64,000 nucleotides of DNA from an uncultured Bifidobacterium sp. (lineage in GTDB: Bacteria; Actinomycetota; Actinomycetes; Actinomycetales; Bifidobacteriaceae), in NCBI RefSeq assembly GCF_945269915.1, contig NZ_CALYOY010000005.1:1-64000 (forward strand), written 5' to 3'. Position numbers and translations under genes: made by a program. Numbering within the stretch: the stretch's first letter is position 1; each line of letters opens with the position of its first letter. This document shows positions 1 to 64,000 of the stretch, in pieces. The notes under the pieces were generated by a model. The model worked only from the letters and a program-made list of their open reading frames with translations. It made no database searches and was not told the origin of the DNA.

Positions 1-242
1 CCGGCCGGTGTTCCGTCGGATGGTGATGTGGTTGGTGTGGGTGTGGGTGTGGCGGCTGGTGTGGCGGGCCGGGTCTGTTGCCTGTCGGCCGTGCGGGGGG
101 ATCGACCCCCCTGTGCCGTCATGGCCATGGCCGTGGGTGCCGCGTCGGCGGCGGCCGGGGCGTGGATTGCCGTGGGCAGGATCATGGCGGCCATGAGCAT
201 GACGGCAAGGACCAGCCGCGGTGAATATGCGAGACGATGCAA
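1..242 (-). CDS. Secreted protein, N-terminal part only (runs off window start)
   Basis: An open frame begins at a TTG codon (242-240) and stays open to the window edge, giving about 80 residues. It starts MHRLAYSPR, followed by a hydrophobic core (LVLAVMLMAAMIL, residues 10-22) and a likely signal-peptidase site near IHA-APAAA, then a Thr/Pro-rich linker (TPAATPTPTPTTSP). This is the layout of an exported cell-wall enzyme or surface protein, but the functional domain lies outside the window, so none is assigned. In-frame upstream there is a TGA and no ATG or GTG, so TTG is the only start that keeps the full signal peptide; a purine-rich stretch (GGGGGAAAGAAG) precedes it. Confidence 0.6.
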   Translation of the reverse strand, partial: MHRLAYSPRLVLAVMLMAAMILPTAIHAPAAADAAPTAMAMTAQGGRSPRTADRQQTRPATPAATPTPTPTTSPSDGTPA

Positions 243-375
243 GCTACGGACTTCTTTCCCCCAAACTCATCCCACCGTCTCAAACCGGCGGGAAAGCAAC
301 CCCACGTGCGCCACGGTGCCCTCCCCGGCACCCTGCACACGCGATGGACCCCCCAGTCCATCGCCGAACATTATA
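243..375 (-). promoter_or_regulatory. Promoter and structured 5' leader of the secreted-protein gene
   Basis: On the minus strand a perfect TATAAT (375-370) gives a predicted transcript start near 363 and a leader of about 120 nt. The leader can fold three consecutive hairpins: a 7-bp stem (343-349 with 356-362), a 6-bp stem (315-320 with 327-332) and a 7-bp stem with one G-U pair around CCCGCCG/CGGTGGG just before the start region. A nine-codon upstream ORF (MSLGERSP, 270-244) ends one base before the TTG start. The -35 is weak. I could not match the leader to a known riboswitch; the c-di-AMP class was considered and its conserved blocks were not found. Confidence 0.4.
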
Positions 376-518
376 CCACACAACCAGCACACACCCACCA
401 GGCAGAAAGACATAACCCGGCCTGCCCGGCCAGCGGAAGGAAGACCAAGGCCTCCTCGGGGACATCCGGTCGGGCGGGATAGGTCGTCAGGGGAACTGTT
501 CCGCAGCCCCGGGGGCAT

Positions 519-905
519 CTATTCTGATGAAGTCAGAATGTGGTGTCCCGCCAGGGCGGCGGCCATGACGAGCTGCTCGGTAAAGAGGGGGAAGGATGCC
601 CTCGCCCCCAGCCCGGGGCAGGACGACGATGCGGCGGAACTCGTACAGGTTGCGGTGTCCGAGGCCTGGACGACACCACCGTGCGTTCAGTCGATGGTGA
701 TCACGACCTGGCCTGGCTCGTGGGCCGGCGTGGTCACCATCCAGGTGTGGTCAGCGTTCGCAGCAGGGCCGGTGCCCGTTGATGCGCCGAACCTGACGGA
801 GGTGGGGACACCTGGGGTGAGGTATCAATCCGGCCCGGTGTGGGGATGCCGCAGGGTGCAGGCGGGGTCAGAATGACGGTGGTGCCGCCGCCCCGATGCG
901 CAGCA
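519..905 (-). pseudogene. Decayed LPxTG cell-wall-anchored IPT/TIG-domain surface protein, 3' end
   Basis: Three minus-strand fragments in shifted frames read as one protein C-terminus. GGGTTVILTPPAP (about 905-865) and SVRFGAS...VTTPAHEPGQVVITID (about 800-690) resemble an IPT/TIG domain. An in-frame TGA follows at 689-687. NLYEFRRIVVLPRAGGEGILP (about 648-590) resembles a sortase anchor with an LPxxG motif. The hydrophobic tail LVMAAALAGHHILTSSE ends at TAG 521-519. Removing one C from the minus-strand C5 run (587-591) joins GEGILP to LFTEQLVMAAALAG in one frame, so that site is a simple frameshift. The remaining shift and the stop show that the gene is broken. The 5' part is not recognisable. 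Confidence 0.6.
521..539. repeat. Inverted repeat ATTCTGA-N5-TCAGAAT
   Basis: A perfect 7-bp inverted repeat separated by five bases overlaps the stop codon of the decayed surface gene. It could be a remnant of its terminator or an operator for the leftward promoter at about 375. There is no T-run after it on the minus strand. Confidence 0.35.
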
Positions 906-1131
906 GCACCTTCCCGATACCCAGACACACCAGGGTCGCCATATCGGGAAAAGAATAACGCAGGCTGAAGTGAGGAAACGTCGGCCCTGGTCGGGCCGTG
1001 ACCCACGGAAAGGCGCCAGACGGCTGGGGCCGATCCCCCCCCCCCCATGTCGTAGCGGGGTCGGCGGAAACTGTGTGATTTGTATCCACGGGAGGGTGTT
1101 CGGCTTGGCCAGGGAGGCTCATGGATATGGA
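906..1131. other. Non-coding or unreadable stretch with a 12-C homopolymer
   Basis: No convincing gene is seen. Frames on the minus strand change repeatedly and may be the rest of the decayed surface protein. A run of 12 C (1035-1046; G12 on the minus strand) is the longest homopolymer I noticed in the window. The stretch ends at the terminator of the Rpf-like gene, so no room remains for a separate promoter. Confidence 0.4.
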
Positions 1132-1167
1132 AGGATCCCCCACCGGCTGACGCCTGTGGGGGATCCT
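1132..1167 (-). terminator. Terminator hairpin of the Rpf-like gene
   Basis: A 12-bp stem (1132-1143 with 1156-1167, arms AGGATCCCCCAC and GTGGGGGATCCT) with a 12-nt loop lies about 20 bases past the stop codon of the minus-strand gene. Only a short, mixed T stretch follows, so termination may be imperfect. Confidence 0.6.
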
Positions 1168-1188
1168 GAGTGGTCTTGGTCTGTCGGA

Positions 1189-2211
1189 TCAGTACCAGCC
1201 CGCTGCCTGGGAGTGGGACCAGGCGCCGCAGGGGGTGCCGTACCGTCCCTGGATGTACCCGAGGCCCCAGGTGATCTGGGTGCGGGGGTTGGTCTGCCAA
1301 TCCGCTCCGGCCGACGACATCTTGCTGCCGGGCAGTGCCTGGGGGATGCCGTAGGCACCGGAAGGATTGGCGGCGTTGGTTCTCCAGCCGGACTCCTTGT
1401 TCCAGAGCTGGACCAGGCAGGTGAACTGGTCCTCGCCCCACCCTCGTGAGGTGACCAGTTCGTGGGCGACACTCTGGGACTCGCCGACGGGTGCCGTGGT
1501 CGTGGCGGGGCCGGACGAGACCGACGAGCCAGCACTGCCGGCACTGCCGGTGCCGACCAGGACGACCTTGTCTACCGGAGCCGACTTGACAAAGGAGGCG
1601 AAGACGTTGCTGGACAGGTTCTTCCTGCCGGCCGCCGTGACCAGGCTGGTGGTCTCCATGACGCCGTTCTTCCCTTCGGTCTTGACCTTGGTGGTTCCGG
1701 CGGGGAGGGAGTCGGTCTTCTCTTCGATGGTGTTGAAGGGGATGTCGGACTCTTCGGTGGCGACCTGGGCGTCGGCCCGGTCGATCCTGATGACGGTCTT
1801 CTCGCTGACCGGTGTGGTCAGGGCCGGGCTGACCTGGTCACCGGGTTCCAGGGTGATGTCGCCGGCCTCGAGAACGGACTTCACGTCGGTGAAGTGGTTG
1901 CCCAGGACCACCCTGTTCTTCCCGTTGATCTGCACGGTGACATAGGAGGTGTTGGCGGTTGACCCGCCCTCGCCGTTGCGCAGGGCCTGCCTGGTGGAGC
2001 TACGTGAGACCTCCAGGTTGCCCTGCTGGGTGGCGGAATATGCAGTCATGCCCTGGGTGGGGCTGCCGCCCTGTGATGTATAGAAGTCGCGGGAGATGAA
2101 TCCCGCACCGATGACCATGCCGATGACGGTGACGCCTGCGCCCAACCGCAGCCACTGACGCCTGGTCAGGGCCTTGACCGCGGCCATCCGCCCTCTTCGA
2201 TGGTTCGCCAT
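1189..2211 (-). CDS. G5-domain, Rpf/transglycosylase-like cell-wall protein
   Basis: This is an envelope-anchored muralytic protein of about 340 residues. A basic N-terminus precedes one membrane segment or signal anchor (about residues 21-41). A G5 domain follows (about 147-221), then a Ser/Gly/Thr linker and a C-terminal lysozyme-like transglycosylase fold (about 258-340) with the probable catalytic Glu in NKESGW (about residue 273) and the GAYGIPQALPGSKM segment typical of SLT/Rpf-like enzymes. Such proteins cleave peptidoglycan during growth and division. The ATG at 2211 is preferred over the TTG at 2232 because AGGAG sits 4 nt before it. It lies downstream of trxA but has its own promoter. 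Confidence 0.85.
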   Translation of the reverse strand: MANHRRGRMAAVKALTRRQWLRLGAGVTVIGMVIGAGFISRDFYTSQGGSPTQGMTAYSATQQGNLEVSRSSTRQALRNGEGGSTANTSYVTVQINGKNRVVLGNHFTDVKSVLEAGDITLEPGDQVSPALTTPVSEKTVIRIDRADAQVATEESDIPFNTIEEKTDSLPAGTTKVKTEGKNGVMETTSLVTAAGRKNLSSNVFASFVKSAPVDKVVLVGTGSAGSAGSSVSSGPATTTAPVGESQSVAHELVTSRGWGEDQFTCLVQLWNKESGWRTNAANPSGAYGIPQALPGSKMSSAGADWQTNPRTQITWGLGYIQGRYGTPCGAWSHSQAAGWY

Positions 2212-2321
2212 TACACTCCTCTGTTTGGCCAACAGATCCTCAGCGACATGCAGACCGGACTCAATCCGCGCCCGCCCTCATCCGGGCATACCGAAAGAGG
2301 CGCTGGAACATATATCTGACC

Positions 2322-2350
2322 ATTATAGACCCTTGTCCCTACCGAGCCAA
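2322..2350 (-). promoter_or_regulatory. Sigma70-type promoter of the Rpf-like gene
   Basis: On the minus strand, TTGGCT (2350-2345), a 17-nt spacer and a perfect TATAAT (2327-2322) form a near-consensus promoter. The predicted start near 2315 leaves a leader of about 100 nt before the ATG at 2211. Confidence 0.65.
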
Positions 2351-2376
2351 CACGGGCGGGGAGGGGGCTCCTGAGA

Positions 2377-2721
2377 TCAGGTCTCCGAGGTCACGCCCAT
2401 GTCGGCCTGTCGGGCCTGCTGGATCAGGTCATCCAGATCGGAAGCCCTCAGGGCCCCCGCCTGTTTGAAGATGATCTGGCCCTGCTTGGCGATCATCAGG
2501 GTGGGGACCGCCTGGATTCCCGCGGCCGCAGCCAGGTCCTGGTTCTGGTCGATGTCGACCTTGCCGAAGACGATGTCGGTGTTCTCCTGGGAGGCCTTGT
2601 CGAAGATGGGGCCGAAGGCCTTGCAGGGCCCGCACCAGGTGGCCCAGAAGTCGATCAGTACCAGGTCGTTCCCGCTGATGGTCTGCTCGAAGTTCTCTGA
2701 GGTGATAGTCGTAGTGGCCAT
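2377..2721 (-). CDS. trxA: Thioredoxin
   Basis: A 114-residue cytoplasmic thioredoxin that reduces protein disulfides through its WCGPC active site (Cys30 and Cys33 in FWATWCGPCK). The cis-proline loop AVPTLM is present and the length is normal for a single-domain thioredoxin. A strong ribosome-binding site, AAGGAG, lies about 7 nt before the ATG. The gene is divergent from the DUF4916 gene and upstream of the Rpf-like gene, which has its own promoter. No thioredoxin reductase is in view. Confidence 0.95.
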   Translation of the reverse strand: MATTTITSENFEQTISGNDLVLIDFWATWCGPCKAFGPIFDKASQENTDIVFGKVDIDQNQDLAAAAGIQAVPTLMIAKQGQIIFKQAGALRASDLDDLIQQARQADMGVTSET

Positions 2722-2881
2722 ACTCGTGCTCCTTACGAATCATGTTGGGATCTGGTCAGGTGACTGCAAGACAACCGATCCCTTACCATCAGCATTCCAT
2801 CATGGCTGGAGAAAGCCCCGGAATCAGCTCAGGGTGTAGATATGGACGGGCGGTTTGGACCGGTCAAGCCGGGAATCGATA

Positions 2882-3520
2882 ATGGGGTGTATGCCAGTGC
2901 TGAATGACGAGATACCCGACGACGATGACTTCGATGCCGATCGGAAGCGGGGCGAGTTCTCGAACATCACCCCCGAGGACTTCGTCCGTGGCACATCGCG
3001 GGGGAACCCCCCGGGGTGGCTGGACAAGGACCGGATCGACCAGGCCCGCAGGGAACTGCCCATGGCCTATGTCGAGGTGGTGCCGGTCCGGGCGGACGAT
3101 CTGGGAGGCGTATCCCAGGTGGGTTCCCTGCTCTGCGTCGGTGATGACGGCAATATAGAGAGGACCCTGATCACCGGACGGGTGCTCTACCACGAGACCA
3201 TCAGGGAGGCCCTGGCCAGGAACATCGCCAAGGACCTGGGAGAGCTGGCCCTGCCCGTCCTGCCCACCGGGCTCCAACCCTTCACCGTGGCCGAGTTCTT
3301 CCCCACGCCCGGCGTATCCGAATACTATGATCCCCGCCAGCATGCCATCGCCCTCTGCTACCTGATTCCCGTGGCCGGCGACTGCAAGCCCCAGGACGAG
3401 ACCCTGGACGTGGAATGGGTCGACCCCAGGGGAGACATGCTCGACACCTTCATCAGCCAGATGCCCAACGGGCACGGACGGGTGCTCCGCACGGCCCTGT
3501 CATGGGCCGGGGTTCTCTGA
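2882..3520 (+). CDS. DUF4916 family protein with degenerate Nudix fold
   Basis: About 212 residues. The N-terminus is acidic (EIPDDDDFD) and the central region has the beta-strand pattern of a Nudix hydrolase. The Nudix box itself is degenerate: the segment GRVLYHETIREALARNIAKDLGEL keeps the first Gly and Glu, but where REUxEExGU is expected it reads RNIAKDLG, so the metal-binding Glu pair is lost. This matches the actinobacterial DUF4916 family, whose substrate is not known to me. Start codons ATG 2882, ATG 2891 and TTG 2855 are all possible and none has a strong ribosome-binding site. An alpha/beta hydrolase gene follows after about 56 bases. Confidence 0.75.
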   Translation: MGCMPVLNDEIPDDDDFDADRKRGEFSNITPEDFVRGTSRGNPPGWLDKDRIDQARRELPMAYVEVVPVRADDLGGVSQVGSLLCVGDDGNIERTLITGRVLYHETIREALARNIAKDLGELALPVLPTGLQPFTVAEFFPTPGVSEYYDPRQHAIALCYLIPVAGDCKPQDETLDVEWVDPRGDMLDTFISQMPNGHGRVLRTALSWAGVL

Positions 3521-3576
3521 GTTCCGATTTTGCATACCAGTGCACTACCAGCAGCAGGAAAGGCGGTCCGAGGCCG

Positions 3577-4473
3577 ATGACCATGACCATCACCAATACC
3601 GTTCATCGTGGGGGGAGGGGGCTGCCGCTGGTCCTCTGCCATGCCTTCCCGGTGGATCATCGGATGTGGAACAGGTGTGCGTCCAGCCTCATCGACCGGG
3701 CCGACCGGCGTGGGCTGGTCCCCTTCCCGGTCTATGCGCCGGACATGCCCGGGGCGGGCGACTGCCCCCTGCCCGAGGCCGGGCAGAACGGCGAGGTGGC
3801 CCCGGACGGCGCCTACCCCCAGGCCCTGGACCGGATGGCCGACGCCTTCGTCAACATGGTTGCCGGACTCGGGCACCGGAAGGCCATATGGGTGGGCCTT
3901 TCCATGGGAGGATACCTGGTGGAGGCCATCTGGCGGCTCCACCCCGAGGCGGTGGCCGGCCTGGCCCTCTGCGACACCACGACCAGGGGCGATACCCCGC
4001 AGTCCCGGGCCAACCGGCTGGACGTGGCCCAGGACTGTCTGGAGACCGGCTCGGTTGATGGGGTCATGCACTTCGCCCGGCCCCAGGAGGGTGATTCCAG
4101 GATCAAGACCTCTCCGGAGTTCATCGAGACCATGACCGGGTGGATCAGGTCCCAGTCGCCCCAGGGCATCGCCTGGAGGGAGCGGATGGCCGCCGGGCGC
4201 CCTGACCAGACCGGTCTGCTGCCCGGCATCGACGTTCCCCTGACCATGGTTTCGGGGGAGTTGGATCCCTCCAGTTCACCCCGGACCATGCGCCCCCTGG
4301 CCCGGGCCGCCACCTCGGCACCCGGCGGGGTCAGGTTCGTGCAGGTCCCCGAATGCGGCCACTTCAGCGCCGTGGAGCATCCCGAGGCGGTGGCCTCGGC
4401 CCTGGTCGACCTGGTGGCCGATGTTCAGGCATCGTGCGGGGCCGACGAAACCGGGGCGGGCCACGATGAGTGA
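3577..4473 (+). CDS. Alpha/beta hydrolase
   Basis: A 298-residue serine hydrolase of the alpha/beta fold. It shows the oxyanion segment LPLVLCHAFP near residue 17, the nucleophile elbow GLSMGG (Ser109), a probable acid in SGELDPSSS and the catalytic His in ECGHFSAVEHPE near the C-terminus. There is no signal peptide, so it is probably cytoplasmic. The substrate is unknown; esterase, lactonase or similar small-molecule hydrolysis is possible. The ATG at 3577 starts exactly where family similarity begins; the frame extends further upstream but without family-like sequence. It overlaps nudC by 8 nt, so the two are co-translated. Confidence 0.85.
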   Translation: MTMTITNTVHRGGRGLPLVLCHAFPVDHRMWNRCASSLIDRADRRGLVPFPVYAPDMPGAGDCPLPEAGQNGEVAPDGAYPQALDRMADAFVNMVAGLGHRKAIWVGLSMGGYLVEAIWRLHPEAVAGLALCDTTTRGDTPQSRANRLDVAQDCLETGSVDGVMHFARPQEGDSRIKTSPEFIETMTGWIRSQSPQGIAWRERMAAGRPDQTGLLPGIDVPLTMVSGELDPSSSPRTMRPLARAATSAPGGVRFVQVPECGHFSAVEHPEAVASALVDLVADVQASCGADETGAGHDE

Positions 4474-5524
4474 TTCCCCCCGTTCCGCCCTCTCCCCCCG
4501 TTCCGCCTTCTCTCCTTTGGCCCTGACCCAGGTCCTTCCCTTTCTTCCCCTGGCGCAGGGGGATGTGGATTACCACGTCGCCCGCCGCAGCCGGCCCGAC
4601 CTGATGCGGGACCTGACCGGATCCCCGGCCGTGGACGTGATCCTGGTGGACCGTGACCACCTGGCCGTTCCCAAGGGGCAGGGCGGCACCGCCGGCCGCC
4701 GGCATGCCAGGATCCGCCTGGCCATGCTGCCCGCCACCTACCTGGCGGGGATGCTTGATGGGGAGGACCGGGAATCCTGGCCCCTGTACTATCTGGGCTC
4801 CAAGGACGGCCGTGACTATCTGGCCCTGGATTTGGCCCTGCTGGGGCAGGGTGCCGACGATGGCCGGACCGTAGACGGCGGGCTGGGGCAATCGGCCGGG
4901 GAACGGTTCGATTGGCTTGGGCTCCGGGAGTTCGCCCCCCATGGCACACCCCGGCAGGTGGGCCTGGCCACCAGCGCGGTCTCCCTGTCCATGTGGCAGA
5001 ACCGGCAGCGCTTCTGCCCCGCCTGTGGCGCCCCGGTGAAGCCCTGTATGAGTGGATGGGCCCAACGCTGCCTGGGCGCGGACCCCGGTCACACCCTTTT
5101 CCCGCGGATCGAGCCGGCCGTCATCATGGCCGTTGTGGATTCCCGGGATCGGCTCCTCCTCCAGCACAACAGCGCCTGGGGACCTGATTTCCATTCGGTG
5201 ACCGCCGGGTTCGTCGAGGCCGGCGAGAACCTTGAGCACGCCGTACGCCGCGAGACCATGGAGGAGGTCGGGGTCCCGGTGGGGGAGGTTCACTACATGG
5301 GGTCCCAGCCATGGCCCTTCCCATCCTCCCTGATGGTGGCCTTCAAGGCCCGCGCCATGATGACCGGTATTCGGGTGGACGGTCAGGAAACCAAGGAGGC
5401 CGCCTGGTTCAGCCGTGACGAATTGAGCGCCAGTATGGCGGCCGGCACCATCCGCATGCCCAAGCGGGCGACCATAGCCCGGGCCATGATCGAGGAATGG
5501 TACGGCAAGGGCCTGGAGGAATAG
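4466..5524 (+). CDS. nudC: NAD(H) pyrophosphatase / NAD-cap hydrolase, Nudix family
   Basis: A 352-residue NudC-type enzyme hydrolysing NADH or NAD-capped RNA. The zinc-ribbon region begins FCPACG (Cys183, Cys186), with further Cys at about 194 and 202; the usual last CxxC is replaced by CLGADPGH. The Nudix box is intact in GFVEAGENLEHAVRRETMEEVG (about 248-270), and the SQPWPFPSSLM motif that marks NudC follows. The N-terminal third is the family's variable domain. The ATG at 4466 overlaps the end of the hydrolase gene, which fixes the start. Confidence 0.9.
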   Translation: MSDSPRSALSPRSAFSPLALTQVLPFLPLAQGDVDYHVARRSRPDLMRDLTGSPAVDVILVDRDHLAVPKGQGGTAGRRHARIRLAMLPATYLAGMLDGEDRESWPLYYLGSKDGRDYLALDLALLGQGADDGRTVDGGLGQSAGERFDWLGLREFAPHGTPRQVGLATSAVSLSMWQNRQRFCPACGAPVKPCMSGWAQRCLGADPGHTLFPRIEPAVIMAVVDSRDRLLLQHNSAWGPDFHSVTAGFVEAGENLEHAVRRETMEEVGVPVGEVHYMGSQPWPFPSSLMVAFKARAMMTGIRVDGQETKEAAWFSRDELSASMAAGTIRMPKRATIARAMIEEWYGKGLEE

Positions 5525-5585
5525 GGAATCTGGGTAAGGCGCAGGGTAGGATATTCCAAGGCGAGAACACGCGGAAAGGTGGCCT

Positions 5586-7265
5586 ATGTCTGTGGAAGGG
5601 CAATCGGAATCGCAGATTCCTCACGTTGAAGGGGGCGTCGAAGAGGCTGAAACCATAGCCATGCAGCCTGTTCGGTCTCCCGCGGACGGGACTGCGGCTG
5701 AGGGGCCGGTTGATCTTTTCCGGGACGGGGTCGGGGCACCGGAACCGGTTGATTTGTTTGATGATGAGGCGGCCAGCAGGGCCTTCGGACAGGAGGCCAT
5801 CGCAAAGCGGTCGTGGTTCGGGGCCCACAAGGCCATCTGGATCACCCTGGCGGTCGTCTTCCTCCTGGCGGTTGTTCTGGTGGGAGGGTTCCTCGGTGCC
5901 CGTCAGTACTTCCAGGACAGGGTGGCCCCGGGCGTCAGCTTCGCCGGGCAAAGCATGATGGGCAAGGACGCCGCCCAGGTCAGGCAGATCGTCAGCCGGA
6001 AGGTCAAGGATTCCAAGGTCGAGCTGGACGCCCCGGGCAGGGGGCCGGTCTCGGCGGGTCTGAGCGACCTGGGGGTCTCCGTCGACGAGGAGCGCACCGC
6101 CAAGGACCTCATGGAGAGCAAGCGCCAGGGCGACTTCGCCCGCCTCAACCCCTTCAAGCGGGTATCCGTACCCCTGGTGGCCAAGGACGACGAACTGAAG
6201 ATGGACCGGTACCTGACCGGAAGGCTCGTCGACGGGGGCGAGCATTCCGTCCCCTCCTCCATAGTCTTCGACGAGGGCCTGCACGCCTTCACGGTCCAGG
6301 AGGGGCGCGGGGGCCAGGCCCCCAGGCTGGATCCTGTCAAGGATGCGGTCTCCGCCCTGGTCCAGGAGCCCGGCCAGCAGGTCAGGGCCAAGGTCTCCTT
6401 CTACGACGTGCCCATGCCGATCAGCAAGGAGGTGGCCTCCAGGGTGGCCGGTGAGGCCAACCAGCGCATCGGCAAGGACCTGGTCATCCAGGGGGCCGAC
6501 GATGACACCATGAAGGTCCCGGCCCCGGTCGTGGCCTCCTGGGTGAAGCCGGATACGGACCTGAAGCGGGGGACCATGAGTCTGGACTTCGACCAGACCG
6601 CCGTATCCTCCTATCTGAGCCGGGAACTCCCCAAGGGTCTGGACCGGGAGATGGTCACGGCCGTCAACGTCAAGAACACCAAGGGTGAAGTGGTGGCCGA
6701 GACCACCAAGGGTGTGGACGGGGTCAAGGTCAAGGACTTCGACGCCACCGCAGACCAGGTCATCCAGGTGCTGAAGAGCGGGAGCATGGCGCCGGTCAAG
6801 GCCCAGGCCGATGTGACCCCCCACAAGGAGCAGACCAGGACCGCCCGCTACGATGTGCCGGACGGCGACACCTGGATCGACGTGAACCTCTCCAACCAGA
6901 CCGCCACCGCCTACCACGGCACCACCCCGGTCCAGACCTTCCTGATATGCTCGGGCAAGCCCTACGACGGTGACGGGTCCGACACGGGGACCTTCTTCAT
7001 CAACGTCCGCTACCAGGTCCAGACCATGCGGGGCCCGGGCTACGTCTCACCCGACGTCAGGTGGGTCTCCTACTACAACGGCAGCGAGGGCTTCCACACT
7101 GCCGACTGGAACTATGACGGCATCGCCAGGGGCGACCCCATGCACAACGGATCGCACGGATGCATCAACATGTACGAGCAGGATGCCAAGTGGATTTACG
7201 ACAATGCTCCGGTCGGCACCATGGTCAGGGTTTCCGGTCAGGTGCCCAGCGGTGCGGTCCGGTAG
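5586..7265 (+). CDS. Membrane-anchored L,D-transpeptidase (YkuD domain)
   Basis: This 559-residue protein cross-links peptidoglycan stem peptides through 3-3 bonds. An acidic cytoplasmic N-terminus (about 80 residues) is followed by one membrane helix (WITLAVVFLLAVVLVGGFLG, about residues 87-106), a long extracellular region with two putative PG-binding_4-like segments, and a C-terminal YkuD domain. The catalytic motif is HNGSHGCINM, with nucleophile Cys near residue 527. A ribosome-binding site (GGAAAGGTGG) precedes the ATG, and TAGGAT near 5548 may be the -10 element. L,D-transpeptidases can sustain cross-linking when D,D-transpeptidases are blocked by beta-lactams. Confidence 0.9.
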   Translation: MSVEGQSESQIPHVEGGVEEAETIAMQPVRSPADGTAAEGPVDLFRDGVGAPEPVDLFDDEAASRAFGQEAIAKRSWFGAHKAIWITLAVVFLLAVVLVGGFLGARQYFQDRVAPGVSFAGQSMMGKDAAQVRQIVSRKVKDSKVELDAPGRGPVSAGLSDLGVSVDEERTAKDLMESKRQGDFARLNPFKRVSVPLVAKDDELKMDRYLTGRLVDGGEHSVPSSIVFDEGLHAFTVQEGRGGQAPRLDPVKDAVSALVQEPGQQVRAKVSFYDVPMPISKEVASRVAGEANQRIGKDLVIQGADDDTMKVPAPVVASWVKPDTDLKRGTMSLDFDQTAVSSYLSRELPKGLDREMVTAVNVKNTKGEVVAETTKGVDGVKVKDFDATADQVIQVLKSGSMAPVKAQADVTPHKEQTRTARYDVPDGDTWIDVNLSNQTATAYHGTTPVQTFLICSGKPYDGDGSDTGTFFINVRYQVQTMRGPGYVSPDVRWVSYYNGSEGFHTADWNYDGIARGDPMHNGSHGCINMYEQDAKWIYDNAPVGTMVRVSGQVPSGAVR

Positions 7266-7350
7266 GCACCTCCATCCGCGCCTGGCGCACGACCCGGACC
7301 CAGGTGCCGATGAGGACCCGTATCCGCCCAGAGCAGAGTAGGCTGGAACC

Positions 7351-7764
7351 ATGAGCGAAGAAAACAGCGAAGGCACCCCACGACTGGACGTGCCCGACCA
7401 CCTGCAGTACTCCCCGGACCATGTCTGGATCGATACCTCCCAGGAGCCTGCCGTGCTCGGTGTAACCGAGTATGCGGCGGACCAGTTGGGTGACCTGGTC
7501 TTTTTGGACCTGCCCGAGACGGGGACCCAGGTCGAGGCCGGCGACGAGGTGGTGGAGTTGGAGTCATCCAAGGCGGTGGAACCCCTGGTCTGCCCGCTTT
7601 CGGGGACCATCGCCTACGTGAACCGGTCCGCTTCGGACGATCCCGCTGTCATCAACTCCGACCCGTACGGGGAGGGGTGGATCATGAAGATGACCCTGGA
7701 CGATGACGAACCCGATCTCCTCTCGGCGGACCAGTACAGCCAGATGCTCAGGAACCTGGGCTGA
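7351..7764 (+). CDS. gcvH: Glycine cleavage system H protein, orphan
   Basis: A 137-residue lipoyl-carrier protein. The lipoyl lysine is Lys74 in VVELESSKAVEPL, and the flanking GVTEYAADQLGDLVFLDLP and GEGWIMKM segments are classical GcvH. In the glycine cleavage complex H protein shuttles the aminomethyl group between P, T and L proteins, but no gcvP, gcvT or lpd is in view, and bifidobacteria generally lack the complex. A lipoate-protein ligase lies 6 kb downstream on the same strand. TAGGCT ends 6 nt before the ATG and there is no ribosome-binding site, which suggests a leaderless mRNA. Confidence 0.9.
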   Translation: MSEENSEGTPRLDVPDHLQYSPDHVWIDTSQEPAVLGVTEYAADQLGDLVFLDLPETGTQVEAGDEVVELESSKAVEPLVCPLSGTIAYVNRSASDDPAVINSDPYGEGWIMKMTLDDDEPDLLSADQYSQMLRNLG

Positions 7765-7790
7765 GGCGGAGGTTCTCGTCCTGAGGGGGC

Positions 7791-8996
7791 ATGGTGTCTG
7801 ACAGGGAACGTCACGGAATCCGGGATGGGGGCGACCGGGGGCGGCCCATACAGGTCACCAGTGTCAGCACGGCCTTCGACGCTGCCGTACCCGGTGAGGG
7901 CATCGAGTCCAGACCGGCTCCGATCCGCCTGGCACGTCGCCTCATGACCGGTCTCTTCGAGCTCTGGGTGAGGCTTTCCACCAACCTTACCGACAGGATC
8001 GGCTGGTTCCCCCGGGTCCAGCCCTATGTCGGATATGGGACCCAGACGTACTCCCGTCTGATCTGCCGGACCGTTCTATCCGACCTCCAGGGCAGGTCGG
8101 ACCAGGTCGTGCGCGGAATCAGGGGGCTCCTGACCGTCCCCGCTCCCAGGACCAAGGTGGCCCTGGCCATCGATCAGGTTTACCTGAGCACGGTCCAGGT
8201 CGGGGACTCCGCCTCCTATGACGCCGTGGACCCCGGCCGCAACCAGAGCAGTGAATTCGCCTTTTCCGACCGGTCGGGCTACCTGGACATGGTGGCCGAA
8301 CACCACCTGAGCCCCGGCATCCACCAGGTCTCCTATGCGGTGCAGGGGCGGCCGACCGTCACGGCGCCCCTCTACATCATCCCGGCCGAGACCAGGTTCG
8401 GGATCATCTCCGACGTGGACGACACCATCATGGTCAGCCAGGTGCCCACCATGTGGAAGGCCGCCTGGAATTTCCTCCTCTCCAACCCCCACTACCGATC
8501 CTCGGTGGCGGGGATGTCGGTCTTCTACAACCGGATCCACGACCTGGACCCCATGGCCCCCTTCTTCTACCTCTCGGCCTCTCCGTGGAACGTGGAGGCC
8601 GCCATCCGGGGGTTCATCCGCGACCATGGATTCCCGCCCGGACCCCTCCTCCTGCGCGACCTGGACCCCAGGCCCAAGACCTTCGTCCCCTCCATCGTCC
8701 AGCACAAGATGGAGTTCATCCATCAACTGATGGCCGACTTCCCCCACATGCGCTTCGTCCTGATGGGAGATGACGGCCAGAGCGACCCCGCCACCTTCGC
8801 CGAGGTGGTCAGACACTACCCGGGCAGGGTCCTGGCCATCGGCATCCGCCAGCTCAGTCCCAGGGAAGCCGGTCTGGGCATCATCAACCGGACCGCCTCC
8901 CGGCCGGCCCCGGACACGGACGTGCCGGTCTTCTACGGAACGACCGGGGCGAACCTGATGCGGACCATGCTGCCCTACCTGGCCGCCACCCACTGA
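7791..8996 (+). CDS. APP1-type phosphatase (DUF2183)
   Basis: A 401-residue protein of the HAD-like phosphatidate phosphatase APP1 catalytic family. The DxDxT signature is in FGIISDVDDTIMVSQ (about residues 204-218), followed by YLSASPWNV and, near the C-terminus, the FVLMGDDGQSDPATF segment holding the metal-binding Asp residues. Yeast App1 dephosphorylates phosphatidic acid; the substrate of bacterial members is not settled. No signal peptide or membrane helix is apparent. GAGGGGGC directly before the ATG serves as ribosome-binding site. It starts 26 nt after gcvH and may share its transcript. Confidence 0.8.
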   Translation: MVSDRERHGIRDGGDRGRPIQVTSVSTAFDAAVPGEGIESRPAPIRLARRLMTGLFELWVRLSTNLTDRIGWFPRVQPYVGYGTQTYSRLICRTVLSDLQGRSDQVVRGIRGLLTVPAPRTKVALAIDQVYLSTVQVGDSASYDAVDPGRNQSSEFAFSDRSGYLDMVAEHHLSPGIHQVSYAVQGRPTVTAPLYIIPAETRFGIISDVDDTIMVSQVPTMWKAAWNFLLSNPHYRSSVAGMSVFYNRIHDLDPMAPFFYLSASPWNVEAAIRGFIRDHGFPPGPLLLRDLDPRPKTFVPSIVQHKMEFIHQLMADFPHMRFVLMGDDGQSDPATFAEVVRHYPGRVLAIGIRQLSPREAGLGIINRTASRPAPDTDVPVFYGTTGANLMRTMLPYLAATH

Positions 8997-9038
8997 CCCC
9001 GGCCCGATGGGGTTCCGGGTCGTGGCTATAATCGCCCC

Positions 9039-11549
9039 ATGAGCTTTTCGGCAAGTGACTGCGGCGATTCCCCCATGACCCGACCGACCCCGCCCCAGGC
9101 GCCGTCCGAGACGACCCGGCGGTGCTTCCACGGCGACGTCTTCGAGGACCGGTACGAGTGGATGAGACAGAAGGAGGATCCCCGCACCCGCCGATACGTG
9201 GACCAGGAGAACCGGTACTGCCAGGAGCGGGTGGCCTACCTGGCCGGACTGCGCAAGACCCTCCTGGACGAGTTCAAGGCCCGGATCCAGGAGACCGACA
9301 TGACCGTGCCCACCCGAATCCACGGTTACTGGTACTTCGGCAGGACCCTGGAGGGGAGCCAGTACGGCCTGCAATGCCGCCTGCCCATCCGGAGCCGGGG
9401 GGACTGGGGCCCGCCCCGGATCGACAAGGGGAGCGCCCCGGGCTCCCTGCCCGGTGAGGAGGTCATCTTCGATGCCAACAAGGAGTCCCAGGGGCATGAC
9501 TTCTTCGCCCTGGGCTGCCTGGACCTGAGCACCGACGGGCGGTGGATGCTCTACGGCCTGGATACCAGCGGGAACGAACGCTACGACCTGCGCATCCGCG
9601 ACCTCTCAACCGGCCGGGACCTGCCCGACCGGATCGACCAGGTGTCGTCCGGGGCTGTGCTGACCCCCGATGGGCGTTGGATCTTCTACACGACCCTGGA
9701 CCAGGCTTGGAGGCCCTGTGCCGTCTGGCGTCACCGGGTAGGCCAGCCCCGGGAGGAAGACGTGAGGGTCTTCGAGGAGCCTGACCAGCGCTTCTGGGTG
9801 GGGGTGGGGCTGAGCTTTGACGAGTCCAGCCTGATGATCGGGTCATCCTCAAAGACCACCAGCGAGGTCCTCATGCTTTCGACGGAGGATCCGACCGGTG
9901 ACTTCATCCCCTTCATCCCCCGCCAGGAGGGGGTCGAGTATGACGTCAGCCTGAGCCGCCTGGAGGGGGCCGGGCCGGACGGGGAGGACCTGCCGGTGGC
10001 GGTGGTCTACCACAACGTGCTCAACCCGAATTTCCAGGTAGACCTGATTGACATGAGCCTTGACAGGCCGCCCTATCGCCTGGGTCAGGGGGTGTGCATA
10101 GCCCAGGGGAGCCCCTGCGGGTGCGAGCAGGGCGGGGTCGAGGCTGACCGCTCCCCTGACACCCCCTACCGGAACCCCGCCAACCCGTCCATCCTCCAGG
10201 GCGCTCGCGGGCTGGGCATCGAGGGGATGGGCATCCATCGCAACTTCGTGGTCATGACCTATCGGGCCGACAGCCTGCCCCACTTGGCGGTCATCCCCAA
10301 GGGGGATGCCATCGAGGACCTCCGTGCCGGCAGGCCCTGGCGCTTCCGCCAGGTGGTACCCGGTCTGGGCCTGGCCGATTCGGACGGACAGGAAGGCGGA
10401 CAGGGGAGGGTCTACAGCATCGCCTCCTCCGACAACCCCTCCTACGATGCCCCGACCATGCGTTATATCTTCAGCAGCTACACCACCCCCTCGGAGCTGC
10501 ATGAGCTGGATCCGGCGACCGGTGATGACAGGCTCCTGAAGCGGGCCAGGGTCCTGGGCGACTTCGACCCGGACAGGTATGCCGAGCGCCGCCTCTGGGT
10601 AGGTGTGCGCGACGGGGCCAGGGTTCCCGTGTCCCTGGTCTGGCGGCGGGGGATGGTCCCCGCACTGGATGCCGAGGGGAGGACCGGCCTGGGCGATGAG
10701 GTCATCCAGGCCCCGGCCGACCCCGGCCACCTGGCCTGGGCCGGTGACCAGGGTGGCGCCCCCTGGGTCCATCCCGGTGGGGCCCCCATGTTCATCACGG
10801 GGTACGGGGCCTACGAGATCAGCTCAGATCCAGGATTCTCGACCGGTCGCCTGAGCCTTCTGGACAGGGGGGTGCTCTATGCCGTCCCCCACGTCCGTGG
10901 CGGTGGCGAGATGGGCCGCGCCTGGTACGAACAGGGGCGCAGGCTCCGGAAGAAGCACACCTTCGAGGACTTCGTCGACGTGACGGCGGCCCTCCAGGCC
11001 AAGGGGTGGGCGGACCCCCTCCACACGGTGGCCAACGGCGGTTCTGCAGGCGGCCTTCTCATGGGTGCCGTGGCCAACATGGCCCCCCAGCTCTATGCCG
11101 GGATCGAGGCCGACGTGCCCTTCGTGGATGCCCTGACCAGCATCCTGGACCCGGACCTCCCCCTGACCGTGACCGAGTGGGACGAGTGGGGCGACCCCCT
11201 GCACGACCCGGAGGTCTACCGGTACATGAAGTCCTACACCCCCTACGAGAACGTGCAGGATGCTCAGGACCGTCTGCGCTGCCACGGCACCAGGCACTTC
11301 CCGGCCATCCTGGTCACCACCTCCATGAACGACACGCGTGTGCTCTACGTGGAACCCCTCAAGTGGGTGGCCCGGCTCCAGGAGCCGGGCGTGGCGGCCG
11401 ATGCCCTGATCAAGATCGAGGTGGAGGCCGGGCACGGGGGGATCAGCGGCCGCTACAGGCAGTGGGAGGAGCTGGCCTTCGAGAACGCCTGGTGCCTGTC
11501 CATCATGGTCCCCGACCAAACCCCTGTCCGGGATTCGGTCTCTTCCTGA
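9039..11549 (+). CDS. ptrB: Prolyl oligopeptidase family peptidase (oligopeptidase B)
   Basis: An 836-residue S9-family serine peptidase that cleaves short peptides, in oligopeptidase B after basic residues. The N-terminal half is a beta-propeller; the C-terminal half is an alpha/beta hydrolase with the nucleophile in NGGSAGGLLMGA (Ser near residue 668), the acid probably in SMNDTRV and the His in EAGHGGISG (about 798). The DRYEWMR N-terminal signature fits protease II. No signal peptide is seen, so it acts in the cytoplasm on peptides. A perfect TATAAT (9027-9032) ends 6 nt before the ATG at 9039, supporting this start over the in-frame ATG at 9075. Confidence 0.9.
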   Translation: MSFSASDCGDSPMTRPTPPQAPSETTRRCFHGDVFEDRYEWMRQKEDPRTRRYVDQENRYCQERVAYLAGLRKTLLDEFKARIQETDMTVPTRIHGYWYFGRTLEGSQYGLQCRLPIRSRGDWGPPRIDKGSAPGSLPGEEVIFDANKESQGHDFFALGCLDLSTDGRWMLYGLDTSGNERYDLRIRDLSTGRDLPDRIDQVSSGAVLTPDGRWIFYTTLDQAWRPCAVWRHRVGQPREEDVRVFEEPDQRFWVGVGLSFDESSLMIGSSSKTTSEVLMLSTEDPTGDFIPFIPRQEGVEYDVSLSRLEGAGPDGEDLPVAVVYHNVLNPNFQVDLIDMSLDRPPYRLGQGVCIAQGSPCGCEQGGVEADRSPDTPYRNPANPSILQGARGLGIEGMGIHRNFVVMTYRADSLPHLAVIPKGDAIEDLRAGRPWRFRQVVPGLGLADSDGQEGGQGRVYSIASSDNPSYDAPTMRYIFSSYTTPSELHELDPATGDDRLLKRARVLGDFDPDRYAERRLWVGVRDGARVPVSLVWRRGMVPALDAEGRTGLGDEVIQAPADPGHLAWAGDQGGAPWVHPGGAPMFITGYGAYEISSDPGFSTGRLSLLDRGVLYAVPHVRGGGEMGRAWYEQGRRLRKKHTFEDFVDVTAALQAKGWADPLHTVANGGSAGGLLMGAVANMAPQLYAGIEADVPFVDALTSILDPDLPLTVTEWDEWGDPLHDPEVYRYMKSYTPYENVQDAQDRLRCHGTRHFPAILVTTSMNDTRVLYVEPLKWVARLQEPGVAADALIKIEVEAGHGGISGRYRQWEELAFENAWCLSIMVPDQTPVRDSVSS

Positions 11550-11582
11550 AACGGCCCCGACAACCCTATCTATGCTCGGTGT

Positions 11583-12626
11583 ATGACTGATACGAAGAAG
11601 CAGACATATCACATCGCCGTCATTCCCGGGGACGGCATCGGCAAGGAGATCGTCCCCGAGGCCCAGGCCGCCCTGGAGAAGGTGACCGAGGGCCAGGCAA
11701 ACTTCGAATACGTGGACTTCGACCTGGGTGCCGAGCGTTATCTGCGCGACGGGGCCATCCTGCCCGACGAGGAACTGGACAGGCTCAGGCAGCAGGACGC
11801 CATCCTCCTGGGGGCCATCGGCGATCCCCGCATCAAGGCCGGCATCCTGGAGCGCGGCCTCCTGCTCAAGATGCGGTTCGAGCTTGATCAGTATGTGAAC
11901 CTGCGCCCCTCCAAGCTCTACAAGGGCGTGGTCTCCCCCCTGGCCGACCCGGGCGACATCGACTTCGTGGTGGTCCGTGAGGGAACCGAGGGGCTCTATG
12001 CCGGGGCCGGTGGCTCCATCCGCCGGGGCACACCCCAGGAGGTGGCCACCGAGGTCTCCATCAACACCGCCTTCGGGGCCGAGCGGGTCATCCGCTATGC
12101 CTACGGGCTTGCCATGAAGCGCCGCAGGAAGTTGACCCTGGTCCACAAGAAGAACGTTCTGACCAATGCCGGTGACATGTGGCAGCGCCTGGTCGACCAG
12201 GTGGGGGAGGAGTACCCCCGGGTCGAGCGCGAATACCTCCACATCGACGCTTCGACCATCTTCATGGTCACCGAGCCCAGCCGTTTCGACGTGATCGTGA
12301 CCGACAACCTCTTCGGCGACATCCTGACCGACGAGGCCGGTGCCGTGGTGGGCGGCGTGGGGTATTCGGCCTCTGGCTGCATCAACGCCAGCAACACCTA
12401 CCCCTCCATGTTCGAGCCCATCCACGGGTCCGCCCCCGACATCGCCGGCAGGGGCATCGCCAACCCCACGGCTGCCATCCTCTCGGCTGCCATGCTGCTC
12501 AGCCACCTGGGCTTCGACCAGGAGGCGGCGCGAATCGACAGGGCCGTTGAGGACGACATAGCCGAGCTCGGGGCCACCACCCGTTCCACCAGCCGGATCG
12601 GCAAAGACATCCTGGCCAGACTCTGA
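11583..12626 (+). CDS. leuB: 3-isopropylmalate dehydrogenase
   Basis: A 347-residue NAD-dependent decarboxylating dehydrogenase that converts 3-isopropylmalate to 2-oxoisocaproate in leucine synthesis. It has the [13 protein letters not shown]-terminus, the [10 protein letters not shown] substrate region, the catalytic Lys/Asp segments ([20 protein letters not shown]) and the [20 protein letters not shown] cofactor loop. The full-length dimeric enzyme is cytoplasmic. It stands alone; leuA, leuC and leuD are not in view. TATGCT ends 6 nt before the ATG with no ribosome-binding site, so leaderless translation is likely. Confidence 0.95.
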
Positions 12627-12678
12627 ACGGCCTTTTCGCCGCCAGGGCTTTTATGGACTCTGGGCTAGGCTTGAAAGC

Positions 12679-13707
12679 ATGACTATGGACGATTATCGAC
12701 AGTCCGAAGAGGATGCCAATCAGAACCGGAACGTGGGATCCGGCGCCGGTGGACAGGTGGCAGGTTGGGCGGATTCGCCCAGCACCATCCCTGCCGATTC
12801 TCAATTCGGCGGGGCTCCCGCAGCTGATGGTCCTTCAGAGGCCGCCGGTCCGTATGGGGGCCAGCAGCGGTATGCGGATCGGCCTTGCTCTTTCGGCCAG
12901 CCGCACCCGGCCAATCAGCCATCCGCCCAGCCGGATGGGGCTATGGGATACGGTGCCCAGCCCCCCGCGGCCCAGCCTTATGGTGGTCGGACGGATGCTG
13001 CCCGGCCTCGGGGGAATCAGGGTCAAGTGGACCGGCCTTACGACGATGGTCAGCCCTATGGCTCGCAGCCCTATGGCGGCCAGTCTGGTGGTGGGCAGCC
13101 ATGTGGCTCGCAACCTCACGGATGGCAACCCGATTTCCCGCGGATTGATGATTCGCAGCAGTACGGTGGGCAGCCCTACGACGGTCGGCCCTATGGTTCG
13201 CGGCCCTATGCCGGTCAGACCTATCCGGCCCAGCCTTATCCTGCTCAGTCGAACCTCGCACAGCCCTGCGGTGGTCAGACCTATCCGGTCCAGGTGCAAG
13301 GCGCTCCGTATTCTCCGTATTACGGGGTCCAGCCCCATCAGCCATACGGGCCGGTGCCAGCTGCGGCCCATCCGGCCCCGGTCTATCCCGGATACCCCTA
13401 TTCGCCCTATGCGCAACCCGTGTATGCAAAACCGGCGCCCTATGCGGTCGTCCCCACGCGGCACTCCCGTTTGACGGCCGGTCTGCTCAGCATCTTCCTG
13501 GGCATCTTCGGCATCGGGAACTTCTATCTTGGGCGGACAGGTCAGGGCATGGGGCAGCTCATGCTCAGCCTGATCGGGTTCTTTTTCTTTTTCACCGGCC
13601 CCATCCTCTCCGTGGTCTGGGGGGTGATCGAAGGAGTGCTGATCCTGACTTCCTCACCCGGCTCCCGCTGGCATCGAGACGCCTACGGGCAGGAGCTGAT
13701 TGATTAA
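12679..13707 (+). CDS. TM2-domain membrane protein with Gln/Pro/Tyr/Gly-rich N-terminus
   Basis: A 342-residue protein. Residues 1 to about 255 are low-complexity and built from degenerate QPYGGQ/RPYGSQ-like units, rich in Gln, Pro, Tyr and Gly. The C-terminal part is a TM2 domain: two helices (LTAGLLSIFLGIFGIGNFYLG and the segment ending SVVWGVIEGVLILTSSP) joined by a GQGMGQ turn. TM2 proteins are small membrane proteins of unclear role; the tail may be cytoplasmic scaffold or substrate. TAGGCT ends 7 nt before the ATG, suggesting a leaderless mRNA. The stop codon abuts the lipoate ligase ATG, so the two genes are translationally linked. Confidence 0.85.
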   Translation: MTMDDYRQSEEDANQNRNVGSGAGGQVAGWADSPSTIPADSQFGGAPAADGPSEAAGPYGGQQRYADRPCSFGQPHPANQPSAQPDGAMGYGAQPPAAQPYGGRTDAARPRGNQGQVDRPYDDGQPYGSQPYGGQSGGGQPCGSQPHGWQPDFPRIDDSQQYGGQPYDGRPYGSRPYAGQTYPAQPYPAQSNLAQPCGGQTYPVQVQGAPYSPYYGVQPHQPYGPVPAAAHPAPVYPGYPYSPYAQPVYAKPAPYAVVPTRHSRLTAGLLSIFLGIFGIGNFYLGRTGQGMGQLMLSLIGFFFFFTGPILSVVWGVIEGVLILTSSPGSRWHRDAYGQELID

Positions 13708-14931
13708 ATGTCATCCGTTCTTCGCGGGGAATGCAAGGAGCCCGGTGGCAAGTTGGTGGCCGTCGCCGTGGGCATGGGTCGGAACGCAAAGGGGCAGGCC
13801 TGCCTGGAGTCCTGCAGGATTGACGGGGATTTCTTCATCGACTACGACCTGGATGGGCGGGCTCCGCACGAACTGCTGACCGACCTGGAGTCGGCCATGA
13901 CCATATTGCGGCTTCCCCTCGATCCCGATCGGGCAACAGCCGCCCTGGACGCGGTCATGGAAAGGCATGATGCCGAACGGATGCTGGGTATATCCTCGCG
14001 GTCCCTGGTCAGGGCCCTGGTCCGCGCCCTCCCTCCCGGGCAGGTCCGCACCGAGAACGAGGCCGGGGCTGGTCTCTCGGATACCGACGACTCTTACAGG
14101 CATGGGGCCGACCTGGAGGTTCTGGACCAGGATGAGGCCTTAAGGCGCTGGGCGGGCCTGGATCTGACGGTCATCAGGGATCGTCTCCGGGACCCGGTCA
14201 TGCAGATGGCCATGGACCAGGCCCTGGCCGAGTCGGTGGCCGCGGGGACCCAGCCGCCCACCCTCCGTCTCTGGAGGTGGGCATCGCCGGCGGTGGTCCT
14301 GGGGCGTTTCCAGTCCCTGGCCAACGAGGTGCACCTGGACCGGGCCCGGGAGCTGGGCTTCACCGTGGTCAGGCGTTGCACGGGTGGGGGCACCATGCTC
14401 GTCGAGGCCGACAGGGTCATCACCTACTCCCTCTATATGCCCGCAGGGTTTGTGCGGGGACTGGACCCGATCCGTTCCTACCGCCTCTGCGACCTCTGGC
14501 TGATTCGCGCCCTGCGCTCCCAGGGAATAGAGGCGGGCTGGGAGGGGATCAACGACATCGCCTCCCCCCGGGGCAAGATCGGCGGTGCCTCCCAGCGCCG
14601 CTTCCCCGGCAAGGGTGGCGGGCCCGGCGGAATCCTCCACCACGTGACCCTCTCCCACTCGATCGACACCCGACTGATGGGCCAGGTACTGAACACCTCA
14701 CAGGAGAAGATCAGCGACAAGGCCGTACAATCGGCCAGGAGCCGGGTGGACCCGATCAGCAGACAGACGCGTCTGGACCGGAAGACCCTGGTCGAGGAAA
14801 TCCTGCAAACCCTGCCCTCCCTGGTGGGGGGTGTGCACATGGGGGAACCCGGGCCCGACATGGAGGACCGTGCCAGCCGACTTGCCGAGGAGCGATACGC
14901 ACGACCCGGCTGGACAGGGACCATCGAATGA
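13708..14931 (+). CDS. lplA: Lipoate-protein ligase family protein
   Basis: A 407-residue member of the biotin/lipoate A/B ligase family, which attaches lipoate to lipoyl domains via lipoyl-AMP. The order is inverted compared with E. coli LplA: an LplB-like accessory domain comes first (about residues 1-115, with KLVAVAVGMGR and FFIDYDLDG), then the catalytic domain (about 155-400) with RRCTGGGTM, the adenylate-binding motif, and GKIGGASQRRFPG. The likely client is the orphan GcvH encoded upstream; no 2-oxoacid dehydrogenase is in view. The ATG begins at the base after the stop of the TM2 gene, implying coupling. Confidence 0.85.
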   Translation: MSSVLRGECKEPGGKLVAVAVGMGRNAKGQACLESCRIDGDFFIDYDLDGRAPHELLTDLESAMTILRLPLDPDRATAALDAVMERHDAERMLGISSRSLVRALVRALPPGQVRTENEAGAGLSDTDDSYRHGADLEVLDQDEALRRWAGLDLTVIRDRLRDPVMQMAMDQALAESVAAGTQPPTLRLWRWASPAVVLGRFQSLANEVHLDRARELGFTVVRRCTGGGTMLVEADRVITYSLYMPAGFVRGLDPIRSYRLCDLWLIRALRSQGIEAGWEGINDIASPRGKIGGASQRRFPGKGGGPGGILHHVTLSHSIDTRLMGQVLNTSQEKISDKAVQSARSRVDPISRQTRLDRKTLVEEILQTLPSLVGGVHMGEPGPDMEDRASRLAEERYARPGWTGTIE

Positions 14932-14932
14932 G

Positions 14933-14952
14933 TGTGACTATAATCATTCACA
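14933..14952 (+). promoter_or_regulatory. TGTGA-TATAAT-TCACA dyad upstream of the Crp/Fnr gene
   Basis: Perfect 5-bp arms TGTGA (14933-14937) and TCACA (14948-14952) flank a 10-nt spacer containing a perfect TATAAT (14939-14944). The half-sites are those of Crp/GlxR-type regulators, although the usual spacer is 6 nt. A poor -35 suggests a regulated promoter. It probably drives the Crp-family gene about 100 bases downstream and may mediate autoregulation. Confidence 0.45.
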
Positions 14953-14973
14953 GTCAGACACACCCATTGCCAG

Positions 14974-15029
14974 CGTCCATACAGGTGCGTGGTCGATGAC
15001 ACGTCCATACAGGTGCGAGGTCGATGACG
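14974..15029 (+). repeat. Tandem 28-bp direct repeat in the Crp gene leader
   Basis: Two head-to-tail 28-bp units starting CGTCCATACAGGTGCG (14974-15001 and 15002-15029) differ at one internal base and at the last position. They lie in the leader between the putative promoter and the ribosome-binding site of the Crp-family gene. Confidence 0.8.
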
Positions 15030-15058
15030 ACTTGCCTGGTGATACAAGGAGGAGAAGC

Positions 15059-15778
15059 ATGGCGGTTCACAAGCCCAATGAGATTCCCGAAGAGGGAAAC
15101 GCGCTGAGGCAGACCGCCCTGTTCAAGCAGGTGCCACAGGATGAGGCGGATCAGCTCCTGGGAAGCCTGAACGAATACACCTTGGCCAAGGGGTCCACCA
15201 TCTTCCGCCAGGGCGATACGGACCACCACATGTACCTGATCGAGGAGGGGAGGGTCAAGCTGGTGCGGCAGTCCGCCGACCGGCGCATCCAGCTCCTCAG
15301 CATCTATGGGCGTGGCGAGATCCTGGGCGAGATTCCCGTCTTCGACCCGACGGGCGGGCCCCGGACGGCCTCGGCCGTGGTCATGGTCAACCGGACCAAG
15401 GTGGCCGCCCTGGACCATGACGCCCTCTTCGACTGGCTCAACCAGCATCCCAAGGTGGCCGTCGACATGCTCCAGGTCCTGGCCAACCGCCTGCGGACCA
15501 ACAACGAACGCATATCCGATCTGGTCTTCATGGATGTTCCGGCCCGTCTGGCCAAGACCCTCCTCAACCTGGCCACCCGCTTCGGTGAGCCCTTCGAGGA
15601 GGGGTTGATGGTTCCCCACGACCTGACCCAGGAGGAGATGGCCCAGCTTGTGGGGGCCTCCAGGGAGACCGTCAACAAGGCCCTGATGGACTTCTCGAAC
15701 CGGGGATGGATATCGCGCAAGGGCCGCACCATCATCATCTACCAGCCCGGTGCCCTGATCCGGCGCTCGCGCATGTAG
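15059..15778 (+). CDS. Crp/Fnr family transcriptional regulator
   Basis: A 239-residue DNA-binding regulator. An N-terminal cyclic-nucleotide-binding-like beta-roll (about residues 20-135, with STIFRQGDTDHHMYLIEEG and GRGEILGEIPVFDP) is followed by a dimerisation helix and a C-terminal winged helix-turn-helix whose recognition helix is in LVGASRETVNKAL (about 193-206). The overall form resembles actinobacterial GlxR/Cmr. No Fnr-type cysteine cluster is evident. The ATG at 15059 is fixed by the strong AAGGAGGAG 5 nt upstream; the longer open frame overlaps lplA and is not used. Crp-like dyads lie before this gene and before fucO. Confidence 0.9.
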   Translation: MAVHKPNEIPEEGNALRQTALFKQVPQDEADQLLGSLNEYTLAKGSTIFRQGDTDHHMYLIEEGRVKLVRQSADRRIQLLSIYGRGEILGEIPVFDPTGGPRTASAVVMVNRTKVAALDHDALFDWLNQHPKVAVDMLQVLANRLRTNNERISDLVFMDVPARLAKTLLNLATRFGEPFEEGLMVPHDLTQEEMAQLVGASRETVNKALMDFSNRGWISRKGRTIIIYQPGALIRRSRM

Positions 15779-15843
15779 GGACCCCATGAACAAGTCGACA
15801 TGACTCGCCTGGTCGGTAGAGCCGAAGTTCTAGTATGGAGTCC

Positions 15844-18063
15844 ATGCCCAAAAAAAAGAAGTCCATGACGGTACGCCGCTTCTTCACCCTGCTCCTGGCC
15901 TACCTCCTGTTCTGTGTGGCAGGCGGTGTGGTGGTCTCGGGGTTTCTCTTCCCTGCCGTTTTCGGCGCCAATGTGGCCTCCAAGAACCTGATGCCGGCTT
16001 TGAAGACCGAGAACATCGATTTCAATGTGAACGATCTGCCCCAGCAGTCCAGGCTCTACGCCTCCGACGGGCACACGGTCATCGCCACCTTCTATGCCCA
16101 GAACAGGATCGTGGTGCCGATCAAGAACGTTTCGGGCTATATGCAGAAGGCCGTCGTGGCGCGGGAGGACCGTCGTTTCTTCGAGCATGCCGGCGTGGAC
16201 ACCCAGGGCGTTCTGAGGGCCTTCATCCAGACCTACATCAAGCAGGGCGACACCCAGGGCGGGTCCTCCCTGACCCAGCAGTACGTCAAGAACGTGCTCA
16301 TGAACCAGGCCGAGGAGAACAACGACCCCATCGCCGAGTACCACGCCCAGGAGGAGACCATCGCCCGTAAGATGCGGGAGATGCTGATCGCCGTACAGAT
16401 GGAGAAGAAGTACTCCAAGCCCGAGATCCTCCAGGGGTACCTGAACATCGCCCAGTTCGGCACCAACATCTACGGGGTGGAGACGGCCGCCAGGCGTTAC
16501 TTCAACAAGTCGGCCAAGGACCTGGACCCGGGGGAGGCGGCCACCATCGCGGCCGTGACCAAGAACCCGGCCAGATTCGATCCCACCGTCGACGTCAAGG
16601 CCTCCCAGGAGCAGCGCGACATCGTCCTGGACCTGATGTTCCAGGAGGACTACATCAGCCAGAAGCAGCATGACGAGGCCAAGGCGAAGCCCCTGGAGCA
16701 GATGCTCCACGTGCAGAGCGTCGATGCGGGCTGCCAGGCCGCCGGTGATGCCGCCTTCTTCTGTGACTACGTGACCAAGCAGATCCTCAATTCCCGGGAG
16801 TTCGGCAAGACCCAGGAGGATCGCAACAAACTCCTCAAGGAGGGCGGCCTCGATATCTACACCACCATGGACGTCAACGCCAATGCGGCGGCCATGCAGG
16901 CGGCCAGGAACACGATTCCCGTCGATGACCCCAGCGGTTTCGAGGTGACCATGGCGGCCATCAAGCCCGGCACCGGCGAGGTTCTGGGCTTCGGCATCAA
17001 CAGGATCTACGACGCCACCCAGAATTCCGGCGGCGGCACCCGTACCGCCATCAACTACGCGGTTGACCAGGTGGATGGAGGCGGTTGGGGCTTCCCGGTC
17101 GGATCGACCTGGAAACCCATCAACCTGGCCGCCTGGATGAAGGCGGGGAAGTCCATCAACGAACCCCTGCGGACATCGACCAACTACAATCAGTCCGCCT
17201 TCTCCTGCCAGGAACCGGACGGGACCTCCTACGGGTTCGGTTCGGGGAACTGGCACGTGGAGAATTCCGGCGGCGGCACCACCTCGCCAGAGTCGCCCCT
17301 CCAGGGTCTGATCCGCTCCCACAACACCACCCAGGCCTCCATGGCCCAGCAGATAGGGCTCTGCGCCATCGCCGACACGGCCAAGGACATGGGCTACCAC
17401 AATTCGCCCAAGGACCAGATGGACATCCATTCGGCCAACTCCTTCCAGCCGCCCATGACCATCGGTTCCGTTCAGGCCTCCCCCCTGACCATGGCCAACG
17501 TCTATGCCACCATCGCGGCCAAGGGCATGGCCTGCACGCCGATCGCCATGACCAGGGTGGTCGACAAGAACAACAAGTCCCTGAAGGTGCCCAAGGCCAA
17601 CTGCCACCAGGCGATCGATCCGGGCATTGCCGAAACCGTGGCCTATGCCCTGAACCAGGGTGTGGTCCAACCAGGTGGCGAGGCGGCCACGACCCAGCTG
17701 GACGGAGGCCGTAAGACCTTTGCCAAGACGGGTACCCACGAGGACAAGTACATGACCACCGGCGGGTTCGTTTCCCAGGTGGCCTCCTTCGTGACCGTGG
17801 GCAACGCCGAAGGCCAGGTCTCCTTCACCGGCAAGACCATCAACGGCAGGTCCATGGGCACCTGGTACGGCATGTACATCGCCACCCCGGCCTGGAAGGA
17901 TTTCATGAACACCTACCTGGCCGCGGCCAACATCCAGCCCGACAATGGGTACGGCAATCCCGACCCCAGGTTCGCCGGGGGCGCTGCCCCTCAGGGCAGG
18001 ACCACCCCGCAGCCACAGAACCCCCAGGAGCCCGTGGCTCCGGCGCGGCCGCAGGCCCGGTAG
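15844..18063 (+). CDS. Class A penicillin-binding protein
   Basis: A 739-residue bifunctional peptidoglycan synthase. A lysine-rich cytoplasmic tip (MPKKKKS) and one membrane helix (about 10-35) precede a GT51 glycosyltransferase domain (about 80-260) with EDRRFFEHAGVD and GGSSLTQQYVKN. The transpeptidase domain (about 340-680) has the SxxK serine in GSTWKP (about 419), the SxN motif in RSHNTT (about 491) and KTG in FAKTGTHED (about 626). The Pro/Gln-rich tail lacks PASTA domains. TAGTAT ends 7 nt before the ATG at 15844, favouring it over ATG 15835, which lies inside that -10 element. Confidence 0.92.
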   Translation: MPKKKKSMTVRRFFTLLLAYLLFCVAGGVVVSGFLFPAVFGANVASKNLMPALKTENIDFNVNDLPQQSRLYASDGHTVIATFYAQNRIVVPIKNVSGYMQKAVVAREDRRFFEHAGVDTQGVLRAFIQTYIKQGDTQGGSSLTQQYVKNVLMNQAEENNDPIAEYHAQEETIARKMREMLIAVQMEKKYSKPEILQGYLNIAQFGTNIYGVETAARRYFNKSAKDLDPGEAATIAAVTKNPARFDPTVDVKASQEQRDIVLDLMFQEDYISQKQHDEAKAKPLEQMLHVQSVDAGCQAAGDAAFFCDYVTKQILNSREFGKTQEDRNKLLKEGGLDIYTTMDVNANAAAMQAARNTIPVDDPSGFEVTMAAIKPGTGEVLGFGINRIYDATQNSGGGTRTAINYAVDQVDGGGWGFPVGSTWKPINLAAWMKAGKSINEPLRTSTNYNQSAFSCQEPDGTSYGFGSGNWHVENSGGGTTSPESPLQGLIRSHNTTQASMAQQIGLCAIADTAKDMGYHNSPKDQMDIHSANSFQPPMTIGSVQASPLTMANVYATIAAKGMACTPIAMTRVVDKNNKSLKVPKANCHQAIDPGIAETVAYALNQGVVQPGGEAATTQLDGGRKTFAKTGTHEDKYMTTGGFVSQVASFVTVGNAEGQVSFTGKTINGRSMGTWYGMYIATPAWKDFMNTYLAAANIQPDNGYGNPDPRFAGGAAPQGRTTPQPQNPQEPVAPARPQAR

Positions 18064-18081
18064 TCCCGCCATCCGGCCCCC

Positions 18082-18101
18082 ATGCCTACAATGACAGGCA
18101 T
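18082..18101 (+). promoter_or_regulatory. Dyad ATGCCT-N8-AGGCAT around a TACAAT -10 element
   Basis: Perfect 6-bp arms (18082-18087 and 18096-18101) enclose TACAAT (18087-18092). This would place a transcript start near 18099, about 110 nt before the OYE gene, with the dyad positioned as an operator. A second inverted repeat (ATTGCA 18159-18164, TGCAAT 18183-18188) lies in the leader. The -35 is poor. Confidence 0.35.
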
Positions 18102-18208
18102 AGGGAAGCTCATGGAAGTGGCCATTGAGGTGGCGACCGGTACGGGTTGCGAAGAGTGATTGCACCCTTGTACCCGGGTCCCTGCAATGCCACAGAGAGG
18201 CAGGCGGT

Positions 18209-19375
18209 ATGAGCCAGGGTAAAGCGCATGGGGATATCCCGGCGGAGCATGACCGGGACGAGACCGAGGGTGGCCGGCGCATTCCGGACCTCTTCGAGCC
18301 TATGCAGCTGCGTGATCTGAAGATTCGCAACAGGGTCTGGATGCCCCCGATGGATACCTATTCCTCCGTACGCCAGGACGGCATCCCGACCAACTTCCAC
18401 TATCAGCACTATGTTTCCAGGGCCCTGGGCGGCTTTGGCGTGGTCATCTCCGAGGCAACCGCGGTCAACCCGGAGGGGAGGATATCACCCTGCGACCTGG
18501 GTATCTGGAACGATGAACAGGCCAGGGCCTGGCAGGGGATCGTCACCGACATCAAGTCCGCCGGCGCCCAGCCCTTCATTCAGCTCAACCATTCCGGGCG
18601 GAAGGGGTCATCCGGGTGTGCATCCGTCGGCTATCTCAACGCCACGGTGCCGACCTCCGAGGGTGGGTGGCAGACCCTGGCCCCCAGTCCCGTCGCCTTC
18701 GGTGACATGGAGACCCCGGCCGAACTGTCGAAGACCGAGATCGCCACCATCGTGGCGGACTTCCGTTCGGCCGCCATGCGGGCCGTCAAGGCCGGGTTCG
18801 AGGGCATCGAGATCCATGCCGCCCATGGGTACCTTCTCTCCGAATTCCTGGACCCCCTGACCAATCAGCGTCTGGATGAGTACGGTGGCGGGCTGATCGG
18901 CAGGATGCGCGCCCTGATCCAGGTCACCGATGCCATACGGGACGTGATTCCGGCGGGCATGCCCCTCCTGGTGCGGATCTCGGCCACCGACTGGGCCACC
19001 GGCGGCTGGGGCCTGGAGGAGACGATCAAGACCGCCAAGGTGCTGAAACTGCACGGGGTCGACCTGATTGACGTGTCGACAGGCGGCATCGTCCCCGGGG
19101 TCACCATCCCCGCCAAGCCCGATTACCAGGTGCCCTTCTCCTACCAGATTCGCAGCCAGGTTCTGATCCCCACTACGGCCGTGGGTCTGATCACCAAGGC
19201 CAAGCAGGCCAACAGGATCGTCCGCAAGGGCCGGGCCGATGCGGTGGAGATCGGGCGGGCCAGCCTGCGCGACCCCTACTGGCCGCTCCGGGCCGCCTAC
19301 AAGCTGGGCATGGACAAGGCCGACATACCCTATCCCGAGCCCTACCGGCGTGGGGCCTACGGGACGAAGCGCTGA
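18209..19375 (+). CDS. NADH:flavin oxidoreductase, Old Yellow Enzyme family
   Basis: A 388-residue FMN-dependent TIM-barrel reductase of the OYE/YqjM class, reducing activated alkenes or similar electrophiles with NAD(P)H. Visible are LFEPMQLRDLKIRNRVWMPPM at the N-terminus, the flavin-binding QLNHSGRKG, the HAAHGYLLSEFLDPLTNQR active-site motif, DEYGG and the C-terminal EIGRASLRDPYWP phosphate-binding segment. No extra Fe-S domain is present. The ATG at 18209 has GAGAGGCAGG upstream. It stands alone with its own leader; the physiological substrate is not evident. Confidence 0.88.
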   Translation: MSQGKAHGDIPAEHDRDETEGGRRIPDLFEPMQLRDLKIRNRVWMPPMDTYSSVRQDGIPTNFHYQHYVSRALGGFGVVISEATAVNPEGRISPCDLGIWNDEQARAWQGIVTDIKSAGAQPFIQLNHSGRKGSSGCASVGYLNATVPTSEGGWQTLAPSPVAFGDMETPAELSKTEIATIVADFRSAAMRAVKAGFEGIEIHAAHGYLLSEFLDPLTNQRLDEYGGGLIGRMRALIQVTDAIRDVIPAGMPLLVRISATDWATGGWGLEETIKTAKVLKLHGVDLIDVSTGGIVPGVTIPAKPDYQVPFSYQIRSQVLIPTTAVGLITKAKQANRIVRKGRADAVEIGRASLRDPYWPLRAAYKLGMDKADIPYPEPYRRGAYGTKR

Positions 19376-19401
19376 AGGGGCCTTTGTGCCGGGGAAGGGA
19401 T

Positions 19402-20166
19402 ATGTCCATGAATGACGCCTTGCGAAAGGAATCAGGGCGGGGGGCCCTGGTGGTCATGCCGACCTACCAGGAGGTACAGAACATCCGGCCGACCCTGGGG
19501 GGCCTCCTCAAGGCATGCCCCGCGGTCCGGGTCCTGGTGGTCGATGACGATTCGCCCGATGGCACAGGGGGGGTCGCCGATGCCATGGCGGCCAGGGACG
19601 ACCGGATATCGGTCCTGCACAGGCATGAGCGGCAGGGCCTGGGGCCGGCCTATGTGGAGGGGTTCCAGTGGGCCCTGGCCCGGGGATACGACCTCATCTG
19701 CGAGATGGACATGGACGGGTCGCACCGCCCCCGGGACATGGCCCGGGTTCTGCGGTATGCGCAGGGGCATCCCGAGGTGGATCTGGTCATCGGGTCGCGC
19801 AGGGTGCCGGGCGGCAGCACCCGTAACTGGCCCTGGTACCGGGATCTGATTTCCCGGATGGGATCCTGGTATGCCCGGATGGCCCTGGGGATGCCCGTCA
19901 GGGATATGACCGCCGGCCTGCGGGCCTACGGCGCCCCGGCCCTGGCGGGGATCGACCTGACGCAGGTGCACTCCAGCGGGTACGTTTTCCAGGTCGACAT
20001 GCTCCGGCGGATCATCGCCGGAGGCGGCAGGGTCCATGAGGTCCCCATCGTCTTCGTGGATCGGGTACGGGGGCATTCCAAGATGGATACCGGCATCGTC
20101 CTTGAGGCCATGGTCCAGGTGACCAGGTGGGGAATGGGCCGGATCCTGGGCCGTTCCTCCCGCTAG
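19402..20166 (+). CDS. ppm1: Polyprenol monophosphomannose synthase (GT2 family)
   Basis: A 254-residue GT2 glycosyltransferase resembling dolichol-phosphate mannosyltransferases. It would transfer mannose from GDP-mannose to polyprenol phosphate at the cytoplasmic face of the membrane, supplying sugar for glycolipids or protein mannosylation. Motifs are MPTYQEVQNI, VDDDSPDGTGG, the metal-binding ICEMDMDGSHRP and a C-terminal VPIVFVDRVRGHSKM. Membrane helices are absent, so it is the catalytic domain alone, without the acyltransferase half found in M. tuberculosis Ppm1. The ATG at 19402 has an excellent GGGGAAGGG site upstream. Confidence 0.85.
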   Translation: MSMNDALRKESGRGALVVMPTYQEVQNIRPTLGGLLKACPAVRVLVVDDDSPDGTGGVADAMAARDDRISVLHRHERQGLGPAYVEGFQWALARGYDLICEMDMDGSHRPRDMARVLRYAQGHPEVDLVIGSRRVPGGSTRNWPWYRDLISRMGSWYARMALGMPVRDMTAGLRAYGAPALAGIDLTQVHSSGYVFQVDMLRRIIAGGGRVHEVPIVFVDRVRGHSKMDTGIVLEAMVQVTRWGMGRILGRSSR

Positions 20167-20171
20167 GGCAA

Positions 20172-20194
20172 CCGGAACGGCCGCGGGGTTCCGG
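20172..20194 (+). terminator. Putative terminator hairpin after ppm1
   Basis: A perfect 7-bp stem (CCGGAAC 20172-20178, GTTCCGG 20188-20194) lies just past the stop codon of the mannosyltransferase gene. The nearest T-run (TTTTT, about 20214) is some 20 bases further, so it is a weak candidate. The rest of this 290-base gap before the DeoR gene shows AT-rich patches but no gene. Confidence 0.35.
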
Positions 20195-20423
20195 GCCGGG
20201 AGACGGACGTTACTTTTTGGTATGTTTTTCAGAACCGATGTTCACTTTCCTGGCGACTGTTTCGATGCCCGGGCTTCCCTCCCGGGAGGGTGACACCGTG
20301 CGGGCGTGGGAATCCAGGTGGGCGAGCAGTGGCTGGATTGCCGGATTGTCGGTTCCGGCTGGCGTCTTTTGACCGCCTATTCCCTTCCGGCTTGACAAGA
20401 GCGACCGGGGGAAGAATCCCGAC

Positions 20424-20462
20424 TTGAACTATTGGGCGAATGTGTGCGATAATGTTCGAATG
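20424..20462 (+). promoter_or_regulatory. Leaderless promoter of the DeoR gene with CGAATG repeats
   Basis: TTGAAC (20424-20429), an 18-nt spacer and GATAAT (20448-20453) predict transcription starting at about the ATG (20460). The hexamer CGAATG occurs at 20437-20442 and 20457-20462, two helical turns apart, and CGAA/TTCG also forms a dyad across the -10. These may be operator half-sites for autoregulation. Confidence 0.45.
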
Positions 20463-21296
20463 ATATCGTCACAACGCCAACATCTGATTCTGAACCGGTT
20501 GCGTACCCGTGGCGCCGTCCGTATCACGGCCTTGTCCAAGGAGCTGGGCGTTTCGGCCATGACCATTCGGCGCGACATCGCCGATCTGGCCGACAAGGGC
20601 CTGCTCAAGCGGGTTCACGGCGGCGCGGTGACGACCAGCTCCCTCCTGGCGGAGCCCCTCTTCTCGGTCAAGTCGCAGATGGACATGGGCCTCAAGGACA
20701 CCATCGCCCGCAAGGCCATCGACTACGTTTCCCCGGGCGACGTGATCGCCATCGGTGGAGGGACCACGGCCTACGTCTTCGCTCAGCATCTCCTGGAAAG
20801 TCGCCAGTGCGCCGGGGTCACCATCCTCACCAACTCCATCCCCGTGGCCGAGCTGGTCCAGGCCATGGAAAGCAAGGACGTCGAGGTCATCGTCACCGGC
20901 GGGGTAATCACCAGGTCCAACTCCCTGGTCGGGCCCATCGCGGACAAGGTCATCTCCTCGCTCAGGGTCAACACGGTCTTCCTGGGCACCCACTCGGTCT
21001 CCATACCCCGCGGCTTCCTGATGCCCAACTCCCTGGAGGCGGCCACTGACATGGCCCTGATGGACATAGCCGACCGGACCATCATCCTGACCGACCACAC
21101 CAAGTGGAGCTGCACCTCCCTCTCCCTCTTCGCCGGGTTCGACCAGGTCGATACGGTCATCACCGACGACGAGCTGGACCGGCATTCGGCCGAGGCCACC
21201 AGGGGGCTGGTCAAGGAGCTGGTCCTGGTGCCCACGAGCGAGGGTGTCCATGATTCCGGGTTCGGGGAGCCGATGGACCTCCCCGATCGGGAATGA
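20460..21296 (+). CDS. DeoR/GlpR family regulator, probable galactose-operon regulator
   Basis: A 278-residue sugar-responsive repressor. The N-terminal winged helix (residues 1-60: RQHLILNRLRTRGAVRITALSKELGVSAMTIRRDI) is followed by the DeoR C-terminal sensor domain with AIGGGTTAYVFA and NTVFLGTHS, where a phosphosugar effector is expected to bind. It lies directly before galT and galK in the same orientation, so a role in controlling galactose genes is inferred. The ATG at 20460 follows a -10 element by 6 nt; the upstream TTG at 20424 is inside the -35 element. Confidence 0.88.
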   Translation: MISSQRQHLILNRLRTRGAVRITALSKELGVSAMTIRRDIADLADKGLLKRVHGGAVTTSSLLAEPLFSVKSQMDMGLKDTIARKAIDYVSPGDVIAIGGGTTAYVFAQHLLESRQCAGVTILTNSIPVAELVQAMESKDVEVIVTGGVITRSNSLVGPIADKVISSLRVNTVFLGTHSVSIPRGFLMPNSLEAATDMALMDIADRTIILTDHTKWSCTSLSLFAGFDQVDTVITDDELDRHSAEATRGLVKELVLVPTSEGVHDSGFGEPMDLPDRE

Positions 21297-21383
21297 GGCC
21301 GATCGCCCGGATTCGGGCCTGCACTCGTATATCTGTGTGAATCTTTGAGTTGTCAAGAGCCATGGAAGGTGGATATCGAAAAA

Positions 21384-22658
21384 ATGGAGTCAGATCAGTT
21401 TGTGCCCCAGCGTTATGTTCCTGGTGCCTATGCCTCCGAGCACATCCGCATCACCCCGACCAGGTTGGCGGACGGCCGTCGCTTCTTCTACCTGGACGAT
21501 GACCCGGAGTACGTGTCGGGGACCAGGACCAGGCGACTGGATGACCCGCGCGACCTTCCCGACCGGTTTGCCCCCCACCTGGACGCCCAGGGCAGGGAGG
21601 TTCCCTTCCAGCCGCCGCAGATGCGCCGTGACCCCCTGACCGGGGACTGGATTCCCATGTCCACGGCCAGGATGAACCGGCCCATCACCGCCGGCCCCAA
21701 GGCCACGGCCAAGGGGAACCCTTTGGCAGCCAGGAAGCCCGGTGACCCCTACCAGGACGGGGAGATTCCCGACACCGACTATGACGTGGTGGTCTTCGAG
21801 AACCGCTTCCCGTCCATGATGCAGGTCCCCGGACGGGCTCCCGCCGAAGGCCAGGCCCAGCTGGTCGACGGTAACCCCCTCTGGCCCGTCCGCGAGGCCG
21901 CCGGCCGATGCGAGGTGGTCTGCTTCGACCCCGACGAGAATGCCCTTCCCGCCAGCCTGCCGGTGACCCGCCTGCGCACGGTCGTGGAAGCCTGGGCCTT
22001 CCGGACCGCCGAGATCTCGGCCATGGACGGCATCGAGCAGATCTTCCCCTTCGAGAACCACGGTCAGGAGATCGGGGTCTCCCTGGCCCACCCCCACGGC
22101 CAGATCTACTGCTACCCCTTCATAGCCCCGCGGATGGAGCAGGAGTTGCGCCAGTGTCATGACTACCATGAGCGCACCGGCGGGAACCTCCTGCATGACA
22201 TCCTTCAGGGTGAGATCCAGGCCGGGGAGCGTCTGGTCTTCCGCAACGCCACCTGGGTGGCCTACGTGCCGGCCGCGGCCCGCTGGCCTCTGGAGGTCCA
22301 CCTCGCACCTGTCCGTGACGGGGTCCTCACCCTGGACCAACTCGACGACGACGAGCGCTGGGGGCTTGCGCAGATGTACTCCACCCTCCTCAAGCGGGGC
22401 AATGCCTTCTTCGACAGGGGGGACGGGAAGGGGATGGACCTTCCCTACATCGCCGCCTGGCATCAGGCGCCCCTTCACGATTCGCGCCGTGAGGACTACC
22501 GTCTGAACATGCAGTTCTTCTCCTTCCGGAGGGCTGTGGATAAAATCAAGTATCTCGCCGGGTCCGAATCAGGTATGGCCGCCTGGGTCTCCGACACCAC
22601 ACCCGAGTTGATCGCCCGGCGGTTCCGCCAGCTTGGCCCGCTGGACATCGAGGGGTAA
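21384..22658 (+). CDS. galT: Galactose-1-phosphate uridylyltransferase
   Basis: A 424-residue Leloir-pathway enzyme exchanging UMP between UDP-glucose and galactose-1-phosphate through a covalent uridylyl-His intermediate. The active-site motif is SLAHPHGQIYCYPF, and FENRFPSM, FENHGQEIG and PYIAAWHQAP fit the class I family. The protein is longer at the N-terminus than E. coli GalT, with RRFFYLDDDPEYVSGTRTR preceding the core. Start choice is uncertain: ATG 21384 is used here, but an in-frame GTG (21369) and TTG (21345) lie upstream. It is followed by galK. Confidence 0.93.
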   Translation: MESDQFVPQRYVPGAYASEHIRITPTRLADGRRFFYLDDDPEYVSGTRTRRLDDPRDLPDRFAPHLDAQGREVPFQPPQMRRDPLTGDWIPMSTARMNRPITAGPKATAKGNPLAARKPGDPYQDGEIPDTDYDVVVFENRFPSMMQVPGRAPAEGQAQLVDGNPLWPVREAAGRCEVVCFDPDENALPASLPVTRLRTVVEAWAFRTAEISAMDGIEQIFPFENHGQEIGVSLAHPHGQIYCYPFIAPRMEQELRQCHDYHERTGGNLLHDILQGEIQAGERLVFRNATWVAYVPAAARWPLEVHLAPVRDGVLTLDQLDDDERWGLAQMYSTLLKRGNAFFDRGDGKGMDLPYIAAWHQAPLHDSRREDYRLNMQFFSFRRAVDKIKYLAGSESGMAAWVSDTTPELIARRFRQLGPLDIEG

Positions 22659-22685
22659 GGACACGTCCCGTCAGGGAGGGGAGGT

Positions 22686-22712
22686 GCCGGCCCGGAAGGG
22701 GCCGGGGCCGGC
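22686..22712 (+). repeat. GC-rich hairpin between galT and galK
   Basis: Arms GCCGGCCC (22686-22693) and GGGCCGGC (22705-22712) can form an 8-bp stem. No T-run follows. It may stabilise the galT mRNA end or reduce read-through into galK. Confidence 0.35.
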
Positions 22713-22770
22713 TTGGCACACACGTTCGGGTCACCAGGGGTTCACCACATCGCAGATTCAAAGGAGCATC

Positions 22771-24030
22771 ATGAGGCAGGTTCAGTTTTTGGAGGCATGG
22801 AGCGGGGGAGAGGCCGGCCAGGGGCCGGAGCAGGTGGTCACCCTCTTCCGCAGGGTCTACGGTCAGGAACCCGAGGGGGTCTGGAGCGCCCCCGGCAGGG
22901 TCAACCTGATCGGTGAGCACACCGACTACAACGCCGGGCTCTGTCTGCCCATCGCCCTGCCCCACCGGACCTTCGTGGCCCTGAGCCCCCGCCGGGACCA
23001 CCAGGTCCGCCTGGTCTCCTCCATGACCCCGGATGCCTGCGTCCAGGTTGGCCTGGACGGTCTTCAGGCCCGTGGCGTGACCGGTTGGGCCTCCTACCCG
23101 GTGGGTGTGGCCTGGGCCCTGCGCGAAGCAGGTTATGACCAGGTTGGTGGGTTCGACATGGCCCTGGCCTCCTGTGTGCCGGTCGGCTCTGGGCTGAGTT
23201 CCTCGGCCGCCATGACCTGCTCGACGGCCCTGGCCCTGGACGAGGTCTTCGGCCTCGGACTGGGTGGGAGCGACCAGGGCAGGGTGACCCTGATCGAGGC
23301 CGCCGTCAAGGCCGAGAACGACATGGCCGGGGCATCCACCGGGGGGATGGACCAGAGCGCGTCCATGCGCTGCCGGGCCGGGAAGGCCCTGAGGTTGGAC
23401 TGCCGGCCGGGGCTCACCGCCATGGAGAACGTGACCCAGGTCCCCTTCGATCTGAAGGAGAGGGGGCTGGAGCTCCTGGTCGTCGACACCCAGGCCCAGC
23501 ACCAGCTCAACGACGGGCAGTACGAGCAGCGCCGCAGCACCTGTGAGGAGGCGGCCCGGATCCTGGGGGTGGATAACCTCCGCCAGGTGGCCGACCAGGT
23601 CAGCGCCTCCCGGGATCCCGCGGCCGCCCTCCAGGAGGTCCTGGACAGGCTGCCGGATGAGGTCACCCGTCATCGGGTCAGGCACGTCATCACCGAAATC
23701 GCCCGCGTCGACCAGTTCATCGAGGCCTTCGGCAGGGGCGATGTGCACGAGGCAGGGCGCCTCTTCGACGCCTCCCATGACTCCCTGCGCGACGACTACC
23801 AGGTCACCTCCCCGGAGCTTGACCTGGCCGTGGATGTGGCACGGGCCGAGGGGGCCTACGGGGCCCGTATGACCGGAGGCGGCTTCGGCGGCTCCGTCAT
23901 CGCCCTGGTCAATGCCGGCAAGAGCCGTGACGTGGCCCAGAAGATCGCGGATGGCTTCCAGGCCAGGGGATTCCACGAGCCCAGGGCCCTGGCCGCCCTG
24001 CCCTCCTCCTCCGCCCGGAAGGAGTGCTGA
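22771..24030 (+). CDS. galK: Galactokinase
   Basis: A 419-residue GHMP-family kinase that phosphorylates galactose at C1. Signature segments are GRVNLIGEHTDYNAGLCLP near residue 40, the ATP-binding PVGSGLSSSAAM near residue 135 and GARMTGGGFGGSVIAL near the C-terminus. The ATG at 22771 is set by AAGGAG 5 nt upstream; the open frame extends back into the galT intergenic region without similarity. Together with galT and the preceding regulator it forms a compact galactose utilisation unit; galE is not in view. Confidence 0.95.
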   Translation: MRQVQFLEAWSGGEAGQGPEQVVTLFRRVYGQEPEGVWSAPGRVNLIGEHTDYNAGLCLPIALPHRTFVALSPRRDHQVRLVSSMTPDACVQVGLDGLQARGVTGWASYPVGVAWALREAGYDQVGGFDMALASCVPVGSGLSSSAAMTCSTALALDEVFGLGLGGSDQGRVTLIEAAVKAENDMAGASTGGMDQSASMRCRAGKALRLDCRPGLTAMENVTQVPFDLKERGLELLVVDTQAQHQLNDGQYEQRRSTCEEAARILGVDNLRQVADQVSASRDPAAALQEVLDRLPDEVTRHRVRHVITEIARVDQFIEAFGRGDVHEAGRLFDASHDSLRDDYQVTSPELDLAVDVARAEGAYGARMTGGGFGGSVIALVNAGKSRDVAQKIADGFQARGFHEPRALAALPSSSARKEC

Positions 24031-24072
24031 GGCCGGGCCCGGCGTCCACGTGCCGGACTGGCTGGCTGTCCC

Positions 24073-24090
24073 GCCCCGTCACGGGCCTTT
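24073..24090 (+). terminator. Weak terminator-like element after galK
   Basis: A short GC-rich dyad (GCCCCGT-C-ACGGGC) is followed by CTTTT. Upstream of it is a perfect 12-bp palindrome GCCGGGCCCGGC (24032-24043). Both lie in the galK-ACT gene gap. Confidence 0.3.
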
Positions 24091-24187
24091 TCTGCCTCCT
24101 CCTCTAAGCTTGGGAGCCATGATCCCCCGGGAGGGCCAAGCCCATCCTGTGGGCTCGCAGGCATACACCAGGGCTGAGGAGGACTAC

Positions 24188-24460
24188 ATGAACAAGGCGA
24201 TCATCACGGTGGTGGGGCAGGACACCATCGGCATCATCGGGCGGGTCTGCACCAGCCTCTCCCGGAACTCCATCAACGTCCTGGACATATCGCAGACCAT
24301 CATCGACGGGTTCTTCAACATGATGATGATCGTCGACTGCTCCTCCTGCACGGAGGAGTTCGATGACCTGGTCCGCGAGCTGGATGCCCTGGGTGAGGAG
24401 ATCGGTGTCTCCATCAGGTGCCAGCGCGAGGAGATCTTCACCCGGATGCACAGGATCTGA
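24188..24460 (+). CDS. ACT-domain protein, UPF0237 family
   Basis: A 90-residue single ACT domain (ITVVGQDTIGIIGRVCTSLSRNSINVLDISQ), the usual length for UPF0237. ACT domains bind small ligands such as amino acids and regulate partner enzymes. The next gene, 12 nt away, is the UPF0210/DUF711 protein with which this family is very often paired, so the two probably act together; the function of the pair is unknown. GAGGAGG precedes the ATG at 24188. An in-frame ATG at 24119 sits 8 nt after TAAGCT and might instead mark the transcript start. Confidence 0.88.
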   Translation: MNKAIITVVGQDTIGIIGRVCTSLSRNSINVLDISQTIIDGFFNMMMIVDCSSCTEEFDDLVRELDALGEEIGVSIRCQREEIFTRMHRI

Positions 24461-24472
24461 GGGGGCTGCGTC

Positions 24473-25837
24473 ATGATTACTCCTGATGAGGTCCAAGAGA
24501 CCAATGCCATGATCGACCGGGAGCGGCTGGACGTTCGCACCATCACGATGGGTATCAGCCTCCTGGACTGTGCCAGCCACGATGTGGACATGCTCTGCAG
24601 GAACATCCACCGTAAAATCGTCTCCGTGGCCAAGGACCTGGTGCCGACCGGGGAATCCATAACCCACCAGTACGGTATTCCGATCGTCAACAAACGGATC
24701 ACCGTCACCCCCATCTCCCTGGTGGCCGCAGGGGCCTGCCATTCGGTCGATGACTATGTGGCCGTGGCCAAGGCCCTGGATATGTCGGCCAGGGAGGTCG
24801 GGGTCAACTTCATCGGCGGCTATTCGGCCCTGGTCTCCAAGTCCATGACTCCGGCCGAGCGCCTCCTGATCAAGTCCCTGCCCCGGGCCCTGAGCCAGAC
24901 CGAGCGGGTTTGCGCCAGCGTCAACGTGGGCTCGACCAAGACCGGCATCGACATGGATGCCGTTGCGCTGATGGGTCGGGTCATCAGGGCCGTGGCCCAG
25001 GCCACCGCCGATTCCGACAGCTCCGGCTGCACCAAGCTGGTGGTCTTCTGCAACGCCCCCGACGACAACCCCTTCATGGCCGGCGGCTTCCACGGGGTGA
25101 CCGAGGGCGACGCCGTCATCAACGTGGGCGTTTCCGGCCCCGGCGTGGTCAAGACCGCCCTGGAGACGGCCCGCGGATTGAGCTTCGACCAGCTGTGCGA
25201 GACCATCAAGCGCACGGCCTTCAAGATCACCAGGATGGGGCAGCTGGTGGCCCAGGAGGCCTCACGCCGTCTGGAGGTCCCCTTCGGGATCATCGACCTT
25301 TCCCTGGCGCCGACCCCGGCCGTGGGCGACTCGGTGGGCGAGGTCCTGCGTGAGATGGGCCTGGAACAGGTGGGTGCCCCGGGTACCACCGCGGCCCTGG
25401 CCATCCTGAACGACCAGGTCAAGAAGGGCGGGATCATGGCGTCCAGCTATGTGGGTGGCCTTTCCGGTGCCTTCATACCGGTCTCCGAGGACGCGACCAT
25501 GATCCAGGCCGCCACCGGGGGAAGCCTGACCCTGGAGAAGCTGGAGGCCATGACCTGTGTCTGCTCGGTGGGTCTGGACATGATTCCCATCCCCGGAGAC
25601 ACCAGTGCCGAGTCCATCTCGGGCATCATCGCCGACGAGGCGGCCATCGGCATGGTCAACCAGAAGACCACGGCGGTTCGTCTGATTCCCGTCATCGGCA
25701 AGGGCGTGGGGGATACGGCCGAGTTCGGCGGCCTCATGGGCGGCGGCCCCATCCTGCCGGTCAACGAGCGCTCCTGTGCCGACTTCATCAACCGTGGCGG
25801 CCGCATTCCCGCACCCATCCACAGTTTCAAGAACTGA
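24473..25837 (+). CDS. UPF0210 (DUF711, PFL-like fold) protein
   Basis: A 454-residue protein of the conserved UPF0210 family, structurally related to pyruvate formate-lyase-like barrels but without a glycyl-radical motif that I can see. Recognisable segments are [50 protein letters not shown] and, near the C-terminus, [15 protein letters not shown]. It follows the ACT-domain gene with a 12-nt gap and is presumably co-transcribed. The biochemical role is unknown. No signal peptide is seen, so it is cytoplasmic. Confidence 0.9.
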
Positions 25838-25841
25838 AGTC

Positions 25842-25852
25842 GGGGGGGGGGG
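25842..25852 (+). repeat. G11 homopolymer between convergent gene ends
   Basis: Eleven consecutive G fill most of the 16-base gap between the UPF0210 stop codon and the trmL stop codon (minus strand), one base from the latter. Confidence 0.9.
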
Positions 25853-25853
25853 A

Positions 25854-26522
25854 TCAGCGGCCGCCCCTGAAGTTCAGCTGGCGCCAGGCCTCGTAGATGG
25901 CGATGGAGGCGCAGTTGGTCAGGTTCAGACTGCGCAGGCTGGGGCGCATGGGCAGGCGGACCTGCTCGGCCACGTGGGGGCCGGCCATGATCTCCATGGG
26001 GTCGGGGATGTTCCCCGGCTCGGGTCCGAACAGGAGGATGTCGCTGGGCCGGTAGTCCACCTCGGTGTAGAGCTTGGTGGCGTGGGCCGTGAAGGCGATG
26101 ATGCGCGAATCCGGCATGGAGGCGACCAGATCGTCGAAGTCGGGGTGGAGTACCACATGCGCCATGTCGTGGTAGTCCAGCCCTGCCCGGCGCAGCTTGG
26201 TGTCCTTGAGGTTGAAGCCCAAGGGTTCCACCAGGTGGAGGATGGTCCCGGTCACGGCGCAGAGCCTGATGGCCGACCCGGTGTTGCCGGGGATCCTGGG
26301 GGAGTAGTAGCAGAGGTGGGGGGTCACCGTTTCGGCCTGGCCGGCCTCCTTGGCGCTCATCATGGCCTCGGTGACCGAAATCGGATTGCCGTGGGCGTCG
26401 GTGACCAGCTCATCGGGTCCGTAGTTGGACCTGCGGTACCCATACTCGTACATTTCGCCGACGGCCTCGGAGGGGTCCTCCCCCCGGCGGCCTGCCTCGT
26501 TCGTCTGTTCCTGGGTGGTCAT
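25854..26522 (-). CDS. trmL: tRNA (cytidine/uridine-2'-O-)-methyltransferase, SPOUT family
   Basis: A 222-residue SpoU/TrmL-type methyltransferase, expected to 2'-O-methylate the wobble base of certain tRNAs using SAM through a trefoil knot. Motifs are the RIPGNTGSAIRLCAVTG region, LLFGPEPGNIP (motif 2) and SLNLTNCASIAIYEAWRQL (motif 3). About 60 extra N-terminal residues, acidic and Tyr-rich, precede the domain. The ATG at 26522 is preferred over TTG 26531 because TACCTT (minus strand, 26535-26530) lies 7 nt before it, fitting a leaderless mRNA. It converges on the UPF0210 gene. Confidence 0.85.
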   Translation of the reverse strand: MTTQEQTNEAGRRGEDPSEAVGEMYEYGYRRSNYGPDELVTDAHGNPISVTEAMMSAKEAGQAETVTPHLCYYSPRIPGNTGSAIRLCAVTGTILHLVEPLGFNLKDTKLRRAGLDYHDMAHVVLHPDFDDLVASMPDSRIIAFTAHATKLYTEVDYRPSDILLFGPEPGNIPDPMEIMAGPHVAEQVRLPMRPSLRSLNLTNCASIAIYEAWRQLNFRGGR

Positions 26523-26583
26523 GCCATTCAAGGTAACGCCCGGAAAAGACAGGCCGGGCAGGGGAGGGACCCGGAGTCCTGAA

Positions 26584-27735
26584 CTACATCAGGCTCTTGT
26601 ATATGCCCAGGATCTCCTCCTGGGTGGCCTTGCGGGGGTTGCCGCCGGTGCAGACGTCCTTGAAGGCATTGGCTGCCAGGCTGTCCAGATCGCTCTCCTT
26701 GGCGCCCACCTCGCTGATGGTGGTGGGGTTGCCCAGGCTCACTGTCAGGTCGTGGACCTTGCTGACCGCCAGGTTGCGGGCCTCTTCCAGGGGCATGGTG
26801 TAGGAGTCGCTGACCCCGAAGGCGTGGGCGATGTCGCGGTACTTCTCGCCGGTGTAGTCCTTGTTGTAGTCCATGACCGGGGCCAGGAGGATGCCATTGG
26901 CCACGCCGTGGGCGACATTCAGGAGACCACCCAGGGCGTGGGCCATGCCGTGGACCAGGCCCAGACCCACGTTGGAGTAGGCCATGCCGGTGATGTAGGA
27001 GGCATAGGCCATCTGTTCCCCGGCCGCAAGGTCACCGTCGGCCGACTTGGCCAGGTTCTCGGCGATCATCCTGATGGTCTGCATGGAGAGACAGTCCGAG
27101 AGACTCCATGCGCCGGGGGTCACGTATCCCTCGATGGCGTGGGTCAGGGCGTCCAGGCCGGTGGCCACCTTCAGGGACCGGGGCTGGGTGTCGGTCAGGT
27201 CGGGGTCCACGAAGGCCGCCAGGGGGATGTCGTGGGGGTCGACGGCCACGAACTTGCGCTTCGCCCGGGTGTCGGTGATTACATAGTTGATTGTGGTCTC
27301 CGAGGCGGTCCCGGCCGTGGTGGGGACGCCGAAGATCGGGACGGAGGGGTTCTTGGTGGCGGCGGTGCCCTCCAGGGAGAGCACGTCCGAGAACTCGGGG
27401 TTTGCGGCGATGATGCCGATTCCCTTGCAGGTGTCCTGGGGGGAGCCGCCACCCAGGCCGATCAGGAAGTCGGCACCGGCCGTCTTGAACTTCTCGACCC
27501 CGTCCTTGATGCATTCCACCGGGGGGTTGGGCTTGACGTTGTCGAAGATCTCATAGGGAAGGCCCGCAGCGTCCAGCACGTCGGTGACCTTGGCGACGGT
27601 GCCGGTCTTCAGAAGGACCGGGTCGGTCACGATGAAGGCCTTGGTGAAGCCATGGGCCTTGGCGGCCTCGGGAATCTGCTTGATGGCACCACGTCCGAAG
27701 TAGGCTTCCTGGTTGAAAATCATCCGGTATACCAT
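26584..27735 (-). CDS. fucO: Lactaldehyde reductase / 1,2-propanediol oxidoreductase (iron-containing alcohol dehydrogenase)
   Basis: A 383-residue group III, Fe-dependent alcohol dehydrogenase; the length and sequence match FucO, which reduces lactaldehyde to 1,2-propanediol with NADH when fucose or rhamnose is used anaerobically. The NAD-binding GLGGGSPQDTCKG and PTTAGTASETT segments and the metal-binding Asp and His residues (HAIEGY; HGMAHALGGLLNVAHG) are visible. AAAGGAG lies 6 nt before the ATG. No fucose catabolic genes are next to it. A Crp-like dyad lies between its -10 element and ribosome-binding site, suggesting repression by a Crp-type regulator. Confidence 0.92.
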   Translation of the reverse strand: MVYRMIFNQEAYFGRGAIKQIPEAAKAHGFTKAFIVTDPVLLKTGTVAKVTDVLDAAGLPYEIFDNVKPNPPVECIKDGVEKFKTAGADFLIGLGGGSPQDTCKGIGIIAANPEFSDVLSLEGTAATKNPSVPIFGVPTTAGTASETTINYVITDTRAKRKFVAVDPHDIPLAAFVDPDLTDTQPRSLKVATGLDALTHAIEGYVTPGAWSLSDCLSMQTIRMIAENLAKSADGDLAAGEQMAYASYITGMAYSNVGLGLVHGMAHALGGLLNVAHGVANGILLAPVMDYNKDYTGEKYRDIAHAFGVSDSYTMPLEEARNLAVSKVHDLTVSLGNPTTISEVGAKESDLDSLAANAFKDVCTGGNPRKATQEEILGIYKSLM

Positions 27736-27759
27736 TGTGCTCCTTTGACTCGTTTGGTA

Positions 27760-27790
27760 TGTGACATGCACCACATCAGGAAACATTATA
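27760..27790 (-). promoter_or_regulatory. fucO promoter -10 and Crp-like operator
   Basis: On the minus strand a perfect TATAAT (27790-27785) predicts transcription from about 27778. Immediately downstream, 27760-27775 reads (plus strand) TGTGA-CATGCA-CCACA, a Crp/GlxR-type dyad with the normal 6-nt spacer and one mismatch in ten arm positions. This position suits repression by blocking initiation. The surrounding 40 bases are AT-rich. Confidence 0.5.
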
Positions 27791-27962
27791 GAAAAGCAAT
27801 AGAAAATTATCTGAATATATGACCGAATTCTTTGGCTTCCGGGACGTGGACGGTGGGTCTTGGCGCTCGCAGCGAAGTCCGCGAAGGGAGAGGGTCCGGC
27901 CTGGCCAACGGTTGTATGGTGTTGGGGGCACTGATCGGATTGGGCAAGGAAAGGCGGGGCTC

Positions 27963-28958
27963 GTGGAGGACAACCGGGCGGAATCGGTCGAGCAGATACG
28001 GCTCCGGCTCTTTTCCTGGTGGGAGCGCAACGCCAGGGATCTGCCATGGCGGTTCGGCCGGACCACCCCATGGGGGGTCCTGGTCTCCGAGGTCATGAGC
28101 CAACAGACCCAGATGAGCAGGGTGGTGCCCTATTGGACGGACTGGATGGAGACCTGGCCCGATGCGGCCTCCTTGGCCGGGGCCGGCAAGGCCGAGGTCA
28201 TCACGGCCTGGGGGAGGCTGGGCTACCCCCGACGGGCCCTCCGCCTTCGGGAATGCGCCAAGGTGGTCAGCGGGGAATACGATGATCGGCTGCCCCGGAC
28301 CTACCAGGAGCTGGTCGACCTGCCCGGTATCGGCGACTACACGGCCAGTGCCGTCATGAGCTTCGCCCATGGGGAGCGCATAGCCGTCATCGACACCAAT
28401 ATCCGTCGGGTGCTCTCCCGGGTCTTCCTGGGCATCGAATCCCTGGGGGGTTCCACGACGAGTGCCGAACGTGAACTGGCTCGGAGCGTCCTGCCGGAGG
28501 ATGATCCGCAGGCCCGATCGTCCGGTGGCACCGGGGATGGGGGATTGGTCGGCCGGTTGGGGGGTGCGGACGAGCAGGCCCGTCCAACCGCCTGGCGGGA
28601 GCCTGCTTCGGCCGAGTGGAACCAGGGGCTCATGGAGCTGGGGGCTACGGTCTGTACGGCCAGGAAACCGGCCTGCCGAATCTGCCCCCTGGCCGATCAC
28701 TGCCGCTTCCTCGAGGCCGGTCTGCCCGACCTGGGCATGAAGCGGACCCGACCCCGCCAGCGTTTTGCCGGGACCAACCGGCAGGTCCGGGGGAAGATCC
28801 TCCAGGCCCTTCGCCAATCCGAGAAAGGTCGGATCAGCCGGGTCCGGGTGGAGGAGGTCTGCCAGGACAGGATCCAGCTGGATCTGTGCATCGCTTCCCT
28901 GGATGAGGACGGTCTTCTGGTCATCGGGAAGGATGGTTCGCTGAAGCTGCCTGAATAG
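27963..28958 (+). CDS. mutY: A/G-specific adenine DNA glycosylase
   Basis: A 331-residue base-excision repair enzyme removing adenine mispaired with 8-oxoguanine. The HhH-GPD fold shows RDLPWRFGRTTPWGVLVSEVMSQQTQ with the catalytic Glu, LPGIGDYTASAV (helix-hairpin-helix), the catalytic Asp in VIDTNIRRVLSR, and the Fe4S4 cluster C-x6-C-x2-C-x5-C (CTARKPACRICPLADHC). A Gly-rich insertion of about 40 residues separates Asp and cluster. The C-terminal Nudix-like 8-oxoG domain is replaced by a short winged-helix-like tail, as in several actinobacterial MutY. Start is uncertain: GTG 27963 fits the family; ATG 27819 adds 48 Arg/Gly-rich residues. Confidence 0.9.
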   Translation: MEDNRAESVEQIRLRLFSWWERNARDLPWRFGRTTPWGVLVSEVMSQQTQMSRVVPYWTDWMETWPDAASLAGAGKAEVITAWGRLGYPRRALRLRECAKVVSGEYDDRLPRTYQELVDLPGIGDYTASAVMSFAHGERIAVIDTNIRRVLSRVFLGIESLGGSTTSAERELARSVLPEDDPQARSSGGTGDGGLVGRLGGADEQARPTAWREPASAEWNQGLMELGATVCTARKPACRICPLADHCRFLEAGLPDLGMKRTRPRQRFAGTNRQVRGKILQALRQSEKGRISRVRVEEVCQDRIQLDLCIASLDEDGLLVIGKDGSLKLPE

Positions 28959-28985
28959 GAGGATTCCTGGTTTAGGATTGTCAGC

Positions 28986-29663
28986 ATGGCCAAACGAAAG
29001 ATCAGCAAGCAGCAGCAGCGCATATACCGGCGCCGTCGGATCGTCGCCGCCATCCTGGCCCTGGTCCTCCTGCTCGCCTGTGCGGGGATCGTTTGGGGTG
29101 TCGGTGTGGGCATCCGCGCTCTACGTGGCGGATCGGCTGAGGGCAAGGCCACCACCTCCCAGGAGGCCAGGTCCGGAAACGGGAAGAAGTCCGAGGAGGG
29201 CAAGGCTTCAGCAAGGAAGGCCGAGGGGAAAGAAGAGGCGAAGGCCCGGTCCCAGGCCCCGCGGGTCAAGAAGTGTGGACCTGCGGATGTGGAGCTGGAG
29301 CTGAGCGCGCCCGATCCGACCACCGGGGTGGGCGGGTCGATCGACTTCACTGCGACCATGCGCTACAAGGGTACCGGCTCCTGCCTGATCGACGGGTCGA
29401 ACGCCGGCAGGGTCCTTATCATCAGGAGCGGGGACCAGAACGTCTGGCGATCGGACTCCTGCCCCTCCGATCCCCGCTCCCTCCTGATGGCCGGAGGAGA
29501 CAAGGACGTGCAGACCATTACCTGGAACGCGGACGCCAGCCAGGAGGGGTGCCAGCCTGACGAAAACCTGCCCAGGGTCAACGCCGGGTCCTACTCGGCA
29601 CAGTTGGTTCTGAAGTCCAACGAGAAAGTCAAGTCCCAGGTGGTGCCGGTCATGGTCCAGTGA
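28986..29663 (+). CDS. Single-pass membrane-anchored protein of unknown function
   Basis: A 225-residue protein. A strongly basic N-terminus (KRKISKQQQRIYRRRR) precedes one membrane helix (about residues 18-42), a Lys/Glu/Ala/Ser-rich linker, and an extracellular domain from about residue 95 with four Cys (KKCGPAD, GSCLID, SDSCPSD, EGCQPD) that may form two disulfides. Strand-rich composition suggests an Ig-like fold, but I recognise no named family. TAGGAT ends 7 nt before the ATG with no ribosome-binding site, implying a leaderless transcript. It sits between mutY and rpoB. Confidence 0.75.
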   Translation: MAKRKISKQQQRIYRRRRIVAAILALVLLLACAGIVWGVGVGIRALRGGSAEGKATTSQEARSGNGKKSEEGKASARKAEGKEEAKARSQAPRVKKCGPADVELELSAPDPTTGVGGSIDFTATMRYKGTGSCLIDGSNAGRVLIIRSGDQNVWRSDSCPSDPRSLLMAGGDKDVQTITWNADASQEGCQPDENLPRVNAGSYSAQLVLKSNEKVKSQVVPVMVQ

Positions 29664-29732
29664 CCTGATCGTCTGCTGGCCGCCGAATCCGTCCGCCTGC
29701 CTGCCCTTGGGCTGTCGGTGAACATCCCGCAT

Positions 29733-29749
29733 AAGGGCGACACGCCCTT
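29733..29749. repeat. Hairpin overlapping the rpoB -35
   Basis: A 7-bp stem AAGGGCG/CGCCCTT with a 3-nt loop lies upstream of rpoB and touches the -35 element. It may end transcription from the preceding gene, although no T-run follows. Confidence 0.4.
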
Positions 29750-29776
29750 GTGTCAAGGCCTTATCGGCTGTATAGT
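29748..29776 (+). promoter_or_regulatory. rpoB-rpoC promoter
   Basis: TTGTGT (29748-29753), a 17-nt spacer and TATAGT (29771-29776) make a good sigma70-type promoter with start near 29783. The leader of about 130 nt contains an 8-bp hairpin, GCGGGCAT (29805-29812) with ATGCCCGC (29827-29834). Confidence 0.65.
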
Positions 29777-29915
29777 TAACTCTTTGTATGAGGTGTGTCA
29801 TATAGCGGGCATGCATCATCGAGGAGATGCCCGCGAATAGGCATATGGCGGCCGTTCGGTGTCTCCCAGGGAAACAGGAATTATCGAGTACGGCGAGCGA
29901 TAAGGAAAGTCCATT

Positions 29916-33482
<3,567 letters not shown>

Positions 33483-33596
33483 GTCAGCGTGTCCATATGA
33501 TCCCCCGTGGCCGGCGGCCGTCAGGCACCGGCCCCCAGGGGACCTGACCAAGACGGAAACTTCACAGCAGTTACAAGATCAGAGACAGGACATAGA

Positions 33597-37739
<4,143 letters not shown>

Positions 37740-37753
37740 TTCGGTGAGTTGAG

Positions 37754-37820
37754 ATCCACCCCCTGCCAGGGGTGGATGACTCAGGGGTCCCGTCCGGCAC
37801 CATGCCGGACGGGACCCCTG
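37754..37820. terminator. Double-hairpin bidirectional terminator after rpoC
   Basis: First hairpin: ATCCACCCC (37754-37762) with GGGGTGGAT (37769-37777). Second: a perfect 18-bp stem (37782-37799 with 37803-37820) with a 3-nt loop, the arms beginning CAGGGGTCCC. It separates rpoC from the convergent PFNA cluster and can stop transcription from both sides. Confidence 0.85.
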
Positions 37821-37861
37821 GTCTTGTTCGGGTGTGGTCGGAATCTGAACCCGGATGGGAT

Positions 37862-40282
37862 TCAGAAGAGGTGACGCAGGGAGAGCCTCGTCCTCCAGCG
37901 CCTGGACCGGGGGAGGCCCTCCAGTATGGACCGGCGGACCTGATCGGTCAGGCGCCAGTATTCAAGTGCATCCTGGTCCGATACGCGGCGATTGTCGAAG
38001 GTGGCCCGGTCGGCAAGCGTGCAGAGCCGATTCAGCTTGTCCCTGTCGGTGTCTCGTCCCGCCTTGAACGTGCTTTGGCCGAGGAGGTCCCGTCCGATGG
38101 TCCGGGCTTGCTCCCTTCGGGTTCCTTGGGGCCTGAGCCCCGACTGCCAGGCCAGGTTGCCGACCTGCCTCCACCCCTGTTCAATGCGTTCCTCGGCGGA
38201 ACCCTTCGTTCTGGCACGGTTCAGGATCCAGGCCTTGAGGGCCAGGATGGCCAGAACCAGCAGGGCCACACCCCATACCGGTGAGGAGTAGGCAAGGACC
38301 CTCCCGACCAGGGGGCCGAATCGTGTCCAGAGGGAGGGCCCTGCCGTCTGGTCGGCATCCTGACCGCCGACTCGGGTCCTGCCGTTGGTGCGCTGGTCAT
38401 CACGGGGAGGATCGACCAGGGGAGGCGGTGGCTGCCTGACCAGGGTCTTGGGGTTGGGCGGGGTCAGATTCAGGTTCTTGTCCGGTGTCTTGGTCTCCTG
38501 GGGGGTGGGGTAGAAGGGCACCCAGCCCAGGCCCGCCAGGTTGATTTCCACCCAGGCCTCAACATCCCCGCCCCTGAAGTCCACGGTGGTGCCGCCATCG
38601 GGGTCCTGGCGGGTACGGGCCTTGCTGATGTCTCCCTGCTTGTCCTTGGGGATGAGACCCAGGACGACCCGGGAGGGGAGTCCCATCTGCCTGGCCAGGA
38701 GGGCCATGGCGGAGGCGTACTGCTCGCTGTCGCCGACCATGGCCTGGGCTTGGAGGAGCTGGCTGACCCGATAGTCCCCGTGTCCGGAGGGGGAGGGGTA
38801 GTCACCCTCCAGGCCATGGGAGAACCAGCCGTCCTGGTGGAGTCTTGTCTCGATGGCCAGGGCCCTGGTGCCGGGCTTGTCCTGGAGGGAGGTCATCAGG
38901 GCCGCCGCCTGGGGAAGGGAATCCGGGGGGTCCGAGATCTGGGGGACCTGTGCGGCTCCCACCTGGCTGTTCCTGATGGCCTCCCGGTCGGGTCTGACGT
39001 TCAGGGTCCCCTGGACCGTGTAGGTGGTCTCGGCGCCCAGGGGGGTCGCCGAGAGGGCGGAGTCGGTTCCCTTGTTGTAGTAGAGGTCCTCCCTGCTCAG
39101 ATTCCTGCCGGGGTTGATGGAGGAGGCCTGACCGGCCGTGGGCAGCCAGGAGCGTCCGAATCCCTGGTGGATGGTGAACAAGGCCTTGAAGGTCGGGCCC
39201 TGGGTCCGGTTGGTGTCACCCCCGTCATCCCGGCTGGGGGAGACGGCGCTGCCGATACGCCGGTAATCGGACGACTGCCCGGGGGTGGCGCTGTCGGAGA
39301 GATTCCAGACCTTGCCGTCGAACCGGTCCATGACGGCCATCCGGACCGGGGTGCCGGCCGGCAGGTTGTGTACGGTGACCAGGGTGTCATCCTTGTGGTC
39401 CTTGATGTAGGACCGGTAGTCGCTCAGGGGGCTGGTGAACTGGCAGGGGTCGATCGGGGGCTGGTAGCGGTCACGGAGAACCAGGCGGTCAAGAGGGACC
39501 TGGAGGGTCCCGCCCAGGGCGATGCCCAGGGTCAGTACCAGTGTCAGGGCCTTGGCAAGGGGTCTGCCGGACTGGATCAGGTGCAGACGCCAGGATGCCC
39601 AGAGAAGAAGCAGGACCCACAGGCAGCATCCCATGATCTCAGGGTGCCATCCATGGCTGGTGCCCAGGAGGGCCGATGCCGACATGGTGATGAGTATCGG
39701 CAGGGTGGCCAGGATAGGGGCGGGGTCAATCCTGCCGTCAGGCCGCCTGGGCCGGTCGTAGGGGCGTATCCGCGCCAGGAAGGCCGCCAGGAATGAGGTC
39801 CACAGGAGGAGGGTCCACAGGGCCATGAAACCGCCCGCCTCCCAGCCCAGTGGGGGGTCGATTGCGACCAGGGCCTTGAAGGAGCCGAAGGTGGCCGTCC
39901 ACCCTTGGATCAGGGTTTGCGTGGTGGGCAGCAGATGGAGGATGGTGGTGCCGTTCAGGGTGATGATCGGGCCCAGGACGAACTGGGCCAGCACCAGCAA
40001 CCCGGCCTGGATGCAAGGGCGTGGGGCATGGCGGGACCAGGTCAGGGCGATCAGGGTTCCGGCCGGGCTGGCCAGGAGCCCCACCAGGAGCCATCCTGCA
40101 AGGTCGCCGTACACGGGGAGCAGCTGGATCGCGGCCAGGAGATTGAGCGGTACCAGGGCCAGGGTGGAGAGGAGACCCAGGGCACGGCTCCTGGAGCCCT
40201 CCAGGGGCATCGGCTGGTTTCGCCAAAGCACATGGACCGGCGAGGGGGCCGGCTGGGCCTGCCAGGTCGTGGTGGTCCTCAT
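37862..40282 (-). CDS. Membrane transglutaminase-like protein of the PFNA cluster, catalytic residues substituted
   Basis: An 806-residue membrane protein (DUF3488/TgpA-like). Six or seven helices occupy about residues 35-290; a large outside domain follows; one more helix lies near residue 690, then a cytoplasmic tail. The transglutaminase core is recognisable, but where a Cys is expected the sequence is VGDSEQYASAMALLARQMGLPSR (Ser near 517), where HxW is expected it is EAWVEI (Glu near 575), and where the acid is expected it is FYPTP. The catalytic Cys-His-Asp are thus all replaced, and a binding or structural role is more likely than transamidation. The ATG overlaps the DUF58 stop (ATGA), so the genes are coupled. 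Confidence 0.85.
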   Translation of the reverse strand: MRTTTTWQAQPAPSPVHVLWRNQPMPLEGSRSRALGLLSTLALVPLNLLAAIQLLPVYGDLAGWLLVGLLASPAGTLIALTWSRHAPRPCIQAGLLVLAQFVLGPIITLNGTTILHLLPTTQTLIQGWTATFGSFKALVAIDPPLGWEAGGFMALWTLLLWTSFLAAFLARIRPYDRPRRPDGRIDPAPILATLPILITMSASALLGTSHGWHPEIMGCCLWVLLLLWASWRLHLIQSGRPLAKALTLVLTLGIALGGTLQVPLDRLVLRDRYQPPIDPCQFTSPLSDYRSYIKDHKDDTLVTVHNLPAGTPVRMAVMDRFDGKVWNLSDSATPGQSSDYRRIGSAVSPSRDDGGDTNRTQGPTFKALFTIHQGFGRSWLPTAGQASSINPGRNLSREDLYYNKGTDSALSATPLGAETTYTVQGTLNVRPDREAIRNSQVGAAQVPQISDPPDSLPQAAALMTSLQDKPGTRALAIETRLHQDGWFSHGLEGDYPSPSGHGDYRVSQLLQAQAMVGDSEQYASAMALLARQMGLPSRVVLGLIPKDKQGDISKARTRQDPDGGTTVDFRGGDVEAWVEINLAGLGWVPFYPTPQETKTPDKNLNLTPPNPKTLVRQPPPPLVDPPRDDQRTNGRTRVGGQDADQTAGPSLWTRFGPLVGRVLAYSSPVWGVALLVLAILALKAWILNRARTKGSAEERIEQGWRQVGNLAWQSGLRPQGTRREQARTIGRDLLGQSTFKAGRDTDRDKLNRLCTLADRATFDNRRVSDQDALEYWRLTDQVRRSILEGLPRSRRWRTRLSLRHLF

Positions 40283-41607
40283 GCGAGGGTCTCCATGATC
40301 AGGGGGAGATCCTCCAGGGCTGCCAGGCGGGCTCGGGTCAGTCTTCCCTGGCCCTGGATGGAGCGCTGTTCTCCTCGCGCGGCGTTCAGGACCATGGTTT
40401 GGATGGATTCGGGAACCCCCGCGGTCATGGTCTGGGTTGCCTGCTGATCGGTCTGGGAACCGGAGACCAGGAGGATCAGGGAGGCATCGGGAACCTGGGT
40501 CTCCATCATGTCGAGCCAGGCGGCCGAAGTCTGGTCGGGGCCTTCTCCCGAGGGCGTCTCGACCGGGAGGATGGAGCTGCAATCATCCAGGAAGGCGCGG
40601 GGGGAGTCGGTGCGGAGAATGTCGGTTTCCTGGGTGCGTCGACCCTGCACGGGGTCAGTGGAACGTATGCCGGAAGGGGAGTCAGACCGGTTTCCTGTCA
40701 AGTCGCGGGGGGCCATGGCCACCAGACGGCGGCCGTCCAGGAGGCATCGTGCCCCCAGGGAGGCGAAGATGCTGACGGCCAGTTCGAATTCCTCGGCGCT
40801 GGAATACGAGGACGGGTCGGTATCCATCCATAGGACTGTGTCCGTGCGGAGGGTCGGCTCGTACTGGCGGACCATCAGGGAGCCGGTCTTGGCTGTGGAA
40901 AGCCAGTGGACGCGCTTGATGTCGTCCCCGGGTTCATACGCGCGCAGGGCGTGGAATTCCAGGTCGTCATCGACGATTCCCGAAGCGACCCGCCCTTCCA
41001 GGTCCCGTTGCAGTCCGGCCGTGATCGGGGTCAGGTCAACGGTTTTCGGATGAACATAGAGTTGGTCCCCGTCCGCCAGGATCCGCTGCCTGAGGATGGT
41101 GCCGAAGGGGTCTCCGGTCTCCATGGTGACCGGGCCCACAGGGATGGTGCCGCGGTGCAGGGCCTGAAGTTTCAGGTGCAGATGGTCGGACTGGCCGGGC
41201 GAGAGGGCCGGAAGGGCCAGATAGGAGGGCTCGCTTCCGATCAGGATGCCGATTCTGCCGCCGCGGGTGGCGCGCCTGCCCGGATTGGACAGGGTTATGG
41301 AGAGTTCCGACTCCTGGCCCACGCTCAGGTGGGTCTGGTCCAGGTCGAGTTCCGCCCGGCAGCCCAGGTTCCCCATGCTCATGACCAGACCGGTGGCCAC
41401 CAGGGTCACACCGGCCAGGAGGAAGGCCAGAAGCTCGGTCCAGCCGACCAGGGCCAGGCCAAGACCGGCGATGACCGTGACCGTGACCATCCAGCATCCC
41501 AGTGGTGTCACCATGGAAAGGGCCTGGCGCAAGGGGACGCGGTCCGAATGCGGCCGGTCTGCCTCCGAGATACGCCTGGAGGTCTTGGCTGAACTCTCTG
41601 CGGCCAT
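40279..41607 (-). CDS. DUF58-domain membrane protein
   Basis: A 442-residue protein with two N-terminal membrane helices (about residues 35-52 and 57-78), a beta-rich extracytoplasmic segment (about 85-200, the e-set-like part described for this family) and the DUF58 core with FHALRAYEPGDDIKRVHWLSTAKTGSLMVRQYE (about 215-250). DUF58 proteins pair with MoxR ATPases and often contain a von Willebrand A-like fold; a chaperone or assembly role is assumed. It starts 5 nt after the moxR stop and overlaps the transglutaminase-like gene by 4 nt. Confidence 0.88.
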   Translation of the reverse strand: MAAESSAKTSRRISEADRPHSDRVPLRQALSMVTPLGCWMVTVTVIAGLGLALVGWTELLAFLLAGVTLVATGLVMSMGNLGCRAELDLDQTHLSVGQESELSITLSNPGRRATRGGRIGILIGSEPSYLALPALSPGQSDHLHLKLQALHRGTIPVGPVTMETGDPFGTILRQRILADGDQLYVHPKTVDLTPITAGLQRDLEGRVASGIVDDDLEFHALRAYEPGDDIKRVHWLSTAKTGSLMVRQYEPTLRTDTVLWMDTDPSSYSSAEEFELAVSIFASLGARCLLDGRRLVAMAPRDLTGNRSDSPSGIRSTDPVQGRRTQETDILRTDSPRAFLDDCSSILPVETPSGEGPDQTSAAWLDMMETQVPDASLILLVSGSQTDQQATQTMTAGVPESIQTMVLNAARGEQRSIQGQGRLTRARLAALEDLPLIMETLA

Positions 41608-41612
41608 GGTCT

Positions 41613-43430
41613 TCAGCGCTCCGCCGTGGGAACGGGGACCGTCGCCAGGGCCTTCGCCAGTGCCTGGTGCTCATCGACACCGGAGAGTCTGGTCTCGGTC
41701 TCCAGGACCATGCGATGGGCCAGGACCGGGTCGACCAGCTCCTTGACATCGTCGGGGATGACGTAATCCCGCTCCTGGGAACAGGCCCTGATGCGGGCGC
41801 AACGAATAAGGGCCAGGCCTCCACGGATGGAGGAGCCGACCCTGATGGCCTTGCTGTGGCGGGTGGCCTCGATGATTCGGATGATGTACTCCATGATCGA
41901 TGGGTCGCAGTAGGCGCTGGAGGCGTACCGGGCCATGTCTGCAATCTCGTCGGCTCCGACCACCGGGGTGACCAGTCCGGCCCTGTCCCTGATGTCGGCC
42001 TCCTGGAGGATGCGCATGCTGGCCTCATGACCGGGAGCCCCCATGGAGGTCCGGATCAGGAAGCGGTCCATCTGGGCCTCGGGCAGGCTGTAGGTGCCCA
42101 ACTGCTCAATCGGGTTCTGGGTGGCCAGGACCATGAAGGGGTGGGGTACCCGGTAGGTGTTGCCGTCAACCGTGACTTTCTCCTCTTCCATGACCTCCAG
42201 GAGGGCGGACTGGGTCTTGGGGGATGCCCGGTTGATCTCGTCGGCCAGGATCATCGAGGCGAAGACCGGGCCGGGCCTGAAGGAGAACCTCCCCTCGGCC
42301 TGGTCGTAGAAGGTGACACCGACGACATCCGAGGGAAGGAGGTCGGGGGTGAACTGGATCCGCTTGAACTCGACATCGATGGACCTGGCCAGCGCTCGCG
42401 CAAGCTGGGTCTTGCCGGTGCCGGGGTTGTCCTCCAGAAGGATGTGGCCACCCGCAATCAGCGCCGTGACGCACAACTCCACCGTCCTCTCCTTGCCGAC
42501 GACCGCCCTGCCGACGTTCTCGGTGATGGAGCGGAAGGTACGGGCAAAGTCGTCGCGGTCCATTGTGGGGCCGCCTGTTGCAGGTGGTTGTCTGGCTGTG
42601 GGTGTTTGCCCGCCATGGTGTCCGGTTGCTTCGCCTGTTGCGATGATCGGGCTGGCATAGGTCTCGTCGGACAGGGATGTTTCGGTCCTCCCTGGTGTCT
42701 TGATCGGCCTGGCTCCACCTGTGAACCGGGAGTGACCGGCTTCTTCCTCGGACCAGGATGGGCTGGACTGTTCCGCGGACTGTTCCATGGACTGTTCCGG
42801 AGCGTCAATCGGTTTGTCGTCATCTGTGAACTTGAACAGTCCGGTTTTGTCCGTGGACAGGTTCGGGCTGGACTGTTCCGCGGACGGTGCCGAAGACCCA
42901 GCCGATTCTCTTGCGTTCGTGGACCTGGGCGAATTGGTCCCCGTCGGGAAGATACTCGGGGAAGGGGCTCTCCTGGTTGCTGCTGCGGCCTGGGATGGAT
43001 CGGTTCCATCCTGCTGCCTGGCCGGAATCGATCGTGCCTGGGTCTCACCGGCTCCAAGGGGCTTTTGACCATTGGTCTGTTTCGGGTTGTGTCCGAGACC
43101 GCCCAGCATGGCCTCGCGTTGTCGTTGCAGGATTTTCATGCGGCTGGACCGTGAGGGTCTGTCTTCCGGGCCCTCGTCCCCGTCGTCCAGGATCAGGGGC
43201 CTGCCGTCCGCCAGGGGTCTGGCCTGATAGGTGCCCAGTCTGGTGCTGTCTTCCAGGTCCGCGGATCCTCCCTTCCTTTCGCCCCGGTCAGCCTGGTCCG
43301 TGGGCTGGTCCGGGTCGGGTAGGGATGGCGGCATCTGGCCGGATCCGGATCGGGGACCGCCCACTCTGGTCGCATCATTGAGAGGGCTGCGCTCATCCTG
43401 GGTGGCATCATCCTGGAATTGGTCATTCAT
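41613..43430 (-). CDS. MoxR-type AAA+ ATPase with long low-complexity N-terminal extension
   Basis: A 605-residue protein. The MoxR core begins near residue 290 (MDRDDFARTFRSITENVGRAVVG) and has Walker A (EDNPGTGKTQLA), Walker B (MILADEINRA), sensor 1 (VLATQNPIEQ) and the C-terminal lid. This core alone is the usual MoxR length. The first 290 residues are low-complexity, rich in Ser, Asp, Pro, Gln and Glu, with imperfect repeats such as MEQSAEQSSPSWSEEE, and may be a kinase-substrate tail. ATG 43430 is preferred over TTG 43439, which overlaps the FN3 stop. It drives remodelling with the DUF58 partner. Confidence 0.88.
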   Translation of the reverse strand: MNDQFQDDATQDERSPLNDATRVGGPRSGSGQMPPSLPDPDQPTDQADRGERKGGSADLEDSTRLGTYQARPLADGRPLILDDGDEGPEDRPSRSSRMKILQRQREAMLGGLGHNPKQTNGQKPLGAGETQARSIPARQQDGTDPSQAAAATRRAPSPSIFPTGTNSPRSTNARESAGSSAPSAEQSSPNLSTDKTGLFKFTDDDKPIDAPEQSMEQSAEQSSPSWSEEEAGHSRFTGGARPIKTPGRTETSLSDETYASPIIATGEATGHHGGQTPTARQPPATGGPTMDRDDFARTFRSITENVGRAVVGKERTVELCVTALIAGGHILLEDNPGTGKTQLARALARSIDVEFKRIQFTPDLLPSDVVGVTFYDQAEGRFSFRPGPVFASMILADEINRASPKTQSALLEVMEEEKVTVDGNTYRVPHPFMVLATQNPIEQLGTYSLPEAQMDRFLIRTSMGAPGHEASMRILQEADIRDRAGLVTPVVGADEIADMARYASSAYCDPSIMEYIIRIIEATRHSKAIRVGSSIRGGLALIRCARIRACSQERDYVIPDDVKELVDPVLAHRMVLETETRLSGVDEHQALAKALATVPVPTAER

Positions 43431-43435
43431 GTCTG

Positions 43436-46400
43436 TCAATCCTTGTCCTCTGCTGAGACCTGGTTGGTTCCGATGACCCGGCCCGCCATGCGGTTCCGGG
43501 CGTCTGACGGGGCATATCCGGTCTTACGGGTGGTTGGTGTTCGACGGTTCCGCAGGGTGCGCATCGTGGACGGTTGCCCTCCTGCAAGAGTCAATTCCCT
43601 GGTGGTGGGCGGTGACATCCCCTCGCTGCCCATGCCGCCGATCCGGCTGACGGCCTTGAATCGGATGGTGTCTCCGGGGTTGGCCACCGAGGCGGGAAGG
43701 GTGATCTGCTCCGTGGCCGTCTGCAGGGTGCATCCCAGCGTCCAGGAGGCTCTCGAGGGATCGACTCCCTCGATGGTGACCAGGATGTCCCCGCAGGGTT
43801 TGCCATGGCTGGCGCCCGGGGTCAAAGTCAGGTCGACCTGATCGGGATTGTCGGTGGGGTCGCTCTGTTCGGCCCTCTCGAAAATGGGCGGGTCGGGGTG
43901 GGACCAGGTGGACCCGGAGGCGGTTTCGGCCGCCCCGGCCCCGGCCATGTTGGAGGGGATGACGGTGACGGAACAGGCCTGCCCTGCATCCTGATGATCG
44001 ACGGAGAAGACCGCGCTGGTCGATGTGGGTGCGCGATTGCGCATGGATCCGCATCCGGGGCCGTTGGCCTGGACCGAGTATCGGTCAATGGACGAACCGC
44101 GGTTCTCGGGCTGGTCCCACCTCACCGTCAGGGTTTCCTTGGCGCTGCCGTCCATCGACAGGTTGCGGACGCCGCCGGGGATCACGTCAGGCCTGGCGGC
44201 AAGGGGGGAGGAGGCCGGAGACCACCCGACCTCGTTGTGGGCCTGGACCGTGAAGCTGTAGTCCCGACCATTGGTCAGGCCGGTGACGGTGCATGTGGTG
44301 GCCCTCGAACAGGATTGCTGCCCGGAGCCCGCATCCGACTGGTAGGAGACCCTGTATTCGTCAATGGGGCTTCCGTTGGCGTTCCCCGGTTCCCAGGCCA
44401 GGGAGACTGTCCCGTCCCCGGTGCGCGGTGACCCGGCCAGGACCTTGGGGGCCTGTGGCCTGTCGATGATGCTGACCGTTATGGCGGCGCTGACCCGCCT
44501 GTCCTTGTCCCTGGTGCCGTCTTCCACGGTGACCAGGACGGTGTTGGTCGAGGCGCCGATGTCCTTGTCGGCCCTGATGGTTACCCGGCCGTCCTCGCCG
44601 GAGGAGGCGGTCAATTTGGATGCGTCGTCGGTCACCACGCCAACCACTCTCAAGGGGGTGTCGGGGAAGGGATTCATGGCCCCCTCCAGGACGTTGACAT
44701 CGAGACTCTGGCCCGCCTTGGCCCTGACGGCGCGCAAGGGTACCGATGCCAGGGGACGGGTGGTCTTGACGATCCTGAAGGTCAGCCCGCCCCCGACGTT
44801 GCCGCCCGCATAGGTGATGGTGACGGGGAGGGTGGCCTTGGCTCCGGGTGTGGCGGCCTTGTCGGCGCTGACGGAGAGCTGACCCTGGGGGGTGAGCGTG
44901 GCCCGGATGGGGCCGTTGGCCCCGCTGGTGGCATAGGTGTACGAGCTGGACCGGCTCCCCTCTGGAACCTGTGTCAGGGCCCTCAGGGAGATGGTCTGCG
45001 CCGGATCACCGGCCACCAGGTCGATCGTGGGAGCCGAGAGATAGGGCGGCTCCTCGCGTCCGCCCTCGATGGTGATGGGGAGGGTCAGGACGGCCGAGTT
45101 GACGATGGTCTTCCCGTCGGGGACCCCGTCCTGCGCGGTGAAGGTCAGTGAGGCGGGGCCTGAATAGTCCTTGCCTGCGGTGAACTTGAGGGTGGTCGGG
45201 TCCACATAGGGGTCGGACCCGTCGGATTTGGTCGCCGAAACGGAATCGGCCGAGGCGATCCTGGCCGTCTTGCCGGCCCCTACCCGCACCTGGTCGGCGA
45301 TGTCGATGGTGATGCTCTGCCCGGCCCGGACCTGGAGGGCGGGCGCCTTGGGGCGCAGGGTCGGGGGAAAGACCCCGTAGGCCGGCACTTTGACGAAGGC
45401 CGTGGAGGTGATCTTGTACCGGGTGTTGGTGACCGTGTACGGCACCGCCCTGGCCTGGCCCGTCAGGTCGATGCTGAGCGTGGTGGACCCGGGGCCGCCC
45501 TTGACCCGGGCATGGTCGCTGGCGCTGGGGTGCACCTCCAGTTTCAGGTCATCCATGGTCCCCGAGGGGTTGGCCATGGAGCCGGCAAGGTTGACCTCGA
45601 CCGTGCGTTTGTCGATCGTGTCGGCAGGGGCCACGTCGTAGTCCTGGACGGTTGGCGGCTGTATCGGCGCCTTGGGGTCCGTGGTGATGGTCAGGGTGGC
45701 CTGGTCGCTGATGCCGGCCCGGTTCCTGGCCCGATAGACCACATACGAGGTGCCGGCCTGGGCCGGGGTGGTCAGGCGGATCATGTCGCCGACAACCTTG
45801 GCATCGGAGACCCCTGTGGCTTCCAGGTGGGGGTCCAGGTCCAGCACGGTGTCGTCTCCCGAGATGTCGTTGGCCAGCACGGGCACGTCCACCGCCGTCC
45901 CCGGTCTCAGGGTCACATGGTCGTCACGGCTGAATACGTTCCCGCCGGTGGGACCCCGGAAGACGCCGATGCGGATGTGGCCCTGGGCACGCTGTCCGAC
46001 CCAATCCTCGACGGCATAGGTGAAGTCGTCTGTTCCCCTGGAGTCGGCATAGGACTCATAGACCATGTAGTCGGCTCCCACCTGGGTGATCCTGCCCAGC
46101 TTGGGCGCCTGGTTTCCCAGTCCGGACAGGGTGTCGCAGTCACCGTCCGGGTCGATGCCCGTCAGGGTGATGGGGATGCGGACCTTGGCACCGGCGGCCA
46201 CCTGGGCCTGGACGTCACCGGGGGTCGGCGCCGGCTTGTCACGTTGGTTGTCGGCATGGACCTTGAAGGTGATGGTCCCCGAGGCGGTATTGCCCAGGTT
46301 GTCCCTGACCGTGTAGGTGACGGGGTAGGCGCCCGTCTCCTGCCCGGCCTGGTAGCGAACCGTGTCGCCGGAGACGAAGACCAACCCCCTGAAGGTCCCC

Positions 46401-49012
46401 TGGTCCCTGCCCAGGTCGGGCTCCAGGCTGACCGTGGTGCCGTCGGGGTAGGTCACGTGGTCCATGACCCTGATCGTGACCAGGCCTCCCTGACGGACCT
46501 GGGCGCTGATGTTGCCCGCCTTGGGGGTTGAGGCGCTCCTGTCCAGGGGCGGCGGCTGCAGGGTGATGGTCCCCTGGGCGTCGCCGGCTGTATTGGTGAC
46601 GGTATAGGAGATCCTGACCGGTCGGGTGGGTACCTGGCGTGCCGTCAGGTAGACCCGCTTGTGGTTGACGATGCCCGCCTTGATGCCCAGGGCCGGGTCC
46701 ACCGACACCGAGGTCAGGGAGAGGACCCCGCCCATGGGGTCCAGGTCGTTGTCCAGGGGCTCGACGATCGCGGTCTGGTCGGCTCCCAGGAGGGCCACGT
46801 CGTTGACGGCGACGGGCTTGGCCGCATCCCCCTTGATATGCGCCACCTCCAACCGGGCCAACCCCTGGGTGGCATGGTCGCCCTGTGCCACCGCGTAGGG
46901 CAGGTAGTAGGTGCCCGGCGTCTGTGAGCTGAAGGTGAAGGAGAGGTCCTCGGTGTTGGTCTCCACCCGGGTCTCCTTGGGCTGTTCGACCCTGGTCAGC
47001 TGCAGGGGCTGGGCCGAATTGCCGTGTACGGCCTGCTTCAGGCCTATCCTGACCGTCCGTCCGGGTTGGACCTGCCGGATGACCGGGTCGACCAGGGGGT
47101 TCAGGGTGTTGGCCGGCCTGATGGAGAAGTATACCAGTCCCTCCCCGCTCAGTTTTCCGTCCGAAACGGTCACTTTGACACTGATCCGGCCTGATGTGGC
47201 GGACCCCGCGGCCAGGGTCAGCCTGCCGTCGGTCCGGGTGGAGACCGATACCTGGTCGGAGTTGGTGGGGTTGGCCGAGACCAGGGTCATGGGGTCCCCG
47301 TCGGGGTCCACAAAACCGGCCAGGGCGTTGACATCGATGGTGGCCCCCTGCTCCACCTCGTACTCGGATGGGGTGTCGACCTGCTCCGGGGCCCTGTCCT
47401 CACCGCCCATGTCGCCCGGGGTGATCTCCAGGTCGATGCCGGCCGAGGAGACCTGCCCGTGACCGTCGGTGATGGAATAGTTGATCCTGACGGTGCCGGG
47501 ATGGGCCCGGGCCGCATCGACCTGGAGGAAGCGGCCATCGTATACCGGGGCCAGGGTGATCTCGCCGCTGGAGGTTCTTGCGTCACTGATCTGCAGGACC
47601 GAGCAGTCCGTCTGGTGGTCGTTGCGCAGGGGGTCCAGGATGGTCTGGGACCCTGCCCTGATGCCGAACTGGTCGTCTTCGGCCCTGATGGCCCCTGAAC
47701 GGGTGTCGCAGGTGGGGGCGAACCGCTGCTGGTTGTTGGCCGAGTCCTCCTTCTGGTTCGAGGCCTGCGTCTCCTTGACCTCCATGGTCTGCCACTGGAT
47801 CTTGATCATCTTTGTGGATTTGCGCGGGTTCCAGACGTTCCCGGCCTGGACGTCATTGAGGATGACCTGGCGGTGGTTGGTCCGGAAGACCAGGTTGGTG
47901 GTCGGGGAGATGGATTGGAGGGTGACCAGACGGCTATCCAACCTGGACCCATGACCCCGGCTCTGACCGGCCGGCATGCCACCCCTGGTGCCGCACAGGC
48001 GGGTGAAGTTCCTGCCCGGAGAGGACCAGGCCGCCCAGAGGCAGCCCCCCGAAGAGACCGGACGGGCAGGTTGGCCGCTCCCTCCGGTGGCGATCAGGGT
48101 GGGATCTGTGCCGGGTGCGTCCAGGTCGACCAGGTGGACACCCTGCTGGTCGCCGACCCCCACCCAGGTACCCTGCTGGTCCTGGTCGACCGGGGTCTCC
48201 TGCAGCCTTGGATCGCCTGAACTGTGCAGGCGGGTGGACCCCTTGGACCAGTACAGGGTCCTGCCGGAAAGGACCACCGCCTGGTCGCCGACCACGGCCA
48301 TCCCGTCGGCCCTGATCGCCCTGCCGCCGGTTATCGAATCCAGGGCATGATGGGTCCTCCCGTCGGGCCCATCCACCACCAGAACGGCCCCATCGGAGGG
48401 GCGGAAGGCATAGACGGACCCCCGTGGGGTGACGGCCACGGCCCCGCCCCGGCCCAGGGTCAATACTGCTTGTCTCTGATCCGGGTCCATGGTCTTCAGA
48501 GTGTCCGCCCTGCCCACCCAGACCTTGCCGGTGGTCTTCTGGAAGAGGGCGACGGTGGGCCCGTTGACGATCTGCTCGACCTGGGCACCCAGCCTGGTCC
48601 GGTCGCCGATGCTGGCGGTCGAGGCCCTGATGGCCGACATGGCCCCATCCTGCCCCAGGATGGTGGTGTACCCGCTCTGGGCCAGGTCGAACCTGTTCGT
48701 ATTGGTTGACAGGGCCACGTCGGCCTCGCCTATCGCCGGCTTGAACCGGGCCACCTTGCGTTCATCCTGGGAGCTGATCCAGACACTCCCGTCATCAACC
48801 TGCACCTGCCGCCGATTGATCGTGTTCAGGAGGATGGCCCCGGTCCCGATCAGGAGCATGGCCAGAAGAACCATGACCGGCATGGCCCAGGGGTTGCGCG
48901 CCCCGGACATGAGGGAGCGGACCCGTCGCCTGGTCCGGTGCAGCCACGAGGACCCGCTCCCACTACCCATCATTGCTCCTGCCTTGTGATGATGCTTCCG
49001 ATATGCATTCAT
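43436..49012 (-). CDS. Giant surface protein with Ig-like and fibronectin type III domains (PFNA FN3 protein)
   Basis: An 1858-residue membrane-anchored surface protein. A short cytoplasmic part with basic residues precedes one helix (about 43-64), so the remaining 1790 residues are outside. Residues 65 to about 400 repeat short strands (DGSVWISSQ; GRADTLKT; GSVYAFRPSDGAVLVVDG), suggesting a beta-propeller. About 480-1500 hold many Ig/cadherin-like repeats with NDxDPxG motifs (DNDLDPMGG; GIDPDGDCDT). Two or three FN3 domains (VSLAWEPGNANGSPIDEYRVSY; LTVRWDQPENRGSSIDRYSV) lie at about 1515-1720. There is no LPxTG. In bifidobacteria this protein is proposed to bind host ligands such as cytokines. 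Confidence 0.85.
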   Translation of the reverse strand: MNAYRKHHHKAGAMMGSGSGSSWLHRTRRRVRSLMSGARNPWAMPVMVLLAMLLIGTGAILLNTINRRQVQVDDGSVWISSQDERKVARFKPAIGEADVALSTNTNRFDLAQSGYTTILGQDGAMSAIRASTASIGDRTRLGAQVEQIVNGPTVALFQKTTGKVWVGRADTLKTMDPDQRQAVLTLGRGGAVAVTPRGSVYAFRPSDGAVLVVDGPDGRTHHALDSITGGRAIRADGMAVVGDQAVVLSGRTLYWSKGSTRLHSSGDPRLQETPVDQDQQGTWVGVGDQQGVHLVDLDAPGTDPTLIATGGSGQPARPVSSGGCLWAAWSSPGRNFTRLCGTRGGMPAGQSRGHGSRLDSRLVTLQSISPTTNLVFRTNHRQVILNDVQAGNVWNPRKSTKMIKIQWQTMEVKETQASNQKEDSANNQQRFAPTCDTRSGAIRAEDDQFGIRAGSQTILDPLRNDHQTDCSVLQISDARTSSGEITLAPVYDGRFLQVDAARAHPGTVRINYSITDGHGQVSSAGIDLEITPGDMGGEDRAPEQVDTPSEYEVEQGATIDVNALAGFVDPDGDPMTLVSANPTNSDQVSVSTRTDGRLTLAAGSATSGRISVKVTVSDGKLSGEGLVYFSIRPANTLNPLVDPVIRQVQPGRTVRIGLKQAVHGNSAQPLQLTRVEQPKETRVETNTEDLSFTFSSQTPGTYYLPYAVAQGDHATQGLARLEVAHIKGDAAKPVAVNDVALLGADQTAIVEPLDNDLDPMGGVLSLTSVSVDPALGIKAGIVNHKRVYLTARQVPTRPVRISYTVTNTAGDAQGTITLQPPPLDRSASTPKAGNISAQVRQGGLVTIRVMDHVTYPDGTTVSLEPDLGRDQGTFRGLVFVSGDTVRYQAGQETGAYPVTYTVRDNLGNTASGTITFKVHADNQRDKPAPTPGDVQAQVAAGAKVRIPITLTGIDPDGDCDTLSGLGNQAPKLGRITQVGADYMVYESYADSRGTDDFTYAVEDWVGQRAQGHIRIGVFRGPTGGNVFSRDDHVTLRPGTAVDVPVLANDISGDDTVLDLDPHLEATGVSDAKVVGDMIRLTTPAQAGTSYVVYRARNRAGISDQATLTITTDPKAPIQPPTVQDYDVAPADTIDKRTVEVNLAGSMANPSGTMDDLKLEVHPSASDHARVKGGPGSTTLSIDLTGQARAVPYTVTNTRYKITSTAFVKVPAYGVFPPTLRPKAPALQVRAGQSITIDIADQVRVGAGKTARIASADSVSATKSDGSDPYVDPTTLKFTAGKDYSGPASLTFTAQDGVPDGKTIVNSAVLTLPITIEGGREEPPYLSAPTIDLVAGDPAQTISLRALTQVPEGSRSSSYTYATSGANGPIRATLTPQGQLSVSADKAATPGAKATLPVTITYAGGNVGGGLTFRIVKTTRPLASVPLRAVRAKAGQSLDVNVLEGAMNPFPDTPLRVVGVVTDDASKLTASSGEDGRVTIRADKDIGASTNTVLVTVEDGTRDKDRRVSAAITVSIIDRPQAPKVLAGSPRTGDGTVSLAWEPGNANGSPIDEYRVSYQSDAGSGQQSCSRATTCTVTGLTNGRDYSFTVQAHNEVGWSPASSPLAARPDVIPGGVRNLSMDGSAKETLTVRWDQPENRGSSIDRYSVQANGPGCGSMRNRAPTSTSAVFSVDHQDAGQACSVTVIPSNMAGAGAAETASGSTWSHPDPPIFERAEQSDPTDNPDQVDLTLTPGASHGKPCGDILVTIEGVDPSRASWTLGCTLQTATEQITLPASVANPGDTIRFKAVSRIGGMGSEGMSPPTTRELTLAGGQPSTMRTLRNRRTPTTRKTGYAPSDARNRMAGRVIGTNQVSAEDKD

Positions 49013-49091
49013 GGTGCCATCCCGGGCGCTCCCGCGTTGGCGGAAGGGACTTCTTTTTCATCGCCCGCCCATTCGGGTCCCCGGTGATTCG

Positions 49092-49115
49092 AGTCTAACT
49101 TCCCGTACCCGGGAA
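49092..49115 (-). promoter_or_regulatory. Possible internal promoter with TTCCCG-N4-CGGGAA dyad before the FN3 gene
   Basis: A perfect 6-bp inverted repeat with a 4-nt spacer (49100-49115) lies directly upstream of a TANNNT element, TAGACT (minus strand, 49097-49092), in the 159-base gap between the kinase and FN3 genes. It may regulate separate transcription of the downstream cluster. The -35 is weak. Confidence 0.35.
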
Positions 49116-49171
49116 AATCGGCTCGGAGAACAATGTGGTCAACCATGCCCGGCCGAACCACGATCAGGGCC

Positions 49172-50722
49172 TCATCCCTGCTCCTGGGTGGCGCAAATCG
49201 TCGTCGGCTCCTGGGAGACCCGCCTATCGGCCCGTACCAGACTGACCGAGATGCAGGTCTGCCCGCCCTCCGCCTGGGGGATCACGGCCCTGGTCTCCCC
49301 GGTCTGGGCGCTGGATCCGTGCCCGCCGCCCTGGTCGCCGAGCAGATGCCAGGTATAGGTGTCACCGGCCTTGGGATCCGGGTTGCGCCAGGTGAAGGTG
49401 ACCGTAGACCCCTGGTAGGTCCCCTTCCCCTCGACGACCGAGGGTACCGGGGCGTGGTCCCCGGTATCGCCCCGGGTGCCGGGCTCCTCCGGAATCGCCG
49501 TCGAGGTCTCATTCCCGGGCGCGGTCGTGGTCGTTCCGGCCTTGATGCTGTCGCGGCCGGGCAGGACGACGAGCCCCACCACCAGGGATATCAGAGCCGC
49601 CGCCAGGATTGCCGCACCCGCCACCAGGGCCGGACGTGCCCATCCTCGAGAAAGTGGCCCCCTCTTCTTGGATCCTCCGGGTGTCTTCTTCTCCGTGAGG
49701 GCGGATGGTCTGTCTGATCCGCCGCGCAGGTCCCCCCTTCCGGGCCGTCCGCCATTGCCGCGAGCGCCTGTACCGCCCCGCAGGCCGCTCAGGTCCGCAT
49801 TGGTCCCTTGTCCGGTGCCCTGCCCGCCATGGCCCCCGTCCGGGAAAGGGTCGATCCCATCACCGACGAACGGCGTCATATGACCGTAGAACTCCTGCTG
49901 TATCTCCTGCATATCCCGCCCGAAGTCGAGAGCCGTGTAGTAGCGGTCGTCCCGGTCGTGGGCCATGGCCCTGTCCAGGACCCGCTCGAACTCGGGCGAG
50001 GCCTCGCCCCTGAGCAGGGTCGGCAGGTCCTGGAGGATGATGGCCTGGGCGAGTTGGTCCTCGTCGGCCACCTGATACCCGTACTCATAGGGGGACCGTC
50101 CGGTCAGCATACCGAAGAGGGAGGCCCCAAGGGAGTAGATATCGCTGGCCTCCGATCCTCCAGACCGATGGGCCAGGACCTCTGGCGCCGCCCAGGGGAT
50201 CGATAGCCCCTTGGCCCGGGAGGTGCCGTAGGTGGAGGCCGAGATGCCGAAGTCGGCCAGGACGGGGAGCCCCTGTTCGGTGATCAGGAAGTTGCCGGGC
50301 TTGATGTCGCGATGGATGATGCCCTTGGTGTGGGCGCTGTAGAGGGCGCTCGCCATCCGCACCCCCAGGTCGAGCGTCTGCTCCTGGTCCAGCCCCCCCG
50401 AGTGCATGATCGTCTTGCAGCTGCCCCCCGAGGCGTACTCCAGAATCAGGCAATCCTGCCCATCCCCGCTGACCGCCGCCTGGTGGATGGTCAGGATGTA
50501 GGGGTGGGTGGAGAGCCTGGCCAGGTAGTCGGCCTCCTTCAGGAAGAGCTCATGGGCGGCCTGACTGTGTGCATTCGCCTTGACGGCCACCGGGCGCGAG
50601 GGTGATTCCTGCTCGTAGAGATAGACCGATGAGGTTCCGCCCCGGCCCAGGAAACGGACATAGCGGTATCCCTGCAGGTCCGGAACGTCTGTCGGCAGGG
50701 CTGCGGAAGGCTGGCTCGTCAT
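49172..50722 (-). CDS. Transmembrane Ser/Thr protein kinase of the PFNA cluster (Pkb2-like)
   Basis: A 516-residue receptor-type kinase. The kinase domain (about residues 15-265) has the Gly loop LGRGGTSSVYL, catalytic Lys in VAVKANAH, IHRDIKPGNFL and DFGISAS, and an activation segment KGLSIPWAAPE. A Gly/Arg/Ser-rich linker, one membrane helix (PALVAGAAILAAALISLVVGLVV, about 375-400) and an extracellular FN3-like domain (about 430-510) follow, instead of PASTA repeats. It heads the cluster in the same orientation, so FN3, MoxR and DUF58 proteins are possible substrates. TATATT lies 8 nt before the ATG at 50722, suggesting a near-leaderless transcript. Confidence 0.9.
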   Translation of the reverse strand: MTSQPSAALPTDVPDLQGYRYVRFLGRGGTSSVYLYEQESPSRPVAVKANAHSQAAHELFLKEADYLARLSTHPYILTIHQAAVSGDGQDCLILEYASGGSCKTIMHSGGLDQEQTLDLGVRMASALYSAHTKGIIHRDIKPGNFLITEQGLPVLADFGISASTYGTSRAKGLSIPWAAPEVLAHRSGGSEASDIYSLGASLFGMLTGRSPYEYGYQVADEDQLAQAIILQDLPTLLRGEASPEFERVLDRAMAHDRDDRYYTALDFGRDMQEIQQEFYGHMTPFVGDGIDPFPDGGHGGQGTGQGTNADLSGLRGGTGARGNGGRPGRGDLRGGSDRPSALTEKKTPGGSKKRGPLSRGWARPALVAGAAILAAALISLVVGLVVLPGRDSIKAGTTTTAPGNETSTAIPEEPGTRGDTGDHAPVPSVVEGKGTYQGSTVTFTWRNPDPKAGDTYTWHLLGDQGGGHGSSAQTGETRAVIPQAEGGQTCISVSLVRADRRVSQEPTTICATQEQG

Positions 50723-50952
50723 AGCACCACAATATATCGGCAATTGTGTAAGCCCGACAGGTATAGGGGAAAGCCGGGGGGTCGGTGACTCGTGGTGGGG
50801 CATGGGGAGGTCGGTCCCGTCACGCTCGCGTCCTGCATAATCAGCTCCCGGGTTGAACGGTCCGGGATATGGTAAAAGGAATGGCCCAGGTCCGGGTAGG
50901 GGCCTGCTGATTAAATTCGGGCAAGGAATGTTGCAGATGAAGGTGGGAAGAC

Positions 50953-51711
50953 ATGGAACACATTGATGGACTCTATAATTTCCGTGATCTTGGCGGAATC
51001 AAGACCCTTGACGGTCGGATCAGGTCCGGTCTCCTCTATCGGTCCGAGGCCCTGTATGGGTTGACCGCCCAGGGAAGGCACCAGATGGAGGATTCCCCGA
51101 TAGGGCTGGTCCTGGACCTGCGTACCGATGACGAGGCCAGGGCCATGCCCGATCCCGAGCTCGCAGGAATCAAGGACGTTCACATCCCCATGCTGGACGG
51201 TGCCATGCCCATCGACGCCGACAGGGAACGGTCCATTGAGTCGGGCAAGGAGATGGACGCCGAGGCCACGCTCCGGAGGTCCTACCTGTCCCTGGTGGCC
51301 CACAACGGCCCGGATTATGTGCAGGTGCTCCACCGCACCGCCGGCATGGCCCGGCAGGGGCGCGGAACCCTGATCCACTGCTCGGCGGGCAAGGACCGGA
51401 CCGGTACGTCCATCGCCTTCCTGCTGGACATGGCGGGAGCCGACCGTGACCAGGTCATCGCTGATTATGCCTCCTCCCAGGCCAACCTGTCGGGGGCCTG
51501 GAAGGATGCCATGCTGGCCATGATCGCCCGCTCAGGTGTCGACTTCCCCAAGCGCCTGGTGCCCATGATCACCATCACCCCGGCCGCCCTGATCCGTGAG
51601 ATCCTGGACCTGATCGATACCCGATACGGTTCCGTCCGCGAGTACCTCCTCCATAATGGTGCCGACCCAAGCGACATCGCCGACCTCAGGAAGGCCCTGG
51701 TCGCTGATTGA
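50953..51711 (+). CDS. Tyrosine/dual-specificity protein phosphatase
   Basis: A 252-residue Y_phosphatase3-type enzyme. The phosphate-binding loop HCSAGKDRTGTS (CX5R) lies near residue 143, with a conserved N-terminal FRDLGGIKTLDGRIRSGLLYRS and the general-acid region LDLRTDDEA. There is no signal peptide. It is transcribed away from the PFNA kinase with 230 bases between them, so it may reverse phosphorylation by that kinase or act on phosphoinositide-like or tyrosine substrates; which one is not shown by the sequence. GAAGGTGGGAAG precedes the ATG. Confidence 0.88.
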   Translation: MEHIDGLYNFRDLGGIKTLDGRIRSGLLYRSEALYGLTAQGRHQMEDSPIGLVLDLRTDDEARAMPDPELAGIKDVHIPMLDGAMPIDADRERSIESGKEMDAEATLRRSYLSLVAHNGPDYVQVLHRTAGMARQGRGTLIHCSAGKDRTGTSIAFLLDMAGADRDQVIADYASSQANLSGAWKDAMLAMIARSGVDFPKRLVPMITITPAALIREILDLIDTRYGSVREYLLHNGADPSDIADLRKALVAD

Positions 51712-51795
51712 CGGACCGTGGGTTGCGGATACATCCCTCGCCATGGGGCGGTTGATGTTCCGCGACAGGACCAGCCTGGGGCCTACCCTGAAGGC

Positions 51796-54700
51796 ATGAA
51801 CGAAAGCAGACCGGTTGACGCGGATCAGGTCCCTGCCGAGGTCCGGGAATTGATCGACGGCGAGCTCAGGGGCCCCGATGGGGAGGGGACCTCGACCCTG
51901 GTCGTCGCCGGGCCGCCACGCAGCGGCAAGACCACCGTGGCCACCCGTGCCCTCCTGGTCGGCATGGAAACGTTCGGTGACCGTGATGCCTTCATGGTGG
52001 TTTCGGGCCGCACCGCCGCGGACCGGATCAGCCGCCAGGTCATCCTGGAACGGGGGAGCGCCGGCAGGACCCGGCCCGTGGGAACCCTACAGGCCCTGGC
52101 CTTCCAGGTGCTGACCCAGGCCGCTTCGTTGACGGGAAAAGAGGGGGCGTCGCTTCCCAGACTTCTGAACGGGGCAGAACAGGATGCACTCCTTCGCCAG
52201 GTCATGGCCGATCACATCGAGCATGTCCGGGCCGGTGATGATTGCGCGGTATGCAGGCTCCTGGAGCGCTACTTCCAAAGCGAATCAGGCTGGTCCTCGG
52301 TCCTGGTCACCCAGGCGGACGGCCAGGTCGAGGGGGTCAGCAACCGGTTCATCGCCCAGTTGCGCGACATGTTCGCCCGGATGACCGAGCTGGGGGTCAC
52401 CTCCGGCGACAGGGACCAGCTCCTGTCCGCCCTGGAAACCCAGTCCATCGACCTGGACCGGAAGGAGCGTCTCGGCCTGCAATGGCGGTTGGCCTTCGCC
52501 CTGAACGACGAATACCTGGAGTGCATCGACCGGACCTACCCCGGCGAATTCCGTTTGGACCCGTCCCTGCTGATGGTCGGGGCGGCCGAGGGAGTCGGCA
52601 GGGTCGACGGACTGACTCTGCCGCGCTTCCTGGTCGTGGATGATTGGCAGGATGTCACCCTGGCCGGGATGGGATTCCTCCAGACCCTGAACCGGGCCGG
52701 GTGCCGTCTGCTTCTGGTGGGGAACTGCGACCAGTCGGTCCAATCCTTCCGCGGGTCCTATCCGGAATTCCTGGCGACCAGGCTGACCGGCCTCAGCGCG
52801 CGTATCCAGGGGGATGCGGCCCCCATGCTGGCCGATGATTTCGCCTGCCTCGACGCAAGGCAGATGGTCCTGGAACCGCGTCGTATCGTGGTCCCCTACA
52901 TGGATGGTCGGGGCGTCGGCCAAGCTGGTGCATCCGGTCCGGATCGGACATCGGCCGCCTCCGGTCAGGGGCCAGGTGACGACTCGGCATCGGCCCTGCC
53001 CGATCGGGAATCCCATGACGGTCCCGGTTCCTATGCGGACCTGGTGGCCGCCCGTATCTCCCTCGGCATCGCCAGCCTGGAGGAGGCCGACAGGCCCCTT
53101 CCCGGCAGACCAGGCAAGTTGCCGGCCTGGCCCGGTGCCGGACCTGTGGCACCCCTGGCCTCGGCCGACCCCCTCCTTGCCGACGGTTCGGTCAGGGCCC
53201 GGCTCTTCCATACCCCCGCCCAGGAGGAGGACGACCTGGTCTGGCAGGTCAAGCATGAGTTCCTGACCCAGGGCAGGGACTGGAACGAGATGGCCGTCAT
53301 CGCCCACGACAATGCGACCATTCGCGCCCTGGGCCGCAAACTCAGGGTCCAGGGGGTCCCGGTCCGATATTCGTCGGTCACCCGGCCACTCAGTGAGGAC
53401 CCGACCATCCAGGGGCTCTTCGCCCTGGTCGAGCTGGCCCAGGCCGTGCAGGACCCATCCACACTGCCCACCGACGAAACCAGCCCCGCCGCAGTCGCCT
53501 CCTGGGTCAGGCGGCATCTGCGCACCCTGATGGTCAGTCCCCTGATCAGCGCGAAGGTGGGGGAGGGTCGGCATGAACGACCCGTGCGGATGGAACACCT
53601 GGAATCCCTGATGGACTCCATGGCCGTCCTGTCCCGGGTCCGGTCCTCCGGAGACTCGGATCCGACATGCGGGGAGACATCCTCCCGGGACACGGATACG
53701 ACCACGGCGGCTGCGGATCCCGCCGAGGAGACCCTGTCGGCCCTGCCTGGTCTGGTCGCGGCCTGGCAGGATTGGGCCCGGGCCATCCGGACCCAGGAGA
53801 CCGACACCGCCCGGCAGAGGGGCATCAAGGTCGATGATTCCCTGATTTCCGGGACCGGGCAGGCACCGACCTCCGCGTCCGGTCTGAGTGTGGACGCCCT
53901 CCAGACCATGCTCCTGTTGGATCCGCAGGATTCCTCGCAGACGATCCTGGCCGTCATGGCCGCCATCGCGGGTGGCCGCATGGAGGATCCGGATGTTCAC
54001 GCCCTCCGCCATGCCCTGAAGGTGGTCACGACCACCGCCGACAGGATTGCCGCCCTGCCTGATTCCCAGCCCCAGTACGTGCTCTGGGAGGCCTGGCGGA
54101 GCCTGGGGCTGGCCGATGACTGGCAGCGGCGCGCCCTGGTGGCCACCCAGGAGGGCGAGGAGGTCAACGACCGTCTGGACGCCCTGATGCGTCTCTTCCA
54201 GTATGCGGCCGGTTCCCAACGGTTCCGCACCGTCCAGGCCTTCATGGACCAGGTGCGCAGCATGCAGATCGAGGCGGACTCCCTGGCCCATATCGGCCCC
54301 ATCGAGCATGCGGTCACCCTGACCACCCCGGCCGGTGCCGCCGCCCTGGCCAGGGTCTGGCCCCTGGTCTGGCTTCCGGCCATCCAGGATGGGGTCTGGC
54401 CCAACCTGACCCCCCGTGACACCATGTTCGGGGCCGAGGACCTGGCCGACCTGGTCCTCCACAACCGCATCGGGGAGCCCGACCGGTCCTCCTTCAGCCA
54501 TGACCCCAGGCTCCAGTCGATCCTCTACGCCGAGAAGAAGGGGTTCCTGGAGGCGGTGACCCGGGCCGGGGAGCAGGTGCGGGTCAGCGCCGTCTGGAAC
54601 GACGACACGGTCCCCTCGGACTTTCTCTATGGCTACCTGCCCGAGTTCTATGAGCGGACCTCCGACATGGCCCAGGCCGACTTCACCCAGGTGGGGGCCG

Positions 54701-56481
54701 GTGCCGAGGAGAGCCGGGAATACGGCGGCCTGGAGGTCTCACCCAGGGGACTGACCGCCGCCGCCCGCTCCCTCCTGGCCAGACAGGCCCTCCGGGAGGA
54801 TGGTGCCGATCAGGCCAGGATCGATGATGCCGTCGATACCCTGCGCCTGCTCTCCAAGTCGGGTTTGCAGGAGGCCGATCCCAGGTGCTGGCCCTTCCTG
54901 TATGCGGACTTTGAAGCGGAGGAACATGCGGACCGGTCCGGCTCAGACCAAACCAGGGCAATGCGGTCCGGATCAGACCAGTCCGGTTCAGGTCAATATG
55001 GCTCAGACCAATTCGAGACAGGGCAATCCCCCTCGGTCGATTCCGTCGAGGAAGGTTCGAACCTCGCTGATTCGGGTCCTGGCGGTCACGACCGTGCCCC
55101 TTCCGATGCATCGGAGTCGGTCTTGTCGGTATCCAAGATCAGAGAGGTCGGGACATCGGTGCCGACGATGGGGAAGTCTCCTGCCCAAGAGCCGGACGCA
55201 TCGGATCAGGCTTTGCCTCAGGTGGTCTCCCTCTCCCCGTCCGCCGTGGACAGAATCTGGCAATGCCCCTTGGAATGGGTCATGAGTGACCGGTACTCCG
55301 GCCCCCAGCCGAGCAGGGTGGCCACCGATTTCGGTTCCCTGATCCACCGGGTCGCCCAGGAGGGCACCAATCGCGGGCTGGACAAGCCGGACCAGGGAGA
55401 GCTGGGTCAGGATGCCCGATCCCTGACGGACCGCAAGGCCAGGGTATCGGCCGAATTGCTGGATATATACCAGGAGTTCGCCCAGAATCCTCCTGACGGC
55501 CTGGACCCCAAGGGGCTCTATGACATCCACAGTCGGGAGCACCAGGTCGAGGGGATCATCGACACCCTGGCCTCCTACTTCGTCCACGGCTCAACCGACG
55601 GGTACGGGTGCGGAGGGAACAAACCGGTTCCTGTAGGTAGCCTGGAGGGGGTCCAGAGCGAGCGTTCCTTCAACGTGACCATAACCATGGACGACCTCTC
55701 CGGGGTCTGGAGGGCCACCTTCCCCGATAGGCCCCTGAGCCGGGAACGGTTCTTCAGCCTCCTCTCCGGTCTGGTCGGTGGTTTCCCCGAGGCGCTCACC
55801 CCTGCAACGGCCGTCAGGCTGACCGGTAGGATCGACAGGTTGGAATCGCGGTGCATAGAGGGCCGGCACTACCTGCGGCTGGTGGATTACAAGACCGGCC
55901 GTGTTCACAGCGGCACCCAGCTCTTCAACGACCTTCAGCTGGTCTGTTATCAGCTTGGACTGGCCTTCCAGACCTCCGAGGAGGGGGTTCAGGCGGGAGC
56001 CGAGGCCGGCTGGTCCCTGCCCGGAGCCCCCGACCCGGGGAAGGGGGGTGGTCTCCCCATCAGCCAGTCCATCCTCTTCGATGTGGCAAAACCTCCCAAG
56101 GACCCCGACAGGGGGACCAGACCCGAGGAGGCCCGCTACCAGCCGCCCATCTTCCATAATGGGGCCTTCACTTCCAACTACCAGGCCAGGACCGGAGTAC
56201 CGAACCCCTCCAAGTTGGCCGACCTGGAAGACCTGCCTGTCGAATCTCCCCAGGGGGTTGACCAGGAGGTCTGGGACATGGTCCGCAACCATGCCGGCGG
56301 GGATCAAATCGCCTGGGACCTGACCATGGTGGCCCGGATCTTCTTCGCCGCCGGGGTCAGACTCTCGGCCAACCACCCCGATGCCCTCTTTGACCCCTCC
56401 CGCTGCCACAAGCATGGCAGGGATGGGGTCTGCGCGGCCTGGGAGCAGCTGGCGCCCAATCTTCTGGAGGATCAGGAATGA
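51796..56481 (+). CDS. adnA: AdnA-type helicase-nuclease subunit (degenerate motor)
   Basis: A 1561-residue UvrD/Rep-fold protein with a C-terminal RecB-like nuclease, resembling AdnA of the mycobacterial AdnAB double-strand-break resection motor but longer. Walker A is intact (AGPPRSGKTT, residues 38-47); motif II reads VVDDWQD instead of DExQD (about 281), motif III is GNCDQSVQSFRG, and the HxxKG motif is replaced by TTPAGAAALARVW. Nuclease residues lie in RLVDYKTGR (about 1361). Ser/Gln/Asp-rich insertions occur near residues 370-420 and 1045-1140. TACCCT ends 6 nt before the ATG. It overlaps adnB by 4 nt. Confidence 0.87.
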   Translation: MNESRPVDADQVPAEVRELIDGELRGPDGEGTSTLVVAGPPRSGKTTVATRALLVGMETFGDRDAFMVVSGRTAADRISRQVILERGSAGRTRPVGTLQALAFQVLTQAASLTGKEGASLPRLLNGAEQDALLRQVMADHIEHVRAGDDCAVCRLLERYFQSESGWSSVLVTQADGQVEGVSNRFIAQLRDMFARMTELGVTSGDRDQLLSALETQSIDLDRKERLGLQWRLAFALNDEYLECIDRTYPGEFRLDPSLLMVGAAEGVGRVDGLTLPRFLVVDDWQDVTLAGMGFLQTLNRAGCRLLLVGNCDQSVQSFRGSYPEFLATRLTGLSARIQGDAAPMLADDFACLDARQMVLEPRRIVVPYMDGRGVGQAGASGPDRTSAASGQGPGDDSASALPDRESHDGPGSYADLVAARISLGIASLEEADRPLPGRPGKLPAWPGAGPVAPLASADPLLADGSVRARLFHTPAQEEDDLVWQVKHEFLTQGRDWNEMAVIAHDNATIRALGRKLRVQGVPVRYSSVTRPLSEDPTIQGLFALVELAQAVQDPSTLPTDETSPAAVASWVRRHLRTLMVSPLISAKVGEGRHERPVRMEHLESLMDSMAVLSRVRSSGDSDPTCGETSSRDTDTTTAAADPAEETLSALPGLVAAWQDWARAIRTQETDTARQRGIKVDDSLISGTGQAPTSASGLSVDALQTMLLLDPQDSSQTILAVMAAIAGGRMEDPDVHALRHALKVVTTTADRIAALPDSQPQYVLWEAWRSLGLADDWQRRALVATQEGEEVNDRLDALMRLFQYAAGSQRFRTVQAFMDQVRSMQIEADSLAHIGPIEHAVTLTTPAGAAALARVWPLVWLPAIQDGVWPNLTPRDTMFGAEDLADLVLHNRIGEPDRSSFSHDPRLQSILYAEKKGFLEAVTRAGEQVRVSAVWNDDTVPSDFLYGYLPEFYERTSDMAQADFTQVGAGAEESREYGGLEVSPRGLTAAARSLLARQALREDGADQARIDDAVDTLRLLSKSGLQEADPRCWPFLYADFEAEEHADRSGSDQTRAMRSGSDQSGSGQYGSDQFETGQSPSVDSVEEGSNLADSGPGGHDRAPSDASESVLSVSKIREVGTSVPTMGKSPAQEPDASDQALPQVVSLSPSAVDRIWQCPLEWVMSDRYSGPQPSRVATDFGSLIHRVAQEGTNRGLDKPDQGELGQDARSLTDRKARVSAELLDIYQEFAQNPPDGLDPKGLYDIHSREHQVEGIIDTLASYFVHGSTDGYGCGGNKPVPVGSLEGVQSERSFNVTITMDDLSGVWRATFPDRPLSRERFFSLLSGLVGGFPEALTPATAVRLTGRIDRLESRCIEGRHYLRLVDYKTGRVHSGTQLFNDLQLVCYQLGLAFQTSEEGVQAGAEAGWSLPGAPDPGKGGGLPISQSILFDVAKPPKDPDRGTRPEEARYQPPIFHNGAFTSNYQARTGVPNPSKLADLEDLPVESPQGVDQEVWDMVRNHAGGDQIAWDLTMVARIFFAAGVRLSANHPDALFDPSRCHKHGRDGVCAAWEQLAPNLLEDQE

Positions 56482-59400
56482 GACAGACAGCAGAGCAGTC
56501 GGCCATCATCGATGCCGGGGTCGGTGAGGACCTCCTGGTCGTGGCCGGGGCTGGGTCCGGCAAGACCATGACCATGACCCAACGCATCATCGCACTGATC
56601 GAGAAGGGGGTCCCCTCGGAGCAGATCCTGGGGTTGACCTTCACCCGGAAGGCGGCCTCCGAGCTCCTTTCCAGGGTCTCCGCGGCCGTCATCAGGAACC
56701 GCCCGGGTTCGCAATCCGGAGCGGTGGACCCGGAGAGGAACTTCCTCAAGCCCTCGGTCTTCACCTACGACGCCTTCTTCCAGTCCATCGTCCGCCAGTA
56801 TGGACTCCTGGTCGGCATGGACCAGGACACCCAGCCCCTGAGCGCACCCGGGGCCTTCCAGCTGGCCGCCGGGGTGGTGGCCGACCACATCGACCTGGTC
56901 TTCCCCGACCGCCAGGAGGTCATGGACCAGGTCGAGGGTGGTCTGGACGTGGATGACCCCCTGTCGGGGTTCTCGGCGGCCACCGTCGGCGGGCCGGACC
57001 AGGCGGCACGGTTGGCCCGGATCAGGGCCGGGGACCAGGATGACGTGGGGTCCGGCACCTTTGAGACCACGGTCAACCAGGTCCTGGGCATCACCCAGGC
57101 CCTGACCTCCTCCATGATCAGCAGGGACTGCCCGGACTTCGACCGGGCGCTGGCCCGGGTGCGGGCCTGGGACCAGGCCTTCATCGACCGGACCGAGGCC
57201 CTGATCGACGGCCGTCCCATACCGGACGCCGAGCCCTCTGATCCCTCCATGAATCGTCCCAAAAGAGCGAAGAAGGACAGTGACGAGGACTATGCCCTCA
57301 AGCTGGAGAAGATGAGGAAGAAGCGTCTGGACTTCCGGCTCTATCAGGCCAACCGTCTGCTCCGCACCGCCCGGACCCGGGAGAAGCTCCTGACCCTGGC
57401 CGACTACTACCAGAAAGCCAAGCGTCAGGCCAACATGGCCGAGTTCGGCGACTTCACCCTGGCCGCCTTCCAACTGGTCGACCGTTTCCCCTCCATCGGC
57501 GCCCACTACCGCCGCAGGTTCACCCACGTGTTCCTGGATGAATACCAGGACACCTCCACCACCCAGGCCCTCCTCCTGGCCGCCATCTTCCATCCTGAAG
57601 ACCGGACAGGGGAGTCTGACGAATCACACCCGGTCAGTCAGGACCGTCCAGACGGATGGGAACAGCCCGGTGACCAGGCCCATCCCGGTGGTTATGCTCC
57701 CGTCGATGGCCTCGACGACCGGAATCGGGCCCGCTCCCATCCATCCAGGTCGGCCGTGACCGCCGTGGGCGACCCCTTCCAGTCCATATATGCCTGGCGT
57801 GGAGCCAGCCCGGGCGCCTTCCGCACCTTCCAGTCCCAGTTCGGGATGCTGGCCGAGAAACCCACGGTCCAGGACGGCCGGATGGGCGGGGTGGCCACCT
57901 TCGGCAGGTCCGGGGACCAGGACCCCCTGACACTCTCCCGCACCTTCAGGAATTCCAGGATGGTCCTGCGGGCGGCCAACCTCCTGACGGTCCCGCTCAG
58001 GCAGGAGACGGACCGGTTCTCCAGCGCCAGGATGGACGAGGTCGATGTGGCCCGTCTGGAGGCCAGGGATGACGCCGACCAGGGAACCATCGGCCTGCTC
58101 GGGTACAGCACCATCGGCCAGGAGATCGACGCGGTGGTCCGGTTCGCCCTCCACGCCCGTTCCCGGTATGGCAAGCCGGGCACCGATGGTCGGGGCGAGG
58201 ACCCCGATGCCCCCCACGTGGCCGTCCTCTTCCGTTCCAAGTCCAGGATGCCCCAGTACCGGGAGGCCCTGGAATCGGCTGGGCTGACCTGCCAGGTGGT
58301 GGGGTACTCGGCCCTCTTCGACCTTCCCGAGGTCATGGACCTCCTGGCCCTCCTGCGGGTGATCTGCGACCATACCGACAGCAGCTCCCTGATGCGTCTC
58401 CTGGCCTCGGCCCGGTTCAACATGAACCCTGCCGACCTGAGTGCCCTGGCCTCCCTGGCCGAGACCATCAATACCGACAGTCGGTACCGGGCCCTCCTCC
58501 AGGCAGGCCTGGTCCCCGAAACGGAGGACCGACAGGCCAGGAAGGACCTGGTCCGTGAGCACCGGAACCAGGTGCCCAACTCCCTCTTCCTGATCGACCT
58601 CCTCCTGCGCGACGACCTGGCCGACCTCTTGCGGACCTCCCGGCTCAGTCCCCGTGGCCGCACCCTGGCCACCAGGGCCGCCGAGGTCATACGACGGGTC
58701 CAGGCCCAGTCGTCCGCCCCGCTCAGGCAGGTGGTCATCGCCGCCATCCAGGCCCTGGACCTGGACATCGACCTGGTCCTTTCCCGGGCCATGGACCGGC
58801 CTGACCAACCCCTCCAACCCAGCCAGGCCAATACCGGCATCGAGGCCCTCCTGGACCAGGTGGACACTTATGTCTCCGAGTTGCCTGCCGGTCTGGGGCC
58901 CAGCCTGCCCGGGTTCGTGGCCTGGGTGGATGCCATGGTCCAGAGTCCCGACCTGCCCGATACCGGAATCGACAACCATGCCGATGTGGCCCTGATGACC
59001 ATCCACCAGGCCAAGGGCCTGGAGTGGGATGCCGTGGCTGTGGTGGGGTTGTCCAAAGGTGCTTTTCCCAGCAGTCAGGGTGACTACCTGAAGATTCAGA
59101 AGCGGGAGGACGGGGCCTCGCAAGGCGGGCAGGAGGGTGCGTCACCCAGCTACCTGAACATGGCCCATACCTGGTTGGAGGATCCTCAGGCCGTCCCCGT
59201 TCCGGTCAGGGCGGATGCCATGATCCTGCCCAGGTTCCCCCACGACGCCAGGCCCGGATCCGAACCCGGGGATGACCTTGGTGGTCTGGATCTGGCCGCC
59301 TTGGAGGACGAGGCGATCGGCGGGGTCAGGGCCACGGGCGTGGACGATGAGGGGGAGCCCTGTGACTTCCTGGACAAGAAGGGGTACTTGTCACAGAAAG

Positions 59401-60908
59401 AAGAGTACGGAAACCGCTACCATAACGACGAGCGAAGGCTGGCTTATGTGGCCGTGACCAGGGCCCGGCACGACCTCCTCCTGACCTTCGGCGGGCAGAC
59501 CACCGACACCAATCCCGCGCTCAACACCCCCCAGGTCGATGCCGAGGCCGAGGCCTCGAACTTCTGGCTGGAACTGGTTGATGGCCTGCGTGGCGATTCT
59601 GAAGCCATCAGGCTTGATCCCGTCGCCGGCGACCAGGAGCCCGACGAGGGTGCGGTCTGCCCGCCGACCCCTCCCGTGGGCCTCCTGCTTGGTCAGGATG
59701 CCGGGGCCTATCGGGATGCCCTGGTGGGGGAGGCCCTGGACCAGGTGGACCAACTGGCAGCCAGGCGGGACGGAACCGACCGGTCCTTCTGGCCGGTGGC
59801 CATGGGGTCCAAGGTCGGCCGGGCCCTTCGTCGCAGCGCCGAGTGGGTGGGCCCCGACACCGATCCAACCGGGACCCGACATGGAGAAGGCAGCCTCTAT
59901 GCCGATGCGGTCCAGGTGCTCCAGGTCGACACCGGCCGTCTGGGGGTCACCGGCGACCGTCTGGTCACGGACCTGGACGTCCTGCGTCGCACGGGCCGGG
60001 GAATCATCAGTCATGGCGCCCAAAGCGTCACCTCCATCCAGACAAGGTCCGGCACGATGGATGCCGCCAGGGAGCGGGACTACTGGGAGGGCCTGGTCAG
60101 GCCCGTGCCCCGGGTGGCCTCGCCCCTGGCCCAGGCAGGCACCCTCTTCCACGACTGGGCCCAACGATTCATCCTGCCGGACCTCCAGAACTCCTCTGGC
60201 CTGCTCGATGTGGCGGACCAGGGCGGGGGAGGCTCACCCGATGAGTCGTCCGTCCAATCCGGCCCGGACGGCCGCCTGATAGGGTCGGTCGGACCCCTGG
60301 GCCCGGAGGCCCTGGCTGAACGCCGCCGGATGGTTACGGCCCTGGACTCCGAAGAGGACGGCATGGGTCAGGCTGTCTCGGACCGGGCTGTCGCGGGTCA
60401 GGAGGCCTCGGGCCGCACATCCTCGAACCAGGATGCCTCGAACCAGGATGCCCCGGTCCAGAGCCCGGACGGGAAGACGGCCCGGCGTCTCAGGATCTGG
60501 GAGCGCCGTCTGGCCGAATCCGACTGGGCCCGGCGGACCCCGGCCTGGGTGGAGCGTCCCATCGTGGCCGTTCTGGAGGGCACCATCGTCAAGGGCAAGC
60601 TGGATGCCGTCTTCCGCGGGGGATTGGACCAGGATGACGGCTCCAGGCTCTACACCATCGTGGATTGGAAGACCGGCGCCAGGCCCCGGACCGAGGAGGA
60701 GACCAGCGAGAAACTGGCCCAGCTCGACCTGTACCGGATCCTCCTGTCACGCCTGGAGGGAATCGACCTGTCGAGCATCGACGCCTGCCTTTATTATGTT
60801 AGTGAGGCCCAACCATCCCGGCGGCTTATCAGGGCAAGACCCAGAACCCAGGAGGAGATCCTCCGGGGGCTGCGTCGGGGTGCTCCGCAGGAGTCGGACA
60901 ACGACTGA
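56478..60908 (+). CDS. adnB: AdnB-type helicase-nuclease subunit (active motor)
   Basis: A 1476-residue SF1A helicase-nuclease, partner of AdnA in ATP-driven end resection and recombinational repair. Motor motifs are intact: VVAGAGSGKT (residues 21-30), LDEYQDTSTTQ (about 353), GDPFQSIYAWRGA (about 431), LMTIHQAKGLEWDAV (about 840) and VAVTRARHDLLLT. The C-terminal nuclease has AGTLFHDWAQRF and YTIVDWKTGARP (about 1394). Variable insertions rich in Asp, Gln and Ser (for instance SNQDASNQDAPVQSPD) lengthen it compared with mycobacterial AdnB. The ATGA overlap ensures coupled translation with AdnA. Confidence 0.92.
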   Translation: MRQTAEQSAIIDAGVGEDLLVVAGAGSGKTMTMTQRIIALIEKGVPSEQILGLTFTRKAASELLSRVSAAVIRNRPGSQSGAVDPERNFLKPSVFTYDAFFQSIVRQYGLLVGMDQDTQPLSAPGAFQLAAGVVADHIDLVFPDRQEVMDQVEGGLDVDDPLSGFSAATVGGPDQAARLARIRAGDQDDVGSGTFETTVNQVLGITQALTSSMISRDCPDFDRALARVRAWDQAFIDRTEALIDGRPIPDAEPSDPSMNRPKRAKKDSDEDYALKLEKMRKKRLDFRLYQANRLLRTARTREKLLTLADYYQKAKRQANMAEFGDFTLAAFQLVDRFPSIGAHYRRRFTHVFLDEYQDTSTTQALLLAAIFHPEDRTGESDESHPVSQDRPDGWEQPGDQAHPGGYAPVDGLDDRNRARSHPSRSAVTAVGDPFQSIYAWRGASPGAFRTFQSQFGMLAEKPTVQDGRMGGVATFGRSGDQDPLTLSRTFRNSRMVLRAANLLTVPLRQETDRFSSARMDEVDVARLEARDDADQGTIGLLGYSTIGQEIDAVVRFALHARSRYGKPGTDGRGEDPDAPHVAVLFRSKSRMPQYREALESAGLTCQVVGYSALFDLPEVMDLLALLRVICDHTDSSSLMRLLASARFNMNPADLSALASLAETINTDSRYRALLQAGLVPETEDRQARKDLVREHRNQVPNSLFLIDLLLRDDLADLLRTSRLSPRGRTLATRAAEVIRRVQAQSSAPLRQVVIAAIQALDLDIDLVLSRAMDRPDQPLQPSQANTGIEALLDQVDTYVSELPAGLGPSLPGFVAWVDAMVQSPDLPDTGIDNHADVALMTIHQAKGLEWDAVAVVGLSKGAFPSSQGDYLKIQKREDGASQGGQEGASPSYLNMAHTWLEDPQAVPVPVRADAMILPRFPHDARPGSEPGDDLGGLDLAALEDEAIGGVRATGVDDEGEPCDFLDKKGYLSQKEEYGNRYHNDERRLAYVAVTRARHDLLLTFGGQTTDTNPALNTPQVDAEAEASNFWLELVDGLRGDSEAIRLDPVAGDQEPDEGAVCPPTPPVGLLLGQDAGAYRDALVGEALDQVDQLAARRDGTDRSFWPVAMGSKVGRALRRSAEWVGPDTDPTGTRHGEGSLYADAVQVLQVDTGRLGVTGDRLVTDLDVLRRTGRGIISHGAQSVTSIQTRSGTMDAARERDYWEGLVRPVPRVASPLAQAGTLFHDWAQRFILPDLQNSSGLLDVADQGGGGSPDESSVQSGPDGRLIGSVGPLGPEALAERRRMVTALDSEEDGMGQAVSDRAVAGQEASGRTSSNQDASNQDAPVQSPDGKTARRLRIWERRLAESDWARRTPAWVERPIVAVLEGTIVKGKLDAVFRGGLDQDDGSRLYTIVDWKTGARPRTEEETSEKLAQLDLYRILLSRLEGIDLSSIDACLYYVSEAQPSRRLIRARPRTQEEILRGLRRGAPQESDND

Positions 60909-60927
60909 ACCAGCGGGGCGGGCCCAG

Positions 60928-61108
60928 CAGACGGAATGACAAGAACGGGATGCAGGCCGACATGCCAGGCATGGTCGGGCTGGTCCCTGGCAGACCCCGC
61001 TCCCCCCTGGGTGGCGATGGGTGCCCCTGAGTAGGTATACGGTGACCGGACCAGCCGGGGCGGCCTGATGCGCCCCTGCCGCCTGTTGCCGTCAGACGGA
61101 GTGACAAG
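60928..61108 (+). repeat. 16-bp direct repeat flanking the adnB-GNAT intergenic region
   Basis: CAGACGGAATGACAAG (60928-60943) recurs as CAGACGGAGTGACAAG (61093-61108), one mismatch in sixteen, about 150 bases apart. Between them is a tight bulged hairpin around CCGACATGCC-A-GGCATGGTCGG (about 60957-60978), which may terminate adnAB transcription. Confidence 0.6.
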
Positions 61109-61110
61109 TG

Positions 61111-61866
61111 ATGGCAGAGTTCGACCTGGCCGATAAGGGCCAGACCAGCCGGCAGGTTCCCTCGATACGTCCCATGGCCTGGAGCGATATGCCCGACCTG
61201 GTCAAGGAGTTCGACAGGACCTGGAGGGTTGAGGAGGACAGGGACGGCAAGGTTTCGCAACTGAGCGCCGAGCACTTCATCCTGGCTTACCTGACCCAGA
61301 CCACCCGGGCCCGCATCGCCTGCATGGGTGGGCGGTTCATGGGGGTCACCCTGCTCAGGGAGTGCCAGGGGCCGCTCAGTTTCCCCCAGGCCCAGGCCTG
61401 TCTGGAAGCCGTCGACGACACCCTGAACTCGACCCCCCTGGGGAGGAAGACCCTGGCCAGCGCCCGGCACTGGCAGGCCACCGAGGTGCGTCTGGAGGAG
61501 GAGACCGGCCTGACCACGCCGCCCCAGGCCGAGCTGAAACTCTTCCTGGTCAGCGACAAGGCGCGCGGCCATGGCATTGGACGGATGCTCTGGCGGGACA
61601 CCCTGAGCCATCTGGACCGGCAGGGGGTGGCCGACTTCTACCTCCACACCGACTCCTCCTGCGATGTGGGCTACTACGACCACCAGGGCATGACCTGTCT
61701 GGCCGAGCTCGGGGGCAAGGACTATGCGGCCTTCTCCCAGCGGCCCCAGGCCGATTCCCAGGTTGATTCCCTTGGGGTCGACCCCACCTTCTTCGAGGGC
61801 ATCGACGACATTTTCATCTACGGCGGCAGGGTCCGTGAACAGCTGGAAAGGTGCGGAAGGTCATGA
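61111..61866 (+). CDS. GNAT-family N-acetyltransferase
   Basis: A 251-residue acyl-CoA N-acyltransferase. The acetyl-CoA-binding motif A is in LFLVSDKARGHGIGRMLWRDTL (about residues 148-170), followed by the beta-bulge region DFYLHTDSSCDVGYYDHQGM. The substrate is not predictable. The ATG at 61111 is used; a GTG directly precedes it. Its stop codon overlaps the start of the MFS transporter gene (ATGA), so the two are translated together and may serve one process, for example modification plus export of a compound. That link is inferred. Confidence 0.85.
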   Translation: MAEFDLADKGQTSRQVPSIRPMAWSDMPDLVKEFDRTWRVEEDRDGKVSQLSAEHFILAYLTQTTRARIACMGGRFMGVTLLRECQGPLSFPQAQACLEAVDDTLNSTPLGRKTLASARHWQATEVRLEEETGLTTPPQAELKLFLVSDKARGHGIGRMLWRDTLSHLDRQGVADFYLHTDSSCDVGYYDHQGMTCLAELGGKDYAAFSQRPQADSQVDSLGVDPTFFEGIDDIFIYGGRVREQLERCGRS

Positions 61867-63164
61867 AGGAACCAAGGTCACCCTTCCTGCGGCTCTTCAC
61901 CTACCCCGGTGCGGTGGGCTTCTGCCTCGCGGCGGTCCTGGCCCGTCTGCCCCTGGGGATGATGGGTTTGGGTATCGTCCTGGCCCTGAACCACATCTAT
62001 GACAACTGGACCTCAGCCGGGTTGATGAGTGCGGTCTATACACTCAGCGCCGCCCTGGTCACCCCGGTCTACGCCCGCCTCTTCGACCGGTTCGGCCAAC
62101 GCCGTGTGGGTCTGGTGGCCCTCCTGGTCCAGACGCTGGCCATCCTGGGGTTCGCCTTCGGGGCCATGAAAAAGGTCCCCCTGGGTCTGCTCTTCGTCCT
62201 GGCCGCCCTGATGGGGTTGACCCAGTTCGCCTTCGGGGCCCTGGTCCGCACACGCTGGGCCTGGGTCCTGCGTGACGACAGGACCAACCTGCTCAACACG
62301 GCCTATGCCCTGGAGTCCGGACTGGACGAGTGCGTCTTCATCCTGGGGCCCATCCTCTCCGCCTACCTGGCCACCTCGGTCAGTCCCGTCTCCCAGCTCT
62401 TCCTGCCGGCAGCGGCCCTGCTCGTCGGTGGATTGACCTTCTTCTCCATGCGGTCCACCGAGCCCCCGGCCATTGTCCGCATGGAAACCGCCAAGACCAG
62501 GGCCGCCGACCACTCGCCGGTCGATGATGGTGGCAGCGTCCTCCCCGGGGACTCGGACGGAAGGCGGGGTTCCAGGTCGGCCCTGGCATATCCCGGCATC
62601 CTCCTCCTCTTTGTTATCTTCATCGTCTTCAATATGAGCTTCTCTGCCGTGGATGTTTCGGTGACGGCCCTGACCAAGGCCATGGGCAGGGAGGGGGCCG
62701 TAGGCCTCCAGCTGGCCCTCTTCGCCCTGGGCTCCCTCTGCGGGGCCATGATCTTCGGGTCGATCAAGCTCAAGGGGTCCCGGTGGCGCTACCTGGTGGT
62801 CTTCCTGACCCTTCTGACCGCCGGCTATGTGGTCTTCAGGCTGGTCATGGACCACCTGGTCCTCCTGGGCGTGGCCGAAGTCCTCTCGGGCCTGTGCGTC
62901 TCGCCCATCTTCGCCACCGGCAACCTGATCGTCCGGGAGAACGTGGACTCCCACGCCCTGACCGAAGGGCTCTCCTGGCTCTCCACCGGGGGGTCCATCG
63001 GAACCTCCCTGGGCTCCACCCTGGCCGGCATCGCCCTGGACAGGTTCGGCCCCCATGGCGGCATGACCATTCCCGCCATCGTCACCTGCTGCGCCATACC
63101 CCTGGCGGTCCTGGGATGGGTTTTTAGCATGAGGGCAGCCAATCGGATGAAGACAGAGCGCTGA
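61863..63164 (+). CDS. MFS transporter
   Basis: A 433-residue membrane transporter with about 12 predicted helices in two six-helix halves, split by a polar loop (about residues 200-245: SMRSTEPPAIV... to the start of the second half). The motif ARLFDRFGQRRVGLV between helices 2 and 3 is the MFS signature. Substrate is unknown; efflux of small molecules is typical of this type. ATG 61863 has GGAAGG upstream and overlaps the stop of the acetyltransferase gene; GTG 61851 is an alternative. Confidence 0.88.
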   Translation: MKEPRSPFLRLFTYPGAVGFCLAAVLARLPLGMMGLGIVLALNHIYDNWTSAGLMSAVYTLSAALVTPVYARLFDRFGQRRVGLVALLVQTLAILGFAFGAMKKVPLGLLFVLAALMGLTQFAFGALVRTRWAWVLRDDRTNLLNTAYALESGLDECVFILGPILSAYLATSVSPVSQLFLPAAALLVGGLTFFSMRSTEPPAIVRMETAKTRAADHSPVDDGGSVLPGDSDGRRGSRSALAYPGILLLFVIFIVFNMSFSAVDVSVTALTKAMGREGAVGLQLALFALGSLCGAMIFGSIKLKGSRWRYLVVFLTLLTAGYVVFRLVMDHLVLLGVAEVLSGLCVSPIFATGNLIVRENVDSHALTEGLSWLSTGGSIGTSLGSTLAGIALDRFGPHGGMTIPAIVTCCAIPLAVLGWVFSMRAANRMKTER

Positions 63165-63228
63165 CCTCTGACATCGCCCGGTGCTGTCTGACGGGTCCAA
63201 GAGGTGCGTAAAGGGCCCTCCGGCAATG

Positions 63229-63264
63229 TGCAGGTCCTTGAATGACAGGCCTGCGAAACCTGCA
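63229..63264. repeat. Inverted repeat after the MFS gene
   Basis: TGCAGGT (63229-63235) and ACCTGCA (63258-63264) can pair around a central CAGGCCTG palindrome. It lies in the 288-base gap before dapB, which otherwise shows no gene, tRNA or clear promoter, apart from a possible TACACT -10 element at 63406-63411. Confidence 0.35.
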
Positions 63265-63452
63265 ACCACGGGCCTGGGTCATACCGGGCTCTCCAGCCAA
63301 CCCGCAGGTTGATCGCGCCTGAGCAAGGCTGCCCCAAGGCTGTTCATCACGGGGCCGACCTGTTCTTTTTGCGGGATGTCGCCATGCCCGCTTCCAGTCC
63401 ATGCTTACACTGGGAGCGAAGTCTTTGCAAAGCTTGGACAGGGAGGTACAGC

Positions 63453-64000
63453 ATGATCAGGGTCGCCGTGGTAGGGGCCGAGGGCCGTATGGGTTCCAGC
63501 GTCATTCAGGCCTTGGAACAGGCAGACGACATGGCTTTGTCGGTGGCTGCCGAAAAGCAGGGCGGCCTGGAAGGGATCAACCCGGCCACCACTGATGTCG
63601 CTGTTGAATTCACGGTGCCAGACGCCTCTCTGGATAACGTCCTGACCCTAGTGGGCAGGGGCGTGGATCTGGTTGTCGGCACCACAGGCTGGGATGACGG
63701 CAAGCTTGGGCGAGTCAGGGATGCCCTGCAGGAAGCACCACGAGCTGGCCAGACGGTCTTTATCGCGCCGAACTTTGCGATCTCGGCCGTGCTGGCGGAT
63801 CATTTCGCCAGCGCCGCAGCCAGGTACTTCACATCCGCTGAGGTCATCGAACTCCATCATCCCGATAAGGTGGACGCTCCTTCAGGCACCGCCATCCACA
63901 CAGCCCAGGCTATCGGGCGCACACGGCGCGAGGCCGGCATGGGCCCCATGCCCGACGGCACCCAGAGGCAATCGGATTCCCGAGGCCAGGTGGTGGACGG
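63453..64000 (+). CDS. dapB: 4-hydroxy-tetrahydrodipicolinate reductase, N-terminal part
   Basis: An open frame from ATG 63453, with GGGAGG 7 nt upstream, runs off the window end after about 182 residues. It starts MIRVAVVGAEGRMGSSVIQA (NAD(P)-binding loop), continues with AVEFTVPDASLDN, VVGTTGWDD and IAPNFAISAVL, and has the catalytic ELHHPDKVDAPSGTA motif with the His-His pair and Lys. DapB reduces the product of DapA in lysine and diaminopimelate synthesis, supplying peptidoglycan precursors. The missing part would be the last 60-70 residues. dapA, if adjacent, lies beyond the window. Confidence 0.95.
   Translation, partial: MIRVAVVGAEGRMGSSVIQALEQADDMALSVAAEKQGGLEGINPATTDVAVEFTVPDASLDNVLTLVGRGVDLVVGTTGWDDGKLGRVRDALQEAPRAGQTVFIAPNFAISAVLADHFASAAARYFTSAEVIELHHPDKVDAPSGTAIHTAQAIGRTRREAGMGPMPDGTQRQSDSRGQVVD

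Follow-up and report, generated by a model that had tools for sequence, protein, structure and literature searches.

Which protein do the frame-broken coding remains at the left end of this contig represent, and did the gene truly die there? The window, a 64,000-nucleotide stretch of DNA from an uncultured Bifidobacterium sp. (contig NZ_CALYOY010000005.1), holds these remains just beyond an intact rpfB-like gene. A sequence-only reading had proposed that minus-strand fragments in different frames at 519-905 form one C-terminus of a decayed, LPxTG-anchored IPT/TIG surface protein. Translation and frameshift-aware alignment agree that the fragments form a single C-terminus, and the bounds proposed for it were good: the clear match begins at 889, and its true start may be at 922. 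We are confident that positions 889-519 on the minus strand belong to a pseudogene and preserve the end of an RCC1/Flg_new LPxTG gene whose original place was immediately downstream of rpfB (Table 1).

Table 1. Coordinates of the relic's pieces and of the features around it (window positions)
Feature	Positions	Strand	Basis or remark
Beginning of a second signal-peptide protein, probably related, cut by the contig's left end	3..242	minus	DNA match to the start of the sister's second surface gene
Relic, final piece: wall-anchor signal, hydrophobic segment (LFTEQLVMAAALAGHHILTSSE and a stop)	519..591	minus	translation and frameshift-aware alignment to family C-termini
Relic: beta-rich domain, terminal portion, with LPxxG-like motif (RNLYEFRRIVVLPRAGGEGIL)	592..654	minus	translation and frameshift-aware alignment
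Relic: beta-rich (IPT-like) domain, C-terminal half; 52 codons including in-frame TGA at 689-687	657..812	minus	single-frame tblastn, E to 2.9e-9
Relic: beta-rich domain, N-terminal strand (GGTTVILTPPAPCGI)	845..889	minus	composite frameshift-aware alignment, collinearity
G12 tract between rpfB and the relic	1035..1046	minus	possible phase-variation tract remnant
RpfB-like gene, intact upstream neighbor and synteny marker	1189..2232	minus	G5 and DUF348 domains, weak SLT

The lesions can be followed along the minus strand. Translation of window positions 1-1500 gives GVPTSVRFG...VVITID, a stop and then THGG... in frame 1, and 812-657 as a whole reads in one frame as GVPTSVRFGASTGTGPAANADHTWMVTTPAHEPGQVVITID, a stop and THGGVVQASD; the nonsense lesion is an in-frame TGA. 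Frame 0 then gives RNLYEFRRIVVLPRAGGEGILP, with the stretch RNLYEFRRIVVLPRAGGEGIL spanning 654-592, and LFTEQLVMAAALAGHHILTSSE in frame 1 runs to a stop near 519. The LPRAGG motif and the hydrophobic stretch LFTEQLVMAAALAGHHILTSSE are both present, in different frames. The family alignment demands the frame change between them at 587-591, a five-G run on the plus strand and C5 on the minus strand, which is where the earlier reading had placed it. That reading had also noted a TGA and one further shift; besides the TGA we find frame changes at 657-654 and, between GGTTVILTPPAPCGI (889-845) and GVPTSV (812), at ∼847-812. The piece at 845-889 is by itself too short to exceed shuffles, and its probable assignment rests on its collinear place. 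At the other end, the tail reads AGHHILTSSE where relatives have a basic tail such as ARRLR. In all, ∼115 of roughly 1,200–1,800 residues are left, and no signal peptide was found upstream of the relic. A long plus-strand frame at 28-876, which lies over the relic, is treated as a chance frame of GC-rich DNA.

Because GC-rich DNA here yields long spurious frames on both strands, one might suppose that the fragments resemble a surface protein by chance within noncoding DNA. We regard this as having a negligible probability, since the scores are three to five times those of shuffled controls and single-frame E values reach 3e-9. Indeed, even unmended single frames match paralogues in the same genome by tblastn, one on contig C69 (E 2.9e-9) and another on contig C38 (E 9.8e-7, with 52% identity over 52 residues). 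The frameshift-aware score is 185–205 for the best relatives and 35–59 for shuffled protein. Across family C-termini, the kind of search that the sequence-only reading had suggested, similarity is clear, with scores of 108-205 vs 32-59 for shuffled proteins. Among 27 genomes of the genus, a set that includes the window's own, 22 contain matches to the joined fragments, and most of these matches lie in large open frames. With homology this far above shuffles, and with related genomes keeping intact members at this locus, the relic of a sortase-anchored surface protein proposed earlier is genuine.

The family, however, is not the one first named. Intact relatives carry RCC1-repeat and Flg_new (Listeria-Bacteroides repeat) regions, followed by a beta-rich domain and then by an LPxxG-like motif with a hydrophobic tail. 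Proteins of this build make up a known family of bee bifidobacteria, the RCC1-propeller/Listeria-Bacteroides-repeat LPxTG family, whose tandem clusters, diversity and breakage at contig borders were described by Bottacini and colleagues (PMC3447821) and Ellegaard and colleagues (PMC4449606). The relic resembles those honeybee-bifidobacterial proteins (PMC4449606; PMC3447821) in its C-terminal domain and rpfB-adjacent position, and apparently in its LPxxG motif and hydrophobic segment, which a frame change separates; unlike them, it has no start, signal peptide, Flg_new or RCC1 region and carries a stop and frame changes. The window's own genome encodes three sortases and other intact family members.

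What stands of the first identification is therefore the sortase-anchored surface protein, whereas the IPT/TIG label is only suggestive and sub-threshold. The family does have the GPxxGGTxV start and the all-beta pattern of the IPT/TIG domain (PF01833), but it stays below the gathering score and carries an RCC1 propeller inside the domain. A search of the whole own genome for PF01833 (TIG) gave no match, nor did the TIG model match the relic's joined C-terminal half-domain. RCC1-free composites of two family members scored 14.2 and 12.7 bits (E 0.044 and 0.13) against Pfam TIG, where the curated (gathering) cut-off is 20.9 bits. Even an intact paralogue falls short of the threshold of the Pfam anchor model. 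For the own-genome paralogue on C38, AlphaFold2 predicts (mean pLDDT 83) strands on both sides of the propeller, a structure that would fit an Ig/IPT-like domain carrying an inserted propeller.

The domain layout also bears on how much of the gene has gone. In intact genes, the motif GPxxGGTTVTLTPPxxRGI leads directly into the RCC1 repeats, with the C-terminal half-domain placed after the final one. The relic has the half-domains ∼30 bases apart, without an RCC1 remnant between them, and therefore the whole RCC1 set is missing. The same short spacing would be expected had the relic descended from a short family member that never carried RCC1 repeats. We consider such an origin quite unlikely, given that the repeats sit between the two half-domains in all intact relatives examined; the relic would lack a start and signal peptide in either case. 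Farther upstream, no RCC1 or Flg_new remains rise above shuffles in 857-1190, and no family remains are detectable in 923-1130. An alignment to B. indicum had seemed to reach 1098, but a separate test did not bear out this extension. The favored reading is that the relic is a remnant of the RCC1/Flg_new family rather than a member of it, its repeats lost by deletion.

The signal peptide would export an intact protein of this kind, and sortase would attach it to the wall via LPxxG, with RCC1 propellers outside the cell, as its domains and the earlier description (PMC4449606) suggest. The gene probably reached its present state through a deletion, in a family rich in repeats and in tandem duplicates, with small indels and a nonsense change coming later. 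As judged from its translation, the relic cannot yield an anchored protein: it retains neither start nor signal peptide, neither Flg_new nor any RCC1 repeat, and what is left is interrupted by a stop and several frame changes.

The contig ends 519 bases from the relic, so that single indels could be sequence errors. Might the true gene be intact, and the damage have arisen in sequencing or assembly, at a contig end rich in repeats? One of the frame changes falls in a homopolymer run, and RCC1 genes are broken at other contig ends as well. An artefact would nevertheless have to explain a nonsense codon and several separate frame changes within continuous sequence, the loss of the N-terminal bulk and of all RCC1 repeats beside an intact rpfB, and a stretch (923-1130) empty of detectable family remains. 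We therefore hold an artefact to be very improbable and retain the pseudogene reading.

Comparison of the locus among relatives, another step suggested by the sequence-only reading, uncovered intact family members beside rpfB in related genomes. The RpfB-like gene, which has one match in each of 27 genomes, anchors the comparison. B. indicum and its close sister G015 have rpfB, then two surface genes (∼1,780-1,840 codons), then a permease. A single surface gene follows rpfB in B. mellis, B. mizhiense, B. sp. 7101 and B. sp. B4142, and none does in B. polysaccharolyticum and two B. asteroides strains. The same-locus members are intact in B. indicum, G015, B. mellis, B. mizhiense and sp. 7101; in B4142 the family frame is open at the locus and the signal peptide is out of frame. 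DNA similarity between the window and B. indicum continues through rpfB to 1131, breaks, and resumes at the relic. Since the DNA at 242-3 matches the start of the sister's second surface gene, the window's order is rpfB, a dead first gene and a probable second gene; the protein encoded at 3..242 gives a weak N-terminal match (E 0.004).

Position, rather than sequence, is the evidence for equating the relic with the B. indicum locus gene. In the tree the relic has a long branch, placed with weak support close to another subgroup and apart from the B. indicum locus genes; the tree does not single out the exact parent gene.

Some observations concern other contig ends. The right end of contig C5 and the left end of C38 each interrupt an RCC1 gene, at the same domain position in both cases, and might be genomic neighbors; no shared end k-mers were found between these two ends. 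An attempt to join the left end of C5 to the right end of C12 by shared end k-mers gave no overlap that would place the other end of the second gene. At the right end of C12, beyond the permease, a short stretch on the plus strand, RVKAPSGLTFTEMVAGS, shows a resemblance to an RCC1 repeat (E 5.8) and is possibly another relic, on the far side of the locus.

The gene loss looks recent relative to paralogue divergence, because codon-position composition and divergence are still gene-like. The GC content of the relic by codon position is 0.63/0.60/0.81. Its differences from an intact paralogue fall 18/18/29 over the codon positions, compared with 17/18/28 for an intact pair, and the excess change at codon positions 1 and 2 that would be a sign of long neutral decay is not seen in the relic.

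A separate pattern emerged in the intact genes. Of the 48 examined, half (24) have a tract of at least 9 G within the initial 300 bases of the open frame or immediately ahead of it, and 179 kb of family gene bodies contain no tract of at least 9 G. In the RCC1 surface genes that we examined, from relatives and from contig C15, the tract lies near the end of the signal-peptide region, and its length decides whether the signal peptide of these RCC1/LPxTG genes is in frame. Of 22 tabulated cases, 7 have the signal peptide in frame (tract lengths 11, 14 and 17) and 15 have it out of frame (12, 13 and 15, and also 14 in the B. indicum-like lineage). One gene shared by B. indicum and its sister has G14 in the former (out of frame) and G13 in the latter (in frame), and its flanks are identical over the stretch compared.

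This family-wide poly-G pattern is well supported, and, read from sequence, it implies ON/OFF phase variation by slippage in the RCC1/LPxTG family. Slippage phase variation via poly-G has been shown for the pili of B. breve (PMC9187656). Like those pilus genes, many intact relatives have a frame-setting G tract between the signal peptide and the mature part; unlike those pilus operons (PMC9187656), single RCC1 surface genes are concerned here. In the literature searched, phase variation is known for bifidobacterial pili, and we found no report of it for the RCC1/Flg_new family; the paper on the RCC1/Flg_new proteins (PMC4449606) does not use the term.

The relic's former switch may have been the G12 tract that lies between it and rpfB. 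No signal peptide precedes the tract (1046-1035), and tracts of at least 9 G or C are frequent in the own genome (132 and 109 nine-base matches, overlapping ones counted). A G11 tract also occurs elsewhere in the window, at 25842-25852 on the plus strand. It is doubtful that the relic represents a defunct gene from a group of poly-G-switched surface contingency genes in bee bifidobacteria, with the G12 tract as a remnant of its switch.

The relic is an ordinary pseudogene, a dead copy from a known, fast-changing gene family, carried by a bacterium akin to bee-gut Bifidobacterium, and such a decayed copy is an ordinary consequence of known family behavior. In itself the pseudogene matters little, being one more trace of turnover in a duplicating, diversifying surface-protein family. 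At the locus from rpfB to the permease, copy number ranges from zero to two among relatives, and here one copy has been caught decaying. As for the poly-G tracts near the signal peptide in half of the intact genes, they would open phase variation of a major surface-protein family in a core bee-gut bacterium to direct test.
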